DNA of 64,000 bases from Blepharisma japonicum (taxonomy: Eukaryota; Ciliophora; Heterotrichea; Heterotrichida; Blepharismidae): assembly GCA_949751835.1 (NCBI GenBank), contig CATKHK010000026.1, positions 372,001 to 436,000 of the forward strand, in the 5' to 3' direction. The position numbers were made by a program, and so were the translations under genes. Shown here piece by piece: positions 1 to 64,000 of this stretch (the stretch's first letter is position 1; each line of letters begins with the position of its first letter). The notes beneath the pieces were generated by a model. It was not told the DNA's origin. It saw only the letters and a list, made by a program, of their open reading frames with translations, and searched no databases.

Positions 1-993
1 TGATCTTTTATATTCTTCAAATTCACTGCTATGCGATATTTTCATAGCTCTGATTTCGCTATTTGTTTGGCTTTCTAGCTCAATTGTGCTTTTTTTATTG
101 GCGATTTTTAGTTTTCTGATTTCGTCTTGTAGGAGACTTTTGGTTTGGAATAATTCTCTTTCTAAAATATTGAATTTTTCGACATAAAGGTCTTTTTCTT
201 CAATTATTTTGTGGACGTCATTTTCTTTGTAGCCTTGAGATAATAAGAAATTTAGCTTATTTTCAGTTTGTTTTCTTTCTTTTGTATAAATATCATTTAT
301 TGCCTTTAATTTTTCTTCTAAATCTGAATTATCATATCTTCCTTTTGAATTATTAAAACCATCACTATTTGTCCGCGAGTTCAAATTCTTTTGTCTATAT
401 TTATCAGCTACCTTACTAATAGTCGAAAAAATTTCAATCTCATAATTAGAAATTTTCTGTGAAAAAGCTGCAAAGGACTTTTCGGCCTCACTTTCCAATA
501 CAAATCACGGGTCTCTTTGGCTGCTAATTTCAAGATCTGCAATTTTCAACGAAAAATCATCAGGGCTGTTTGGTGTGGTCAATTTTGGTCTGAAAGTACA
601 CTCATCATAACTTGCTATGTTCCCTATTCTTTCCCCAATGCTATGCAGCAGTTTTATCGAATTTTCTAAAATTTGAGAATATTTCGCAATTACATGTCTG
701 AGAGATTCTGCTTTTAATTTATAATTTATGTCTCTTATTTCGTCTTCCATAACATTAGGCCGACCTTGCTGACTTTTGCTGTTTGCCCTAGCATAAGCTT
801 CGCTTTGAAAAGCCCAGATTTTTGAAGAGGTATCAGAGATTCCTACCTTTTCAAAAGTTTGGTCTCGAATAAATTCGTATTTTTTTACAAGATCTGGAGG
901 CAAAGCAAATGAAAATAATATTTCTTCAGCCACTTCTAATAGAATTTTCATGCTTTCAATTTCAAGGGCAAGTGCTTGATTTGGAGTTTCCAT
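1..993 (-). CDS. coiled-coil protein, C-terminus cut by window edge
   Basis: The reading frame opens at an ATG at 991-993 and stays open to the left edge of the window, giving 331 visible residues with the C-terminus missing. One in-frame TGA at 505-507 is read as Trp, within a Pro-Trp-Phe context. Residues ~1-160 are mixed helical. From ~200 onward the protein is rich in Glu, Lys, Leu and Gln in a heptad-like pattern typical of a long coiled coil. No enzymatic motif, membrane segment or signal peptide is seen. I do not recognise a family. A structural or cytoskeletal role is only a guess from the coiled coil. Confidence 0.75.
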
Positions 994-1163
994 ATTTTAA
1001 TTTAAATATTTGATTTAAAACAGCGGTGGAACACTCTGTAATTTGAAGTAATAATTCTTTTTATTAATTTTGGAAATTTATCAATAAAAATTCTTAATGT
1101 TTTATATAAAGAATATTAAAATAACGAATTTTATTTAATTATTTGCAATTTATAATTCAGCTT

Positions 1164-2921
1164 CTAGTCATTACAGAAAGTGCTATGCAACACCTCTTCA
1201 TCTAAATTATTGAACAATTGAGTTTGCAGCATTGCTTTAAGAAAATCATGGTCTCCTTCAGGGAATCTCTTATTAATTTGCCAAGCTAGCTTTTTCATAT
1301 CTTTATAATTATATATTTTCGTGATATCAATAATTTGTAGCCAATAATCCTTTATACATTCAGCAATCTCTATGCACGCCAATTTCTGATCTAATGAAGG
1401 TGTAAAACAAATTTCATTGGAATTTAAAGCTAAATACACGTTTTTTATTCTCTGTTTTAATTGTACTGCTTCAGGTATTTTTACATCTTGAATAATAGCC
1501 GTCCTTCCCCGTATACGTGAAGATGGGTTTGATTCATCTAAATAAACTCATATTAAATCTCCACGCGTTTTTGGCGGCTTTGTCATACCAGCTATAAGTG
1601 GGACTGGGGCATCTAATACATCAATTAAGCATTTCGGAAGAATTGGTATCATCAGATTTGGCCACCTGAATGGTCTCAGTAAAACCTGATAAGCCAAAAC
1701 ACAAGATGTTAACAACCCTAAATTTCCTGATACAAATACAACTGATTTTTCCTGAGCAATTGCAGATAAAATCCAAAAGAAATCGTTAAAGCTGAGCTTA
1801 GAAAACAATGGCGCACAAAACCACGGGACGTCAATAACACTTAAATCGTCTGGACATTTATATTTGAGCAGATCAAGTCTGTCCATATCAATTTCAATAT
1901 TTAGCATAGCCCCGATATTTTCTACTTCTGCATAGTTTTCTAAAACCTTGATTTCTCCTGGAGTAATAATTTCTTCCCCTATCAGGTGCATACTTTTATC
2001 ATCATTTACTAGCTGCTCCATTCTAAAAAGTCTTTTTAATAGCAATAAATTTGACAAAACTTCGTAATGGAGCTCAAATATTGGCACATATGTAATAAAA
2101 CAGTAAATTTTGGTATTTTTTCATTCATCTTGCCCGTCTTCTTGTGGAGTCAAATCGTCAATTTTTAAGCAAAAAACATAATACAAGTCTTTATTGGAAT
2201 TCGGGAGATCAGTTAAATTATCTCTTGGCTGGTCTGATCTTAAGGTAAATGTAAAGCAAGAACTTCCGCGCTTGTGGTAAACTTGTCCATACAGTAAAGC
2301 ATTCAAATCAGAGCCTGAGCCAGTAAGATTAAGTGGCTGAGGCTCTTCTTCTGAATGGAAGCAGCAGTTTAGCACCATTCGCTTTACTTCGTCAGATATT
2401 GAATAGTTTTCTTTAGGAAATTCATAGAGAATTTCTGGGTTATACTTGTCAGATTTTCCTAGTCTTTCTCTTGGAATCCCTAAAATAAGGAATGACAAAA
2501 ACATTTTCGGGTTATGTATAAAGGAAACACTGTTATCAGGAAGTGCTTGAAGGGTTTTTTCTGTATTCTGATATGACTTTTCATGTAGAGTGTCAGTATC
2601 ATAATTGTTAGAAATATTCAGGTTAGAATGACTAGGAGTAAATAGGATATATGAATCAGAGTTCCCTGAGGACTGCAAAGGTTTCTTTGGAGTCCGAGTT
2701 ATGGTTTCAACCATAGGCTCTGGAGTCTGATAGTGTGATAGTCTAAGCTTCAGTTCTTCATTTTCAGCGCTTAACCTATTAATTAGATTGATGTCTTGGA
2801 CGCTCCCTTCAACTGCTTGCTCGTACAGTTTTTTTAGTTTTGTGTGCTCTTTCTGGAGGTGAATGAAATCGTCATAAAGCTGTTCATAACGGTAATGCCA
2901 GTCTACATAGTGGTTAGACAT
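1164..2921 (-). CDS. DENN-domain protein, probable Rab guanine-exchange factor
   Basis: A single 585-residue protein runs through two in-frame TGA codons read as Trp. Residues ~10-65 form a coiled coil. Residues ~125-265 look like the upstream uDENN part, with a phosphorylation-like linker rich in Ser, Thr and Pro before it. Residues ~280-455 are the central DENN core, shown by a segment matching 'FWILSAIAQEKSVVFVSGN' and the following Pro-Phe-x-Trp-Pro stretch, with 'PLIAGM' closing the core. The C-terminal ~90 residues (pattern FLKAMLQTQLF) fit dDENN. Proteins of this family usually activate Rab GTPases in membrane traffic. Which Rab it acts on cannot be told. The gene lies 170 nt upstream of the coiled-coil gene on the same strand. 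Confidence 0.8.
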
Positions 2922-3741
2922 GAAATTATATACAATATATTATCATAATTCAAAGGAAAATTAGAATTCGTTTTTTAAGTTAGAATATGAATATTGAGGG
3001 AAAATGGGAACTACAAAAGGGGTAAGAATTTTTCATAGTTTTATTTGGTAATGTTGAAGAGGGTAATATATGGAATTAAAAAAAAATATCAGCAAAATTG
3101 TAGTGAAACTGTTAATAAGTTAAGATGATAAAATATAATTACTACAACAGGAAAATATTTTGAGGATTTTTTGAGAGAATTAGAAATTAGTAGATAGTAC
3201 AAACTGCTTGCAATTTTTGGGTATTAGCTTTCTGCATGTTCAACAAAAAGATAAGAAAAAGGCTATTATAAAAATAACACTATAAATATTTAATTGATTG
3301 CGAAACTTCTTTGCTAATATTTTTCAAATGATATTGAATATAATATCTTTATATGCTTGTCCAAGAATCAATCCTATTCGAAACAATAAGTATTTAAAGC
3401 TACATTATAATGAAAAAGCTAAATTTATTATTTAAAATTGATTACCCAAAAAACATTTGTTTTCTCTATACATGAGCAATAAAATCTTAAAGAATCCATA
3501 CAATTTTTAATGTTTTTTGAAAAATCAAGGATTTTTAATCTCTTATATTAAAAGATCAAGAGACAATTCATTGAATTATATAAATACAGATAAATGCACA
3601 ATAAATGACACTTTTTCCTGAAAAGATTGTATAAAAAGTATTTTATATTATCGAATAGATAAGCTAAAGCACATTTATAATTTTGATTTTAAAGATATTG
3701 CAATTTAAAACAAATTTAGTTACCAAGATTAATAAAATATA
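2922..3741. other. AT-rich gap without a recognised gene
   Basis: About 820 bases between the 5' end of the DENN gene and the 3' end of a small minus-strand gene. The stretch is AT-rich with many TAA/TAG codons in all frames. I see no conserved coding segment, tRNA-like B box or repeat array. It presumably holds the DENN promoter and the 3' flank of the small gene. Confidence 0.6.
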
Positions 3742-3897
3742 TTATTTTTTGGATTTTGCCTTAGAGGCTATTTTTCCCTTCTTTTGTGCTGATGTATTTT
3801 TAGCGATTTCAATAATTGCTTCAGGAATTCCTGACGATAAAAATTCAAGACTCTTTATTTCTTCTTTAATTCTCTCTAAATCTACTTCACTCCACAT
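3742..3897 (-). CDS. small basic protein, 51 residues, hypothetical
   Basis: ATG at 3895-3897, TAA at 3742-3744. The 51-residue product starts MWSEVDLERIKEEI, has an amphipathic helix and ends in a Lys/Ala-rich basic tail (KIASKAKSKK). Coding likelihood rests on the amphipathic and charged composition in a region otherwise full of stops. It lies 44 nt downstream of the Zn-finger/helical gene on the same strand, so it could also be an unrecognised last exon of that gene, but no 15-nt intron in the right frame was found. Function unknown. Confidence 0.4.
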   Translation of the reverse strand: MWSEVDLERIKEEIKSLEFLSSGIPEAIIEIAKNTSAQKKGKIASKAKSKK

Positions 3898-3941
3898 TAG
3901 AAAAATATATTACAAAACCTTATTATTTTTCATTAATTTTA

Positions 3942-5354
3942 TTAAATCTGATTCAATAACTTCAGAGACTTTCTGAATCTTTTTGAAATTTCTCTAGATG
4001 AAAATTCATTTATTTTTGGCAAAACAAGGCTATTAAATACCTCATCAGGTTCTGGCTGGCTTTGATCTGGAGCTGGTAAACTTGTAGCTAATTCTGATGA
4101 GTATTCATTAAAATATTTCCGATAGTTAACGCCACTTCTCTGTGTCCAAATTGCTTCATGTAGATAGTCTTTTAGCAGACTTCTCGGCTTATTTAAAGCT
4201 TCTTCAAGTTTTGCTATAAAAATTTGATCTTCAAGCAACATATCAAGCTGCATCTAAAATACCATGTTTGAGCAATGAAAGTCGATGCCTTGCAATGGGA
4301 TATCTTCAATTTTTAATCCTCCATTAATTTCTGTTTCTGTTCATACTGGCAATTCATTATATATTTTTCTTATAATTTCGAATCAATCACTATTAGCATT
4401 AAATCTTTCCATTCACTGCATTGCATAACTCTAAATATATATTACAGAAAGCATTTCCATATCTCCTTTCATACCTTTATAATAAGTTCTTATCAAAATT
4501 GCCTTAACAATATCATTAGAACTGCTTCACTGTGTAAACAAATTATTCCTTTTTTCCACATATAAATAATCTCGATAACCTACAGTTGAAATATCAGCCA
4601 CAATCTGAATTATACTTTCCAAAATTTCTTGAGAAAATTGATATTCCTCTCCAGCCACCATGCACCACACTAATAATGGGTAATCTGGATGCAGTAAGCT
4701 ATCTTCTAGCACAATTATGCATAATCTTCTACACAATTCTCTTATTCTACATATTTTTTACCCACAATTTATAGCCATTTGGAAAGCCAATTTTATCGCT
4801 TTATTTCTAATGCCTTGCCTAATACTTTTTTGTAAGCATGATTTTATTATGCTAGGAGAAAATGCTTGCAATCTAAAAAAATCATAAAATGATAAAGGGG
4901 AATCAGCATGATGGGAGGTAGAAGCAGTCAAAATAATTTGGCAAGGATCGTGAGAAGATTCTTTTAAAAAATATTTCCTTGATATAAAAGTCCCTGATGG
5001 TTTTTCTTCTATTGAGTAAGCTCATTTTTTCCGACCTGAGGACTCACCGAGGTAAGATAAATTAAAAGTTTGGTTGAGCTTGGTTTGAGGGGTACTCATA
5101 AGGATATCATAAGCATTTAAAGAAGAAGGATTAGGTAATGTGAATGATTTTTGTGTAGAGCGGGATGTAGATAATGGAGATGGCGCGATAGCTAATTTTA
5201 TCACTTGGGTAGGATTCTCTTTACAATCAGAAGAGCCTATATGAAATTCGAAGAGTTTAGTATAAATTTCTTTGTTGCATTCTGGGCATATCTTATATTT
5301 GTTTGGTATTTGGAAATTAAGTTTAGTCTGAAGAAGGGAACTTTTTCGCTTCAT
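3942..5354 (-). CDS. UBZ4-like zinc finger plus helical domain, three 15-nt introns
   Basis: Splicing introns at 4747-4761, 4431-4445 and 4248-4262 and reading five TGA codons as Trp gives 455 residues. Residues 23-44 (C23, C26, H38, C44) form a CxxC-H-C finger like the UBZ4 ubiquitin-binding finger of Rad18 and WRNIP1. A central helical stretch around residues 180-240 contains 'LCRRLCIIVLEDSLLHPDY', which recalls the C-terminal helical region of MgsA/RarA/WRNIP1 ATPases ('RRLxxxASEDI'). No Walker A or B motif is present, so the ATPase domain is absent. A role in ubiquitin-linked DNA-damage tolerance is inference only. The last ~130 residues are unassigned. Confidence 0.6.
4248..4262 (-). other. 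15-nt intron
   Basis: GTATTTTAGATGCAG on the minus strand. Removing it skips a TAG and joins 'CSNM' to 'LDMLLEDQ' in frame. Confidence 0.75.
4431..4445 (-). other. 15-nt intron
   Basis: GTAATATATATTTAG on the minus strand. Removing it skips an in-frame TAG and joins 'MEMLS' to 'SYAMQW' in frame. Confidence 0.85.
4747..4761 (-). other. 15-nt intron
   Basis: GTAAAAAATATGTAG on the minus strand. It interrupts a Gly codon (GG|A). Removal skips a TAA and restores the frame into 'RELCRRLC'. Confidence 0.85.
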
Positions 5355-5427
5355 ATTTAATTTCCTCTAAATATTTCTCAAATTTTATACTTTTTAATTT
5401 TGATTAATATAATTAAGTAGCATAAAT

Positions 5428-5750
5428 TACTTAATCAGCAGACAAGCCTGCAGTACCCTTATGCTTTTTTATTGCTATCATTTTCTTTCTCTTTCTTGTT
5501 CTTCAATTTTTTTCTCCCTTATTTGCTTCTTCATCGATTTCTTAGCTTTTGCTTCTACTTTTTCTTAGCTTCGTTGGCTTCGTTGGATTTCTGGCTTTTT
5601 GGTTTCTCTTATTTTTGTCTTTGCTTTGGCTTTGGCTTACTTGGCTTTGTTTCTTTGGTTATTGGGCTTATTTGGCTTCTCCTTCAAACTCTAGCCTCAT
5701 TGTAATTTCTCTTGGTCTAACTTCCATTCAACCGCAAATGAGTGGCAATT
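5428..5750 (-). repeat. purine-rich low-complexity tract, unresolved coding potential
   Basis: On the minus strand this stretch is almost all purine with recurring AAGCCAA and AGAAA units. Translation in each of the three frames gives Lys/Gln/Arg/Glu-rich fragments of 20-40 residues broken by TAA or TAG. No set of 15-nt introns that I tried joins them into one frame. It may be a fast-evolving Lys-rich gene with missed splicing, a decayed gene, or simple low complexity. Plus-strand translations give only hydrophobic Phe/Leu runs, which I take as the shadow of the purine strand. Confidence 0.45.
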
Positions 5751-5871
5751 TCATCCACTATATCAGTTAGTAATTTTATTGACTTTCTTAATAATTGCAT
5801 TTCCATTTAGTTATTATTCATTTTCATCTATTAGTAATTTTCAAACTTTCAAGTTATACACAATAACCTCT

Positions 5872-6243
5872 TTATGAATTTTGCAACGAAGTCGACCACC
5901 TTGGATTTTTATTAACATACTCAGCTCTTTTCATCAATCCTAAATTTGGCTTGGAATTTAACTTTAAAATATCTTTTAAACTTACAGAGCGCTGCATATC
6001 AATTTTCTGTTGAATTTTACTATCAGGTGCTCTTGCTTTTCATAGCTGAGTATCAACTATTTTTCTTTTGGGGCATGATCTGTAATGAATTTTGTTCTTA
6101 TTATTTTTCACAATAATAGGGAGTGGAGGATTATTGTTTAGCCTAAAATCAAGCATTTGCAGGCGAACACTTGTTAAAATTGGAGATTTTTCTTTATCAG
6201 ATAGTAAAAGAACTGATTGGCTTCTCGCTGTGCAATGCTTCAT
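5872..6243 (-). CDS. hypothetical basic protein, 123 residues
   Basis: ATG at 6241-6243, TAA at 5872-5874, one TGA read as Trp (DTQLWKARAPD). The product is basic and mostly disordered, with short hydrophobic patches and no recognisable domain. Ser/Lys-rich segments such as 'MQRSVSLKDILKLNSKPN' could be phosphorylated. It is preceded by a 131-nt spacer after the long tail-anchored coiled-coil gene, on the same strand. I do not recognise a family. Confidence 0.55.
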
Positions 6244-6374
6244 AATTTTTTATTCATTTTTAATGTCCTCATGACCAGAAATTCAAAATATATTTACTCA
6301 AAATTTGGCCATAGATAATCAATTGAAATTTTAAATAAATTCACGAAATTTTAGAGAAAAAGGAAAAGTTAAAG

Positions 6375-9300
6375 TTAGTTGTGAGGAATTAAATGAAATC
6401 CTAGTAGCCAGCTGAGTGATAAGCCTATAATAAAGCTGATTATTGCGAATTCAAATAAGCTTATTTGTCGTTGTGTTTTTTCGTCTGCAGCTTGTTTTAT
6501 GAATGGCTTACTGAATCGACTTTTGGTCTTCTTTGGTCTTTCATTAATAATGACGTTATCGTTTTCAAGATTTAGCTTAATAGGAGTTGGGCTTTTATTT
6601 GAACCATTATTGTCTTTTCAATCTATTTTTGGCTTTTTCAAGTATTGTATGCTTGCTTTAAGTTTTTCAATTTTTTCATCAGCTGCTTCACATTCTCCTC
6701 TCATACTGACAAATAAATCTGGGAGCTCACTATTCCTCTGCTGAAGTTCATTAATTTCTTGCCTTTTATAATTTATTTTTTGAGTTAACTCATTTAATCT
6801 TATCTGAAGCTGCTCAAGAGTATTTGTGTAATATTTTTTTTCTAGCTCAGAATTTAGTGAGCTTTTTTTGATGTCTTTTGATAGTAAAGATAAAGCTGTT
6901 GTTTTCAATCATATTTTTTGCTGAATGCCATATAAGGAATTTTCAAAGCTTGTGTCTAATTTTTCAATTATTTTTGCTTTATTGTTGAGCTTTGACCTTA
7001 CTGAAACTATTCTTCTTAAAATTAATTCTTTTTGCTTTTGTGATTTATCACTCGACCTACCTAGCTTATGCATTTGCTTTTGAGATGGACGATTAATTTT
7101 TGTAATTTTTTGAGGCTGCAATTCATCTGGTTCTATGAAAACTTCTTCAGGCAGTTTTTCTCTAGAAACTGTCTTCATATTATTTTTCCATTTTTTAAAC
7201 GAATTTGCAATTAATTCTGAAATTTGTTTTGCACCTCTTGTCATAACTTTTTTCCCAATTTCTTTTAATTTTTTATTTTCTACTAATTTATTGAGTTTCC
7301 CTAACACATTTCTTATTGCTTTTTCGTCTTTTTTCACTTTGTTCGTAAATTGTGTAGCAATAAATTTATATTTCCCAAAAAAATATTTCACCGAATTTTT
7401 TCTAAATTCTGCTAAATCCATTCACTTCTGTATATATTTTATTTGCCGACTTTGAACATCTAGCTTATACTCCACTTTTTGTATTGCAATTTGTTTTTTG
7501 GATTCATAAGCTAAAGCGTCAAATGCTTTTTTCATGCTAAATTTCACTTTTACTAAAAGATGCTTTAAAGAGTCCATTTTTCGTTTTTCAAGCAATGATT
7601 TCTTTGCTTTTTTTTCTTCTTCGTCAAGCCTTGCTTGCTTTTTTGCTTGTACCTTTAGCAAATCTGATTTTTTCTTTTCTAAAACATTATATTTTAGCTT
7701 TTCAATTGCTTTTGATAAGGCTAATTTTTGCGTTTTTTCTCCATGTAATAGTGCTCTTAACAGCAGAGATTCTTTTTTGTGAATTTTTTGTAGCTGAAGT
7801 TTGAATTTTGAGAAAAATTTGTAATGGTTAATGTTCATTCCTTTACAGTATGCTCGGATTAACAATTCTATTTTATTTTTCTGGTTTATATACTGAATTT
7901 TGTTTTGAGCTTCTAAAAGTGTCTTAAATTTTTTAAAAGTTGCGCTCATATCAATATATCTTCTTTCTAGAGCTTTGCTAACAAAATAAAATTTTGTCCT
8001 CATTTGGCATTCCTTAACTTTTTCATTTCATTTTCTTATATATTTCTTCTTTCTATTATTATCAAACTCACACATCCTAGAAACCAGCCTATTTCATAAA
8101 AGTCTGTTATGAACAACCAGCCTAGAATTAGCTTGGAACTGGTGCATAGCAGAACTCATAATTCTAGTCCACCTTTTCGCACTCATACTATGCCATTTCT
8201 GTAAAAATGAAAAATTATTTTTGTCTAATTTTGCTTTATTTTGACTTTCCAATTGCATTTTTCATTTTATAGTTTCAAATTTCCATTTAGAAAACGCAGA
8301 GGAAAATAGCATTTGCCTCCTCATTAACAGAAGCTTAAAAGCTTGGACTGTTTGTTGGGAAACTATTTGCTTATGCTCTTCATCTTTATGCTGATTTTCT
8401 ATTAAAAGAGATTGGACTTCTTTTTGTAGCTCAGATTGCATTTTTTCTTTTTCTAGGTTCTGGGACATAAGATCATTGATTTTCTGTGAAAGGCTCAGCT
8501 TAGATCCTATCATTTCGTCGTTTAGACTTTTTACTTGTTTTTTTAAGTTTTCATTATTTGCTTCTAAAGATTTATTTTCTGTGGTTTTTGTATGGTTTTC
8601 TTGATCTTTTATATTTCTTGATCATTTTGATATAGCTTTGGATAGAACTAGTCTATGTTGTTGGATGCAGCAATATAAAGCTCGTATTATTTTTTCATTT
8701 TTATTATTTTCACTGGATTTATAGTATGATAATGCTCTTATTATAGCCCTACTTCAATTTTTTGCATATTTCCCAGCAACATTCCGCCATTCCCTTATAA
8801 TTTTTGCATCTTTAGATCTGTTTAATTTTTGTTCATTAACATAATTTTTTCACAAAAATATTGCTTCGCCTATTCTTTTATTAATCCCCATTTTCAATAA
8901 GCTTATCAATTCTAATTTTCTTTTTTGCTCATTATCTTTTTCAATTTTCACCACCCTTTCTGTATTTTTCTTATTAATTTCCTTAATTTCTTCAGCCGAT
9001 TTATGCTCTAGCGCTTGCAATTTATACAATTGAAAATTGTTGAATTTTTCTCTTAAATGATTTTTCACAAGCATTGACTTAAACAAAATCGCTTTATTTT
9101 TTCTTTTAATGCATTTCGATACAAACCAATTAAAATAAGTAAACATAGCTCGCTTATAATAAGCATTAAGAATGTTCGACAAAAATGATTTTTTCCTTTT
9201 TTCTTTCATTTCCTCATGATTTTGCTTTAAAGGCTCCAAAAGTGCCTGCTGATGAAACTTATGTAGTTGCTGGGCCTTACAGAAATTTTCCATTCACACT

Positions 9301-9773
9301 CTTTTCTTATAGCATTCTACTAATCTTGCACAATGTAAGTAATAAATTTTTACTCGCAAGACAGCTTCATTGCTTCTTGTGGTTTCTTCATGTTTATGGA
9401 ATAGCATTTTAACCATCCCTGCTTTCATATATTCATTGTCTCTGGTTTCAAAAATTTTAATGAACTTGTGTATTACGTAAGGAGATCTCGGGTTTTCTGA
9501 AAATGGCTTTTTAGGCTTTTCTGGGGCTGGGATTCCACATTTAGGGTTTGCGTTTAGCTGGGTAATTCATGTTAGGTAAAGCCTAGCAAATTCTTCATCG
9601 CATGTGTTTGCTGCTATCATTTCTTCGATTTTCGGATAAGTGTATCTTCGTGTTTGTTGAACTTCTACTAGTCATTGGTCTATAAGCTTTTTTCTGCTTC
9701 TATAATTCTTGAGAGGGACTTCTTCTTTGCCTAAAACGACCTTTAAGATTGGCTCGATTTCTGCTTGATACAT
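6375..9773 (-). CDS. long coiled-coil protein with C-terminal membrane anchor
   Basis: One 1132-residue frame from ATG at 9771-9773 to TAA at 6375, with twelve in-frame TGA codons read as Trp. Residues ~1-190 are a mixed, possibly globular head. The long middle is Lys/Glu-rich helix with many spaced aromatic/basic units such as 'FSKWK', 'LQKWHSMSAKRW' and 'FTYFNWFVSKCIKRK'. These loosely resemble Sfi1-type centrin-binding repeats. A coiled coil follows near residues 930-1030. The last ~28 residues ('LFEFAIISFIIGLSLSWLLGFH') are a single hydrophobic segment, so a tail-anchored membrane protein is likely. The Sfi1 comparison is inference; the hydrophobic end is direct observation. Confidence 0.75.
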
Positions 9774-10405
9774 TTAAAATTATAAATAAAAATAATTATG
9801 GAAGAAAATGAGAGAATTAGTCAGAAAATTTTGGTTTTGTATAGGGATAATTAATTATGAATAAATTGGAGTTAGAAGTACTTTATCTACTATAGCGATT
9901 AGAAAATTTAATTAACTGCGAAATGGCAGTTAAAGCTTGTATACATTAAAGACTAAAAATTAAATATGGAAAGAGAATATTATCTATTGTTTATTGCTGG
10001 TAAAAAATAGAAAAATAATTTTTAGGACAATTATATTTTAACTGTTATAGAGTTATAAATTTTACATGAAAATATTAGTAATTCCAATAAATTGTTTAAA
10101 AAGATGTGAGCGAAAGTTTATTTTTTCTCAATAATTGAGGCGAATCTGCTTTATATTAAATTTAATTTAATAAGAAAATTCTTTAATTATATTTATCCTC
10201 AGAAAAGACATATTATTAAAAATCATTTTATCAAATAAATTAAAAAATATAATAATCATGCGTCATTATTAGCAAAACCCCATATATTAACTAAATCTCC
10301 TTCTTTATCACCAATTTATTACTTTCTCATTTAAAAACTATGAAAAATTATCCCAGAAGAGTCAAATAAACATGTGAAAATAATTTTAATAAAAACTCGT
10401 CATAA
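9774..10405. other. divergent intergenic region, no gene seen
   Basis: About 630 AT-rich bases between two divergent start codons (tail-anchored coiled-coil protein to the left, RING-CH ligase to the right). It must contain both promoters. No reading frame, tRNA or repeat array stands out. Confidence 0.6.
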
Positions 10406-11245
10406 ATGGAGAGTTATTTCCACCATAAAGAAACCACAGAAGATCTTACAACAGGCAGACAGACTGAGGTAAATTTAGATCAAAACACAGAAAATACATG
10501 CAGAATTTGCTATGAAATTGCAGATGATGAAAATCCATTAATTTCCCCTTGCAAATGCAGCGGATCGATGAAATATATCCACGAGCGTTGCTTGAAAATC
10601 TGACTACTATCTATAGATGAAGACCTAGATAAAGGAAAATGTGATATATGTAAGGTTGAATTTATCATGGATTTTGAGATCGTTACAGAATGCAGCTGTA
10701 ATAAAATTAAAGAAGGTACTGGGTCTTATATTTTGCCACCAATTTTGCTATGTGCCTTAGCAATATTAACCTTCCTTATATTCTTCTTGATATCAAAAAT
10801 AAGCTTTTCAGAGAATAATCAATTTTATATTGTATTTTTACTGACAATTTGCGCAATCATCTCGGTCATCATTTTTCTTATTTTAATACGAAGCATTAAG
10901 CGCACATTTTTAATCACAAATTTAAAAAACTGGACTATTTATTCTCAAGATTTCAAAAGCGAAGAAAAAGAAACTATTGAGAATAGCATGACCATCATTA
11001 CAGATAATTCTGTTATAGAAAATGAAGGACAAAATGTAATTATTATCTCAAAAAGTCCTCGGGTTAAAGGAAAATCCATCGTCCTTCCACAAATAAACAC
11101 AAATAATTTAATCCCTATAATGCAAGATGACCAAATTGTAGGGTATAAATCGAGACAAAGTTCTCCTGTTACGTCAAGACAGTCGTCTGGAGTGTATCCA
11201 AGGGTTCAAGACTATCAATTACAAATCCAAAATCAAGATAAATAA
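10406..11245 (+). CDS. RING-CH (MARCH-type) membrane E3 ubiquitin ligase
   Basis: 279 residues. Residues ~32-88 are a C4HC3 RING-CH finger: CRIC, then CKCSG, then HERC, then CDIC. The conserved Trp four residues after HERC is encoded by TGA at 10601-10603, which makes this a clean proof of UGA = Trp. Two hydrophobic segments follow (~110-132 and ~140-163), the usual MARCH layout, then a Ser/Gln-rich cytosolic tail. The family attaches ubiquitin to membrane proteins in endosomes, ER or plasma membrane. The substrate is unknown. The stop lies 21 nt before the PLAC8 gene on the same strand. Confidence 0.9.
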
Positions 11246-11266
11246 ATAGAAAAATTCTTATATAAT

Positions 11267-11584
11267 ATGGCTGAGTTTGATGAAGGACTTTGTGCTTGCC
11301 TTTCTGACCTCCCTAGCTGTTTATTTGTTTGCTTTATTCCCGGAGGATTTTGCTGTCTCCAAGCCAAAGCAGTCGATAAGGCTACAGGAGAAGGATTTTT
11401 AGTTCCTTATATTTTTCCTTGTCTCACATTTTGTATAGGAGCTGCCTTCAACAGAGGGAAAATCAGAAATAAATATAGAATTGAAGGAAATTTCGTGACA
11501 GATTGCTTAATAGAATGGCTTTGCAGCTTGTGTGCTGTTACTCAAGAATATAGAGAAGTTAACCGAAGGGAGGGAAAATCTTAA
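11267..11584 (+). CDS. PLAC8-family Cys-rich protein
   Basis: 105 residues with the full PLAC8 (cornifelin/PCR) pattern: Cys-rich start 'LCACLSDLPSCLFVCFIPG', 'CCLQAKAVDKATGEG', then a second hydrophobic, Cys-containing segment and 'RNKYRIEG', ending with 'CLIEWLCSLCAVTQEYREV'. Family members are small membrane-associated proteins, in plants and algae linked to metal transport or organ size; the role in ciliates is not established. It starts only 21 nt after the RING-CH gene. All Trp codons here are TGG. Confidence 0.85.
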   Translation: MAEFDEGLCACLSDLPSCLFVCFIPGGFCCLQAKAVDKATGEGFLVPYIFPCLTFCIGAAFNRGKIRNKYRIEGNFVTDCLIEWLCSLCAVTQEYREVNRREGKS

Positions 11585-11718
11585 GTTAATAGGAAATTTT
11601 TATTCAGAATTCTTTATTTTCCTATCTTTAATATAAATTTATCTTTATTAATGATTTTAAAATTAATTAATGTTTATTTCATCATATTTTCATTAAATGT
11701 ACTTATCTTAACTACTTT

Positions 11719-13179
11719 CTAATTCATACTTTTCAAATCAGAAGCAACTTGGAAAGAGCAGCCAGTATTAGCCACCACAGCTTCAACAGTAACGCCTCTT
11801 GCAATCTCTGTAAGCGTCATTCCTCCTTCCCTCTTAAACTCAAAAACTCCAAGATCTGTAATCAGGGTATCTACAACTCCTCTCCCAGCAACAGGATAAT
11901 TCCTGCATTCTTCTACAATCTTAGGCTTCCCTTTTCTTGTGTGAGGGGTTAAACAGACAATTCTTGATTTTCTGCTCGAAACTAAGTCCATGGTGACTCC
12001 TATACCTTTGCCTTCACCATGAACACCCCAGTTAGCAAGATCTCCATTTTGGGAGACCTCAAAAGCGCCAACCATAATTAAATCCATATGGCCTCCTCTT
12101 AGAATATTCAATGAATCAAACGATGAAACAATTGAAGCTCCAGTTGCCAAACGGATTGTTTGTCTACCAGTATTAATCAAGTCTGGGTCTGCTTTACCCT
12201 CTTCAGCATATCCACCGACACCAACAACCCCTGGGGTTGAATGGATCCTTATTTTGCTTTTATCTGGGACTGACCGAAAAACTAGCTGTGGTAATCCTAA
12301 TGCGAAATGTATGTACATGCCTTCTTTGATTTCTTTTAAAGCTCTGTTGATAATTTTTAGCTTGTCTGGATTATCTATTCTTGATAATTTTTCTTCTTCT
12401 ACTAAGTGCTCTATAGGTTTTTCATATTTTTCGCCTTTTATAAGTCTTTTTACAAATACTGATGGAGTCACTATAAAATCTGGGTCAAGTTCTCCTTCCT
12501 CTACAATCTCCTCAACCTCTGCAATAGTCACCTTAGCACACATAGCCATCGAAGGATTAAAATTCCTTGCAGTCCTCCGATAAATCAAATTTCCTTGTTT
12601 ATCTGCTTTCCAAGCCTTAACAAACGAATATTGTGTCCTTACCGATTCCTCAAATAAATGTTCAGCACCATAGAAAATTCTTTTTTCTTTTGGGCTTGAA
12701 AAAATTTCTACCCCTTTCCCACCAGGGAAATATTTGATAGGAAATCCACCATCTTCAAAATCAGTACCGACCCCAGTTTTTGTATAAAAACCTGGGATTC
12801 CAGCCCCTCCAGCCCTTATTTTGTCAGCTAAAGTGCCTTCTGGGATCACATTAAGCTCAATATGTCCACTAAGCCATTCATTATAGACTAAGGAAGAATT
12901 TGAAAGATAAGTGGTCGTTAAACGTTTTATTTGTTGTGCTTTTATTAGTGGGTCAAGGCCGTGGTTTGGGTATCCAGAGCTCATAGAATATATATGAAGA
13001 TCATAAGAGCTTAACTCATACAGACCCCTCAACAAATTTTCCGGGACTCCACAGGTACCGTATCCGCCTACTGCTATAGTTGACCCAGGTCTTATATCTT
13101 CTATAGCATCTTGTACAGACTCAAATATCTTGCACCCAAATGAGCGCTTCAAAGTTTTGGTGAGTCTAAACATTAACAT
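11719..13179 (-). CDS. SCOT-family CoA-transferase paralog 1, catalytic Glu replaced
   Basis: 486 residues with both fused alpha and beta halves of succinyl-CoA:3-oxoacid CoA-transferase. The N-terminus 'MFRLTKTLKRSFG' resembles a mitochondrial presequence. The alpha signature is intact ('VGGYGTCGVPENLL'). In the beta half the family motif Ser-Glu-Asn-Gly, whose Glu forms the acyl-CoA intermediate, reads Ser-Thr-Pro-Gly (Thr codon at 12235-12237). The rest of the beta half is well conserved ('RGGHMDLIMVGAFEVS', 'AMDLVSS'-like). The ketone-body activating reaction is therefore unlikely by the usual mechanism. The start could also be Met3. Trp codons are all TGG. A close paralog lies 173 nt upstream. 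Confidence 0.85.
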   Translation of the reverse strand: MLMFRLTKTLKRSFGCKIFESVQDAIEDIRPGSTIAVGGYGTCGVPENLLRGLYELSSYDLHIYSMSSGYPNHGLDPLIKAQQIKRLTTTYLSNSSLVYNEWLSGHIELNVIPEGTLADKIRAGGAGIPGFYTKTGVGTDFEDGGFPIKYFPGGKGVEIFSSPKEKRIFYGAEHLFEESVRTQYSFVKAWKADKQGNLIYRRTARNFNPSMAMCAKVTIAEVEEIVEEGELDPDFIVTPSVFVKRLIKGEKYEKPIEHLVEEEKLSRIDNPDKLKIINRALKEIKEGMYIHFALGLPQLVFRSVPDKSKIRIHSTPGVVGVGGYAEEGKADPDLINTGRQTIRLATGASIVSSFDSLNILRGGHMDLIMVGAFEVSQNGDLANWGVHGEGKGIGVTMDLVSSRKSRIVCLTPHTRKGKPKIVEECRNYPVAGRGVVDTLITDLGVFEFKREGGMTLTEIARGVTVEAVVANTGCSFQVASDLKSMN

Positions 13180-13352
13180 ATTATTAACAACTTATAGCCA
13201 TTATTTATGATATAATACTAAATTGATTTGTTGGATATTTTTTAATTATTATATCCTTTTCCTTTATATTTTAAACATCTCAAAATATAAACTTACCTCT
13301 GGTAATTAATTGTTTTATTAATTCAATTTTTTTCAATGATTTAAATAAGAAA

Positions 13353-14807
13353 TTAATCCATCTTCTTTAAATCTGAGGCCACGATAAATGGAGTGCCTGT
13401 ATTTGCTTTGACAGAGTCTACAGAGACACCTCTAGCGATTTCGGTCAAGGTAATCCCTCCTTCTCTTTTGAATTCAAATACTCCTAGTTCTGTAATGAGA
13501 GTGTCAACAACACCTCTTCCAGTCAAGCCGTCCAAATTGCACTCTTCGACAATCTTGGGTCTCCCATTCCTAGTATGGATCATTGTGCAGACAAGCTTGG
13601 ATTTTCTGCTTGAAACGAGGTCCATGGCTGCTCCGATGCCTTTTTCATGCTCGCCTTCAATGTTCCAGCTTGCAATGTCACCATCTTTTGATATTTCGTA
13701 GGCACCCATCATAATTAAATCTAAATGTCCTCCCCTCATTATATTCATTGAATCACATGATGATACAATTGCAGAGCCTGGAATGAGCTTAATATGCTCT
13801 CTTAAAGCATTTATCAGATCACGGTCTTCTTGTCCTTTTTCTGCAGGCCCTCCAACACCTAGTGCACCAGGGATTGTAAGGATTTTTACTTTCGACTTAT
13901 CTGGGATCATTTTAGAGACAATGCTAATAGGGATTCCAAATCCAAGGTGGAGGTACATCCCCTCTTTAATTTCTTTTAAGGCTCTTTTCGCAATTCTCAG
14001 TCTTTCTGGGTCAATTCTGTCATCAGTGCCTTCATCATCTTCTATAACTTCATGCGGTTTTTCATATTTTTCACCTTTGATAAGTCTATTGACAAAAATC
14101 GAAGGGGTAATTATATGGTCTGGATCAAGTTCTCCTACCTCCACAATTTCTTCAACTTCCACTATTGAGACTTTTGCACAAGTAGCCATTTCAGGGTTGA
14201 AATTTCTGGCTGTTTTATTAAAAATCAAATTTCCTTGCTTGTCAGCTTTATAGGCTTTAATGAACGAAAATTGAGTCCTGATAGATTCCTCAAACAAATT
14301 TTCAACACCTTCAAAGCTTCTTTTTTCCTTTGGCCCTGATAGGATTTCTACTCTTCGACCGCCAGTCATGTATTTTATAGGGAATCCTCCTTCTTCGAAC
14401 TTAGTTCCTACACCTGTTTGGGTGTAAAATCCTGGGATCCCTGCACCTCCAGCTCTAAGTTTGTCAGCTAAGGTGCCGCCAGGGATGATGTCGAGCTCAA
14501 TGTTTCCATTTTTCCATTCTTTATAAGCCAATGAGCCTGGCTCAAGGTAAGTTGTAGTTAAGCGCTTTATCTGGCGAGCTTGAAGAAGAAGGTCAAGTCC
14601 GAAGTCTTTGTGCCCTGAACTCATAGAATAGATGCCGAGGTCCCATGGGCCTAAATGATTAAGAGCTCTTAAGAGATTTTCAGGTACTCCGCATGAACGA
14701 TATCCTCCAACAGCTATCGTTGAGCCTGGAGTTATATCAGCAACAGCATCTTGAGGGTTGTCGAAGATTTTACAATACTGTCTCAATAGTCTACGTCCGC
14801 TGAACAT
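13353..14807 (-). CDS. SCOT-family CoA-transferase paralog 2, catalytic Glu replaced
   Basis: 484 residues, collinear with and clearly similar to the neighbouring paralog, so the two are a tandem duplication. N-terminus 'MFSGRRLLRQYCKIF' looks like a mitochondrial presequence. The alpha signature 'VGGYRSCGVPENLL' is present. The beta-half motif Ser-Glu-Asn-Gly is here Thr-Ile-Pro-Gly (Ile codon at 13872-13874), so the catalytic Glu is lost, as in paralog 1 but with a different residue. Both copies share the Pro in place of Asn, so the change predates the duplication. The intact length and conserved core argue against simple decay. Confidence 0.85.
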   Translation of the reverse strand: MFSGRRLLRQYCKIFDNPQDAVADITPGSTIAVGGYRSCGVPENLLRALNHLGPWDLGIYSMSSGHKDFGLDLLLQARQIKRLTTTYLEPGSLAYKEWKNGNIELDIIPGGTLADKLRAGGAGIPGFYTQTGVGTKFEEGGFPIKYMTGGRRVEILSGPKEKRSFEGVENLFEESIRTQFSFIKAYKADKQGNLIFNKTARNFNPEMATCAKVSIVEVEEIVEVGELDPDHIITPSIFVNRLIKGEKYEKPHEVIEDDEGTDDRIDPERLRIAKRALKEIKEGMYLHLGFGIPISIVSKMIPDKSKVKILTIPGALGVGGPAEKGQEDRDLINALREHIKLIPGSAIVSSCDSMNIMRGGHLDLIMMGAYEISKDGDIASWNIEGEHEKGIGAAMDLVSSRKSKLVCTMIHTRNGRPKIVEECNLDGLTGRGVVDTLITELGVFEFKREGGITLTEIARGVSVDSVKANTGTPFIVASDLKKMD

Positions 14808-15395
14808 TTTCTTTTATTTCAGCCATCTGTATCAGTGAAATTGTTAAAATCAGCCTCAACAAAGGCCTGAATTTTTTATGTGAAGGATTTATAAGAATTA
14901 TCAGTGTTTTTACTTGGGAAAAGGTTATAGGTGTTTTTAAGATTTTTGGATTTATTAAAAATTGATTGGTATATAAGTAAGGAACTTGATGTAAATTTAC
15001 GTGTAATTAAATTATTAGAGATTACTACACAATTGCAAGATAATTTTCACTGGATTTTTGAAAACAAGAAGTTAAGCTTATAGGAAAATTAAATGGCCAT
15101 TTATTGGATTATAGAAGATTAATCAGTAATTAAGATTTTCGGATTTAAAAACTTCTATTATGTCGAGATTTTGCTAAAATAAGCTAAGATTTTTCCTAAT
15201 TTAATATTTAGGCCCAAATTTATTAATTTCACATATTATTTATTTCTTATAAATTTTTTGAATAATTAATTTAAAATTATCAAAAAATATATTTCCTGTT
15301 GAATTTTCAATAAAAGATATTCCTTTATCAAAATTTCCTCTCAACAATTTAAATAATTCAAATTACATTATTATTAGCTATTAATTAATTCCATA
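14808..15395. other. divergent intergenic region, no gene seen
   Basis: About 590 AT-rich bases between the start of SCOT paralog 2 (minus) and a coiled-coil gene (plus). It should contain both promoters. I see no frame of note, no tRNA and no repeat array. Confidence 0.6.
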
Positions 15396-16835
15396 ATGGC
15401 AGCACAAACTCTAGATGAAAGGATCAATTCTCTTTCAACCCTAGTTGACGAGCTATCTCAAGACCAAGAAAAATATGAGCCTTTAGTCACCCTTGTGGAC
15501 AGTGTGCCAAATCTCCTAAAACTTGACCAAATCTTAAGCTCTTTTAAAAAGAAATCACGTGACCTCAAAGAACAGCTTAAAGCCAACAAAGCACTCATTA
15601 AAGCTACTAAGGACAACTTAAACACTTATGAAGACCGAGCCAAACGTGAGCTAGAAATGGCTACTATCAAGCGTGACAAAGAAAACAGGATCCTAGGGAC
15701 TAGGCTTGGAAACGTCGAAAATTCCTTTAAACAGCTGAGCATTGATAACCAAGTTGTTCTAAAAACCTTAGAAATCCAAATAAAAGAAGAAGTCTGTGGG
15801 GTTGTACAACATGTAGAAGACGAGCTGACTGAGCAGCAAAAAGATTTTAAAGCAAAATTAGCAGCCAATCAAGAAGAAATCAAAAAATACAAGGCAAGAT
15901 TGTTAGAAACGTCAAAAAAAGCTGCAGAAGAGCTGAAACAGTATGAAGAAGTCCATGGGGCAAGGATACAGAAAATGCAAAAAGAAGGTAAAGGAAATGA
16001 CCCAAACCAAGCTAAAGGGAGAGAAAATATGAAAAATTGGCTTGTCCAAGAGGTTACCACAAGACTAGAAAATGCAGTCCAACAGTGTCATATAAAATAT
16101 GAGCAGCGCTTTAAAAGCTTGAATTTAAAATACAACGAAGAACTCTTAAGCTTGAGAGCTGAAGTAGAACAAGTTAGAGACAGTATTTTAAATAAAGGAG
16201 TAAAGCCTGCAGAAAGACCTGAATCCCAGCTAGAATTTAATAATGAAAATGCTAGAAGACTTATTAACCACGTAGCAGCATTTTCTGCATCAAGCTTAGA
16301 CAATTTGTTAGAAATTGCGATGACTATAGCTGAAAATATTGAAGAAATTGGAAATTCTCAGTCAGAAGCAGAAGAAATTTTGGCTTTTAAAGAAAATATC
16401 AAAGGGCTGAAAGAGAGTTTGGCAAACCTTGAAACAAGGATAGATGCTGATCTTTATAATATTCAAGAAAGCTTAAGGAAAGCAGGGTTATCTGCTAAAG
16501 AGTTTGCAAAGCCTAATGAAAAAGTTAGAGAAGAAATTGCGAAAACCCAAAGACTTATGAAGGAAGGCGATTTAAACAAAGCAAATATAAAAAATAAAAT
16601 CGGAAAAGTAGGTGAAGAAATCTCAGAAATTGAGAAAAGGATGTTCACGCTAGCTAGACAAAAAGGATTGAGCATTAGAGAAGAAGAAAATCCTCCTGCA
16701 GCTGTCCAACCTCAGAATAAGCAAAATAAAAATCAGGAGGAAGAAGATAGCGTGGATATGGGAAGCAGCGATGAGGAATCTTCAGAAAAAATAAGCTCAA
16801 GTGAAGAAATTTTATCAGAAGAAGACCTAGATTAA
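15396..16835 (+). CDS. long coiled-coil protein with acidic Ser-rich tail
   Basis: 479 residues starting MAAQTLDERINSLSTLVDEL. Residues ~30-430 are almost all heptad-like helix rich in Glu, Lys, Leu and Ala. The last ~45 residues are acidic with Ser-Ser-Asp/Glu runs that look like casein kinase 2 sites. The N-terminal 'LVDSVPNLLKLDQILSSFKK' is less charged and may be a small cap domain. No signal peptide or membrane segment. The family is not recognised; a cytoskeletal or basal-body protein is possible but not shown. The ATG follows an AT-rich leader, with no upstream in-frame ATG close by. Confidence 0.75.
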   Translation: MAAQTLDERINSLSTLVDELSQDQEKYEPLVTLVDSVPNLLKLDQILSSFKKKSRDLKEQLKANKALIKATKDNLNTYEDRAKRELEMATIKRDKENRILGTRLGNVENSFKQLSIDNQVVLKTLEIQIKEEVCGVVQHVEDELTEQQKDFKAKLAANQEEIKKYKARLLETSKKAAEELKQYEEVHGARIQKMQKEGKGNDPNQAKGRENMKNWLVQEVTTRLENAVQQCHIKYEQRFKSLNLKYNEELLSLRAEVEQVRDSILNKGVKPAERPESQLEFNNENARRLINHVAAFSASSLDNLLEIAMTIAENIEEIGNSQSEAEEILAFKENIKGLKESLANLETRIDADLYNIQESLRKAGLSAKEFAKPNEKVREEIAKTQRLMKEGDLNKANIKNKIGKVGEEISEIEKRMFTLARQKGLSIREEENPPAAVQPQNKQNKNQEEEDSVDMGSSDEESSEKISSSEEILSEEDLD

Positions 16836-17116
16836 GTTAATAATTACTCTATTTATGAGGCTTTATTTTTTTGATTTTGATAAGTTATTGCAATAAAAAT
16901 TAGGTGAATTGTATTAAATAATGCATATTTTAATATTTAATTTTAATTAATTAATTAATTTTACTTATAAATTCAATAATAAATGTTTTCTATAATAATT
17001 ATCCCAATAAATACCAAAATCTTATTTATAATATCTTCAGACTAATAATCAATTTAAAAAAAATACCCCATAATATTCAATTAACGCAGCTGCCAAAATT
17101 TTTAAAGTAAAATAAA

Positions 17117-18382
17117 ATGGAAGAAAATATTATCCCTGAAAGCCAGAATATCATTGCTGCACAAAATGGCTCGAAGATAGAAACAGCAAACAATAACGCT
17201 TGAAAAGACGAGAAACGCTGCATTGTCTGCAATAGCAAGTTTAATAGAGTAGGAATTCCAATGCAGAAAAATTGCTGCTCCTTTTGCTTTAGGGCTGTAT
17301 GCTCGAAATGTTCTGAAAATCATATAAAAGATGAGGCCACAAATGAAAAGAAAAAAATATGTGACAGGTGCTTTGACACCAAAATGGAAAGCGTTGATGC
17401 GAACTATTTGACACAAGAAGTACAGACGAAATCACTTATTTTAGGAAATAATGAAAAACAGTTGCATGAAGGGGCAAAAATGCTAATGCAAGAAAAACAT
17501 CATAGAGAAGAAGCTGAAAAAAAGGCAGCCGAATGGGAAAGTAAAATAATTGAACAAGAAGAAACTGAAAATTTACTTAGAAAGCAGCTTGAGGAGATAA
17601 AATCTAAAATCGCAGAAGTAAAATCTCTAAACAAACAAAAAAAATCAGAGGTAAATGATTTAAAATCAACAATAAAAGAAAAAATTGAGATAAGAGAGCG
17701 ATTAGAACAAAAAATTTCAGAACAAAACGAAGAAATTAACATCACACAAATACAGATTGAAGAAACTAAACAAGCAATTAGTAGCAAAGAAGAGACAATA
17801 GTAAATCTTAAAAACGAGCTAGAAAATAAAGAAGAGTTCGCAAAAGAAGCAGAAAAAATAAAGCAAGCCAAAGCTGAAGAAGTTAAAACCCTTAAAAAAC
17901 AAAATCAAGAAAAAGCTATAGAAATTCTAAAAGCAAAAGAGATGGTCGATTTCCAAATTTCAGACATAAAAAAACTTAAAGAAAATCTATCTGTTCTTAA
18001 TGATAATGGAGAAAAGTTAGAAGAATCCTTAAAAGAGCAAAACCACATCGTCAATGAATTAACCGCAACTATTCAAGAGCTTAATGTAAGAGGAAAAAAA
18101 GCACAAGAGCTACTGGAAAAAAGAAAAGCGAAGAAAAAAGAATTAAAATCAAAAATTCAGGAGCTGAAGACTTCTGAAGAAATCAAAACCGAAGAAAATA
18201 AAAAATCAGAACTTGATGCACAAAAAATAATGGAAGACATAGAAAAAAATAGAAAAGAAATAGAAATAAAGCAAAAAGAAATATTAGAAATTAGAGAAAT
18301 TATGAGGCAAAATGAGCTTGCTAAAAAATCGAAGCAGGAGCCTTTAGAAAATAACCCTTGCAGCAATTGTTCAGTATTTTAA
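17117..18382 (+). CDS. FYVE-like zinc finger plus coiled coil with CaaX-type tail
   Basis: 421 residues. Residues 29-95 hold eight Cys in the FYVE spacing, preceded by the 'WxxD'-type Trp-Lys-Asp-Glu, whose Trp29 is a TGA codon. The lipid-binding basic patch R(R/K)HHCR is replaced by 'KNCCSFCFR', so this is a FYVE-related finger and PI3P binding is doubtful. Residues ~100-400 are one long coiled coil (Glu/Lys/Ile-rich). The C-terminus is CSNCSVF, where the last four residues Cys-Ser-Val-Phe could be a prenylation (CaaX) box. A second coiled-coil protein at 48295-49191 has the same type of tail. Likely a membrane-attached tether; exact role unknown. Confidence 0.8.
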
Positions 18383-18452
18383 AAATTTATAATATTTTAT
18401 TATTCCAAATTGCTTATTAAATTATAAAAATACATTTTCATCATATAATAAA

Positions 18453-20213
18453 ATGTGTGGAATTTTTCTTATACTTTCAAGATTAATTTCTAATCTACCA
18501 CCACACAAGCTACACAAAGCTATTACACTAGAAGTTGAAAATGAATTAGCAAGAAGAGGCCCTGATTTTCAAGGCAAACTTGAAAAAGATGATATCAAAC
18601 TGTTATCAAGTGTCCTTCACTTACGAGGAAAATCATTAGTAGAGCAGCCACAGTCCAAAGACCATATATGATTAGCATGAAATGGAGAAGTTTTTGGAGC
18701 AAATATATATGAAAATACAGACTATGATCTTAATGCAAATGATACTTTACAAATTTTAGATAAACTACTTACGAATAACCCCTTGCAAGTATTTTCCCAA
18801 ATAGAAGGCCCATTTGCTTTTATTGTTATTGACTGAATTGAAGAAGCTATCTGGTTCGGTAGAGACTTTCTAGGAAGGAGAAGCCTTGTGATATACCAAG
18901 ATAATAATACATTACAAATAGGCTCTATCGGGTTAGGCCAAGAGGTCCCAACTGGAGGAATTTTTAAAATTTCATTAAAAGAAAATCGTTGCGAACATAT
19001 AGTTTGGCCTTTTCCTGGATTAAATTTACCAAGTTCTTTAAGGTTTTCTAATGAAGAAAATTTCGATGAAAAAATTTCAAATGAAACTTTTGAAAGTATT
19101 TTATCCAAAAGTGTCCAAAAAAGAGTCATAGGATATGGAGATATCGGAATTTTATTTTCCGGAGGAATTGATTCCACAATAATCGCAGCACTCGCCCATC
19201 GTTTTCTTCCTGAAAATTCCCCAATCTATCTTCTAAATGTCGCTTTTACAAGTGAAGCTCCAGACAGAGAAACTGCTTTACAAAGCTACCATGAGCTTCA
19301 ATCAGCCTGTCCAAATCGAAACTTTTTACTTATCTGTATTAATGCTTCTCAATCTGATATAGACGCCTCTCGAGATCATATCGTCCAACTTTTAGCTACA
19401 AATGATACAAGAATGGATTTTAGCATAGGCACAGCTCTTTATTTTGCAAGTAAAGGTGAAGGAATATTAGAATCAACAGGAGAATTTATTAAATTCCCAG
19501 GAAAAATTTTATTAAGTGGCTCAGGGGCTGACGAAATTTTGGGAGGCTACTCACGCTATAGAAGTAATTTTTTGCAATATTTAGAAGAAGGAGTCATTAG
19601 AGAAATGAGCTTGGATTTAGATAGAATTTGGCATAGAAATTTAGGAAGAGATGATAGAGTTACTGCTACACATGGAAGAGAGCTGAGATTTCCGTTTCTT
19701 GATACTTATTTGTGGAAGTTTCTATCTAAATTACCATTGAAAGAAGTTTGTAGATTTGATGTGCCACATATGGATAAGTGGATATTAAGAGAATTGGCAA
19801 AAAATATAGGAATTCCTAATGCTGGGGTTTTGAAAAAAAGAGCTATACAGTTTGGAACGAGGATTGCACAACTTTGTAATATAGCGGAGTGTGGTTCAAA
19901 TAGAAAAGCAAAAGGATGAATTGGGATGGAAAATGATAGGCAAAGCCAATTGGAAAGTGAGGTTGAGTGGGCAAGTTTTAGACTTATTTTGAAATATTTA
20001 GAAAATAGTTCTGAAGACTTAGAAAAAAGTATCAAAAAATTATTAAGCCCAAATATAAAAGGTAAAGAAAAACGACACATTATGAGAGTATATCTCGGAG
20101 ATTATATACAAATTATGAAAGAAATTTCAATTGAAAGTACAGTTTCTCAAATTAAAAATTATGACATAGCAAATCTTCCGAATTTTGGTATAAATTTGAA
20201 CAAATATAACTAG
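18453..20213 (+). CDS. ASNSD1: ASNSD1-type asparagine synthetase homolog fused to UPF0488 domain
   Basis: 586 residues with four TGA codons read as Trp. Cys2 ('MCGIF') starts a class II glutamine amidotransferase domain that includes the conserved 'LAWNGEVFG', whose Trp is a TGA. The ATP-pyrophosphatase loop 'SGGIDS' lies near residue 235, and 'LLSGSGADEILGGYSRYR' follows, as in ASNSD1. After Trp489 (TGA at 19917-19919) the frame continues into ~95 residues like UPF0488/C8orf33 (DUF4615): 'SEVEW', 'LLSP', 'KEKRHIMRVYLGDY'. No TAA or TAG separates the two parts. An in-frame ATG lies 6 nt after the TGA, so termination and reinitiation is the alternative. Confidence 0.85.
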
Positions 20214-20371
20214 TTATAATACATTTAAGTGTTTTTCTCGGGCTAACTATAAACAGAATAATCATCTCTCTACAAAATAAGGGGACTATTTCTTCATCTT
20301 TATAGAATCTACATTTTTTGTCTAATCATTATCATTATTTATAGCTTACATTTTTCTCCCTATTTTTTATT

Positions 20372-21832
20372 TTAAGACTCATTTTCTTTGTATCTTCTCT
20401 CTAAATTTTTTTGATGTGATTGCTGAAGTACTAAAAGTGCATCATAAGCAGTTGGACGGTTATTTCCATCAAGTTCCCAACTGCTTCTCATAAGATTTGC
20501 TAACTCAGGGTATTTTTCTTCAAACACTTTATCTATAATCGGCCTTTTCTCTTCATAAACAAGTTGATAAATCATTTCTTCTTTTCCTATAGAAGCTTTT
20601 TCTAAATTTGTAGGTTTTTTAGCTTTGATAAAAGCACAAGGAGGCAATTTCAAAAATAGCCAATAAAGTGTCATTCCTAAAGACCAGATATCAGATTTTT
20701 CTGTGTATTGCTCTTTTTGCAAAATTTCTGGAGCTGCATAATTTATAGTAAATCCATGAGACCTTTTATTTGATTCCAGATTTCCTAAAGCTAGCCCAAA
20801 ATCTCCAAGTTTGCAACGCGTATTCTCACATACAAAAATATTATCAGGCTTTATATCTAAATGGCTAATTCCTTTCGAGTGCATAAAAGCTAACCCACAT
20901 GCAGCATCAATAGCGAATTCTATTCTTTTTACCATGTCTACTTCATGCTCTTTTAAATATTTTTTTAAGCTTCCATAACTACAATATTCTAATACAAGGC
21001 CTATCATAGTTCCATATTCTACAATTCCAAAACATCTTATCACATTTTCATGATTAGATGCCATTAGAAATCTTGCTTCATTTATAAAGGCAAGATCTTC
21101 ATTCATAGCTGCTGTTTTTTTATATAATTTAATAACAACTTCTATTTCAGTTGTCGAAACATTTTTTTCTTCTTCCCTAGGTGATCGATATTGCATAATG
21201 CTATTTATTCTTTCTTGCTTACAAAGAGAAGTATCTAGCAAAATTGTATTTCTATGGATTTGTCCGAAGCCTCCTTGGCCAATTAGAAGGTCATTTCTAT
21301 CGAGAATTTTATACTTAAAAATATCAATCGAAAGCTTTTCATATGAATTATAAGCATTTTTTGATAGAACTTTTTCAGGATTTTGGGAAATCATAAAATT
21401 AGTTAACCATCTTGCTACCGTGACCTTGTATTCATCCCGGGAGATTTGAGGAAATATAATAATCAGACGATCTAACATATTATTTGTAATCATGATACAA
21501 AAATCAAAATTTCTCTGGTAAAATTTACAAACCATATAGTCCTTAGGTAAATAATCAAATTGAACGCCTAAATCAAAAATTCTAATAAACCGATCAATAA
21601 TGTAGTTTATTTCTTCATCATGGATTAATCCTAACTCATAAAATCTTTCCAAGCTTGAGTTCCTAGATGATTCAGTTAAGTATTCTATGCTTACTTCACA
21701 AATGAAAGTTGATAATTCTTTATCATTTCTTATAATTTGTTCCTTAATTGATAGAGTAGAATTATCCTCTACATCCATCAGAGTGTCTATTTCTGGTTTA
21801 AGACTCATAATCATATCAGATCCATTACTCAT
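20372..21832 (-). CDS. TKL-like serine/threonine protein kinase
   Basis: 486 residues. The first ~190 are helical and unassigned. The kinase domain follows: glycine loop 'IGQGGFGQIH', a ~40-residue insert, then the beta-3 lysine in 'VVIKLYKK', catalytic loop 'HLDIKPDNIF', DFG as 'GDFGLALG', and 'APEILQ'. The catalytic Asp and Lys are present, so it should be active. 'HLDIKPDN' and the P-loop point to the TKL or RIP-like side of the kinome rather than to AGC or CMK. The protein ends shortly after the last kinase helix. It converges on the ASNSD1 gene with 158 nt between stops. Confidence 0.85.
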   Translation of the reverse strand: MSNGSDMIMSLKPEIDTLMDVEDNSTLSIKEQIIRNDKELSTFICEVSIEYLTESSRNSSLERFYELGLIHDEEINYIIDRFIRIFDLGVQFDYLPKDYMVCKFYQRNFDFCIMITNNMLDRLIIIFPQISRDEYKVTVARWLTNFMISQNPEKVLSKNAYNSYEKLSIDIFKYKILDRNDLLIGQGGFGQIHRNTILLDTSLCKQERINSIMQYRSPREEEKNVSTTEIEVVIKLYKKTAAMNEDLAFINEARFLMASNHENVIRCFGIVEYGTMIGLVLEYCSYGSLKKYLKEHEVDMVKRIEFAIDAACGLAFMHSKGISHLDIKPDNIFVCENTRCKLGDFGLALGNLESNKRSHGFTINYAAPEILQKEQYTEKSDIWSLGMTLYWLFLKLPPCAFIKAKKPTNLEKASIGKEEMIYQLVYEEKRPIIDKVFEEKYPELANLMRSSWELDGNNRPTAYDALLVLQQSHQKNLERRYKENES

Positions 21833-22015
21833 ATTTATTATTATGAAAATAGATTTATAGATTATTCGAAAAACATAGAAATGAGAGAATTATAAATTTC
21901 CTAGGTAATGTGGGCACTTTTATCAATATATTTAGAGACTTATTTTAGGACTCTATAGAAATCTTGCACCTTCCTTTTAATAGGTAATAATAATTTTCAG
22001 ATAATCAAGCCACTG

Positions 22016-23023
22016 ATGTCTTACTCTAGAATAAAGGGAATATTTATTGTGTATATAATTTCAGTTTATTGCTATGAAAATTTTGAAGAAAACACAGAAT
22101 CTGATTATTACCCAACAATAGGAATTCTGTCGACCCCAATTGAGAAAAGAGACCCTCAGTCTAATAATTTGTATTCAATGTTTATCTCTGGCACATATGT
22201 AAAACATATTGAATCTGCAGGAATTAGGCCTGTGCCTATCTGGAACAATTCAACTTATAAAGAAATTGATTTGATTATGTCAAAAGTTAATGGTATTCTA
22301 TATCTAGGACTTTATTTAATAGGAGGGAAAACACTTCTTGTTACCAAAAATGATGATAGCTCAATGAAGTATAGTAAATATATGAAAAAAGTTGTTTATA
22401 TGATAAAAAAGGCTATTAAGAAAAATGATGACGGTATATATTTTCCAATTTTTGGGACTTGTTTAGGGTTTGAAGTCCTTTTTATCTATGCTGCAAATGA
22501 ATATATTTTAGAAAATTTGAATTCAACGAGATATAGGTCAAACTTATTATTCAGTGAAGATGCTCCTTTTTCGAAAATTTTAAAATATTCTGATCCAAAA
22601 ATGCTTGACTTTATGATCAAAGCTAACATTACATTCGAAAATCATAGAAAAGGCATAAGCCCAACTACTTATTTAAGTAAATTTTATATAGAACATACCA
22701 ATCTACAAAAAATGTTTAAACCAATTGCATATTCAAAAGATCGCCAAGGCAATTTAAACATTGTTTTAGCAGAAGGCAAAAAATATCCATTTTATGGCTT
22801 TATGTTCCACCCGGAAAAGCCAGCTTATGAATTCTTCTTTTCTGCTATAAATCATGATTTTCGAGCTATAGAAATTGGGCAATATTTTGCTAGGTTCTTT
22901 GCTGAAGAACTAAAACAAAATTCTCAAAGGTTTATAGATGAGGAAGAATATATAGAATATTCCTTACAAAAATACGACACAATATATCTACACAATCCAT
23001 ATGAAATCGTATACTTAGCTTAA
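22016..23023 (+). CDS. GGH: gamma-glutamyl hydrolase-like protein, one hidden 15-nt intron
   Basis: After removing the intron at 22293-22307 the product has 330 residues. The N-terminus is hydrophobic up to about residue 20 ('IFIVYIISVYCYE'), a likely signal peptide for secretion or lysosome. Class I glutamine amidotransferase fold: 'YPTIGILSTP', Gly-Gly motif, nucleophile Cys144 in 'FGTCLGFE', and the His of 'FMFHPEKP'. Those residues fit gamma-glutamyl hydrolase, which trims polyglutamate from folates. Unspliced, the intron would insert five residues inside the conserved 'VNG..GG' turn, which shows that it is real. Confidence 0.85.
   Translation: MSYSRIKGIFIVYIISVYCYENFEENTESDYYPTIGILSTPIEKRDPQSNNLYSMFISGTYVKHIESAGIRPVPIWNNSTYKEIDLIMSKVNGILYLGLYLIGGKTLLVTKNDDSSMKYSKYMKKVVYMIKKAIKKNDDGIYFPIFGTCLGFEVLFIYAANEYILENLNSTRYRSNLLFSEDAPFSKILKYSDPKMLDFMIKANITFENHRKGISPTTYLSKFYIEHTNLQKMFKPIAYSKDRQGNLNIVLAEGKKYPFYGFMFHPEKPAYEFFFSAINHDFRAIEIGQYFARFFAEELKQNSQRFIDEEEYIEYSLQKYDTIYLHNPYEIVYLA
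22293..22307 (+). other. 15-nt intron without stop codon or frameshift
   Basis: GTATTCTATATCTAG. Its length is a multiple of three and it has no in-frame stop, so it is invisible to frame analysis. It is recognised only because it breaks the conserved Asn-Gly-x-x-x-x-Gly-Gly turn of the gamma-glutamyl hydrolase family. Confidence 0.75.
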
Positions 23024-23374
23024 TAGGACTTTTTATAAAAATTATTTATAATTTGTGTTGAAAGTTAATATGGAACTCTAAAATTATAGGGTTATGAAAA
23101 ATTGTATCAGAATTTTTTAGGGTTCTACAATTTTAGTGAATTGTTTTAGTTATATGATTCTACAATTTTGTACAAATATCGAAATTTAACGATTTATAGA
23201 ACTATAAATAGGGATTTTTAAATTTTTATTAAATTTCTTTTCCTTATATAATTATTGTTTAGAGATCAATAATAATTTATATAATTGATATTTAAATTAT
23301 ATCTGAAGCAAATTTTCCAAATATTGCATAATTATATAATAAAAAATTATAAATTAAAATTAATTATATTTATG
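23024..23374. other. convergent 3' region with small inverted repeats
   Basis: 351 bases between two convergent stop codons. It contains a near-perfect palindrome at 23193-23208 (7-bp arms TTTATAG/CTATAAA, 2-nt loop) and two copies of TTCTACAATTTT near 23125 and 23157. No coding frame was seen. The hairpins may help 3' end formation on either strand. Confidence 0.5.
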
Positions 23375-24235
23375 CTAATTTAGCGTACTTGTATGCATTC
23401 TCTTATTAGGACTTAAAGAAAGTCTCATAGGTGTCGCAGTCAGCGATCTATTCTGCATTCGAAAAGTAAGATTCCCTCTATTTCTTCCCGCAGCTGTTGC
23501 ATTTCTTTCTTTATTATTTGCCTCAATACTCTGTGCATTTGCTATTTCCCTTCTAAGATTTTCATATTTCTTTATAATTATGCTCATTTCTCTAGATTTT
23601 TGCTTATTCAGCTCTTCTAAGCCAGTTTTCAATCTTTTCTTCAAATTTTCTGCTTCTCTTTCAGCCTTTGCTTCGAAATTCCCCATATGCTGATCAATCT
23701 TATTTTTCCTCGCCTCCAAATATCTATCATGTTCATATATTTTTTCTTCTTCAACCTGTCTCAATAAACTGTCAGCTTCAATATACTTCTGAGCTAGCAC
23801 AGCTTTTTCTTTGCATTTAATTAAATTAAGCAGCTGTGCACTAGGTTTATAATTTTTTGGTATACATTTTTCAAGCCTCTCCATTTCAGCTCTGCATTGT
23901 TCTCTATGCTTTTGCATCATTTTCATTTCCTGCTCATTGCATTTATCAATGTACTCTTTTATAAGAGAATTTCAATGCAAATTAAACTCAGCCAACTCTT
24001 TTTGGTAGGAATTTTCTACCATATCTTTTTCTTCGCCTTGTCTGGATTTTAGCTCCAAAGCTTGTTCTTTTTTGTATTTTTGTTTTAATTCAGAAATTTT
24101 TTGTATTATCATTTCAGCTTCTATGTAGCGTTCTTGGGCTTCATAAGCTTTTTGCTCTTCTCTAAGACAGTTGATTTTTATAGCAATTTCACTGTCGGTC
24201 GTTGTTAATAAAGACTGAGAGGTTGAATGAGTCAT
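23375..24235 (-). CDS. coiled-coil protein, 286 residues
   Basis: ATG at 24233-24235, TAG at 23375-23377, one TGA read as Trp at 23972-23974 (FNLHWNSLIKEY). Residues ~20-240 are strongly charged helix with two repeats of the pattern 'A-x-x-Y-I-E-A-[ED]' ('AQERYIEAEMI', 'AQKYIEADSLL'), a feature I cannot match to a named family. The last ~45 residues are basic, Arg/Asn/Thr-rich, with Ser-Pro and Thr-Pro sites. The start lies 62 nt from the divergent PLRG1 start, so the two promoters must overlap. Confidence 0.75.
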
Positions 24236-24297
24236 ATTTATTAAGATAAGGCAATAAAGACTTGTCTATTCTCAAGATAAACTATCCTAATACTTAA

Positions 24298-25611
24298 ATG
24301 GAAGATTTAGTTACTGAAAACCTAAAAAGGACTTATTGCCTATTTGCAGCTAATCAGGGTGGAAGAGTTAAAAGGCCTCGTGATATTGACACTCTTGTAA
24401 ATGACACAAAATCCCGCTCCTTTTATAAAGGAATTCCTGATGTAGTAGAAGAAGTGATTAAAAAGAGAAAAATCGAAGAAAAAAAGCTTTATAACCCTAG
24501 CTATAACCCAAATACAGATATTGATTCGTTAAAATCATTACTTCACAGACGAGAAGAAGAATCAAAATCCTCACAATTGGCGATTTTCCAAGACAAACAT
24601 TTAAATCTTAGGCTGAAAACAATAGAGCCTGTATGGCATCCTCAATGGAAGCTTATGAGGGTTATAAGTGGCCATCAAGGCTGGGTACGCTGCATAACAG
24701 TTGACCCTACGAATAGCTGGTTTGCCACTGGCAGCAATGATCGTATGATAAAAATCTGGGACTTGGCAAGTGGACAATTAAAACTTTCCCTTGTAGGGCA
24801 TATTAATGCAGTTAGGGATTTAGTAGCAAGTGAAAGGCATTCTTATTTGTTTTCATGCAGTGAGGATAAGACTATAAATTGCTGGGATTTGGAATATAAT
24901 AAAATTATTAGGCATTACCATGGACATTTGAATGGGGTGTATTCGTTGACTATACATCCAACCTTAGATTTGCTGTTTAGTACAAGTAGAGATTGTACAT
25001 GCAGAGTATGGGATATTAGGACAAAGAGTCAAGTCATGGTACTTGAAGGACACACAGGAACTGTTTGGGATGTGGCTTCCCAAGCTCCTGAACCACAAGT
25101 AATCACAGGTTCTGCAGATACCTTTATAAAATTATGAGATTTATCAACTGGGAGATGCATGAACACTCTAACAAGGCATAAAAAAGCTATTAGATCAGTA
25201 AAATTTCATCATGAAGATTATGCTTTTATATCAGCTGCAGCTGATAATTTAAAACTTTGAAAATGTCCAGAAGGTGAATTTTTACGAAATTTCCAAGGAA
25301 ATGGATCAATAATCAATGATATTGCTATAAACGAAGATAATGTATTAGTCACAGGAGGAGACGAAGGAGTTTTATCTTTTTGGGACTATTCTTCAGGGTA
25401 TAATTTTCAAAATATCCAAACACAAGTACAGCCAGGATCACTAAGTTGTGAAGCTGGCATTTTTGCTACATGCTTCGATAGGTCTGGCCTTAGACTTATC
25501 ACCGCTGAATGTGACAAAACCATCAAGATCTACAAAGAAGACGAAAATTCTTCAATTTCCACCAACCCTATACCTCCAGAAGCCAAAGTGTTTATTAAAC
25601 CTAAATATTAA
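24298..25611 (+). CDS. PLRG1: PLRG1/Prp46 WD-repeat spliceosome subunit
   Basis: 437 residues, two TGA codons read as Trp, both at the WD/Trp position of blades ('IKLWDLSTG', 'LKLWKCPEG'). Residues ~115-430 hold seven WD repeats. The linker '[33 protein letters not shown]' region (~122-150) is the hallmark of PLRG1 (yeast Prp46, plant PRL1). The protein belongs to the Prp19 (NTC) complex and is needed to activate the spliceosome in the nucleus. The N-terminus is shorter and less conserved than in animals. Its stop is only 4 nt from the stop of the convergent eIF3g gene. Confidence 0.93.
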
Positions 25612-25615
25612 TTTC

Positions 25616-26284
25616 TTATTTTCTTCCTCTTCTGTTGGTCATCGGCGGATTTCTTCTCTGGTTCCTCCTATCAGCCATTTCCACACTCAAAATATGATGC
25701 CCAAGCGGATAATCTTTAAACTGTTTTATAGCTTTTTCAGCTTCCGCTTTGGTATCAAAATGGACAAACGCAAAATCTCTTGGCAAGTTATCGTCTCTTC
25801 CCCTTGGAATAAAAACTTTTCTCACCCTTCCAGCAGTCATAAATAAGCTTTGCAGTACATCTTGGTCAATATTATCAGGCAAATTCGACACTTTGACGCT
25901 AAATTCTTCTCTTTCAGTGGTAATAGGCCTTCTTGTTTTTTGTTCTTCAGTTTCCCCTGACATGATGGCTCTTTCTCTCTTTGACAAAGCGTCGAGTTTT
26001 TCTTTGTGGGCTCTATTAAGATTGAACTTGGTAATGTTTTCTTCAGCTCTTACTTGTGATGATTTTTGTAGGAAAACTTCTTTTTCTTCAATATTTATGG
26101 AACCTTCAATGTCTCCTTTGTTTAGATTTTTACAGTCACCGAATTTTGGCAAAGTTTTACGTCTCTCGATGTCTGGGTTGGTAATCACGGTTTTGTTCTG
26201 GATTTTTATGTGGGTTGTGATTTTAAATGTGCCGTCTGCTGTCGCTTCAATGTGCTCTCTTTCAATGTAATCTGCGTCAGCCAT
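25616..26284 (-). CDS. EIF3G: translation initiation factor eIF3 subunit G
   Basis: 222 residues. The N-terminal half has the eIF3g pattern 'KITTHIKIQNKTVITNPDIERRKTLPKFGDC' spread over residues ~19-52. The C-terminal ~85 residues are one RRM with 'FSVKVSNLPDNIDQDVLQSLF' start (RNP2) and 'RDFAFVHF' (RNP1), ending in a basic Arg/Asn tail. eIF3g is part of the eIF3 core that brings mRNA to the 40S subunit and aids scanning and reinitiation. The zinc-binding Cys cluster seen in plants and animals is reduced. Its ATG is 7 nt from the start of the divergent GST gene. Confidence 0.9.
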   Translation of the reverse strand: MADADYIEREHIEATADGTFKITTHIKIQNKTVITNPDIERRKTLPKFGDCKNLNKGDIEGSINIEEKEVFLQKSSQVRAEENITKFNLNRAHKEKLDALSKRERAIMSGETEEQKTRRPITTEREEFSVKVSNLPDNIDQDVLQSLFMTAGRVRKVFIPRGRDDNLPRDFAFVHFDTKAEAEKAIKQFKDYPLGHHILSVEMADRRNQRRNPPMTNRRGRK

Positions 26285-26291
26285 TTATTAA

Positions 26292-26966
26292 ATGATCACA
26301 AAGCTGTATATGGATTTTCTGTCACAGCCCAGTCGTGCTGTATTGACTGTATTTTTGTTAGGAAAAATCCCTGTAGAAATTGTAGAAACACGTGCACATA
26401 GAGATACGAGGAAAGAGGAATTTTTAAAAAAATTTGAGGCAGGGACAGTCCCTGCTATACAAGATGGTGATATTTCTCTATACGAAAGCCATGCAATTAT
26501 GGAGTATTTGATAGACAAACATAGACCAAATGATAAGCTTCTACCTCAAGATTTGATAATTCGAGCGAAAATTAATTCATATCTACATTGACATCATAAT
26601 AATGTAAGAAGAGGAATTCATGGGTTTCTTGAGTATAGCAGATTTATGCCAAGAATGATGGGATATCAGCCTTCAGAAGATGTGGTAAATTATTTAAGGG
26701 AAATCAAAGTAAAAACTCTAGAGTTTTTAGATAAAAAACTTGAAAAAAATGAATTTATAGCTGGGACGGAAAGCATGTCAATTGCTGATATTTCGTGCTT
26801 TTGTGAAATTGTTCAATTAAGATTTATTGGGGAAGATTTGACTATTTATCCACACATAATTCGCTGGAAGAAATCAATGTGGGCGCTTCCAGAAATCCAA
26901 AACTCCCACAAGACTTTTCTGAAAATTATGAAAAATATATCTCAAAATTCTGAAATTTTAAGTTAA
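26292..26966 (+). CDS. theta-class glutathione S-transferase
   Basis: 224 residues. N-terminal thioredoxin-like half with 'KLYMDFLSQPSRAV' (the Ser of 'SQPSRA' is the theta-class catalytic position), then 'VPAIQDGDISLYESHAIMEYL' (glutathione-binding Glu-Ser). The C-terminal helical half has 'YLHWHHNNVRRG', equal to 'YLAWQHTNLR' in animal theta GSTs; the Trp is TGA. 'SIADISCF' is the N-capping box. The enzyme should conjugate glutathione to electrophiles in the cytosol. The start is fixed by the first beta strand, so the promoter must lie inside or across the eIF3g gene. Confidence 0.92.
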
Positions 26967-26986
26967 GTTTCCTTATTAAATTTAGC

Positions 26987-27652
26987 TTAAAGTTTAATAT
27001 ATCCATTAAAAATTTCATTTCTTCTGCCTGCCCTTAATTGTCTGAATGCAATAATAGCAATCGCTATAACCCCAAGCCCTATGCCTATTTCACTAGTCGT
27101 GCTTTTTTGATCTGTTTCAATAGTTTTTATCCCGCAAAATTTTTCAAGGCATTGAGGAATGCATATTTTTAAGTCTTTTCCAAGGCATAATTCATTACAT
27201 AAACTTCGACAGTCAGGGTCAACTCCAGCTTGATCTACATTTAAGATTGGAATTGCAGGTGGATTAGAATACGCCGAAATGGTAGATTCTACTGGTGAAG
27301 GCTCTACAGTTGTAACATTATCTTTTGCTTCTTCAGGTGGAGTAGGAATTAAATAAGATTTGCAGCCACAAAAATTAAAGCAGTCAAAGAGCTTCTTTTC
27401 TTTATTGCAGTCTTCTAAACAATAAAGGCTGCACCCCATCTTCTCTTCGAACCACTTTATATCCTCATCTGTCACGTTTCGGAAGTTAATCTTGTTATCT
27501 TTAAAATCCACGGAAAAAGCCTCAGTTATATCTGATTTTTCAAGACATTCGCATTTAAGGTCGCACGGAGACTTTTCTACGCAATTTGGATGGCAAGATA
27601 TTCTACAGCTGTATGCTAGCGAGAAGAAGCTCCAGAATATGAAGGCCACCAT
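26987..27652 (-). CDS. Cys-rich type I membrane protein
   Basis: 221 residues. Signal peptide at 1-15 ('MVAFIFWSFFSLAYS'). The luminal part has two Cys clusters, ~16-95 and ~148-175, with CxxxC spacings ('CRISCHPNC', 'CSLYCLEDC', 'CRSLCNELC', 'CIPQC'), separated by a Pro/Ser/Thr-rich linker with an N-glycosylation site (Asn-Val-Thr). A hydrophobic stretch near residues 189-205 is a membrane anchor, followed by a short basic cytosolic tail. Cell-surface or secretory-pathway protein; no family recognised. It converges on the GST gene with 20 nt between stops. Confidence 0.75.
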   Translation of the reverse strand: MVAFIFWSFFSLAYSCRISCHPNCVEKSPCDLKCECLEKSDITEAFSVDFKDNKINFRNVTDEDIKWFEEKMGCSLYCLEDCNKEKKLFDCFNFCGCKSYLIPTPPEEAKDNVTTVEPSPVESTISAYSNPPAIPILNVDQAGVDPDCRSLCNELCLGKDLKICIPQCLEKFCGIKTIETDQKSTTSEIGIGLGVIAIAIIAFRQLRAGRRNEIFNGYIKL

Positions 27653-28413
27653 TGGATTATATTTTCTGGTTAAAACGACTAGATATTTGAAGATTGTAAA
27701 TCGATGGAAATTTGTTATAGAAATTTAGGTGAGTTTAGAAGCGAGAAGAGGCTGTAAATGAATTAATTTCGGGTGTTTTGTAAAGAAAAGGAAGTAAAGT
27801 GAATCATTTTTAAAGAATGAGAGGTGAGAAAAATATAGAGATTAGAGGGAAGATTATTGTGCAATTTTGCTATAATTTTATTGATTTCTTATATTAAGTT
27901 ATAATTTTAGTAATAAAGAAAAAAATATATGTTTAATTGTAAAAGAAATAAAAAGTTTGCAATAAACTTAAGTAGAAATTGTTTAGGATATAAATTTCTT
28001 AAATAATTGAGGATTTTAGCATGAGATTAACTATATATTTAGCCATATGGCCGATTTGGATTAAATATTAGTATCCGTTTTAGATCATTTTATTATAAAT
28101 TCATTCTTCTATAGAAGCTTACTTATCAACTCCCAAATAATAGCTTAAATTTTTGCTAGAATTAAATGACTGTATTTTCATTTTGCGTATATATTTTAGA
28201 TTCGGAGAGAGTTTTTAACATTTGAAACATAAAACTAAAGATTATATCAAATTATAAGTCTTTCTCAGTATCAAATTTAGAAAGTTAGATCAGTTTAAAA
28301 TGAATAATATTCAAGCTTTTTAATTTCAATAGATATTTTTAACTCTATCCGAATTAATTGCTGCCTTTTAGTATCTATTTTCTATTTCATAAGAAAAAAT
28401 TTATTATACAAAA
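27653..28413. other. AT-rich intergenic region, no gene seen
   Basis: About 760 bases between the start of the Cys-rich membrane protein and the stop of the phosphatase gene. It is AT-rich with scattered stops in all frames. I see no tRNA, repeat array or conserved protein segment. Confidence 0.6.
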
Positions 28414-29184
28414 TTATTGGATTTGTATTTGGTAGGCTTGCCTCCCTTTAAACTTCTCCCATAGTCTTGCACACTCTTGTCCACAATCATTTTCTCTACC
28501 CCTACAGTTTTCTCTTTTCATCAACGTAAGAACATCGTCATCGATCATCAATTCTAAATTCCCATTTCCACTCGCATTAATAAACATATCATATTTTTCT
28601 GAATATCTAAACATTTTCCTTTCCTCTCTTTCTCTAAACATCCTCAATTGGCACATAAATCCTAAATTCGGATCAGCTAATGGGTGCAAGTTTTTAATTC
28701 TCCTAAATGCTTCTGATTCTCCAAATCCTTCTGTGTGCATCAAGTAAGCACAAGCAATAGTAGGTGCTCTTGATATTCCTCTCAAGCAATGCACTAAAAC
28801 CTTTCCTCCATGCTCAATTGCAGATGAAATAAATTCAATTGCAAAATATATGAAGAAAAGGATATCGATTTTCGGGTTGTCTGGTATTTTCAAATTTTTG
28901 TAAATAAATCGGCCAGGAAAACGATTTGGGCACTTTTCTTCTCCCACAAGGTTTAAAATGTGAGTTATTCCTTCTGAGACAAGACTTTGGGAATTTGTTG
29001 CTGAATTGTATCCTGATATGTAAAAATTCGGGGAAATTTGGATAATTGTGTTAGTAGTTGGAGCTTCTGGGACTTCAGAGACTTGCAGAGTAGGCATTTT
29101 TAAAGTAGGAGGTGGCCCTCGTTTACGTTTTGGAAGGATATGCACAACCTCAGATTGAACTGCACCAGACATTATTATTACCAT
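28414..29184 (-). CDS. dual-specificity protein phosphatase
   Basis: 256 residues from the first ATG, or 252 from Met5. Residues ~45-190 are a dual-specificity phosphatase domain: 'IIQISPNFYISGYNSATN' at the start, the active-site loop 'VHCLRGISRAPTIACAYLM' with Cys and Arg of HCx5R, and the general-acid loop near 'IPDNPKID'. The basic N-terminus 'PKRKRGPPP' could be a nuclear signal. The C-terminal ~60 residues are a Cys-containing extension ('ENCRGRENDCGQECARLWEKF') not typical of small DUSPs. It should dephosphorylate Ser/Thr/Tyr residues; its substrate is unknown. Confidence 0.88.
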   Translation of the reverse strand: MVIIMSGAVQSEVVHILPKRKRGPPPTLKMPTLQVSEVPEAPTTNTIIQISPNFYISGYNSATNSQSLVSEGITHILNLVGEEKCPNRFPGRFIYKNLKIPDNPKIDILFFIYFAIEFISSAIEHGGKVLVHCLRGISRAPTIACAYLMHTEGFGESEAFRRIKNLHPLADPNLGFMCQLRMFREREERKMFRYSEKYDMFINASGNGNLELMIDDDVLTLMKRENCRGRENDCGQECARLWEKFKGRQAYQIQIQ

Positions 29185-29489
29185 TTTTTTGTTACTGAGA
29201 TGTTTATCTCAACATACACGTGTGAAATTGAGGGTAAAAAAATAAAGACAGAACTTAGGATTTTTACCTCAATAACTTATGAGAGAAAAGAATTTTAAGA
29301 GTTTTAAATAAAATTAAGAAATGGCTGAAAGGATAGATGAAATGCTTATGATGTGAACCCAAAAAATTGAATAAATAAAGACTTTGATTGATTTTTGCGA
29401 TAAAAAACGCTTAGCAATTTAAATTTATGAAAATATGGAATAACTGAGAAAATATGAAAGCTAATTATTTCTCTTAATGGAGGAGAATT
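29185..29489. other. short intergenic stretch before the decayed kelch gene
   Basis: About 300 bases holding the promoter side of the phosphatase gene. No open frame is seen. Confidence 0.5.
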
Positions 29490-30600
29490 TATTGAGATGA
29501 CTTCTGCTGCTCACTCATGGAAAATCCAATTTTGGCCTCAGATGGGCACAACTATTCGCGAGCTGCAATCAATGCTTGATTTCAAAGACAAAAATCTAGC
29601 CCTCTCACAGGTTTGTCTTTGAAAAGTGCATCTCTAAAGAGCAATCCTACACTTGCAGCGATGATTATTAGTTTTAAAGAAATTATACCAAAGTTTCAGC
29701 AAGAAAAACAAATTAAGCAGATTTACAAGAAGCCATTATTATTAGAAAAGCAATTCTAAAAGATTATTGATAATGGAAAAATCTTCAAATATCACAAATT
29801 CTTAATAAGGAAAAAGTTAAAAAATTATGGCTTGGAAGGAAGCTGGCTATCTATTTAAAGATAATTAAAGTCAAGCTAGCCAAATCAAGTCTCTTAAAGT
29901 AAATTTAGAAAATTTGACTTGTGGAACTCAAAAGAAGATAGGGAGGCTTGGAGAATTTCTGAAAAGAAAGGAATATAGGCAAATTAGAGGCAATATCCAA
30001 TGAAGTATATGAAGTTTCTGATAACAGGACTGATTTCTTATTTCAAGCTAGAAATCCTAGTCCTGGACCAATTATAGAACTTGAAGACTTAAAAAGTGAA
30101 ATACATAAACTAGAAACAGAAAGAAATTCTAACTCCCTCTCCTGAGTGAACAATAAAAATTTACTTGTTAAGGAGACTAATAATTGATAAGAATTATGAA
30201 ATTCAAGCACTGCCATTTGGAATCTTTACTTTGTGCCCTCAAATATCTATTTCAACAGATCTGTTTATCGTTTTGGAGGAATACATGATGCTATAAATGC
30301 ACCAAATTTATCTTGCAGGTTTAACCTGGACGAAAACCGATGAACAAGTTATCCAATTCCAAGAAATGATAAGCGCTGCCATAGTATAATATTTAATGGG
30401 AAAATCTTGATTTCAGGGTGGAAAACGTAAGAATATTTTGCTATAATCAGCTGAAATTAATTCTTTTTCATAATTCCTTATGAGATTTCAGAGAGGAAAA
30501 GAAAAATTTTAGTGAATGCAGAGAGATTGTATTTGATTGAGTATGCTTGGAAACAAGTAGGGAAATCAAATATCAGTAATAAGGATTAATCACAAGTGAA
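29490..30600 (+). pseudogene. decayed kelch-repeat gene
   Basis: Plus-strand fragments of a kelch-type protein in more than one frame. Near 29610 a Cys-containing start 'FVFEKCISKEQSYTCSDDY' runs into a TAG. At ~30000-30185 there is a ~60-codon coiled-coil segment. At ~30196-30427 there is a clear kelch stretch: 'VYRFGGIHDAINAP', 'CRFNLDENRW' (Trp is TGA), 'HSIIFNGKILISGW'. A further piece in another frame, 'RKILVNAERLYLIEY', lies near 30500. TAA/TAG stops and frame changes separate the pieces and no 15-nt introns repair them. I therefore call it a pseudogene; the boundaries are approximate. Confidence 0.65.
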
Positions 30601-30721
30601 TTGCTTATGAAATAGTGAAGGCATCTATTTTGTCCTTATTCAATATATTTCATCAATAAAATCCTCCTATCACATGTTTGATTTAGCCACAAAAGTTAAA
30701 CTAGAGATAGATTAAAAAATA

Positions 30722-31306
30722 CTAATTAAAATTATTTTGTATATGGTTAAAGAAAGTTTTGCAAGAGTCTATAGAAGCTCTTAGCAGCTCAGCCAGCCTA
30801 TCTTGGTCTATACTCCCAGTTTCTTGCAATAGTGCAATTTCATCTGTATTAACTAAATACCCCACAATTACTTGTGGGCTTCCTTCTTGATTAATCACTA
30901 TTTTTTCCCCATTTCTTGCTGCTGAGCATGCAATAAGTGTATCTCTCATCTCAATTCCAGCGTCTAAAAGAGACAAAGTCGCTGCATTAATCATCAATGG
31001 CAAAGCGGTGCTTTCTTTTCCTTCAATTATCTGGATTTTTATTTCTATGACTGCTTTAGGGTATCTGTCAACAAGTATTGTGGATCCAAAGGCAGATTTA
31101 ATAAATTGGGAGTGGGCAGAATCAATTTGTAATGTGGCTTGTGAATGACGGACATATTCTTCGCTGCTTGATAACTCGTAATATTCTTTAGGCCCATTTA
31201 CAGTAGCAAGAATTTTGTGGCTTTGAGATTCTAGATATGCGGAACCTGATGCTGTTTTGTCAAAACTTTTGGAAAAGCTCCATGCTTCAGCTACAAGTTC
31301 TTCCAT
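30722..31306 (-). CDS. EXOSC5: exosome RNase PH-fold subunit, RRP46-like
   Basis: 194 residues, one RNase PH domain. Recognised by 'GSAYLESQSHKILATVNGPKE' near the start and by 'PLMINAATLSLLDAGIEMRDTLIACSAA' near residues 100-128, with 'YPKAVIEIKIQIIEG' before it. Length and the short N-terminus fit RRP46/EXOSC5 better than RRP41, since the 'DGR' motif is missing. In eukaryotes the ring subunit is not catalytic; it forms the hexameric exosome ring that degrades and trims RNA in nucleus and cytoplasm. The exact subunit is uncertain (MTR3 is the alternative). Confidence 0.75.
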   Translation of the reverse strand: MEELVAEAWSFSKSFDKTASGSAYLESQSHKILATVNGPKEYYELSSSEEYVRHSQATLQIDSAHSQFIKSAFGSTILVDRYPKAVIEIKIQIIEGKESTALPLMINAATLSLLDAGIEMRDTLIACSAARNGEKIVINQEGSPQVIVGYLVNTDEIALLQETGSIDQDRLAELLRASIDSCKTFFNHIQNNFN

Positions 31307-31462
31307 TTATAAATCACTTCAAACTTAACTTTATTTTTAACAAAATACTTTGCATTTTCTGCAAATTCTTTATTTTTGCTTTATTTTTGTCAATTTTTGT
31401 TATAATTTATTTGAAATTTGATAAAAATTTTTCTTATGCAAAAAACGGATTATTAAATTATT

Positions 31463-31999
31463 ATGAGCGAAGAAGACCGTCTAATCCAAGCTGAAGAAGT
31501 CCCTGAACAAAAGCATTACCGCACCAGGCTTGCATTATTATCTTCTCTTCTTGAAGGAATTCTCGTAATTTCTATACAGGCTATCGTTGGGATCGTGATT
31601 TTACTATTATACGACGATGACTGCGAACGACCAATCCGCCTATGGCTTTACGTCTTATCTGCCGTTTTTCTGTTCCACGTTATTTTTTTAATTCTCATCG
31701 AAGCAGTCGCAAAATCAATCCAAAAACGCTCTGGGGCTGGTTCATTTTATATCGCCTTAAATTCTATGATACACTCTTTTATATTTTTATGGATTTTAGT
31801 CGGAATTGTGTGGATTTTTGAAGACTATGATGAATGTAAGGACGATTTTCCTGAAGGCCATGCTTTTACGCTATTTGTGGTCTTTTTATATATAGGAATA
31901 TTAGCTGCGATTATTCTTGCATTTTTCTTACTTACTTGTGTAGTTTGTTTTGGGTCATGGCAGATATCGAAATTTACAAAAGAAAATAAAGAGCAATAG
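31463..31999 (+). CDS. four-TM membrane protein, hypothetical
   Basis: 178 residues with four hydrophobic segments at about 27-50, 60-83, 97-117 and 130-158. Short charged loops include 'DDDCERPIRLW' and 'DYDECKDDFPEG', each with one Cys, which may form a disulfide on the luminal side. The layout resembles the membrane part of some plant RING membrane proteins, but no RING finger follows, so I give no function. Both ends are charged and cytosolic. It has its own start, 156 nt from the divergent exosome gene. Confidence 0.7.
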   Translation: MSEEDRLIQAEEVPEQKHYRTRLALLSSLLEGILVISIQAIVGIVILLLYDDDCERPIRLWLYVLSAVFLFHVIFLILIEAVAKSIQKRSGAGSFYIALNSMIHSFIFLWILVGIVWIFEDYDECKDDFPEGHAFTLFVVFLYIGILAAIILAFFLLTCVVCFGSWQISKFTKENKEQ

Positions 32000-32015
32000 A
32001 TAATGTTAATCTTTT

Positions 32016-34187
32016 CTAACTATTTAAGTTTATTAACTCGGCTTTGAGTTCTTCAATAGCTCTATCAAAGCATTCCACAACGCCAGTTGAACTGAATTCT
32101 TGGACTGTTGTAGGGTTATGAGCTAAAACTATATCATTTGTGATCGGCATCTCAATTTTTGCAGCTTCTTGTTTCCACTTTTCAACAGTTTCCAATATTT
32201 TTTCTTTTTTCATTAAAAAGTGTTTTCTTACAATGTCTTTGAATTCTGCTGGAGGATTTCTTATCATATCAGTCATAGCGTATTTAATGTTCCCATAAGT
32301 AACAATCGCTCTATACTGCAAATTATCCATATATTCGCTATCATATCCTTCATAACCAGGCTCTTTTTGTAGCACATCTTTATTCATAACTAATGCTTGG
32401 ATTGACAAAAATACTTGTAATAGGGTGGAATAGGTCGGGTTCCATTTTTCTTCAGGATCGCCTTCCCATGTATTTATAATAGACAAGCAGACATATCCAG
32501 AGTCATATAAATTAGGGTTAAATCTGAGAGTCCCATATCCTGTGGTTTTTATGTTCATTTGTGGAGGATTACTAGGGTAGTCATGAGGCAGCTTTAAATC
32601 AAATAAAAATAGCCCATGGTCATATGGGGAATCCTCAGTGCCTGATATAAGCACTTCTATCATGCTAAGGTTGCTTTGGTTAACTGCTGCAAAAATAGAG
32701 CCACTAGGCTCACAAGGCAAGCTTCGGGTCAGAGCTTTGATTTCTTTATTAATTCTAGCTAATCCTATATCTCCAATGGAATCTCTATCATACATGTAAT
32801 TTGCGAAATTCCCTTCGGACTCTTCCAGAAATTGTAGTCTTAAATTTCCTAACTCTTGGAAATAAGCATGAGTACTTTCTGGAGCTTCTGGATCAGAAGA
32901 AGAAGGCTCTCTAAATAAGACAGGGACTGGCTCAACTTGCATAGACTGGTCATACACTTGCTCTTCTTTTTCAATGTTTAAATCGTCTGATGGCATATAT
33001 GCTAATTGCGGCTCTGGGGTATTTCCTATTGAGCCTTCTTCTTGCTGAGAAATAGAAACTAATGGAATAACATCTAAAGGCTGAGTTTCTGGAAGTAGCA
33101 TTGGTGAGAGAATTGGAGGGTTCTGGTATGCGTCTTGGCTGGATATATCAATTTCTTGGGCTTCTTCAATAATTGGGGTTTCTATAACTAGTTGCATATT
33201 TTCTTCAGTTCAGAGTTCTAGTTGTATATTAGAGACGCCGTATCTACTATCAAACTCCTCTTTCAGCTCTTTTGCTACTTTTGACAACACCTTAAAAAAA
33301 CCCTCAGAAGCCATCTCATTGCATAAAACTGGGTTATAATTAGAAGCCATTGATTCCCCAGATGCATAATTAATATTTTCGTTTTTCGCTTTCACAAGCC
33401 ACTCATTGACTTCTTTCAATATCACTTCATGCTTTATCCTGAAATAATTCTCAATCAGTTTTTCAAACCCTTGAGTCGGATTCCTCATATTTTCAATCAT
33501 AGCATACTTGATATTTAAATATTTCACTGCATTCTGATAAATAATGCTATCCACGCAGTTTACATCATAATAATCCCAGCCAGGCTCTTTCTGAAGGATG
33601 TGGTCGTCCATAACAAGCCCTTGTATTGACAGCAAGACTTGTAAAATATTTTTATTAGGAGTCCACATTTCTTCTGGGTCACCTGACCATGTGTTGATTA
33701 TTGAGAGACAGACGTAGCCGCTGCTGTACAGGTTAGGACCGAAATAAGCTTGGCCACTTCCAGTGGTTTTTAAAGTAAACATAGGAGGAGAAGAAGGATA
33801 ATCGTTGCCTATGGAAATATCAAAAAAATAAAGTCCGTGAGCATAAGGTGTCCCGGATGATCCAGCAATAATCCCTTCCATACAGCGGAAATCGTTAGAA
33901 TCAATAGCCACGAAGATGGAAGAAGCGATTTCGCATGGGAGCCCTCGGGTTAGAACTTTGATTTCTTTGTTTAAACGAGTAGCTAAGCCATCAACGATTC
34001 CTTGGCTTTGTTCGGTAAATGATGTCACACCTTTTAGGTTGTCTAAGAAAATGAGTCGGTCTTTAAAATTGTCTTTGAATACACTTTCCAGGTAGGCAGT
34101 GTCTTGTTGGGGAGAAGAAGCTTCAACAGGGGCGGATTCTACTTCTATAGGTTCTGGGTTTTGTGATCCGATTACTTCAGCATCCAT
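32016..34187 (-). CDS. double-UBC protein: two UBE2O-like E2 domains in one frame
   Basis: 723 residues. Each half has an extended E2 domain like that of UBE2O/BIRC6: 'DYPSSPP' or 'DYPSNPP', 'PNLYxSGYVCLSIINTW', then 'LQVxLSIQxLVM' and 'LQKEPG'. The catalytic Cys are Cys160 and Cys567. The two halves are joined only by a TGA at 33210-33212 read as Trp326, followed in frame by 'TEEN' and then Met331. No TAA or TAG lies between. Upstream of each UBC is an acidic Pro/Glu/Ser-rich linker. Both E2 units appear active. The alternative is that the TGA ends a first protein and a second starts at Met331 (33195-33197). Confidence 0.8.
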
Positions 34188-34442
34188 TTTATTAAAATGA
34201 TTATTACTAATTAAAGGACTCAAAACATACAACAAAAATCCTAAAATTTAAAAAATAGATAAAAATTCTTATAAAAATTACTATAGTTTCTAGACAAAAA
34301 AAGGGAGCTGCAGTTACGTGAAAATAAATATGAAATAGAAAAGAACAGAAATGCGAGTTATTATAGTAACGGATTTCACTAAAGATAAAATGAAAAATAA
34401 GTAGACTTATTAGCAATTTGTGAAGGAAATCTGTATTTATGT

Positions 34443-36596
34443 TTAGAAAAGAGATTTTTCTGATCTATGTGATGGTTTAGTCTTCTTTGAAGAATCGCCA
34501 AATAATGAATTTGAGGGCTGAGCTCTGGTATCAGTTTTCGGTGGTGAAATATCTGATTTTCTAGGTGGTTCTTCAGTTTTCGGAATTTCTGGCTCTTTTA
34601 TTTCCTCTGTCTGCTTTTTTGCTGCATCAGCAGCTTCCTTTTCTTTCTTTTCTTTTTCCTTCTTTGCCTTCGCCGCATTTCTTTCTTCTTCATCCTTTGC
34701 AATTTCATCCGCAAGCGAATCAGCCTGTGCGGCAAGTGCTGGGTCATGCTTTAATATTTTTTCAGCTTTTCTTAACGTTTCCAACTGATTTTTTAACATA
34801 TCTCTTTCTGCAGTAATATGTTTTGGCTCGCTCAGCTTATTCACAATAGATTCGCTCATATTAATTCTCTCAAAAAGCTCGAGTTGTATTTTATCCATAA
34901 TTGACCTTACAAGAAAAGTCCCAATTGCTTTAGGCACACTTTCTCTTACACCCCTAATAATTAGCCTAAAATAATTGTCTATTCTATTCCTTATTTCGTC
35001 AACGTACATGATTTCTGAGGATTTTGGCTTCCCATCACTTTTAGGGATAATGTCAGTTCTGGAGGTCAAATAGTCAGAATCATTGGTAAATGTGTAGGTT
35101 TCTTCAGATTCGATGATTTTTTCGACTAAATTTTTACAGTCGTCTCTTTCCTTTGCCAGGACATGGGTGGAAAGCTCGGTGATTTCGCCGACCAAGGTGG
35201 GGAAACGGTGGAAAATTCGTTCAATTAGCTTGTGGGCGAGGTTTTCGAGGTAGGAGTGGACGTTGGCGAGACAGTCCAGAACGGGGTCTCTTATAAGTTC
35301 AACGAGAGGTTGTAATAAATATAAAAATACATCAACTGATGGGAAACCTGGAATAGTGTCACCAGCATGAACAATCATAGCTTGCTGTATAGCATCATCT
35401 GTATATGATGCCGTCGCCTTATAATTCGGCACTGCATACTCAGATAGTAAACTATTAAAATACCCTTTTATTGTAGCACCACCAGGTAAATCCTTCGTCA
35501 GCCTTGATGACAATTTTCTATCAAATTTCCCTCTAATAGTATTTTTATAAACTTCACAGAATTCGTGAACCATGTTCCAAAGAAGCTGGATTTTTTGTTT
35601 AGGTTCCTGTGGGGTGCTTGGGCCAAGCTCTTTAAGCTTATCTTCACATTCTTTGATTTTATAAACAGTTTCTCTCATAATTTCAGGCAAAAAACCTTTT
35701 ATGTGTATAAACATAACTTTCGTCAATTTTTGGGTCAAAGTGTCAACACCAAGATACCCTGGCGGCATCGTGGAATAAATAGGGTGGCTTGAAAAATACT
35801 GTTTTTCTTCATCTAATGCTTTTTCTACCTTGACTTCGTTGTTAATGTCTTCTTGTGATCTGTTTTTAACACCGACATAACCTAATCTGAGTGGAATTTC
35901 TTCACCTAAAATGATTCTTTTTGCGTTTGTACCTCTGTCCATAATATCAAGCTTTGTGATAACACCAATTGTCCTAAGACCTGCCTTATCTACCTTTTTA
36001 GCCATCAGCAAAGATTCAGATGTGCTTAAATCAATATTTGCTGGGCACAAACACAAAATAATAGTCCTAGGATCAGAAATGTACCTAAAGCACATTTCCT
36101 TGGTAATTCTTTCGATGTCAGCAGGATGGTCACTTCCAGCTAGAGGGATTCTAGTAATTCCAGGCAAATCAATTAGGGTTAAGTCAGGACAAGTGCTTGA
36201 ATGAATAGTCAAAATTATTGGATCATCCACAATTCCTTTATTTCTTCCTGCTTTTTCATCAGTTAATTTGAGAATCATTTCTTTTACTTTTTCGAAATCT
36301 TGGAAATGCTCTTGAACACCTTCAAATTCTGCCCAAGGATGAGGATCTTCTGGAGAATGAACTAAACGCAACTCTAATGGGCATCTTGTACAGAGTCCTT
36401 CACTTCGGGGAAGGAAATTGAGACCTACGATAGATTCTAAGACTGAACTTTTTCCACTACTTTGGATTCCTAATGTGACAATTCTAGGCAAACGGATATA
36501 TTTTTGAAGTCCTGCATCACGAAGATTATCTGCGAGAGAAATTATTGAACGTAAGTTTGCATAAAAGCTTCCAGCAAAATCTTCGTCTGACTCCAT
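34443..36596 (-). CDS. dynamin-related GTPase
   Basis: 717 residues. GTPase domain ~20-320 with G1 'GIQSSGKSS' (43-51), G2 Thr in 'LCTRCPLELR', G3 'DLPGI', G4 'TKLDIMD'. Middle domain ~330-520, then a GED-like helical region ~560-650 ('YFRLIIRGVRESVPKAIGTFLVRS'). No PH domain. The C-terminal ~80 residues are Lys/Glu-rich then Pro/Ser-rich ('PKTEEPPRK', 'PKTDTRAQPSN'), a possible SH3-type partner site. This is the layout of ciliate and plant DRP1-like dynamins acting in endocytosis or membrane fission. All Trp codons are TGG. It lies upstream of the double-UBC gene on the same strand. Confidence 0.92.
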   Translation of the reverse strand: MESDEDFAGSFYANLRSIISLADNLRDAGLQKYIRLPRIVTLGIQSSGKSSVLESIVGLNFLPRSEGLCTRCPLELRLVHSPEDPHPWAEFEGVQEHFQDFEKVKEMILKLTDEKAGRNKGIVDDPIILTIHSSTCPDLTLIDLPGITRIPLAGSDHPADIERITKEMCFRYISDPRTIILCLCPANIDLSTSESLLMAKKVDKAGLRTIGVITKLDIMDRGTNAKRIILGEEIPLRLGYVGVKNRSQEDINNEVKVEKALDEEKQYFSSHPIYSTMPPGYLGVDTLTQKLTKVMFIHIKGFLPEIMRETVYKIKECEDKLKELGPSTPQEPKQKIQLLWNMVHEFCEVYKNTIRGKFDRKLSSRLTKDLPGGATIKGYFNSLLSEYAVPNYKATASYTDDAIQQAMIVHAGDTIPGFPSVDVFLYLLQPLVELIRDPVLDCLANVHSYLENLAHKLIERIFHRFPTLVGEITELSTHVLAKERDDCKNLVEKIIESEETYTFTNDSDYLTSRTDIIPKSDGKPKSSEIMYVDEIRNRIDNYFRLIIRGVRESVPKAIGTFLVRSIMDKIQLELFERINMSESIVNKLSEPKHITAERDMLKNQLETLRKAEKILKHDPALAAQADSLADEIAKDEEERNAAKAKKEKEKKEKEAADAAKKQTEEIKEPEIPKTEEPPRKSDISPPKTDTRAQPSNSLFGDSSKKTKPSHRSEKSLF

Positions 36597-37293
36597 TTTA
36601 TTTTGGCAACTATTTTGGAGTGATTATTAAGGTATTATGATTCTGGGGAAATGGGAAAGTAAACTATTGGCTGAATTTTTAATGAAAGCTTGGCTGATAT
36701 TTAGTATAAAAATAAAAAATTGTGGGGATAGAGAAAAAAATATATTAAATTTATTTTGGTGAGTAATAAAGATATTAAATTCCAAAGCTAGAAAAACCAT
36801 ATAACTTTTTATAAGTATTGATTTAAAATTGCTGATTTCAAAATTTATTACTAATAATCTGTTCAAAAAGAAAAAAGGTGCTTAATAATAAATTATTAAA
36901 ATTTTGATGTGGTGAAATAATTTCCAAAAGAGGACTGAGTAGAACTCTAACACTAATGTAGTGAGGTAAGACTTTAAGAAATGAAAGATATTTAAAAGAA
37001 ATAAAATTATTAATAAGCCTGCAATAATGCCCTATGTTAATAGAATTAATTTCTCTCTCTTTATATTTATTAATTTTAATAGCACAATTAGCTATTATCT
37101 TAAGTTTCAAAAATTTAACAAATTTCCACAAAATCCCTAATAAATTCTTTTTTTTTCTATTATAATTACTTGCTTATTACCATTTCTTAGTTTCTTATTC
37201 TGAAACTATAGCCTTCCCACCATTTCAATTGAATTTTATTCTCATGGCATAAACAGTCCATTAATTAAATAATCTTTTATTTACTTTTTGATC
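36597..37293. other. divergent intergenic region
   Basis: About 700 AT-rich bases between the dynamin start and the ankyrin-kinase start. Two minus-strand open stretches (near 36630-36860 and 36840-37130) code only for Ile/Leu/Phe/Asn-rich sequence and are taken as chance. No tRNA or repeat array was recognised. Confidence 0.6.
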
Positions 37294-39150
37294 ATGAAAA
37301 AGTCTGTTTTCTCAGGACTCAAAAATTTTTTCGATGGCCTTATAAATAAAGAAAGCCAAGCAAGCAGCCCAAGTGTCGACGAAGATGATACAAAACACTC
37401 AACAACCGTTACTAACCCAGATTCCATCTATTATGTCACTCGAGAATCAGTTTGCGATTCTTTTTTTGGTTCAGTTAGCGAAGGCTCAGATTCGATGCTT
37501 GCACAAAAAGTTCCAGCCTCAACGAGTACACCAGCCACCCATATACCGTTTTCCCATACACAAAACTCAAACCGTGCTTTATGGGAAGCAGCTTTGCAGA
37601 ATGATTATGAAATGTGCAAAGATCTACTAGATCATGAAATTTATGGTGATTTGGCCGCAGATTCAAATTCCAAAGATCAACAAGGTATAACGGCTTTGCA
37701 TATTTCTGCTCATGAAGGCTTTATAAACGTATGTGAGGTGCTTTTAGACTATGGCACTAATACAGATCTTAACGTCATGAATGTAATAAAAAGAACACCC
37801 TTGCACCTTGCTTGCATCAGTGGACACACAGAAGTTGCACAATTACTTGTCCGGTCTGGAGCTGATATAAATTTAGTTGATATCGATGGAAACACCGCTT
37901 TACACTTGGCAACTGAAAAAAATCACCGGCAGTTGGTATTATGGCTTTTAACCCGCGGACCAAATATTTTTATAAAAAACAATACTGGTCGTACACCTCC
38001 AGATCTTGCAACATCTATTGAAATTTTGGATATTTTCAAGGATTATTGCAGGAGACTAAACCTGCCTTTACCAATATTAGGAATGATGCCAATTTCTTCT
38101 TATGAAAGATTAAGATCAGAGCCTCGCAGGGTAACTATCAGCGATTTAACTGCAATTGAAGAAAATAAAGAAGGTGGCCGAGTAACACCAAATGATTTTG
38201 AAGTTATTCAAGAGCTAGGAAAAGGCAGCTTCGGAGAAGTATATTTAGTAAGGAAACAAGATAATAAAAATTACTATGCAATGAAAGTGCTCAGAAAAGA
38301 CAAAATTATGGGACAAAATCTAATAAAATATGCTATGACTGAGAGAAATGTACTGAGCTATGTCAGACATCCATTTATAGTGTCCTTAAATTATGCATTC
38401 CAAACCCCTGAAAAATTATTTTTAATACTTGACTATTGCTCCAGAGGAGATTTAGGTTCTTATCTAAGCAAAGAAAGACGATTATCAGAGCCATTAGCAA
38501 AAATATATGTATGCGAAGTATTGCTAGCTTTAGAAGAACTACATAAGCGGGATATTATTTTTAGAGACTTAAAGCCTGATAATATTGTATTAGATGAAGA
38601 AGGCCATGCTATGCTTACAGATTTTGGACTTTCTAAAGAAGGGATTTATGACAATGTCACTGCTAGAAGCTTCTGCGGATCTGTAGCTTACCTCGCCCCT
38701 GAAATGATAAAGAGGCAAGGGCATGGGAAAGCGGTTGATTGGTATTTATTAGGAGTTTTACTATATGAAATGCTTGTAGGGACTCCGCCTTATTTTTCGC
38801 CAAATCGTGAAGAATTGTTTAGGAATATACAAAGAGGTTTATTGAAAATTCCGTCACATTTATCACAAGAAACTAAAGATTTATTAAAAGATGTAAAAAT
38901 TATTTAGCTTTTGCAAAGAGACCCTGCTAAAAGACTGGGGACAAGAAAAGATGCAGAAGAAGTAAAAGAGCATCCATATTTTAATGGTGTTAATTGGGAT
39001 TCTGTGCTAAGAAGAGAATTAAGACCTTCGCTACCGAAGAAAACTCCAATTGATGATGTTGTAATTCCTAATGAAAAAGTGTATGGAGATATGAGCCAGT
39101 TTGGAGATAGATCCAATCAAGTAACTGGCTGGACTTTTATTTCTAATTAA
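37294..39150 (+). CDS. ankyrin-repeat AGC-type protein kinase
   Basis: 613 residues after splicing the intron at 38893-38907. Residues ~95-265 hold about four ankyrin repeats ('GITALHISAHEGFINVCEVLL', 'RTPLHLACISGHTEVAQLL', 'NTALHLATEKNHRQLVLWLL'). Residues ~301-565 are an AGC-type kinase: 'LGKGSFGEVYLV', 'YAMKVLRK', 'FRDLKPDN', 'TDFGLSKEG', 'FCGSVAYLAPEM'. The C-tail ends 'VTGWTFISN', a hydrophobic-motif-like end. All catalytic residues are present. Ankyrin plus AGC kinase is common in ciliates and other protists; the partner of the repeats is unknown. The start is ATG at 37294, since no ATG lies further up in frame. Confidence 0.92.
38893..38907 (+). other. 15-nt intron
   Basis: GTAAAAATTATTTAG. 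Removing it skips the TAG and joins 'TKDLLKD' to 'LLQRDPAKRLG', the conserved last helix of AGC kinases, in frame. Confidence 0.92.
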
Positions 39151-39335
39151 TATGTCAGATTATTTTTGTTTGTAAATTTGAGTGCTATCTAAGATAATTT
39201 ATTATTTAGCAGGACTTATAAACTGCAAGATTATAGCATGAACAATAAAAATTACAATTAAAACTAATAGCAAATACTAATAGCAAAAAGGGATAGTCTT
39301 ATTCTCATTTTTTGTCATGCTATTATAATTGAATT

Positions 39336-40052
39336 ATGAGCAAGAAGGGGAGATATCAATTTCAAGGCATAGACCCTCTAAAACTCAAAGAAACTCTTCT
39401 ACGTTCTGCCCCTTCTTCTGATGCTATAAATGTTATAAATTCTGCCTTCGAAAGCCAACGCTCCCTTGATGAAATTTTACCTCAAATTGAAAACTATATG
39501 AACATTACTGAAGCTTTAGCAGAAGCTCAGCGCGATTCTCAAGGTGAAGAAGGTCCTAGAAAGCGCCAAAAAAAGTCTGAGCCACAGCCAGAAGATCTAG
39601 AGCTTCTTAGTGGTGGCAATATTTTTAGCGGAATCAATGTAATTCGCTTAGAAGAAGAATTACCCAGAGCTTTTGACACTAAAGCACCTCAAAGGAAGAT
39701 TGGCTCTCAAGAAATCACGAAAATTACAGTCCTTGAAAAAAATGCTTTACAAGCTATAAATGATATATGTATGAGGAAAAATATTGAGGCAAAGCCCAGC
39801 GTTTTAGAAGTTGTGGAATTAGGTATGCAGGAATTTTTAAGCAGAATTTTAGACAAACTTAATAATTTGCAAGCAAATACCCCAGAAAACGTGAAGTATA
39901 CTATGGATCCAAGAGAAGTGATAGGAGAAAAAGAACAGATTTTGCATAATAAAGCGAAAAAAGGGGGAGGAATAATGACGATAAGAGAGAATGATATAAT
40001 TTCTGTATTGGGAATTAATAAGTGGAAACTTAAAAATTGGAAAGGAGAATAA
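39336..40052 (+). CDS. possible TAF4/Ada1-type histone-fold protein
   Basis: 238 residues. Residues ~1-75 are a small helical domain, then a basic cluster 'RKRQKK' that may be a nuclear signal. Residues ~130-185 look like a histone fold with 'LQAINDICMRKNI' and 'SVLEVVELGMQEFLSRILDKLNN', similar to the histone fold of TAF4 or Ada1. The end 'TIRENDIISVLG' recalls the conserved C-terminal element of TAF4. I would place it in TFIID or SAGA, with low certainty. It converges on DNAJB13 with 14 nt between stops. Confidence 0.45.
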   Translation: MSKKGRYQFQGIDPLKLKETLLRSAPSSDAINVINSAFESQRSLDEILPQIENYMNITEALAEAQRDSQGEEGPRKRQKKSEPQPEDLELLSGGNIFSGINVIRLEEELPRAFDTKAPQRKIGSQEITKITVLEKNALQAINDICMRKNIEAKPSVLEVVELGMQEFLSRILDKLNNLQANTPENVKYTMDPREVIGEKEQILHNKAKKGGGIMTIRENDIISVLGINKWKLKNWKGE

Positions 40053-40066
40053 ATAATGATTTTATA

Positions 40067-41038
40067 TTAAGATATTGGGAGTATTTTTCTTAAGTCTTCA
40101 TATCTTGCCTGAGGCACCTTCAAAGGCATTATTAAATTGAAATGGACAATAAAATCCCCTTTTGCCAAAATTGCTGGATTTTCATGATAAATTGGCATTC
40201 CTTCATTAGGCAAAACAATTGTTTTTTCTGGGTTTAAGCACTCATCAACCGAGAGCATAAGGACTCTCTTGTCAAGAGTCTCAATTCTAATCGCGCAAGC
40301 ACTTATAGCTTCAAGCAAGTTTATAGTGACTGTATAATGAAGATCATTATTTTTCCTTCTATAATGAGGATGTTTTATCTCAGTCAATTTTACTATCAAA
40401 TTCCCTCGCTCACAATTCATGCGATCACTTCCTTCTTTAGGGAAGGTCAGAATGGTATTTTTGCTATACCCAGGCTTAATGATGATATTTTTAGTAATAA
40501 TTTCTTCATGAGTTGTCCTACGGTCGTCGTTAAATAAATTGCATTTATAGGTCACGTCTTTTTGGCAGCCAAAGTAAAATTCTTCTAAGCTGCATTCAGC
40601 AGTTACTTCAATGTCATGAGGTGTTGTATCTGGACACCAGTTCAAGCCTAAAGAAGCATATCCAAACATAGACCCTTGTTGAGAGCGGCCATCAAAGTCA
40701 ATAATCCCTACAAAGGGATTTGCCTCAAGCATGAATTTTTGGTAGACTTCAATTGGCTCCTTGCTGAATTGATAAGCGGGGAAAATAATTTTTGAGTCAT
40801 CATAAAGACCATTTACTAAGGTTTCATAGCCAAACATGTCATAAATAGCTCGGGTTTCGTTCTTGCTGAGGACATCATAAGCTTCAGATGCCTCCTTGAA
40901 ATTTTTTGCTGCGTCTGCTTTATCAACTTTTGTTTTTGCTGGGTGCCAAGATAGGACAGCTCTTCTGTAGCCTTTTTTAATTTGCTCAATATCAGAGCTT
41001 GGTGAAATTCCTAAAATTTTGTAATAATTCTTTCCCAT
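40067..41038 (-). CDS. DNAJB13: DNAJB13/RSP16 radial-spoke J-protein
   Basis: 323 residues, type II J-protein: J domain 1-70, then two C-terminal beta domains ('LEEFYFGCQKDVTYK', 'IIIKPGYSKNTILTFPKEG', 'KHPHYRRKNNDLHYTVTINLLEA'). The J-domain HPD motif that stimulates Hsp70 is His32-Pro33-Ala34. DNAJB13 and Chlamydomonas RSP16 also lack the Asp of HPD, and the rest of the protein matches DNAJB13 ('FGYETLVNGL', 'NEGMPIYHENP'). That family sits in the radial-spoke stalk of motile cilia and works as a dimer, not as a true Hsp70 partner. A cilium-covered heterotrich would need it. Confidence 0.88.
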   Translation of the reverse strand: MGKNYYKILGISPSSDIEQIKKGYRRAVLSWHPAKTKVDKADAAKNFKEASEAYDVLSKNETRAIYDMFGYETLVNGLYDDSKIIFPAYQFSKEPIEVYQKFMLEANPFVGIIDFDGRSQQGSMFGYASLGLNWCPDTTPHDIEVTAECSLEEFYFGCQKDVTYKCNLFNDDRRTTHEEIITKNIIIKPGYSKNTILTFPKEGSDRMNCERGNLIVKLTEIKHPHYRRKNNDLHYTVTINLLEAISACAIRIETLDKRVLMLSVDECLNPEKTIVLPNEGMPIYHENPAILAKGDFIVHFNLIMPLKVPQARYEDLRKILPIS

Positions 41039-41074
41039 TTAAATATTAACTTCTTTATATTTTACTATTATTAC

Positions 41075-41928
41075 CTATTTTATCATATTATAACCGACTG
41101 TTAAAAGTCCTATAAGAATAATCAGTAAGCAAAGTGTAACACAAAATTTATCCCCAGCCCTGACCTTTATTAGGAGTTTTTTCAGTTTTTTTGTGCTTGT
41201 TTCTAATTCTTTATTAGCTTGATCAACCACATTATCTAAATTGTCTAGTTTTTCTTCATGTCTATCCATAGCGTTATTCATATTTAGTGCTCTCATTTTT
41301 AGCTCTTCTACATTCTCTCCTATTTTTCCTGCTAAGTCGTCTATTCTTTGGTCATAATCTTCCCATCGCTGTTTTGCCTCTTTTTCTATATCAAGCATAT
41401 CTCCTTTTCTGCCTATGTTTTCAAGCGTAATGTCTTCAAAATTAATCAGCTCTGCTTTCATTTTTCCGAGATCATCAGCCTTTCTGCTTACCACAATGCC
41501 AAGATCTTCACCTCTTTTGGCGTCTTCAAGCTTTCTTTCAAGCCAATTTAGCTTATTTGTTTTTGCTTCTATGTCAACTTCTGCATATTTCTAATTATTT
41601 TTTACCTTTGGCTTTGATTTTTGTTTTTCTAATATTTTATTTAGTTCCACAATGCCTTTATCAGTTTCTTTTAAGAGAAGCAGAATTTTGTATTTCAATT
41701 GGATTATTTCTGGATCTTCACTAAATTTGTGGGTTACTTATTTTTGAAACTTGAAATTTTATCTCTTTGGTCTTGGCAAGACTCTATAGTGTGAAGCTGC
41801 TCTTCACACTTAAGACGAATTATTGCAAATTTATCCTTTCTTTCTCTTGATCCAATCTCAATTCGATCACCTCCAAGATTTTGATGAATTTTTTCAAGTC
41901 TGCTAAGCAGGATATCTAAAGTTGACAT
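41075..41928 (-). CDS. SNARE of Qb/Qc type with TM anchor, two introns
   Basis: 273 residues after removing introns at 41721-41737 and 41591-41605. The N-terminal ~170 residues are helical. The SNARE motif (~190-245) ends in a hydrophobic anchor 'FCVTLCLLIILIGLLTVGYNMIK' that spans residues ~252-273 in two stretches. By spacing with SNAP-25/syntaxin-8 type Qc motifs the ionic zero-layer Gln falls at His in 'MDRHEEKLD', so the usual Gln is missing. It is a membrane-fusion protein; the compartment is unknown. It ends 36 nt before the DNAJB13 start, on the same strand. Confidence 0.75.
41591..41605 (-). other. 15-nt intron
   Basis: GTAAAAAATAATTAG on the minus strand. Removing it joins 'KSKPK' to 'KYAEVDIEAKT' and skips a TAG. 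Confidence 0.85.
41721..41737 (-). other. 17-nt intron
   Basis: GTAACCCACAAATTTAG on the minus strand. It removes a TAA and changes frame so that 'SSFKN' continues as 'NEDPEIIQLKY'. It is longer than the 15-nt introns elsewhere in the window. Confidence 0.7.
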
Positions 41929-42738
41929 TTTATATTTTGTGTTTGTGAAAGAGATAATAAGCTACTAAAAAATATTATGAAGGAAGGCTTCGTAGTAATA
42001 AAAACATTATAAAATGTTGAATTAAGCAGTTTGCTGTAATGGTTAGAGATTTGAACATTTTTTAATCGACTTTTTTTCTGGAAAATGTGAAATCTATTAT
42101 TACTGATTTTTTGGATAGAAATTGATAATCAGAGCTGATATATAAAAATCTTTAAAGAGAATCGAATAATACTGCTGTTTTGATATATCATGCATTGAGA
42201 CTCTTTATCTCCTTATCTGTCATTAAAGCCATTTTTGATTTTCATTGATACTCTTAAGTCCTAAAATTATTTAAAACATTTGAAGGCTCAACTGGCTGTC
42301 AAACGTTCATTAATTTTTCAACAGATTTGCTTATAATATATCTGGAATTTTAAATTCAGCTTTAAATATACATATATATATTGTTTGTGAGCCATAATAC
42401 AAAATTAATCTAAATCTGCTCAGAAACCATTTTAATGGCCTTTTTGTATAATTTTATTCATGTATACTACTGATTTTCTATTAAATCTCTCAAAATAATA
42501 AATTTTTGAAAATGCGATTTTTCCATGAATAACTTTTCTTATGTTAATCCTACCTCCGTTACTGACTTAATATAATATTTCTTAGCCGCGTGCCATTATT
42601 GCTTTCATTAAAAAATAATCATATTACGATTATTAGGATTCTGATATGGGCAATATCAAATTCTGAGGATTTTGTTAAACCATATTAATTTGCAAATTAA
42701 TCATTGTGTAGTGACTATTCCATTTTATAATAATAAAT
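41929..42738. other. AT-rich divergent intergenic region, no gene seen
   Basis: About 810 bases between the SNARE start and the start of a small coiled-coil gene. Short alternating TA runs near 42368-42380. No coding frame, tRNA or larger repeat recognised. Confidence 0.6.
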
Positions 42739-43155
42739 ATGTTAGTTCAAAGCGCTCAAAGCTCGTTTTCCATAGATTCAATCTTATCTTCTATCACCCA
42801 ACAGTGCTCTGGATTGCTCCAAAGCAGCAATTCAAACTTATCTGACTTCGAAAAGTTAGTGGGCGAAATCCAAAATAATATTTCTTTGCTCCAAAAGGCA
42901 AACGAAAATGTTATGCAGCTTGAAGATCACAGCAATAATGCAGGCAGACTTCAGAATGAAGTCTACTCAAAAATCGCAAAAATTTCTAATGAAATAGATG
43001 CTCTAAGGATAGAAAAAAGCAGGCACACTAAACTCAAAAATCGCCTCGACAGTCTAGTATACAGGTATTCGGTAGTTCCAAAATGTTTGCATTCAAGGAA
43101 GGACATAAAAAAGATTCAGAAAAAACTCAAAGACTTAGAAGAAAAAATTTTCTAA
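42739..43155 (+). CDS. small coiled-coil protein, 138 residues
   Basis: ATG at 42739, TAA at 43153-43155. Residues ~1-35 are Ser/Gln-rich ('VQSAQSSFSIDSILSSITQQ'), residues ~38-105 form a coiled coil, and the C-terminus is basic ('KDIKKIQKKLKDLEEKIF'). A single Cys pair is not arranged as a zinc site. The family is not recognised. Size and layout resemble small kinetochore or complex-bridging proteins, but that is only an impression. Confidence 0.6.
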   Translation: MLVQSAQSSFSIDSILSSITQQCSGLLQSSNSNLSDFEKLVGEIQNNISLLQKANENVMQLEDHSNNAGRLQNEVYSKIAKISNEIDALRIEKSRHTKLKNRLDSLVYRYSVVPKCLHSRKDIKKIQKKLKDLEEKIF

Positions 43156-43567
43156 GCGTTTATAAGATCAGTATATTTCGGACAAAATAACTTCACCATT
43201 CGATGTGGTAAGTAATTATAAATAAAAAATTTATTTTAAACTCCTCCTCTCAAATAATTAATATTGACTCTGAAATTGGTATTAAATTTTTATGATTCTA
43301 ATGAAGAATTATAATAAACCCTATTCAGTAAAGTAAATATAATAGGGTTTTTTTGTTAAAATATAGCTTATGAAAAATTGTAAAAGGAAAGAATTTTAAG
43401 AATGATAGTTATTACCAAGCCCAGATCTGGAATTCTGGCTTATTAGAATGGCCTGATTACTGCAAATCTATAGTAAAAAATAATGTTGAGATATTTACTA
43501 AGAGTATAATTTAATTAAACCTTCTTAAAATTATGAATTTATATACCAAGTTGTTCCCTTAATAATC
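43156..43567. other. convergent 3' region with stem-loop and T run
   Basis: About 410 bases between two convergent stops. The main feature is the stem-loop described at 43316-43357. Otherwise AT-rich with no gene. Confidence 0.6.
43316..43357 (+). terminator. 10-bp perfect stem-loop followed by T run
   Basis: Arms AAACCCTATT (43316-43325) and AATAGGGTTT (43341-43350) are perfectly complementary, with a 15-nt loop, followed directly by more T residues. In a bacterium this would be read as an intrinsic terminator. Here it lies between two convergent genes, so a role in 3' end formation is possible but not shown. Confidence 0.4.
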
Positions 43568-43876
43568 TTACCTACAACCTTTTTGCTGAGTAGATTTGCA
43601 TCTTAATTTTAATAGCATATAGGTTAAATGGCAGCTCGGAATTAAAATGACTATTGATAATGCCCAAAACCCTATTGCATTTGGAACATCTTTCAAATCA
43701 AGCCAATACTCAAATCCTACAATACCCATTGTTATACTCATAAGAATACACCCAATAGCAATAATCACTAGCGTTGGTGTTGCTTTTATTCCTTTATCAA
43801 TCTTTATCTGCTTTCGTTTAAGAAATTCGTCAAAATTCTCGTTATCGTTTTCTTCAATCGCTTTGCTAAAATTCAT
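43568..43876 (-). CDS. TMEM230-like small membrane protein
   Basis: 102 residues with two hydrophobic segments (~33-57 and ~68-91). The spacing of the 'KATPTLVIIAIGCIL' first segment and the 'ALSIVILIPSCHLTYMLLKL' second segment resembles TMEM230 (DUF778), where the second helix contains 'IPGFYHLRIAYYA'. The usual TMEM230 tail with 'GYSFDDIP' is absent. The family is linked to vesicle trafficking. Assignment is tentative; it could be an unrelated two-TM protein. Confidence 0.5.
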   Translation of the reverse strand: MNFSKAIEENDNENFDEFLKRKQIKIDKGIKATPTLVIIAIGCILMSITMGIVGFEYWLDLKDVPNAIGFWALSIVILIPSCHLTYMLLKLRCKSTQQKGCR

Positions 43877-43943
43877 TTATGCTTATTATTTCAACTTAGC
43901 ACTATTATATATATTTATTAAACTCAAAATTATATAAAATCTA

Positions 43944-44870
43944 TTAACCCCATGTAAAAATGTCAGTGTGTGAAAGCTGCTGACTGTGTTTTGTTCTTGC
44001 AATATTTTTTTCTTCTTTTGGAGACTCCCATATAAGTGGATTTCCATTACTTTTCACTTGTGGCTCTACTTTTTTTCGATGATTAAGCACAACTCCGGTG
44101 ACCACGGTATCAAGCTCTTGCTTCAGTAATTCTTTGTTTGCCCTTCTTCTGACACCTTTTGTGGTTGGATTAATAGAAGGTGGCTGGTTTAAAGGATGGT
44201 TTAGATTAGCTGAAGCACTTTGAGACCTCAATGCATTTGAAATGGCTTTTCCCAATCTCTGATAGGAAGCTCCATTCTTAACTTCGCTTTCTCTTATTAC
44301 TCTTTGTACCTAACTAGCAATTACTTCATCTGTTATAGGAACTCCTTTTTCTTTTAAAAAAGTCCCGAAATCGTCTTTGGTAACTTCACCGTTAACATAT
44401 CGTCCAATTTTCCCATACAATTCTTGCTGAAAAGGCGTTGTGTTGGTTTCATGAACAGTTGTTAAATCTGTAGACCTAAAGGTTTTTCCTACATGAGGGT
44501 TGTTGTAGTAGTCAATGTTATTTGGGATGATTTTTCTTGAAGAATACCCAAGACTTTTTAATACAGAGTGATAAGACCGATTATTATCATCCAGTACTTT
44601 ACTAAAAGCTGGAGTAATATTGACGCTGAAATCTTCTTTAAGATCTTCCACATATTGAGAACGTGAAATTCTGCCAGCATCAAATAAAGTATAAAGATCG
44701 TGGAGCTGTTCATAGGTTTCTTCTCTAAGAGCTTTAGATGAGGCTATTGAAGAAGAGCACGAAGAATGAACACTGGATGGAGCTTCTTCTGACTAGAAAT
44801 TACGTTTGAGTTTTCTCAATACACTTCCAAGTGTCTGGTATTCCTGAACTGGGGGTTGCGATCCTTGCAT
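43944..44870 (-). CDS. hypothetical protein, 298 residues, two introns
   Basis: ATG at 44868-44870; introns at 44789-44803 and 44300-44314; TAA at 43944. After an unstructured N-terminus there are two EF-hand-sized helical units ('YEQLHDLYTLFDAGRISRSQYVEDL' spread over ~49-73 and 'GEVTKDDFGTFLKEKGVPITDE' around 160-181), but the calcium-ligand pattern is incomplete. The C-terminus ends 'SHTDIFTWG'. I do not recognise a family. Ciliary microtubule-inner or flagellar-associated proteins often have this layout, which is only a suggestion. Confidence 0.65.
44300..44314 (-). other. 15-nt intron
   Basis: GTTAGGTACAAAGAG on the minus strand. It removes a TAG and splits an Ile codon (A|TA), joining 'TDEVIA' to 'IRESEVKNG' in frame. 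The GTT start is unlike the other introns. Confidence 0.65.
44789..44803 (-). other. 15-nt intron
   Basis: GTAATTTCTAGTCAG on the minus strand. It removes a TAG and splits a Gln codon (C|AA), joining 'LRKLK' to 'EAPSSVHSS' in frame. Confidence 0.8.
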
Positions 44871-45681
44871 TTTTCAATATATATAAGTTTTGTGGTGCAG
44901 ATATTAAAAATTAAGCAATAAATCTTTTTAAAATATTATTTGCTAGTACTGATGCTAAGGGTAAAAATTTTATATAAATAGAATTTTGTTGTTGTAAAAA
45001 ACTTTATTAATTGAAACTTCACATTTGTTTTTTTGCTTAAATTAATGAAATTTATAGCAAATAATGGAATTCATAGAAATGCCAATGGAATCGATACAAA
45101 CCAAAATTATAGGTTTTAGGATTTTAAATATAGGTATTGACTTATTAATCCTCATAAAAACGCTATTATACAAATTAATAATTATTGCACCTTTCTCTTT
45201 CATTCTTTCTAAAAATAATAAATAGAATTTTCAGCATTTAGTGATTTTGAAAAGCAATTTTAATAGCTTACTATAAAAGCTCAGACAAAGGTTTCTTGAT
45301 TGAACTATTATTTTTTAAAATTAATGATGATGATTATGGAACATCTTGAAAAGATGATAACTTAGAAGAATTTGAGTATAGAATTTGATTTTGATCATAT
45401 GACTAATACTACAAAGCAGCTTATTAAAACGCAAAAGCTGCTTACGGATTTTCTCTGATTATTTATTAAATCCCAAAAGAAAATATTATTTTCCCGCTTT
45501 CCTGAAAATCTTTCCCGAAGCCTCAAGATCTATCTTAAATTATTCTGAAATGTTTATATTTTTGTCCTCTACATCTCTACCTTTTATTCCTACGACTTTT
45601 TATTCAAAATTATATTTGTCCTAAAGCCCACAGCCCTCTTAAATTTTTCTGCCATTATCTCAATAATTAAAAAAGGCGCGA
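44871..45681. other. intergenic region with small stem-loop
   Basis: About 810 AT-rich bases between divergent starts. A 9-bp perfect inverted repeat lies at 45414-45443 (arms AAGCAGCTT and AAGCTGCTT, 12-nt loop). The last 140 bases before the H1-like gene are pyrimidine-rich. No gene was called. Confidence 0.5.
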
Positions 45682-46131
45682 ATGTCAACAAGCACTCCTA
45701 AAGGAAAATCAGGAACTCCTAGACGTGGAGGGTCAAGCTCTAAAAAAGAAGCAGTTGAACAAGTTGAAGAGACTAAAACTCCTTCAAAATCTGTAGAAGA
45801 AGTCAAAAGGGCAACTCCAAGATCAAGATCTCGCACCCCCGCCAAAAGTCCTAAATCCTCTGCTAAAAAGGCAACTCCAGCTAAATCACCAAAATCTGCT
45901 GCTAAAACTCCAGCAAAGACTCCAGAAAAATCCCCTGCGAAAACTCCAGCAAAGTCACCAAAATCTGCAGCCAAGTCACCTTCTAAAATGCCAAAGCAAT
46001 CAACAATGGCTGAAACTGCAGCAGCTGGAAAAGGATTCTTGGAAGATAGCAATATTCCTTCTCATCAGAAAAAGACAAGAGCTTCCTCTTCAGCAAAGAA
46101 ATCAAGAAGAAAGACACCATCTAAAGATTAA
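45682..46131 (+). CDS. H1-like basic chromatin protein with SPKS/TPAK repeats
   Basis: 149 residues, very rich in Lys, Ser, Pro, Ala and Thr, with tandem 'TPAKSPKS' and 'KTPAKTPEKSP' units at ~50-112 and a basic Ser/Arg end 'KKSRRKTPSKD'. The winged-helix globular domain of animal H1 is absent, as is known for macronuclear H1 of other ciliates. Ser-Pro and Thr-Pro sites would be targets of cyclin-dependent kinases. A role in macronuclear linker chromatin is likely. It converges on a coiled-coil gene with 4 nt between stops. Confidence 0.75.
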   Translation: MSTSTPKGKSGTPRRGGSSSKKEAVEQVEETKTPSKSVEEVKRATPRSRSRTPAKSPKSSAKKATPAKSPKSAAKTPAKTPEKSPAKTPAKSPKSAAKSPSKMPKQSTMAETAAAGKGFLEDSNIPSHQKKTRASSSAKKSRRKTPSKD

Positions 46132-46135
46132 AGAA

Positions 46136-47275
46136 TTAAATACTTTCTTCACTTTTAAAATTTTCCACCCTTGACTCCGGAGATAAATAAACACTTGAAT
46201 GAAATTCATTTGTTGAATTCAAAAACTGGGCGTCGTCAAACTTTAGTCTCATTATTGTCGAATTTAATTGTTTTTTCTGTAGCTGTAATTTCTCTATTTG
46301 ATTTTTTTGCTGCTCAACTATATTTTCTAATTGGGAATTTTTCGCCATCAATGGCTCGATTTTTTCTAATAAATCTTTTAATTTTCTTTCAGTTTCTGAT
46401 AACTTATAGTCAAGCTCAATATTATTTTCGCACATATGATTATTGCTAATTCGGGTGTATAAGCTCATCTTTTTTTCAAGGTCCAAAATTCTCTCATTTA
46501 ATTTTTCTTTAATTGTAGCTTCTTCTTTGAGCTTGTTCTCTAATGTAAGTTTAAGCTGCCGGAACACATTTAATCGATCATTTTTATCAGAAATTTCTTT
46601 TAAAGCTTTATTGTAATTTTGCTGCAATTCTTTATTTTTTTTCTCTAAAATTTGATTTTTTTTTAAAATTCCTTTGAATTCTTCTTGTCTAAACCGATTA
46701 TCATCATCTTTATTTACCAACCCCTTTACAATTTTGGCTACTTCTTTATTTTGTTCTTTAAATACTTCTTCTAATTCCTCTTTTTCTCTTCTTAGCATAG
46801 CTACTTCATTTGCCGACTTTTGCTTATAGCTTTCATAATTTTTTAAAGTTCTTTGCAAATTTTCATTTTCTTTATGCATAAATTCCAATTCATCTTTCAT
46901 TTCTTTTATAATATTCTCATACTCTTTAAGTTTTTCTAAGTCCCTATAATTTTCTTCCAAAATATCTTTATATTTTACCATTAATTCCTGATTAGTTTCA
47001 TCTTTAAATTTCAGCTCTTCTTCAACCCCTGAATGCTTGTATACTTGTAACTCTTGTTTTAAGCTATGATTTTGCTTTGTTAAATAATCAATATCCATTT
47101 TCACTTGTTCTAAATCCTTTTCGTGGGTATACATTTCATTTTTTAATTGTTCTTCTACTTCTTTTACTTTATTATCAGACTGCTGCATGGATACCTTTAG
47201 ATTTTGGTTTTGTGTCAGCAAAGTGTTATATTTCTTCGACAATAAATTGAATTGTTGCTCTAAGCGATCATCCAT
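46136..47275 (-). CDS. long coiled-coil protein, 379 residues
   Basis: ATG at 47273-47275, TAA at 46136. Nearly the whole protein (residues ~5-345) is a regular coiled coil rich in Lys, Glu, Gln, Leu and Asn, ending in a short Ser/Glu-rich tail with 'SPESRVENF'. No other domain, no membrane segment. Many ciliary and basal-body proteins look like this, but the sequence gives no family. It starts 20 nt after the stop of a small gene on the same strand. Confidence 0.75.
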   Translation of the reverse strand: MDDRLEQQFNLLSKKYNTLLTQNQNLKVSMQQSDNKVKEVEEQLKNEMYTHEKDLEQVKMDIDYLTKQNHSLKQELQVYKHSGVEEELKFKDETNQELMVKYKDILEENYRDLEKLKEYENIIKEMKDELEFMHKENENLQRTLKNYESYKQKSANEVAMLRREKEELEEVFKEQNKEVAKIVKGLVNKDDDNRFRQEEFKGILKKNQILEKKNKELQQNYNKALKEISDKNDRLNVFRQLKLTLENKLKEEATIKEKLNERILDLEKKMSLYTRISNNHMCENNIELDYKLSETERKLKDLLEKIEPLMAKNSQLENIVEQQKNQIEKLQLQKKQLNSTIMRLKFDDAQFLNSTNEFHSSVYLSPESRVENFKSEESI

Positions 47276-47295
47276 TTAAATTTTATTTAAGAAAA

Positions 47296-47634
47296 TTAAA
47301 TGTAAACTCCAGGATTTTCTCTGACACCAGCTAGCTTTTTTACCTTTTCTAGCATGTCTCTGTACTTTTCTAAAATACCTATGTTTTCTCGATAAGCTTC
47401 TTGGCAGATTTCATCTGGCTCGTTTATCAGAATTTCATTAGATTTTTCAAGCTGCTTAATTGTAAGCTCGATTTTATCAATTTCTGCTCGGAGGATTTCT
47501 TCATCAAGCATATTATTTGTGATTAAAGATTGAATGTATTCATCTGGGGATAAAGGCTTGGTCTCTTCTGGCTGCTTTCTTCTGTAGTCAGTCACATAGA
47601 TGCCTGGAAACAATTCAATCTCGGGAGGATCCAT
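47296..47634 (-). CDS. small helical protein, 112 residues
   Basis: I place the start at the ATG at 47632-47634 ('MDPPEIELFPGIYV'), because upstream codons are AT-rich and unlike protein. Residues ~1-28 contain the conserved-looking 'PGIYVTDYRRK', residues ~50-100 form a helical hairpin ('EEILRAEIDKIELTIKQLEKSNEIL' across ~47-71). It ends 'NPGVYI', echoing the 'PGIYV' near the start. No family recognised. It may be co-transcribed with the long coiled-coil gene 20 nt downstream. Confidence 0.6.
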   Translation of the reverse strand: MDPPEIELFPGIYVTDYRRKQPEETKPLSPDEYIQSLITNNMLDEEILRAEIDKIELTIKQLEKSNEILINEPDEICQEAYRENIGILEKYRDMLEKVKKLAGVRENPGVYI

Positions 47635-48294
47635 TTTAATAAAAATTATTTTTCTTTTTAGTAAATCGATTGCATCATTTCCAATCAGAAAAGGAAAAAC
47701 TTTGCTTTCTTTCAAAAAAGCTGAAATAAAATAAAAGAGAAAAGAATTTTAGAGCTCATCGATTTTAGCTAAATATGAAATTTTATTCTTATCAGATGCA
47801 AAGAAATATTATGACAAGAGTTTTACATCATATTATTAGTTAGAAAAGCTTAAATATTTCTTCATTTGTGGAATAAGTACTAATTCTACATAATTAAGCC
47901 GAATTAGATTGTCTTGAAATTAAAGTGGAATATTTTTATTTATGCGTTGCAAAATTATTTTTATAGTAATTTGTTGATAAAATAAATATTATTTATCAGT
48001 ATATTTCCACATAATTTTTCGCAGGTTACAGATGTAGTTCTTCAACTTCAGCAAATAGATTAGTCAATTTATTCAACAGCCTTGCAATGAATCTTAAACT
48101 GCATTTTAATTAATCAAAAACCTTCTGCTTCTTCAAAATCATAAAGCCTCTACTTTTATCATAATTTAAAATAAAGCCCTCATTAGAAAGCTAAAAAATA
48201 CTTCTTTTTTATTTAAAAAACGATTTCTCCTTCCAATTTTTTCTATAAAGAATAATGGCCTAATAAATTTTTCTTTAAAATAAGAATAATAAAA
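47635..48294. other. divergent intergenic region, no gene seen
   Basis: About 660 AT-rich bases between the small helical gene and a coiled-coil gene. It should contain both promoters. No conserved coding, tRNA or repeat was noted. Confidence 0.6.
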
Positions 48295-49191
48295 ATGCTT
48301 CAAACAGATATCTCTAAAGACCACAATAAAACTCAACAAGCCTTTGCAAAAGAGCTCAACGCAAGAATTTCCAAGCTAAAGGTAATCACCGAACAAAATG
48401 GCTATTCTTTTCCTGCTAACTTGCTTACAGCAGCAAAGGAATTTTCGGATAGCCTCACACAATCTCCAGCTCTGCATTGTGAGACAGAAAACTCTTCATC
48501 TTCCTTATACTCTACCAAAAAATGTGAGGTAGGGATTCCTCCGAATTCAGATCTAGAAAAAACGACCAAAAAAACGTTGGAAACATTTGAATTTGAATGC
48601 TCAAGTTTAAATTCAAGCCAAAGCGATAGTGAAGATGACAGTGACTTAGACACCACAAAGTTGAAGAAAAAGTCCAAATGCATAATTAAAGGTGTAAAAA
48701 ATCAATTAAAACAATTTGGACGAGCACAGTCCAAGTATCTGGAAAAGCACGTTAGAAATGAGACTGAAACTTCTGCATGCAAAGAAGATCTAATGGTTCT
48801 GCACAAATCTGCAAGAGAAATACTTAATGAAACGTTAAGAACCAAGCGTGAAATCAGAACAATGAGAAAAAGTGTTGAAGCTGCTCGTGAAATGGCAGAA
48901 ACTCCCGTGAAATTCCCAAATTTAAATAAAAGGGACTTTTTATTGGCAAACCGTGACTTCGTTGATGATGATTCCTCAGATATAAGAAGCCTTGCAAGGC
49001 AACTTAGGGGGATCCAAACTGAAATTGATTCAATGAATCAAAGAATCTCGACAAAGGAAGAAGAATTTAAAATACAAGAGCAAGAACAAACGGAGCTTTT
49101 GAGCACCATTTTAAAGCTCAGAGAAATGGAAGTCTGTGTCATCGATACAGAACAGAAGAAAGAATCATGCAATTTATGTACTGTTTTTTAA
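48295..49191 (+). CDS. coiled-coil protein with CaaX-type tail
   Basis: 298 residues. Residues ~1-60 helical, ~60-125 Ser/Thr/Asp-rich and probably disordered, ~130-290 two coiled-coil stretches ('QLRGIQTEIDSMNQRISTKEEE' around 238-259). The C-terminus is CNLCTVF: the last four residues Cys-Thr-Val-Phe fit a prenylation box, with another Cys three residues before it. The tail matches that of the FYVE-like coiled-coil protein at 17117-18382. Membrane attachment is inferred from the tail. No other domain. Confidence 0.75.
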   Translation: MLQTDISKDHNKTQQAFAKELNARISKLKVITEQNGYSFPANLLTAAKEFSDSLTQSPALHCETENSSSSLYSTKKCEVGIPPNSDLEKTTKKTLETFEFECSSLNSSQSDSEDDSDLDTTKLKKKSKCIIKGVKNQLKQFGRAQSKYLEKHVRNETETSACKEDLMVLHKSAREILNETLRTKREIRTMRKSVEAAREMAETPVKFPNLNKRDFLLANRDFVDDDSSDIRSLARQLRGIQTEIDSMNQRISTKEEEFKIQEQEQTELLSTILKLREMEVCVIDTEQKKESCNLCTVF

Positions 49192-49241
49192 GTGGTAATT
49201 AACTATAATACTTATCATTATGTTTTTGCATTTATGATAAT

Positions 49242-50060
49242 ATGGTGTTATATTTCATTGGGCTAGGACTAGGAGATGAGAAAGATATCACCGTCAAAGG
49301 CTTAGAAGCAGTACAAAAATCTGCTTATATTTACTTAGAATCATACACATCTTGCCTAATCACCCCAAAATCCAAGCTAGAAGAGTTTTATGGAAAGCCA
49401 ATTATTGAAGCTGATAGAATTATGGTAGAATCAGGCTGTGATGAAATGCTCGAAAGGTCAAAAAATAATGATGTTTCCTTTCTCGTTGTAGGTGACCCAT
49501 TTTGTGCTACAACTCATTCAGACTTATTCATGCGTGCTGCTAAATTACACATTCAGCTTATCGTAATCCACAATGCTTCAATATTCACGGCCATTGGCTA
49601 TAGTGGCCTTCAGCTCTACAAGTTTGGAGAAACTGTTTCAGTTCCTTTCTTTACTGAAAGATGGAGACCTTATTCCTTTTACAACAAAATTTTAGAAAAC
49701 AAGAGAAGAGGGCTGCATACTCTAGTGCTTTTAGATATAAAGGTCAAAGAACAAAGTGAAGAAGATCTAATGCGAGGAAGACTTGTTTTCCAGCCACCTC
49801 GCTTTATGACCGCAAATATTGCTTGTCAACAGATCTTAGAAGCTGAGGATAATACACAAAGCGGGCTTATTCAAAGAAACGACCTTGTTATTGGACTCTT
49901 AAGAATGGGAACCCCACAACAAGCAATAGTTGTAAAACCAATTGAAGAAATGGCGAATATGGAAAACCTAGGCGATCCTCTGCATTCTTTAATTATCCCA
50001 GGCGAATTGCACGAAATTGAGCAAGAAATGATGCAATTTCATAGTAACACAATAAATTAA
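49242..50060 (+). CDS. DPH5: diphthine methyl ester synthase
   Basis: 272 residues, full length for DPH5. Tetrapyrrole-methylase-like fold: 'LYFIGLGLGDEKDITVKGLEAV' at the start, 'LVVGDPFCATTHSDL' in the SAM site, 'NASIFTAIGYSGLQLYKFG', and 'IGLLRMGTPQQ' late. It transfers methyl groups from SAM to the modified His of elongation factor 2 to make diphthine, in the cytosol. All Trp codons are TGG. Its TAA is followed after 5 nt by the ATG of the XK-related gene. Confidence 0.95.
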   Translation: MVLYFIGLGLGDEKDITVKGLEAVQKSAYIYLESYTSCLITPKSKLEEFYGKPIIEADRIMVESGCDEMLERSKNNDVSFLVVGDPFCATTHSDLFMRAAKLHIQLIVIHNASIFTAIGYSGLQLYKFGETVSVPFFTERWRPYSFYNKILENKRRGLHTLVLLDIKVKEQSEEDLMRGRLVFQPPRFMTANIACQQILEAEDNTQSGLIQRNDLVIGLLRMGTPQQAIVVKPIEEMANMENLGDPLHSLIIPGELHEIEQEMMQFHSNTIN

Positions 50061-50065
50061 AAATA

Positions 50066-50728
50066 ATGGGATTAAAAATTGATACTCTTTTATTTATTCT
50101 TGGAGGTTTCGCTCGGCTTGCTGATGTAGCAACTGATGCTTGGTATATTTCAACACAAAAATACACAAGTGAAGGACTGTATATTGCATCAATTTGCATT
50201 GTTTGTGCACCTACTACATTTTTATTACTTTTTATTACCTTAACTATAGGCTATGACTATTTCAAAGGGAGACGAGAATATTTAAAAGTCAGGATCATGC
50301 TTGGCCTAGGAATGGCTTTTGGCGAACAAATTGGGATTACGCTCTTCTTTTTTGGAATTTATTTTTACGCTGAAAAAGCTCCAAGAGAACAAAGAGACTT
50401 AGTTGATTTTCTATCGAAAATGGCTGGGCTAATGGAAGCATTTTTGAAAACAATCCCGCTTGTAATTATTCAGGTCTATAATAGTGGGACTATTGGACGA
50501 TGGAATTATATTTTAATAGTTTCTATTAGCTGCAGCATTATAGGATTGGTTTATACATGTGCTATGGTACTGTATATGTATGATAAAATCACAGGCAAAG
50601 ATGTGCCTGAACAAGAAGTCGAAAATAATGTAACGGTGTCTGAAAATTCTACCCTTGATAATAAAGTCCATCCAAAATCAGCTTGGGTAATTACAGAAGA
50701 AGATTTGGTCGCTTATAATAATATTTAA
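50066..50728 (+). CDS. XK-related-type membrane protein
   Basis: 220 residues, about five hydrophobic segments (~5-28, ~38-62, ~75-100, ~118-145, ~150-175). The first holds 'LADVATDAWYI', like the 'LADxxTD' signature of XK/XKR proteins, and the fourth has 'MEAFLKTIPLVIIQVYN', like 'FEAxLExxPQLILQLY'. XK-related proteins include lipid scramblases of the plasma membrane. It is shorter than animal XKRs, and the cytosolic tail is acidic. The start cannot be much later, since the first membrane segment begins at residue ~5. Confidence 0.65.
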   Translation: MGLKIDTLLFILGGFARLADVATDAWYISTQKYTSEGLYIASICIVCAPTTFLLLFITLTIGYDYFKGRREYLKVRIMLGLGMAFGEQIGITLFFFGIYFYAEKAPREQRDLVDFLSKMAGLMEAFLKTIPLVIIQVYNSGTIGRWNYILIVSISCSIIGLVYTCAMVLYMYDKITGKDVPEQEVENNVTVSENSTLDNKVHPKSAWVITEEDLVAYNNI

Positions 50729-50902
50729 TTGAGAATTTTTATGAATAAAATTTTAGAATTATTTGATAATTTTTGAGGCCAAAAATGGAATAATAAATAT
50801 TTAATTATGGGAACGATGATACTCGTCACTACCACTGATATGTGATTATTATTATTCTGCTTCACTGACCCAAATTTATGATTATTTATATACTTACAAT
50901 GA

Positions 50903-51988
50903 TTATTTCGCAACTAATTTCCCATCTTTTCATTCGCCTTCTTCAACCCTACCATCTGAATAAATAGCTTTTCCAAGGCCATTTTGTTTACCATTTTCTC
51001 AGAATCCTTCATAGCTTTTTCCATTTGGCCAGGTAAATACTCCAAAACCGTGCTTATGGTCGTTGTTGTATTCTCCTTTATAGCACCTTCCATCAGATCA
51101 TAGAAAGGTGCCTTGGCCGTCCATTTTGTTGTTTTTTCATTCGCCGCTGTATTTTCTAAGATCGCTTCATTTGTAAACTCCGTAGCCTTGGATTTTTCCT
51201 TCAGAGAAATCACCTTCATATGATCCTCCATCAGATAAAAATAATTTACCTTTTCCTTGTTTTTTGCCATATACATAGGATCCTTCATAGCGAGATCCGT
51301 TAGATCATGTTTCTATGCCTTGGCCATGCTGCTTGTCATTAAGCCAGTCACCTTCATATCTAGTTCCATCAGTGTGTATATAAACTCCTTTTCCATTAGC
51401 TTTTCCATCTACTCAGTCACCTTCATAGCAATCTCCATCGCCATGTATTAATCTTCCTTTTCCTCCTGCGACATCATTTTTTCAATGTCCTTCATACTTT
51501 GATCCGTCCTTTCAAGTTTGAATGCCTCGGCCATGCCTTTCTCAATTCTCATTCCATTCACCAATATATATTGCACCACCTTCAATTTGTACAGGGCCTT
51601 TCTTCAATACCTTAACGTTATCTATTGCATTTTTTTGATATTTAAAACGGCCCATTGCTTTCGCAGTTGCATTTGTTGCTGCGTTGGAATAATCCGGAAA
51701 AGATCCTCAAATCTCCATAATAGATCGTGAATTTGCATCAGATTCACATCTTGTGTGTAAAGGTTCTTTTAGTTTTAGTGATAACGATTTTCGCTCTATA
51801 TAGCCTCTTATTAGGTTTTGGATAAATATGACAGAAGCTGGGCTATAATTTGTGTAGGTTTGGTGGGGGGAAAATAGAATTAAGGAAGAATCTTGCTTTT
51901 TGAGCCTTTTGTTAGTATTTTTGTCAATAATGTATCTTTCTTCGTAAAAATCAGCATCTTTAAGACATGAATTGCAGCCTGTTCCCAT
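50903..51988 (-). CDS. MORN-repeat protein with myristoylation and IQ motifs
   Basis: 361 residues. The N-terminus MGTGCNSC fits N-myristoylation at Gly2, with Cys5 for palmitoylation. An IQ-like motif '[12 protein letters not shown]' lies near residues 56-67. From ~125 to the end there are about ten MORN repeats ('Y-E-G-x-W-x-x-G-x-x-x-G-x-G'). Eleven Trp codons are TGA and three TGG, with the repeat Trp encoded either way. MORN proteins bind membranes or act as scaffolds, often at the cortex of ciliates. The signals suggest a calmodulin-regulated cortical membrane protein. Confidence 0.88.
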
Positions 51989-52239
51989 ATTTTTAAATAA
52001 AGATATTATTTACTTTAAGACAATGTAAAAATATCTATTAAATAGGTAAAAAAAAATTGAAACAGTTTTAGATTTTGTAATATAGTTGAGGGCCAAACAA
52101 AACTTAGTAGCAAGCGATTTAATGACTCAAAGCTAATTATTTTCAATAATATCAGGCAATTTCAAGGTTTCCTTGTAATAATTTTTTTAATTCAAAATAT
52201 TTTCCATTTTCACACAAAATTCAATAAAATCATTTTTTT

Positions 52240-52926
52240 TTACGAATTAAATGACTCTTCTTCTGCATCTTCTGCGTCTTCTACTTCTTCGTCACTTCCT
52301 TCTTCCTCTTCTTCTGATTCCTTTTCTTCTACATCGCCATTTTCCTCATTGATTTTTTGTTTCTTATGCGGTTTGTCTCCATCAGATTCGTTTAAGTCAT
52401 TTTCAATGAAATCTTCTAAATCATTTTCGTTTTCTTCCTCTTCGTCACTATCGGAGCTAGATTCTACTTCGTTTCCTTCTTTATCCCTCCTATTCAAAAC
52501 TTCCAAATTCGGTAGCATTTCTTGGACTTTTGTATTAAAATCTGGAAGTTCTGCAACTGGGCATCCAAATAAATCCAGGGAAATTAAGTTTTCAAGGTGG
52601 CTTAAAGGCGCAAGATCATCAACTTTGGTGATTTGATTTCCCGCCAGAGAAAGTTGGCATAGTTGGGTTAAATGTGATAAATTCTCAAGTCCGCCTTTAA
52701 TCTTGTTGTCACTTAGCTCAAGTTTGCATAGAGAAGGGACTCGTGGAAAATTTTCGAGCGATTTTAGACCACAGCCTGTCAGAGAAAGAACCTCAAGATT
52801 TGGAAAGGTTTCTAAAATTGATTTGTCTTGGACTGATAATGAAGCTCCTCTCCAGTTATCAAGAATTAACTCATCAACTTCCTCAGGTTCGTTGCCTTGT
52901 GTTTGCTTTTGTATCAATTTTTCCAT
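52240..52926 (-). CDS. ANP32: ANP32-type leucine-rich acidic nuclear protein
   Basis: 228 residues. Residues ~1-150 are leucine-rich repeats capped by the 'NLEVLNRRDKEGNEV' end that marks ANP32 proteins. Residues ~155-228 are a very acidic Glu/Asp tail with one basic 'KPHKKQK' nuclear signal. The family are histone chaperones and regulators of phosphatase 2A and mRNA export. All Trp are TGG. The start is the first Met, in agreement with the usual 'MEKxI' opening. Confidence 0.88.
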   Translation of the reverse strand: MEKLIQKQTQGNEPEEVDELILDNWRGASLSVQDKSILETFPNLEVLSLTGCGLKSLENFPRVPSLCKLELSDNKIKGGLENLSHLTQLCQLSLAGNQITKVDDLAPLSHLENLISLDLFGCPVAELPDFNTKVQEMLPNLEVLNRRDKEGNEVESSSDSDEEEENENDLEDFIENDLNESDGDKPHKKQKINEENGDVEEKESEEEEEGSDEEVEDAEDAEEESFNS

Positions 52927-54005
52927 AATTTATAGCCAGGATATTTCGCAAAATTTCTGCAGAGAGGATCAGAAGTTCTTTCGATCATAAGTTGTAAAAT
53001 AAAATATATATTAAGAAATTACATTAGGTTTGGAGACAGACTAAGAAAGGTCAAATTTATGAAAATACAAGAAAATAGGTTTGATGGCAGATTTTCATTT
53101 TCTAATAAAGACCAAGTGAGAACAGTAAGATATGACTCCATGTTTTACGATCAGCTATAGGATATTTCTCTAAGAGTGATGATGACCATCTTAATTTTAG
53201 ATAATTCTCAGTCTAATTTATTTTAATGAAATTAAAGAATTTCCACTTAGAAATCGAAATAATTAAAGTTAAAATTACAAAAATATAAAATAAATTAATT
53301 CATCTTGTTATAAAGAAAGGAAAATTTCCACATCATTTTTTCTGGTGAACAAAAATAAAATCCTAGCTATTAGACGTCATTCTGATAAGTCATTAATTCT
53401 TAACTAGGCAATATTTTAATTCAGTTAAAATAATGCAATGGATCATCTTCAAGAAATAAAAAATTCTTTTATTTGAAATTTTTCGCTTACATAATTAGGT
53501 AAAACATCTAATGCCGAGGCCAGATTTATACAAACAAAACTGATTAGAGTTGAATTGATTTGTTTTTAGAGCGAGGCAAAGTTCATTATATACATATAAG
53601 CTTAATAGGCAAATGTAAATAAATATTCTTTAGTGTTGTAGTAGCATTAAAGTTGAGGTCTTAAAATAAGTTCTAAACTTCAAAAATATCTTGACCCTAA
53701 ATAAGCTATTCATCCTACATTTCATTATAGAGCAATTCTTATTATATTGTCACTTTTTAATTTAACTTGTTAATAATTCCAAGCTACTCCTGGAAACATA
53801 AGCATCGCCATATACAATTTAAATATCAAAATTATTATCTATTAGCTCTTCACTTTTAAATGATTTTTATTTTAATTTTGAATATATTAAATGCTAATTG
53901 CAATTTTTTAAATAATTAGATAAGTTTCTATCTTTTCTTAAATAAGATGCATTTCAAGCAATTCAAGTTATTCAATCTTTATAATTTAGGAAGAAACGGA
54001 TAAAT
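52927..54005. other. largest gene-free stretch, about 1.1 kb
   Basis: AT-rich throughout. A 33-codon plus-strand frame from an ATG near 53059 is the best candidate but too short to support. I saw no tRNA, no kelch or other protein fragment and no repeat array. It holds the promoters of ANP32 and the large secreted protein gene. Confidence 0.55.
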
Positions 54006-57000
54006 ATGGTTTTTCATTTAGTCTTTCTCTTTACGCTTGCCTATTCTGCTAAACTTAACTCGTCTTCCAAACAATCAACTATTGGTGATTTTTATTTAGA
54101 ACCTACTGCATCAGAAGATGAGACATATACAAGCTATGACTGCTCAACTACTTCCACTTTATATATAAAAGAAGTGTGTGATTTGTGTTCAGCATCAACT
54201 GCCTATGTCATTTCGTCTACAAACGCCACAATTATTGATGCTTATGACCAAGAAACACAAGACAGAGTTCAGTTTGTTTTGACAGATGCAGAAGATTATA
54301 TACCAGATGCTAAATACTATGCTGTCTCCATTAATGACACACATGTTTGTATGTCAGCTTCAAAATTCATAGAGGATGCAAATTACACCTTGATGTTTAA
54401 TTACTATTTAGAAATGGACCCAATTTCTGTTTTTGTCCCAGAAATCTTTGATATAGGTGGATCATCAAGCTTAGAATATATTTCCACCACATATAATGAA
54501 TCCTATGACTATTTTGCCTTAGATTACAATGCTCCAGACTCTGCCACGATCTCAGAAACTGTCACTTATAATTTACAACGTATGTATAGCTATTTTATAT
54601 TTCTGGAAGGCAAAAATCTGTATACCGGCACCTGTGATATAGGGGGAAGTGATAAAATCACAACTGTCGATTTTTCTATAGAAACCCCATATGATCGTCA
54701 ATACGGTGAGTCTTTTGATGCAGTTTTTACCATAGCAGACACTTATGGTGCCTATGAGTGGACAACAAATATAGAGCCCGACAATAAATGCTGGAGTATT
54801 GACCCGCCAAGTGGAATTTCTTCGTTAGAAAATATGATTGTTTTAGGAAGCTACCAGGAATTCGTATATAGTTCTATAGCCAAAAATATGGTCGTCCAAA
54901 AAACCTACACAAGTTATGAAATTCCTAATTGGAGTTTGGCTCCTGAAATTAATTTAGAAAATGCAACTGGGGAGTTTATTAATGATGACGATGAGAGTTT
55001 TTGTGAATATGAAATAGCAGCTGATTGGAATTATTTGGATTATACAATAGAAATGGATTTAAATAGTGACTCAGACACAAATCAAATAGATATTTCAGGG
55101 ACTTTTTTAAACCCAAATATCACTATGGAAGAAATTGAGACAGATTTTTACCAAGTTTTCTTTTCAGAAGATACTGAAATGTTCCCAGAATTTTTGCCTA
55201 ACACCCCAAATTTAGTTCAGAGGTTGCAGAATAAGGTTTTATCGTCCCCGAAAATCAAAATTTATTTATCTGACGATATAAGTTACAATATTTATGGAGA
55301 ATCTGGAGATAAAGAAGAAACTGAAGTAATTACTGGTAGGGGAAGCAGCTCAATTTTATCTGTAATTCATTCCTATGCTTATGGATCTGAAATGCTTAAA
55401 GAAAACGGCGTAGAAATCATAAAAAGCGCTATATATACAAGCACAGAAACAATTGATATAGAAGATTACTCATTTATGTCATCTCTTCTGGACAATGACC
55501 GTGAAAACTGGGACCAAGGTGCCATCGTCGAAATTTCTGCACAATTTAATCAAAATTGTGAAAATAATGATTTTTGTTCACTTTTACAACAATATGCAGC
55601 CCCAGAAGGGGAAAGGATTCTTAATGTAAATGGGTATGTGGTAAATAACACTGTTTATTTAGACAGTTCTATACAAAATATTCCTTTAACTGATGATATA
55701 GACTTTGAAGATGCAGGACTAGCTGCTGAATATACAGATTATGGGATTGTTTTGATGATAAAAGGAGCTTTTGATCTCCAAGTTGACAGTAAAACTGCTT
55801 TGAAATTTGTAGGGAAAATTAAACAAGGGGAGCAAGGTGCCGCAATATTAGAAGTGCAGTCTAAAAGTGTATGGGAAAATGCTATGGACGTCCAAAATCT
55901 ATTAGTGGCTGGATTAACTATGAATGGGACTGTTGATGGTGATGGAATAGTTTATAATACAACATCCTTTGGGAGTGCTTTTATAGGAGAAAAGTGCTGG
56001 AATAAGAGATCTATTGATAAATCTTGCCTGGAAGGCGAAATTGATATGAATTTAAGCTTCGAATCCTACTTAAACAACACCTTTTCTCTATCTGTATATA
56101 ATATCTCAACAGAAGATTTTTTTAATTATTTCGGAGGATACCAATTTTCTGATAGTAACCCTATGCCACTTCCTATGGAATGTTTAGCTTTTCCTGTAGG
56201 AATTCATATATCCCACAGTTATGAAAGCCCAGTTTTCATATTAACTGGAGACGTTGAATATTGTGGAATTTTAGGAGAAATTGATGGAAAAACTGATTCT
56301 TTTACTTCAGGAGTATTTGATATAGAAATCGACCTGTTTGATTTTGTATTTGCCAATGAAAACGCTCAAATGAGTGACGCGACAGGATATTTATCGACAG
56401 ATAGGTCAGTTGGAAAAAGCGAAGGGTTCATTTATGGAGTTTTAGAAGCCTTTTTCTTAGAAGGTAGAACTAATATTTATATAAATGAAGGGTATTTTGC
56501 CAGTTTGGCTGGGTTTGTATATGATGGGATTTATAGAGTTGATGCACATTTGATAGGAACTAGGGATTCTTCTATAGAAAGCTCAGAGTTTGAAAGTGAA
56601 TTCGTAATGGAAAAAGGAGATATGAAAGATATTGAAGCAGTTTCTAGAGATTCTTTACAAGACTGGGTAGATCGAGGGCAGTATGCTATTAATTTCGCTG
56701 ATAAATACATAGGAAACTTGACCAGAGATTTTTCTGATTTAAAAGAAATTCAGTGTGAAACTGAAAAAGCTTGCCCCACAAAGAAAATTTGTCCAGATGG
56801 GACCTATGAAGAATGTAAGAGTTATCCTAATACCCAAACCTGTGAAGGAGGATCCGGGTGCTCTGATATTGAGCTTGTATGTGTCGAATCAGAAGCAGTC
56901 TGCATGAAAACACGAAAAAATTGCAAAAACGACGACTGTGACTGTTTAAGCACTGTAAATGTCTGCAAAAAATGGGAAACTCAATGCAACCAAGAATCAT

Positions 57001-57539
57001 CAGAATGTCGCAACAAAACAATAGAAAAAGACTATTCTGACTGCGAAAGATATGAAACCACTTGTGATGAACAAGACACCTATGATTTACAGTGCCAAGC
57101 AGAATGCAATTGGTATTATTACTTGTATGAAGAAGGTGGCAAAAAATATGAGAGTTATAAACGAGGGTATGTAAACTCGTTGGAAGAGCTAAGAGGGTTT
57201 GAATCAATTACAGAAGTTACTGAAAATGAAATAGAGACTGAAAAATTGATTGATATAAAAAAGATTTACACTGTAAAGCAGCTTAATGATAATGTTGGCC
57301 CTTCAAATTTTTATTTTACAGTAAACACTGATACAATTAATTTAGAAACGGAGTATTTTGGTAGCAATACTTTTGAGGTTAAATGGAATTTTTATCAAAA
57401 TACTGATAATGAAGACCGTGTTTTGGGGAAATTCAAAGAGTATATTGTAGATCATAGTGAAGGGTTGTTGGATGAAGATTTAGTTATAAAAGATCCAGTA
57501 GAAATTGTGCTGGAAAATATTGTATATGATGACTCTTAA
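54006..57539 (+). CDS. large secreted Cys-rich protein
   Basis: 1177 residues. Signal peptide at about 1-15 ('MVFHLVFLFTLAYSA'). The main part (~40-905) is acidic with many potential N-glycosylation sites and repeated Ser/Thr/Tyr beta-type segments, similar to no family I know. Residues ~910-1030 are a dense Cys cluster ('CETEKACPTKKICPDG', 'CKSYPNTQTCEGG', 'CKNDDCDC', 'CERYETTCDEQ'). The C-terminal ~150 residues lack Cys. No membrane segment at the end. All Trp codons are TGG over a very long frame, unlike the neighbours. Likely a secreted or surface-coat protein. Confidence 0.7.
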   Translation: MVFHLVFLFTLAYSAKLNSSSKQSTIGDFYLEPTASEDETYTSYDCSTTSTLYIKEVCDLCSASTAYVISSTNATIIDAYDQETQDRVQFVLTDAEDYIPDAKYYAVSINDTHVCMSASKFIEDANYTLMFNYYLEMDPISVFVPEIFDIGGSSSLEYISTTYNESYDYFALDYNAPDSATISETVTYNLQRMYSYFIFLEGKNLYTGTCDIGGSDKITTVDFSIETPYDRQYGESFDAVFTIADTYGAYEWTTNIEPDNKCWSIDPPSGISSLENMIVLGSYQEFVYSSIAKNMVVQKTYTSYEIPNWSLAPEINLENATGEFINDDDESFCEYEIAADWNYLDYTIEMDLNSDSDTNQIDISGTFLNPNITMEEIETDFYQVFFSEDTEMFPEFLPNTPNLVQRLQNKVLSSPKIKIYLSDDISYNIYGESGDKEETEVITGRGSSSILSVIHSYAYGSEMLKENGVEIIKSAIYTSTETIDIEDYSFMSSLLDNDRENWDQGAIVEISAQFNQNCENNDFCSLLQQYAAPEGERILNVNGYVVNNTVYLDSSIQNIPLTDDIDFEDAGLAAEYTDYGIVLMIKGAFDLQVDSKTALKFVGKIKQGEQGAAILEVQSKSVWENAMDVQNLLVAGLTMNGTVDGDGIVYNTTSFGSAFIGEKCWNKRSIDKSCLEGEIDMNLSFESYLNNTFSLSVYNISTEDFFNYFGGYQFSDSNPMPLPMECLAFPVGIHISHSYESPVFILTGDVEYCGILGEIDGKTDSFTSGVFDIEIDLFDFVFANENAQMSDATGYLSTDRSVGKSEGFIYGVLEAFFLEGRTNIYINEGYFASLAGFVYDGIYRVDAHLIGTRDSSIESSEFESEFVMEKGDMKDIEAVSRDSLQDWVDRGQYAINFADKYIGNLTRDFSDLKEIQCETEKACPTKKICPDGTYEECKSYPNTQTCEGGSGCSDIELVCVESEAVCMKTRKNCKNDDCDCLSTVNVCKKWETQCNQESSECRNKTIEKDYSDCERYETTCDEQDTYDLQCQAECNWYYYLYEEGGKKYESYKRGYVNSLEELRGFESITEVTENEIETEKLIDIKKIYTVKQLNDNVGPSNFYFTVNTDTINLETEYFGSNTFEVKWNFYQNTDNEDRVLGKFKEYIVDHSEGLLDEDLVIKDPVEIVLENIVYDDS

Positions 57540-57668
57540 AGCATTCAAAATTCGGCAAAAATAATACCTTAATTCATAAAATTTTATTTTTTATTAAATA
57601 TTTCACATTATAATTATTCCGAGAAATTAAAAAGAAATTCTGTAGATTTTAGTGGCTTATAATATTTT

Positions 57669-58244
57669 ATGAAAGACAAATACTACGCCGTTTCAAGGGG
57701 CATCGAACCTGGGGTTTATTCTTCATGGGAAGAGTGCAAAAAGCAAACACATGGGATTTCTGGTGCAAAATTCAAAAGTTTTTACTCTTTAAAAGCAGCC
57801 CAAAAATATTTAAACAAAAGAGAAGCTTTTAATCAACATAATTTTAGTAGGAACACAAAGAATCAGAGCCAAGAAATTTATCATTTATATTTTTATGTAA
57901 AACCCAATGATGATGAAAATTTTACTTTAAAATTTGTATTAAAGCATCAAAGCGGGATCTGCCTTTTTAAGTTTGATAGAAACTTTAAATGCAGTGAGAA
58001 AAAAATAATAGAGCTGCAAACATTGTTACTTGCTTTAAAAAAGGCTACTGATTTAGATATTAATAGAATTGAAATCTTTAGTAGCTCTTGTGAACTGGTG
58101 AGCAGGCTGAAAAATGTGCAGAAAAAATATTTAGAGAAAAATATAGAAAATTTATTTGTTACAGTTAAAGATAAACTCGCATATTTTTCTAGCTGAGGAG
58201 TGTCATATGTAGAAGAGAATATTATTGATGAGGAATTATTATAA
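57669..58244 (+). CDS. RNase H1-like protein with hybrid-binding domain, catalytic site lost
   Basis: 191 residues. Residues ~1-50 are a clear RNase H1 hybrid-binding domain: 'YYAVSRGIEPGVYSSWEECKKQ', with 'FKSFYSLKAAQKYL'. The rest looks like a shrunken RNase H fold: 'IELQTLLLALKKATDLDINRIEIFSSS' aligns with 'AELxAIxxAL...ixIxTDS', but the first Asp, the Asp of TDS and the last Asp are missing; only the Glu stays. One TGA is read as Trp, and the frame ends at 58244. It probably binds RNA-DNA hybrids or dsRNA without cutting. It stops 11 nt before the convergent zinc-finger gene stop. Confidence 0.7.
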
Positions 58245-58255
58245 ATAATTATTTA

Positions 58256-59050
58256 TTATTTAAGTTTTTGGATTTCACTGTTGCAGAACGCACAATGATC
58301 TTCACATAATTTTTGGCAGGCTACACAGACAACGCAGTTATTGCTGCATTTAAAAGATCGTGAATATATTTCTTTATCTCTCTTCAAGCATGACAAGCAT
58401 CGAAATCCAGCCCTTTTTTTAAATAACTTCAAAGTTTTTCTCGGTAAGCTTTCACCACATATTTTACAAACCTTAGTCTTATATGAAGCCCTGCAACATT
58501 TTTTGCATAACAATTTATATTCTTCTTTGCATTTAAGCTTTAAAAATTCGGAAACATTTTTTGAAATATTGCAGCATGGGCATACAAAATCAGGCACAGA
58601 TTCCAAATTAATACACTCATGACAAATGCACCTTATTGAGTAGGGTTTAGAATTTGATCTTTTTACGATCTTGAATATTATGCAATTTCAACATATTTTA
58701 TGCTTTAGTGAGCATGACGGAATAGATGTTGGGTTTGAAATTAATTTATTGCATTTGCAGCAGAAATTACTTTCGCCCCTAATAATAGGTTCGGTATTTT
58801 GTTCTAAATATCAGTTTTTCCAATCTCTTATATATTTAATCTCGTTATCTCCAATATCAAGTCCTCTATCTTTATAAAAATCATAAGCATCTGATATATA
58901 TTTAATATTATTTCCAAAAATATCAGATTTTGATAAATCAACCCCAGACTTAGAAACTTGTCCTAGAAGATGACAAATTAAAGAATTCTGGCACTGGATA
59001 AGCTGCTTTATCTCAGGTGAGGTGCATATATCTGTATCTCTTTCTACCAT
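58256..59050 (-). CDS. Cys-rich zinc-finger protein, 264 residues
   Basis: ATG at 59048-59050, TAA at 58256. Two TGA codons are Trp ('RDWKNWYLEQ', 'KHKICWNCI'). The first ~85 residues are helical. From ~95 to ~260 there are many CxxC pairs (CCKC, CWNC, CICHEC, CPCC, CKKCC, CKIC, CLSC, CVVCVAC, CAFC), giving at least five zinc sites. It could include a RING or zinc-ribbon, but the order does not fit a named family. Its start is 18 nt from the divergent WD40-TRP start. Confidence 0.7.
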
Positions 59051-59068
59051 TATTGAAATTCTATATAA

Positions 59069-62000
59069 ATGTCATATAATGAAGGCGAATATTCTATGCT
59101 AATTGACAAAGAAGTCACCTCAATGGACTATTTCTTGTCTGCTATAAAAAGTATAGAAAATCAGCCAAAAATGCACATCATAAATTGCAATCAGGCTCCA
59201 AAATGCTTAGGGCTTTATCAAGACTCTTTAATATTTGTGGGATTAAATGATGGAAATGTGCTGAAAATCAACATAAAGGAAAATTATGCAGAAGCAAGCT
59301 TCAAATGCCATGACTCAGTGGTTAAGTCAATGGTTATTGATCAAGTAAAGAATGAAATATTTACAAGTAAAGGAGACGAAATTATTAAAAGGTGAAATTT
59401 TGATGGGAATTTACAAGATGAATATAAAACTCAGTCAAAAAATATAGCAGCTCTGTGCTTAGCACAAAAATTTATTGTTTCAGGAGATAAGGAAGGAAAA
59501 ATATGCTGAGTAGAGAAAAAGACAAAAGAAGTAAAAAATTCTCAATATGCGCATATTGGGAAAATTAAAACTTTAGCATCCAATGCAAAATATACAGCTT
59601 CAGCTGGCAGTGATGCCTTAATTAAAATTTTTTCATCAGAATCTCTTGACCAGCTTTTTGTTTTGAGCGGTCACTCTCGAGAAATCTACAAGCTTGAGTT
59701 TTCCAATTTTGAAGAATTTCTCATTTCAGCAGGTGGCGATAACACTATTAGTGTCTGAGATTTAAACACAAAAATGATTTCTGCAGTTTTTTCAGGCCAC
59801 GAAAATTGGGTTAAAACATTTTGTCTTTGCCCCTCAGAAGAATATATAATTTCTGGGACTTTTGACCATAACGTTAGATTTTGGAACTTAAAAACCAAAG
59901 AAAGTGAGCCTGAAGGAAGTTTCTCAGCCCATGAGAAAACCATTATAGGGATTTGCTCATACAATGAAGGCAATACAATTATTACTGCAAGTAAGGATAA
60001 GACTATTAAAATTTGGTATTTGCTGGATTCTGAAGAAAATATAAAGGTACTTGAAGGGCATAATGATATTGTCACTGATTTAGTACTGGATGATAAAATT
60101 ATGTATTCTTCTAGCATGGACGGTAGTATTTGTGTGTGGGATTTAGGAAAGATTGAGAATAATCCTATTGCAAAGATGCTGGGGCATGAGAAAGGAATAA
60201 GAGATATAGAGCTTTCACCTCTGAAAGGATTTTTATACTCAGCAAGTGAAGATGGAAGTATAAAAGTATGGGATACTACAAGCAGATTATGCAATGATAC
60301 TTTAACAACTCATGAGCATATATTCTTATGTGTAGCCTGCAATAATAATCTTATCCTTGCTGGTGGAGCCTCGGGTAACATCTCAGTCTGAGATGTAGCC
60401 ACAAGAGCACTCATAAAAACGCTAAAAGGCCATTGAAATGGGGTTTCTCACATAAAATTAACAAGAGAAACAAATAAACTTTATTCTTCTAGCTATGACA
60501 GGACTATCAGAATATGAGATTTAGCAGAATTTCGACAATTAAAAAAAATTAATGCCCATGACGGAGCAGTCACCAAAATTGAGCTATCAAAAATAGAAAA
60601 CTTTTTAGCTTCTTCAAGCATTGATAAATTAATAAATTTGTGGGAAACTGACAGCCTTATTGAAACCAGTCTGAGAGGGCACAATTGAGATATAAATTCG
60701 CTATGTATTTCTAATAATGAAAAATATTTATATTCTGGAAGCAAAGATGGGACACTTATTGTGTGGTTTATTGCAGAAAGAGTTGAGTTGGTAAGGCTGC
60801 AAATGAATGGAAGTATCAACGCGATCATTGATATTCCATTTGAAAAATCCATCGCTCATACATTAGATAATAAAATTATTTTAAGAAAAACTTTGGAAAG
60901 TACTACAGATTTACGCTCATACCCCAAAAAACATTCATTTTTATTTTATTCATATATCAAAAATCTGCTGAAAGGGAAGCATGTTCCATATACAAATCAG
61001 TGAAATAATTATATTATTTTCCCTATGAGAGTGAATTTGTTGCATATTTATGCTTATTTAAATGACCACAAAAAAATAAAAAAAGCGATGACTAACCTTT
61101 GTAGGTTTCTTATTACTTCAAAAGGGGAAAATCCATTATCTATTGCTCTTGATAGAAAAGCTTCAAGATCTGCTGATGAAATTATTAAAAAAATTGCAAA
61201 TATTTCCTCAATTTTGAGACCATATGTGTTTCATGCGGTGGAAAATCAAATTACAAAGCTCCCGAAATACAAACTTTCTAATATTCATTTACTGTATGAA
61301 GCAGTATTTCCACGTTGGAAAAAGAAAAATTTACCTAAATTTGGGATCATTTCTAATGATTCTATAGTGAAAAGTGAGAATATGGATATAAAAATAGACC
61401 AGCTATGCGAACCAAACGCTAAAGATGGCGAAAGTATTATTTTTAAACAAAGTTTATGCAGGATATCTTTATCTCTAGGCTCAAAAGAAAGCAGGAAATT
61501 TTTGAAAAGGCTTTTATATTGTGATGATACTGAAGTATTCCAAATCCAATTTATCCAAGTAATTTTGCAATATAAGTTCCAACAGGTCAGAAAGTTGCTT
61601 TTTATTCAGCTTGGACTCAGCTTATTGAATTTAGTTTTGCTTATTTTTTATGCAATATCTTATAGATATAGCTACTGATTTATCATTCCTTTATTGCTGA
61701 TTAATACAATTTACTTTTTATTCGGAGTTCTCCAATGGATCCAAAATACGAAATCCTATTTCAGAGACTTTTGAAATTGGCTGGAATCAATAAGAATTTT
61801 TATGGTTTACGCTTGTCTTTGCTTATCACTTATCAGCTCAGAAAATATGCAAGTCCCATTGACTGTTTGCATTTTTATTTCAATGTTTCGAGTTTTCGTA
61901 TTTTTTAGAGTTTTTGATAAAACAAGGTATATGATAAGAATGATAGTAGAGGTCATCAAAGATATCGTCCCATTTCTGCTGATTTTACTTATGGCTACTT

Positions 62001-62608
62001 TTACCATTTCTTTAGGGTTTTACTTGGCAGGCGATTTTCAAATGAAACTTTCGACTAATATTCTTAATGCTTATCTGCTAAATTTTGGACAATTAAATGT
62101 TGAAGATGAAAATGTGATGATTTGGTGTGTCATTTCTTTTGCATTTTTCTTAAATCCACTTGTGCTGATGAATCTTCTTATTGCGATTATGGGAGATACT
62201 TTCGATAGGGTTCAGTATTCTATGACTATTGCGAATTATAAAGAAATTATTAGTTTGGTGCTAGAAATGGAAGCAGGGCTGCTATGGAGAAGAGAGAATA
62301 ATAAAAAATTTTATATTCAGCAATGCTTAGAAAGAGATGGGAGGACAACAAGTGATACACTTTTATGGGAAGGAAAAATTAAAAACATCCAGAGAGAAAT
62401 TAAAAGTATTAATGAAAACGTCAGAGAAAACCAAAAGACTTTGGGAGAAATTTTGAGAACTACAAGTAACATGGATAAGAAAATAAGCCTAATGCAAGCT
62501 CAAAAAACGAATTTCGCTGAAAAGCCAAAAGAATGCTCTCAATTTGAATTCAAAGATATGACGAAGACATTACTAAAAGGAATTTTGAAGCCAAAAATTA
62601 ATAATTAA
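59069..62608 (+). CDS. WD40-TRP-type cation channel fusion
   Basis: 1179 residues in one frame, ten TGA codons read as Trp, several at WD positions. Residues ~35-605 are about twelve to thirteen WD repeats ('ISVWDLNTK', 'IRIWDLAEF', 'INLWETDS'). Residues ~650-690 look ankyrin-like ('NLLHIYAYLNDHKKI', 'NPLSIALDRK'). Residues ~841-1045 are an ion-transport domain with six hydrophobic segments, ending in the TRP-like S6 'LVLMNLLIAIMGDTFDRV' preceded by the pore region 'LLNFGQLN'. A coiled coil follows (~1090-1130). A calcium- or cation-permeable channel with a beta-propeller sensor is inferred. The start ATG is only 18 nt from the divergent gene. Confidence 0.85.
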
Positions 62609-63290
62609 GCTAATGCTTTTATTTATGATAAGCAATCTACTTTAAAATTTTCATTTTTGTTATAATCATGGGTGATTTACCCCTATAACTATACTTAAGA
62701 AGTTTTATTGGTTAAAAATAAGGGAGTAGCTGATAAGCTTTAATCCAGTAAATTGGTCATGACATGGCACTTGTGGCGCAAAACATCTACATTTCAAAGA
62801 TCTTCATCTTTAATTATTGTATTTTAGTTATCAAGTATCTTGATTTAGGTGTATTTTTGTCAGATTAAAATTAGGGATTTGTCTTTATGATTTTGCAGAG
62901 TATATTAAAAAATAATGATAATGTCCAGCTCAAAAAATGCTCATTTTTAAAGGTTAAATTTAAAAAATAATAATTCTAATACATTTTTAGTAAAATTCGC
63001 TTATGCTAACCCATTTTTGTGATACAAAATCACACCACAGCTATATTGACATTTTTCTCTCCTTTTCCCAAATCTTCGCCTTTTTGCTATAATATCTGCT
63101 TTCTTAACTTTTTTCTCCTTTAATCTGTTGACATTTTAATTTCCTTCTTCAATTATAATCAACTTTCTCAGCAAGATTTTAGTCTCTTGAATCAAATTCT
63201 CAATTAACCTTCTTTCCGAAGTCTCTGAAGCCTTCTATTTAGCTCTTTTAGTAACTTTTTTTTAATTTAATTAGTTTCACAAAATTTAAA
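62609..63290. other. intergenic region with pyrimidine-rich plus strand
   Basis: About 680 bases between the end of the WD40-TRP gene and the stop of a minus-strand gene. The part from 63040 to 63280 is T/C-rich on the plus strand. A minus-strand frame of ~85 codons there is broken once by TAA and reads Lys/Arg/Ile-rich; I do not support it as a gene. Confidence 0.5.
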
Positions 63291-63809
63291 CTAAATTTCA
63301 CTTTTAGGAGGCAATAATAAAGTCCGCCTTTTTTGTAAGAGTGAAAATTTTGGCCCATCCAGCTTGATTACCGCAGGCTTTAGAGAGCACTCATCTCTAA
63401 TATTAACCGAGTCCATTGTATCATCTAAAACTTCTAGAAGCTTATGGACTTTTTCGTTTAATATTTTGTATTGTTGTTCGCTTTTTCCAGACATTGGCGT
63501 GAAAAAGCGCGAATCGACATAAAAAGAACCGTTCTTAGTTAAAAGGTCGAAATGTCATTCTTCGAAATGTCCTTCTGATCAGAAGGATTCTTTTGGTAAA
63601 AGACCATCTTCAGAGTCTAAGCTCTCTGAAGTACTTACATCAGAGTATCTTTGTGGGATTAGAATTTCCTCTACGTCTGTCAAACCTTCAAAATTTTCAT
63701 GACCAGCTTTACACATTAGTGATAAATTATCAATATTATCTTTATATCCATTAATTGAACCTAGAATTTTTTGGTAATGGCTATTTCAATTAAACTGAAG
63801 AATAGGCAT
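63291..63809 (-). CDS. hypothetical protein, 172 residues
   Basis: ATG at 63807-63809, TAA at 63291; three TGA codons read as Trp ('FNWNSHY', 'ESFWSEG', 'FEEWHFD'). The N-terminal part is mixed; residues ~45-70 are Ser/Asp-rich ('SDVSTSESLDSEDG'). Residues ~102-135 form a helix ('QYKILNEKVHKLLEVLDDTMDSV' over ~110-132). The end 'LLQKRRTLLLPPKSEI' is basic. A short upstream in-frame extension has no ATG. No family recognised. Confidence 0.6.
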
Positions 63810-64000
63810 ATACTTCTCTGCAGACTGCGTATATAAATAATTTAATTATGAAATTATAATGGAGTGTAGGTAAAAAACAGGATTTTACTTACACAAAAAT
63901 GAGTTTGGTTTAAATTATTAATTATAAAGTTAAATTTAATAAAACTCATAATTAATTCGATAATAAAAAATTCAACCGGGATAATGAATAGAGAGAATTT
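63810..64000. other. right edge, 5' flank of the last gene
   Basis: About 190 AT-rich bases, presumably promoter of the minus-strand gene. No telomere repeat or gene seen. Confidence 0.5.

What the first reader, a model, noticed from the sequence alone, without database searches (positions are those of the whole stretch)
59069..62608. WD40 beta-propellers fused to a TRP-type channel
One uninterrupted frame joins twelve or so WD repeats (~570 residues), an ankyrin-like linker and a six-TM channel core with a TRP-like S6. TRP channels usually carry ankyrin repeats or no N-terminal domain; a large WD40 sensor is unusual and could be a cytosolic docking or sensing platform. This heterotrich group is known for strong responses to light and touch, so a channel with a new sensor is of interest.
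Basis: partly seen in the sequence, partly recalled or inferred. Interest (0 to 1): 0.72.

Follow-up and report, generated by a model that had tools for sequence, protein, structure and literature searches.

The report
WD40-ankyrin-TRP fused channel family
A single gene of a Blepharisma-like ciliate joins WD40 propellers to a TRP-type ion channel, and it belongs to a large family of such genes in the same genome, a possible sensory channel repertoire of this single cell.

Summary
Window 59069-62608 (+) is one open frame of 1179 residues when TGA is read as tryptophan. It encodes about 14 WD40 blades, a short ankyrin-like stretch, a six-helix Ion_trans core with a TRP-type S6, and a probable coiled-coil tail. 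It is not a one-off: the same 45-Mb genome holds about 75 places with a related channel part. All 50 of these that could be checked carry WD repeats. Of 33 loci read, window included, 29 are single frames over both halves. Both halves are under purifying selection and diversified together, so the fusion is older than the expansion. By family profile the channel is of the TRP superfamily, TRPV-like chains first, but its domain make-up fits no TRP subfamily. Most likely it is a tetrameric cation channel whose propellers dock cytosolic or cytoskeletal partners and pass their state to the gate; the docking and gating steps are inferred. Literature searches showed no such fusion, but eukaryotic protein databases could not be searched. 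New variant of a known kind; interest 0.62.

The parts
59069..62608 (+). whole gene, 1179-residue WD40-ankyrin-TRP channel protein (TGA = Trp, stop TAA)
   Evidence: 28 further paralogs with the same layout in one frame
59186..60913 (+). about 14 WD40 blades (residues ~40-615), probably two seven-bladed propellers
   Evidence: Pfam WD40 and beta-propeller families; 13 blade hits at ~41-residue spacing; the 14th blade and the split into two rings are inferred
61028..61195 (+). short ankyrin-like stretch, under two repeats (residues ~654-709)
   Evidence: profile A2 of 28 members, positions 35-90, hits ankyrin chains in PDB; Pfam Ank_2 weak in 5 of 28 members, none in the window protein
61532..61591 (+). 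pre-S1 region; K-W in 26 of 28 members, K-F in the window protein and one other
   Evidence: aligned to Inactive and, at 8.5 bits, TRPV6
61595..62206 (+). six-helix channel core S1-S6 (residues ~843-1046)
   Evidence: Ion_trans; hydropathy; TRP hits
62084..62101 (+). presumed selectivity filter F-G-Q-L-N-V (residues 1006-1011)
   Evidence: alignment of 28 members; role by analogy
62207..62332 (+). post-S6 (TRP-helix-like) region with conserved E-x-E and W-x-R
   Evidence: aligned to TRPV2 at E 0.17 only, to TRPV3 and Inactive by profile
62360..62518 (+). probable coiled-coil C-terminal tail
   Evidence: long helix in a low-confidence model, weak COG6_N match 0.03-0.04 below its cut-off; much longer tail in paralog L039

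Best explanation
The gene encodes one subunit of a tetrameric TRP-superfamily cation channel. The subunit carries WD40 propellers, probably two, followed by a short ankyrin-like stretch, on the cytosolic side. The propellers most likely act as a docking platform: each paralog binds its own cytosolic or cortical partner, and binding of, or pull on, that partner is passed through the ankyrin-like and pre-S1 region and the post-S6 helix to the S6 gate, letting cations (perhaps Ca2+) in. About 75 loci of this kind would give the cell a set of channels with the same pore machinery and different partners or locations. Shown here: the single frame, the domain order, TRP homology, ankyrin homology of the linker, purifying selection on both halves, their joint diversification, and family size. 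Inferred: tetramer, topology, ion selectivity, partner docking, gating route.
For: One frame of 1179 residues. 39 of 39 loci scored with the whole protein, window included, match in both the WD and channel parts (39 of 438 first-look candidates were scored). The channel part alone gives 77 matches, about 75 places (75 of 88 candidates scored). Of 33 loci read, 29 are single frames over both halves and 33 of 33 hold WD repeats by a profile made from the family itself; Pfam, an outside control, finds propeller families in the 7 of 7 weak loci that I gave it. TRP superfamily by profile: Inactive (TRPV) 2.2e-14, TRPV6 1.1e-11, TRPM8 5e-11, TRPA1 7.6e-11, PKD2L1 1.5e-10. Linker to ankyrins. Distances of the two halves correlate, r = 0.68, 0 of 2000 permutations as high; the nearest relative is the same in both halves for 20 of 28. 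pN/pS is 0.29-0.57 in both halves of 11 of 11 close pairs. A hint from outside: in Chlamydomonas, a TRP channel (ADF1/TRP15) and a separate WD40, EML-like flagellar protein (ADF3/FAP16) act in the same Ca2+-triggered deflagellation (passages of PMC5068960).
Against: No transcript, protein, structure or current. The WD half is less conserved than the channel half (mean identity 19% against 30%), which also fits a loosely constrained scaffold; the nearest relative differs between halves for 8 of 28. Blade positions that I recall as top-face contact hot spots (profile positions 4, 6, 22) are not clearly more variable than other exposed positions (37%, 47%, 46% identity), so no special diversification of a binding face is seen. 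pS is near saturation, so pN/pS is only a rough guide. Five of 28 members lack the filter glycine (L019, L023, L035, L036, L037) and L036 and L037 also have odd S6 sequences, so some may not conduct. The window protein alone does not reach significance with any TRP chain (best 0.17). The only structure model has pLDDT 31.
Confidence: 0.6

Rival explanations
1. Force-gated tether: the propellers anchor the channel to microtubules or the cortex and pull opens it, as the long ankyrin spring does in NOMPC, with the ankyrin-like stretch as the remaining link.
For: Same order (large cytosolic repeat domain, pre-S1 linker, TRP core). Matches over the Pfam cut-off include microtubule-associated EML and WDR90/POC16 propellers. 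In Chlamydomonas a TRP channel and an EML-like WD40 protein share a deflagellation pathway.
Against: The WD40 matches are unspecific: WDR3, WDHD1 and TEP1 propellers score higher. No tether partner is known; a propeller is not a spring.
Confidence: 0.22
2. Address label only: the propellers carry the channel to a cilium, cortex or vacuole and take no part in gating; gating comes from lipid, Ca2+, voltage or temperature in the TRP core.
For: WD40 domains commonly act as scaffolds (established knowledge). The WD half diverges more than the channel half.
Against: None specific; joint diversification is expected under either reading and does not separate the two.
Confidence: 0.25
3. Intracellular Ca2+ release channel, for example on vacuoles or alveolar sacs, rather than a surface sensor.
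For: Nothing here fixes the membrane in which the channel sits.
Against: Nothing specific; the family size suggests many roles rather than one store.
Confidence: 0.15
4. Artefact: two neighbouring genes read together, or an in-frame 15-base intron or assembly error joins them.
For: Blepharisma has mostly 15-16 base introns and dense genes (passages).
Against: Same in-frame fusion in 28 further paralogs; window and L011 align with no gap of more than 2 residues before residue 1149, so no hidden 15-base intron lies at the junction unless both genes share it.
Confidence: 0.02

Closest known systems
TRPV channels (Inactive, TRPV2, TRPV3, TRPV6)
   Same: best family-profile hits over the channel core and post-S6 region; ankyrin-like stretch before the linker
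   Different: TRPV has six ankyrin repeats (recalled) and no WD40; here under two degenerate repeats plus ~14 WD blades
TRPN/NOMPC
   Same: large cytosolic repeat domain ahead of a TRP core
   Different: 29 ankyrin repeats (recalled) instead of WD40 propellers
TRPM channels
   Same: significant profile match (TRPM8 5e-11); coiled-coil tail and a filter F-G-Q as I recall for some TRPM
   Different: no melastatin homology region seen; WD40 instead
'TRP-like ion channel' 6pw4 (Chlamydomonas TRP1, organism recalled)
   Same: protist TRP-like channel, profile match 9.3e-10
   Different: no WD40 part that I know of (recalled)
Multi-blade WD40 proteins (WDR3, EML, TEP1, Apaf-1)
   Same: tandem WD40 blades
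   Different: not fused to an ion channel (recalled)

Membership tests
TRP superfamily | sequence homology to TRP channel cores | tested here: met
   profile of 21 members: TRPV, TRPM, TRPA and PKD2L1 chains at 2e-14 to 1.5e-10; Ion_trans in 19 of 21 members at E up to 1, best 1.5e-14. The window protein alone: 0.17
TRP superfamily | six transmembrane helices with a pore loop between S5 and S6 | tested here: met
   hydropathy of the window protein, seven peaks of which two overlap; alignment; no structure
TRP superfamily | conserved S6 and following TRP helix | tested here: met
   S6 N-L-L-I-A-I-M-G-D-T aligned to TRPV6 and Inactive; post-S6 region aligned to TRPV3 and Inactive by profile; W-x-R to TRPV2 only at E 0.17
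TRP superfamily | tetrameric cation conduction | not testable with these tools
   needs electrophysiology or structure
TRPV subfamily | six-repeat ankyrin domain at the N-terminus | tested here: not met
   only ~55 residues match ankyrins; WD40 fills the N-terminus
TRPM subfamily | melastatin homology region N-terminus | tested here: not met
   WD blades fill residues 46-566; no such family in residues 1-130 or 578-1179, nor among the 25 of 48 families shown for the whole protein
TRPP/polycystin | large extracellular domain between S1 and S2 | tested here: not met
   S1 843-861 and S2 870-888, short loop; PKD_channel matched by 4 of 21 members at E up to 1
WD40 repeat proteins | tandem ~40-residue blades with GH and WD marks | tested here: met
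Ankyrin repeat | helix-turn-helix repeats of 33 residues | tested here: inconclusive
   family profile significant, window protein alone not, no usable structure

The most novel reading that the evidence does not exclude
The WD40-TRP family is the main sensory channel repertoire of this heterotrich: about 75 loci, one shared gate and paralog-specific propeller rings that bind different internal relay proteins or cytoskeletal sites, so that stimulus identity is set by docking on a built-in double propeller, a way of wiring TRP channels that I have not seen described.
Probability: 0.28. Interest if true: 0.85.

Novelty: new variant of a known kind. Interest (0 to 1): 0.62.

Why it matters
The channels behind touch and light responses of heterotrich ciliates are, to my knowledge, not identified. 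A TRP family of about 75 loci with a WD40 module gives a concrete candidate list, testable by knock-down and localisation. It also suggests that the cytosolic coupling module of TRP channels, usually ankyrin or melastatin-type, can be WD40 propellers, which bears on how TRP gating is linked to internal partners.

Tried and rejected
Single-sequence structure prediction gave pLDDT 31.2 and pTM 0.26; its model was not used for a fold search. Hot-spot diversification of blade faces: no clear signal. A hidden 15-base intron: the only 5-residue extra piece relative to L011 lies at residue 1149, in the tail, and I see no GT in the DNA there. Viral contigs: 40 pattern matches, none a relative. Two separate genes or an assembly join: rejected on 28 further in-frame paralogs. 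Membership in TRPV, TRPM or polycystins: rejected on domain make-up.

Literature: ten searches; eight used WD40 or WD repeat as a term (not 31 and 65). In the listings I saw no paper whose title or abstract start names a WD40-TRP fusion. Three listings were capped: 20 of 441 papers, 10 of 45, 8 of 41. I saw passages of five papers: PMC9942806, PMC7935092, PMC10762896, PMC10553269, PMC5068960; in the last, WD40 and TRP belong to two separate genes. The Stentor genome paper is not held. This does not prove that none is in print, and I recall, unchecked, that ciliate entries in UniProt may list WD40 plus Ion_trans proteins.

Full report
Check of the observation. Window 59069-62608 on the + strand is one frame of 1179 residues when TGA is read as tryptophan, with ten TGA codons and a TAA stop. 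Under the standard code the same stretch falls into pieces. The source genome carries 168 matches of a three-fold CCCTAACA repeat (control pattern 0), many of the listed ones at contig ends. The Blepharisma stoltei genome paper reports that telomere repeat, UGA as tryptophan, mostly 15-16 base introns and a 41-Mbp genome (passages); a second paper says that Stentor and Fabrea keep the standard code (passages). The genome here has 45.2 Mb in 224 contigs. I take it to be a Blepharisma or near relative; the species is not settled. With the segment's base make-up, an open run of this length by chance has a probability near 10^-33.

Anatomy. Pfam gives WD40 at 5.4e-68 with 9 stretches and many named propeller families, and Ion_trans at 1e-7 in the C-terminal half. 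A blade profile built from the family finds 13 blades between residues 46 and 566, 11 at i-E below 0.1. A last degenerate blade before residue 615 would make 14, that is, two seven-bladed rings; this last step is my reading. Hydrophobic helices lie at about 843, 870, 905, 931, 966 and 1016, with one further overlapping peak at 855. The presumed filter reads F-G-Q-L in the window protein. In the alignment of 28 members the filter glycine is kept in 23; L019, L023, L035, L036 and L037 lack it. The next position is D or E in 14, N in 5, Q in 3, A in 3, S in 2 and a gap in 1. A coiled coil probably follows the post-S6 helix; the only model of it is poor.

A family, not a singleton. Searching the window's genome with the whole protein scored 39 of 438 first-look candidates; these are 39 loci, window included, and in 39 of 39 the matches cover both WD and channel parts. 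The channel half alone gives 77 matches (75 of 88 candidates scored), about 75 places after joining split ones, one of them a stop-ridden remnant. I read the window, 21 of the other 38 (L011-L030, L039) and 11 places found only with the channel half (L031-L038, L040-L042): 33 loci. Of these, 29 are single frames spanning both halves: the window, L011-L030, L031-L037 and L039, with L035 and L039 running off the fetched stretch at their 3' end. Four are interrupted: L038, L040, L041, L042. WD repeats were found in 33 of 33 with the family's own blade profile, weakly in L040, L041 and L042. As an outside control I gave Pfam seven of the weaker loci (L031, L032, L034, L037, L040-L042): propeller families appear in 7 of 7 at 1e-16 or better, in 7 of the 8 sequences sent; the plain WD40 model passes its cut-off in L031, L032 and L037, stays below it in L034, L040 and L041, and is not listed for L042. 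So 50 of 50 places that could be checked carry WD repeats (39, plus L031-L038, plus L040-L042); some 25 places were not checked.

One protein, both halves in use. The nearest paralog, L011, aligns over the whole length with gaps of one or two residues only until residue 1149, at 48% identity in the WD part and 53% in the channel part. In 11 of 11 close pairs pN/pS lies between 0.29 and 0.57 in both halves; synonymous sites are near saturation, so I give proportions, not rates. Pairwise distances of the two halves correlate at r = 0.68, and 0 of 2000 permutations reached that (28 members, the interrupted L038 left out). The nearest relative is the same in both halves for 20 of 28 members and differs for 8. 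The simplest history is one fusion before the expansion, then duplication of whole genes, often side by side: four lie on contig C2 between 834 and 855 kb, with close pairs on C75, C156, C209, C129 and C5.

What the channel is. A profile of 21 channel halves finds TRP chains: Inactive (TRPV) 2.2e-14, TRPV6 1.1e-11, TRPM8 5e-11, TRPA1 7.6e-11, TRPV3 9.3e-11, PKD2L1 1.5e-10. The pore-only profile of 26 members (L036 and L037 left out because their filter and S6 are aberrant) again ranks Inactive (3e-13) and TRPV3 (2.7e-12) first, with PKD2L1 at 4.9e-10 and a 'TRP-like ion channel', which I recall as algal, at 9.3e-10. The window protein on its own reaches only 0.17 with TRPV2, so the assignment rests on the family profile. 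Ion_trans is found in 19 of 21 members at E up to 1. The genome also holds PKD_channel matches (35, some inside what look like four-domain channels) and runs of adjoining Ion_trans units, so the WD40 family stands beside ordinary channels. The linker profile of 28 members gives 199 PDB matches at E up to 1; most of the 60 shown are named ankyrins or designed ankyrin proteins. Pfam sees Ank_2 in 5 of 28 members, best 0.0012, and none in the window protein.

How it most likely works. TRP channels are tetramers with both ends in the cytosol (established knowledge), which would hang eight WD40 rings under the pore. WD40 rings usually bind other proteins. I therefore propose that each paralog docks its own partner and that the docked state, or pull on it, is relayed through the ankyrin-like stretch, the pre-S1 region and the post-S6 helix to the gate. 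A lead from elsewhere: in Chlamydomonas, mutants blocked in Ca2+-triggered deflagellation map to a TRP channel (ADF1/TRP15) and to a separate WD40, EML-like flagellar protein (ADF3/FAP16) (passages of PMC5068960); genes that act together in one lineage are at times fused in another, but no binding between those two is claimed there in what I saw. A test for extra variation at recalled top-face hot spots was negative, so partner diversification is not shown. A pure address label and a force tether remain open. The window protein's own filter has Q where half of the 28 members have an acid, so its Ca2+ preference is uncertain.

Known or new. No library here holds eukaryotic proteomes, so the spread among ciliates is unknown. 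Ten paper searches, three of them with capped listings, showed no such fusion; two reviews read in passages treat TRP channels of protists and do not contain the word WD40. I rate it a new variant of a known kind: a TRP channel with WD40 propellers as the N-terminal module, in a very large family.

Noticed in passing
L040:1362-1920 and L041:1522-2292: Two WD-TRP paralogs are broken at the same place of the linker by about 560 and 770 bases of extra DNA, 87% alike between the two copies over 610 columns and richer in GC (0.37) than the fetched stretches (0.30); relative L042 reads straight through that place, though it is broken elsewhere. Perhaps a retained internal eliminated sequence or another mobile piece.
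   Followed up: partly
L039:1-4554 (C1:356800-361800): A paralog whose open frame is at least about 1517 aa, with a very long C-terminal coiled coil of several hundred residues by eye; the whole-genome search gives its frame as 1777 aa.
   Followed up: no
L035:841-4901: A paralog with a Cys-rich, zinc-finger-like C-terminal extension, by eye.
   Followed up: no
window 58256-59050 (-): Cys-rich 264-aa frame without a Pfam match at 0.01, whose start lies only 18 bases from the start of the channel gene, in divergent orientation.
   Followed up: partly
window 57669-58244 (+): Ribonuclease H1 N-terminal domain (1.5e-19) with an RVT_3 part (8.8e-6).
   Followed up: partly
window 37294-38907 (+): Ankyrin repeats fused to a protein kinase in one frame.
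   Followed up: no
C26:437111-441640, about 1.1 kb beyond the window's end; also C16, C71, C95, C51, C159, C6: Runs of adjoining Ion_trans units, as in four-domain voltage-gated channels, one about 2.5 kb downstream of the WD-TRP gene.
   Followed up: no
L036, L037: WD-TRP paralogs on long branches that lack the filter glycine and have odd S6 sequences; they may be non-conducting.
   Followed up: no
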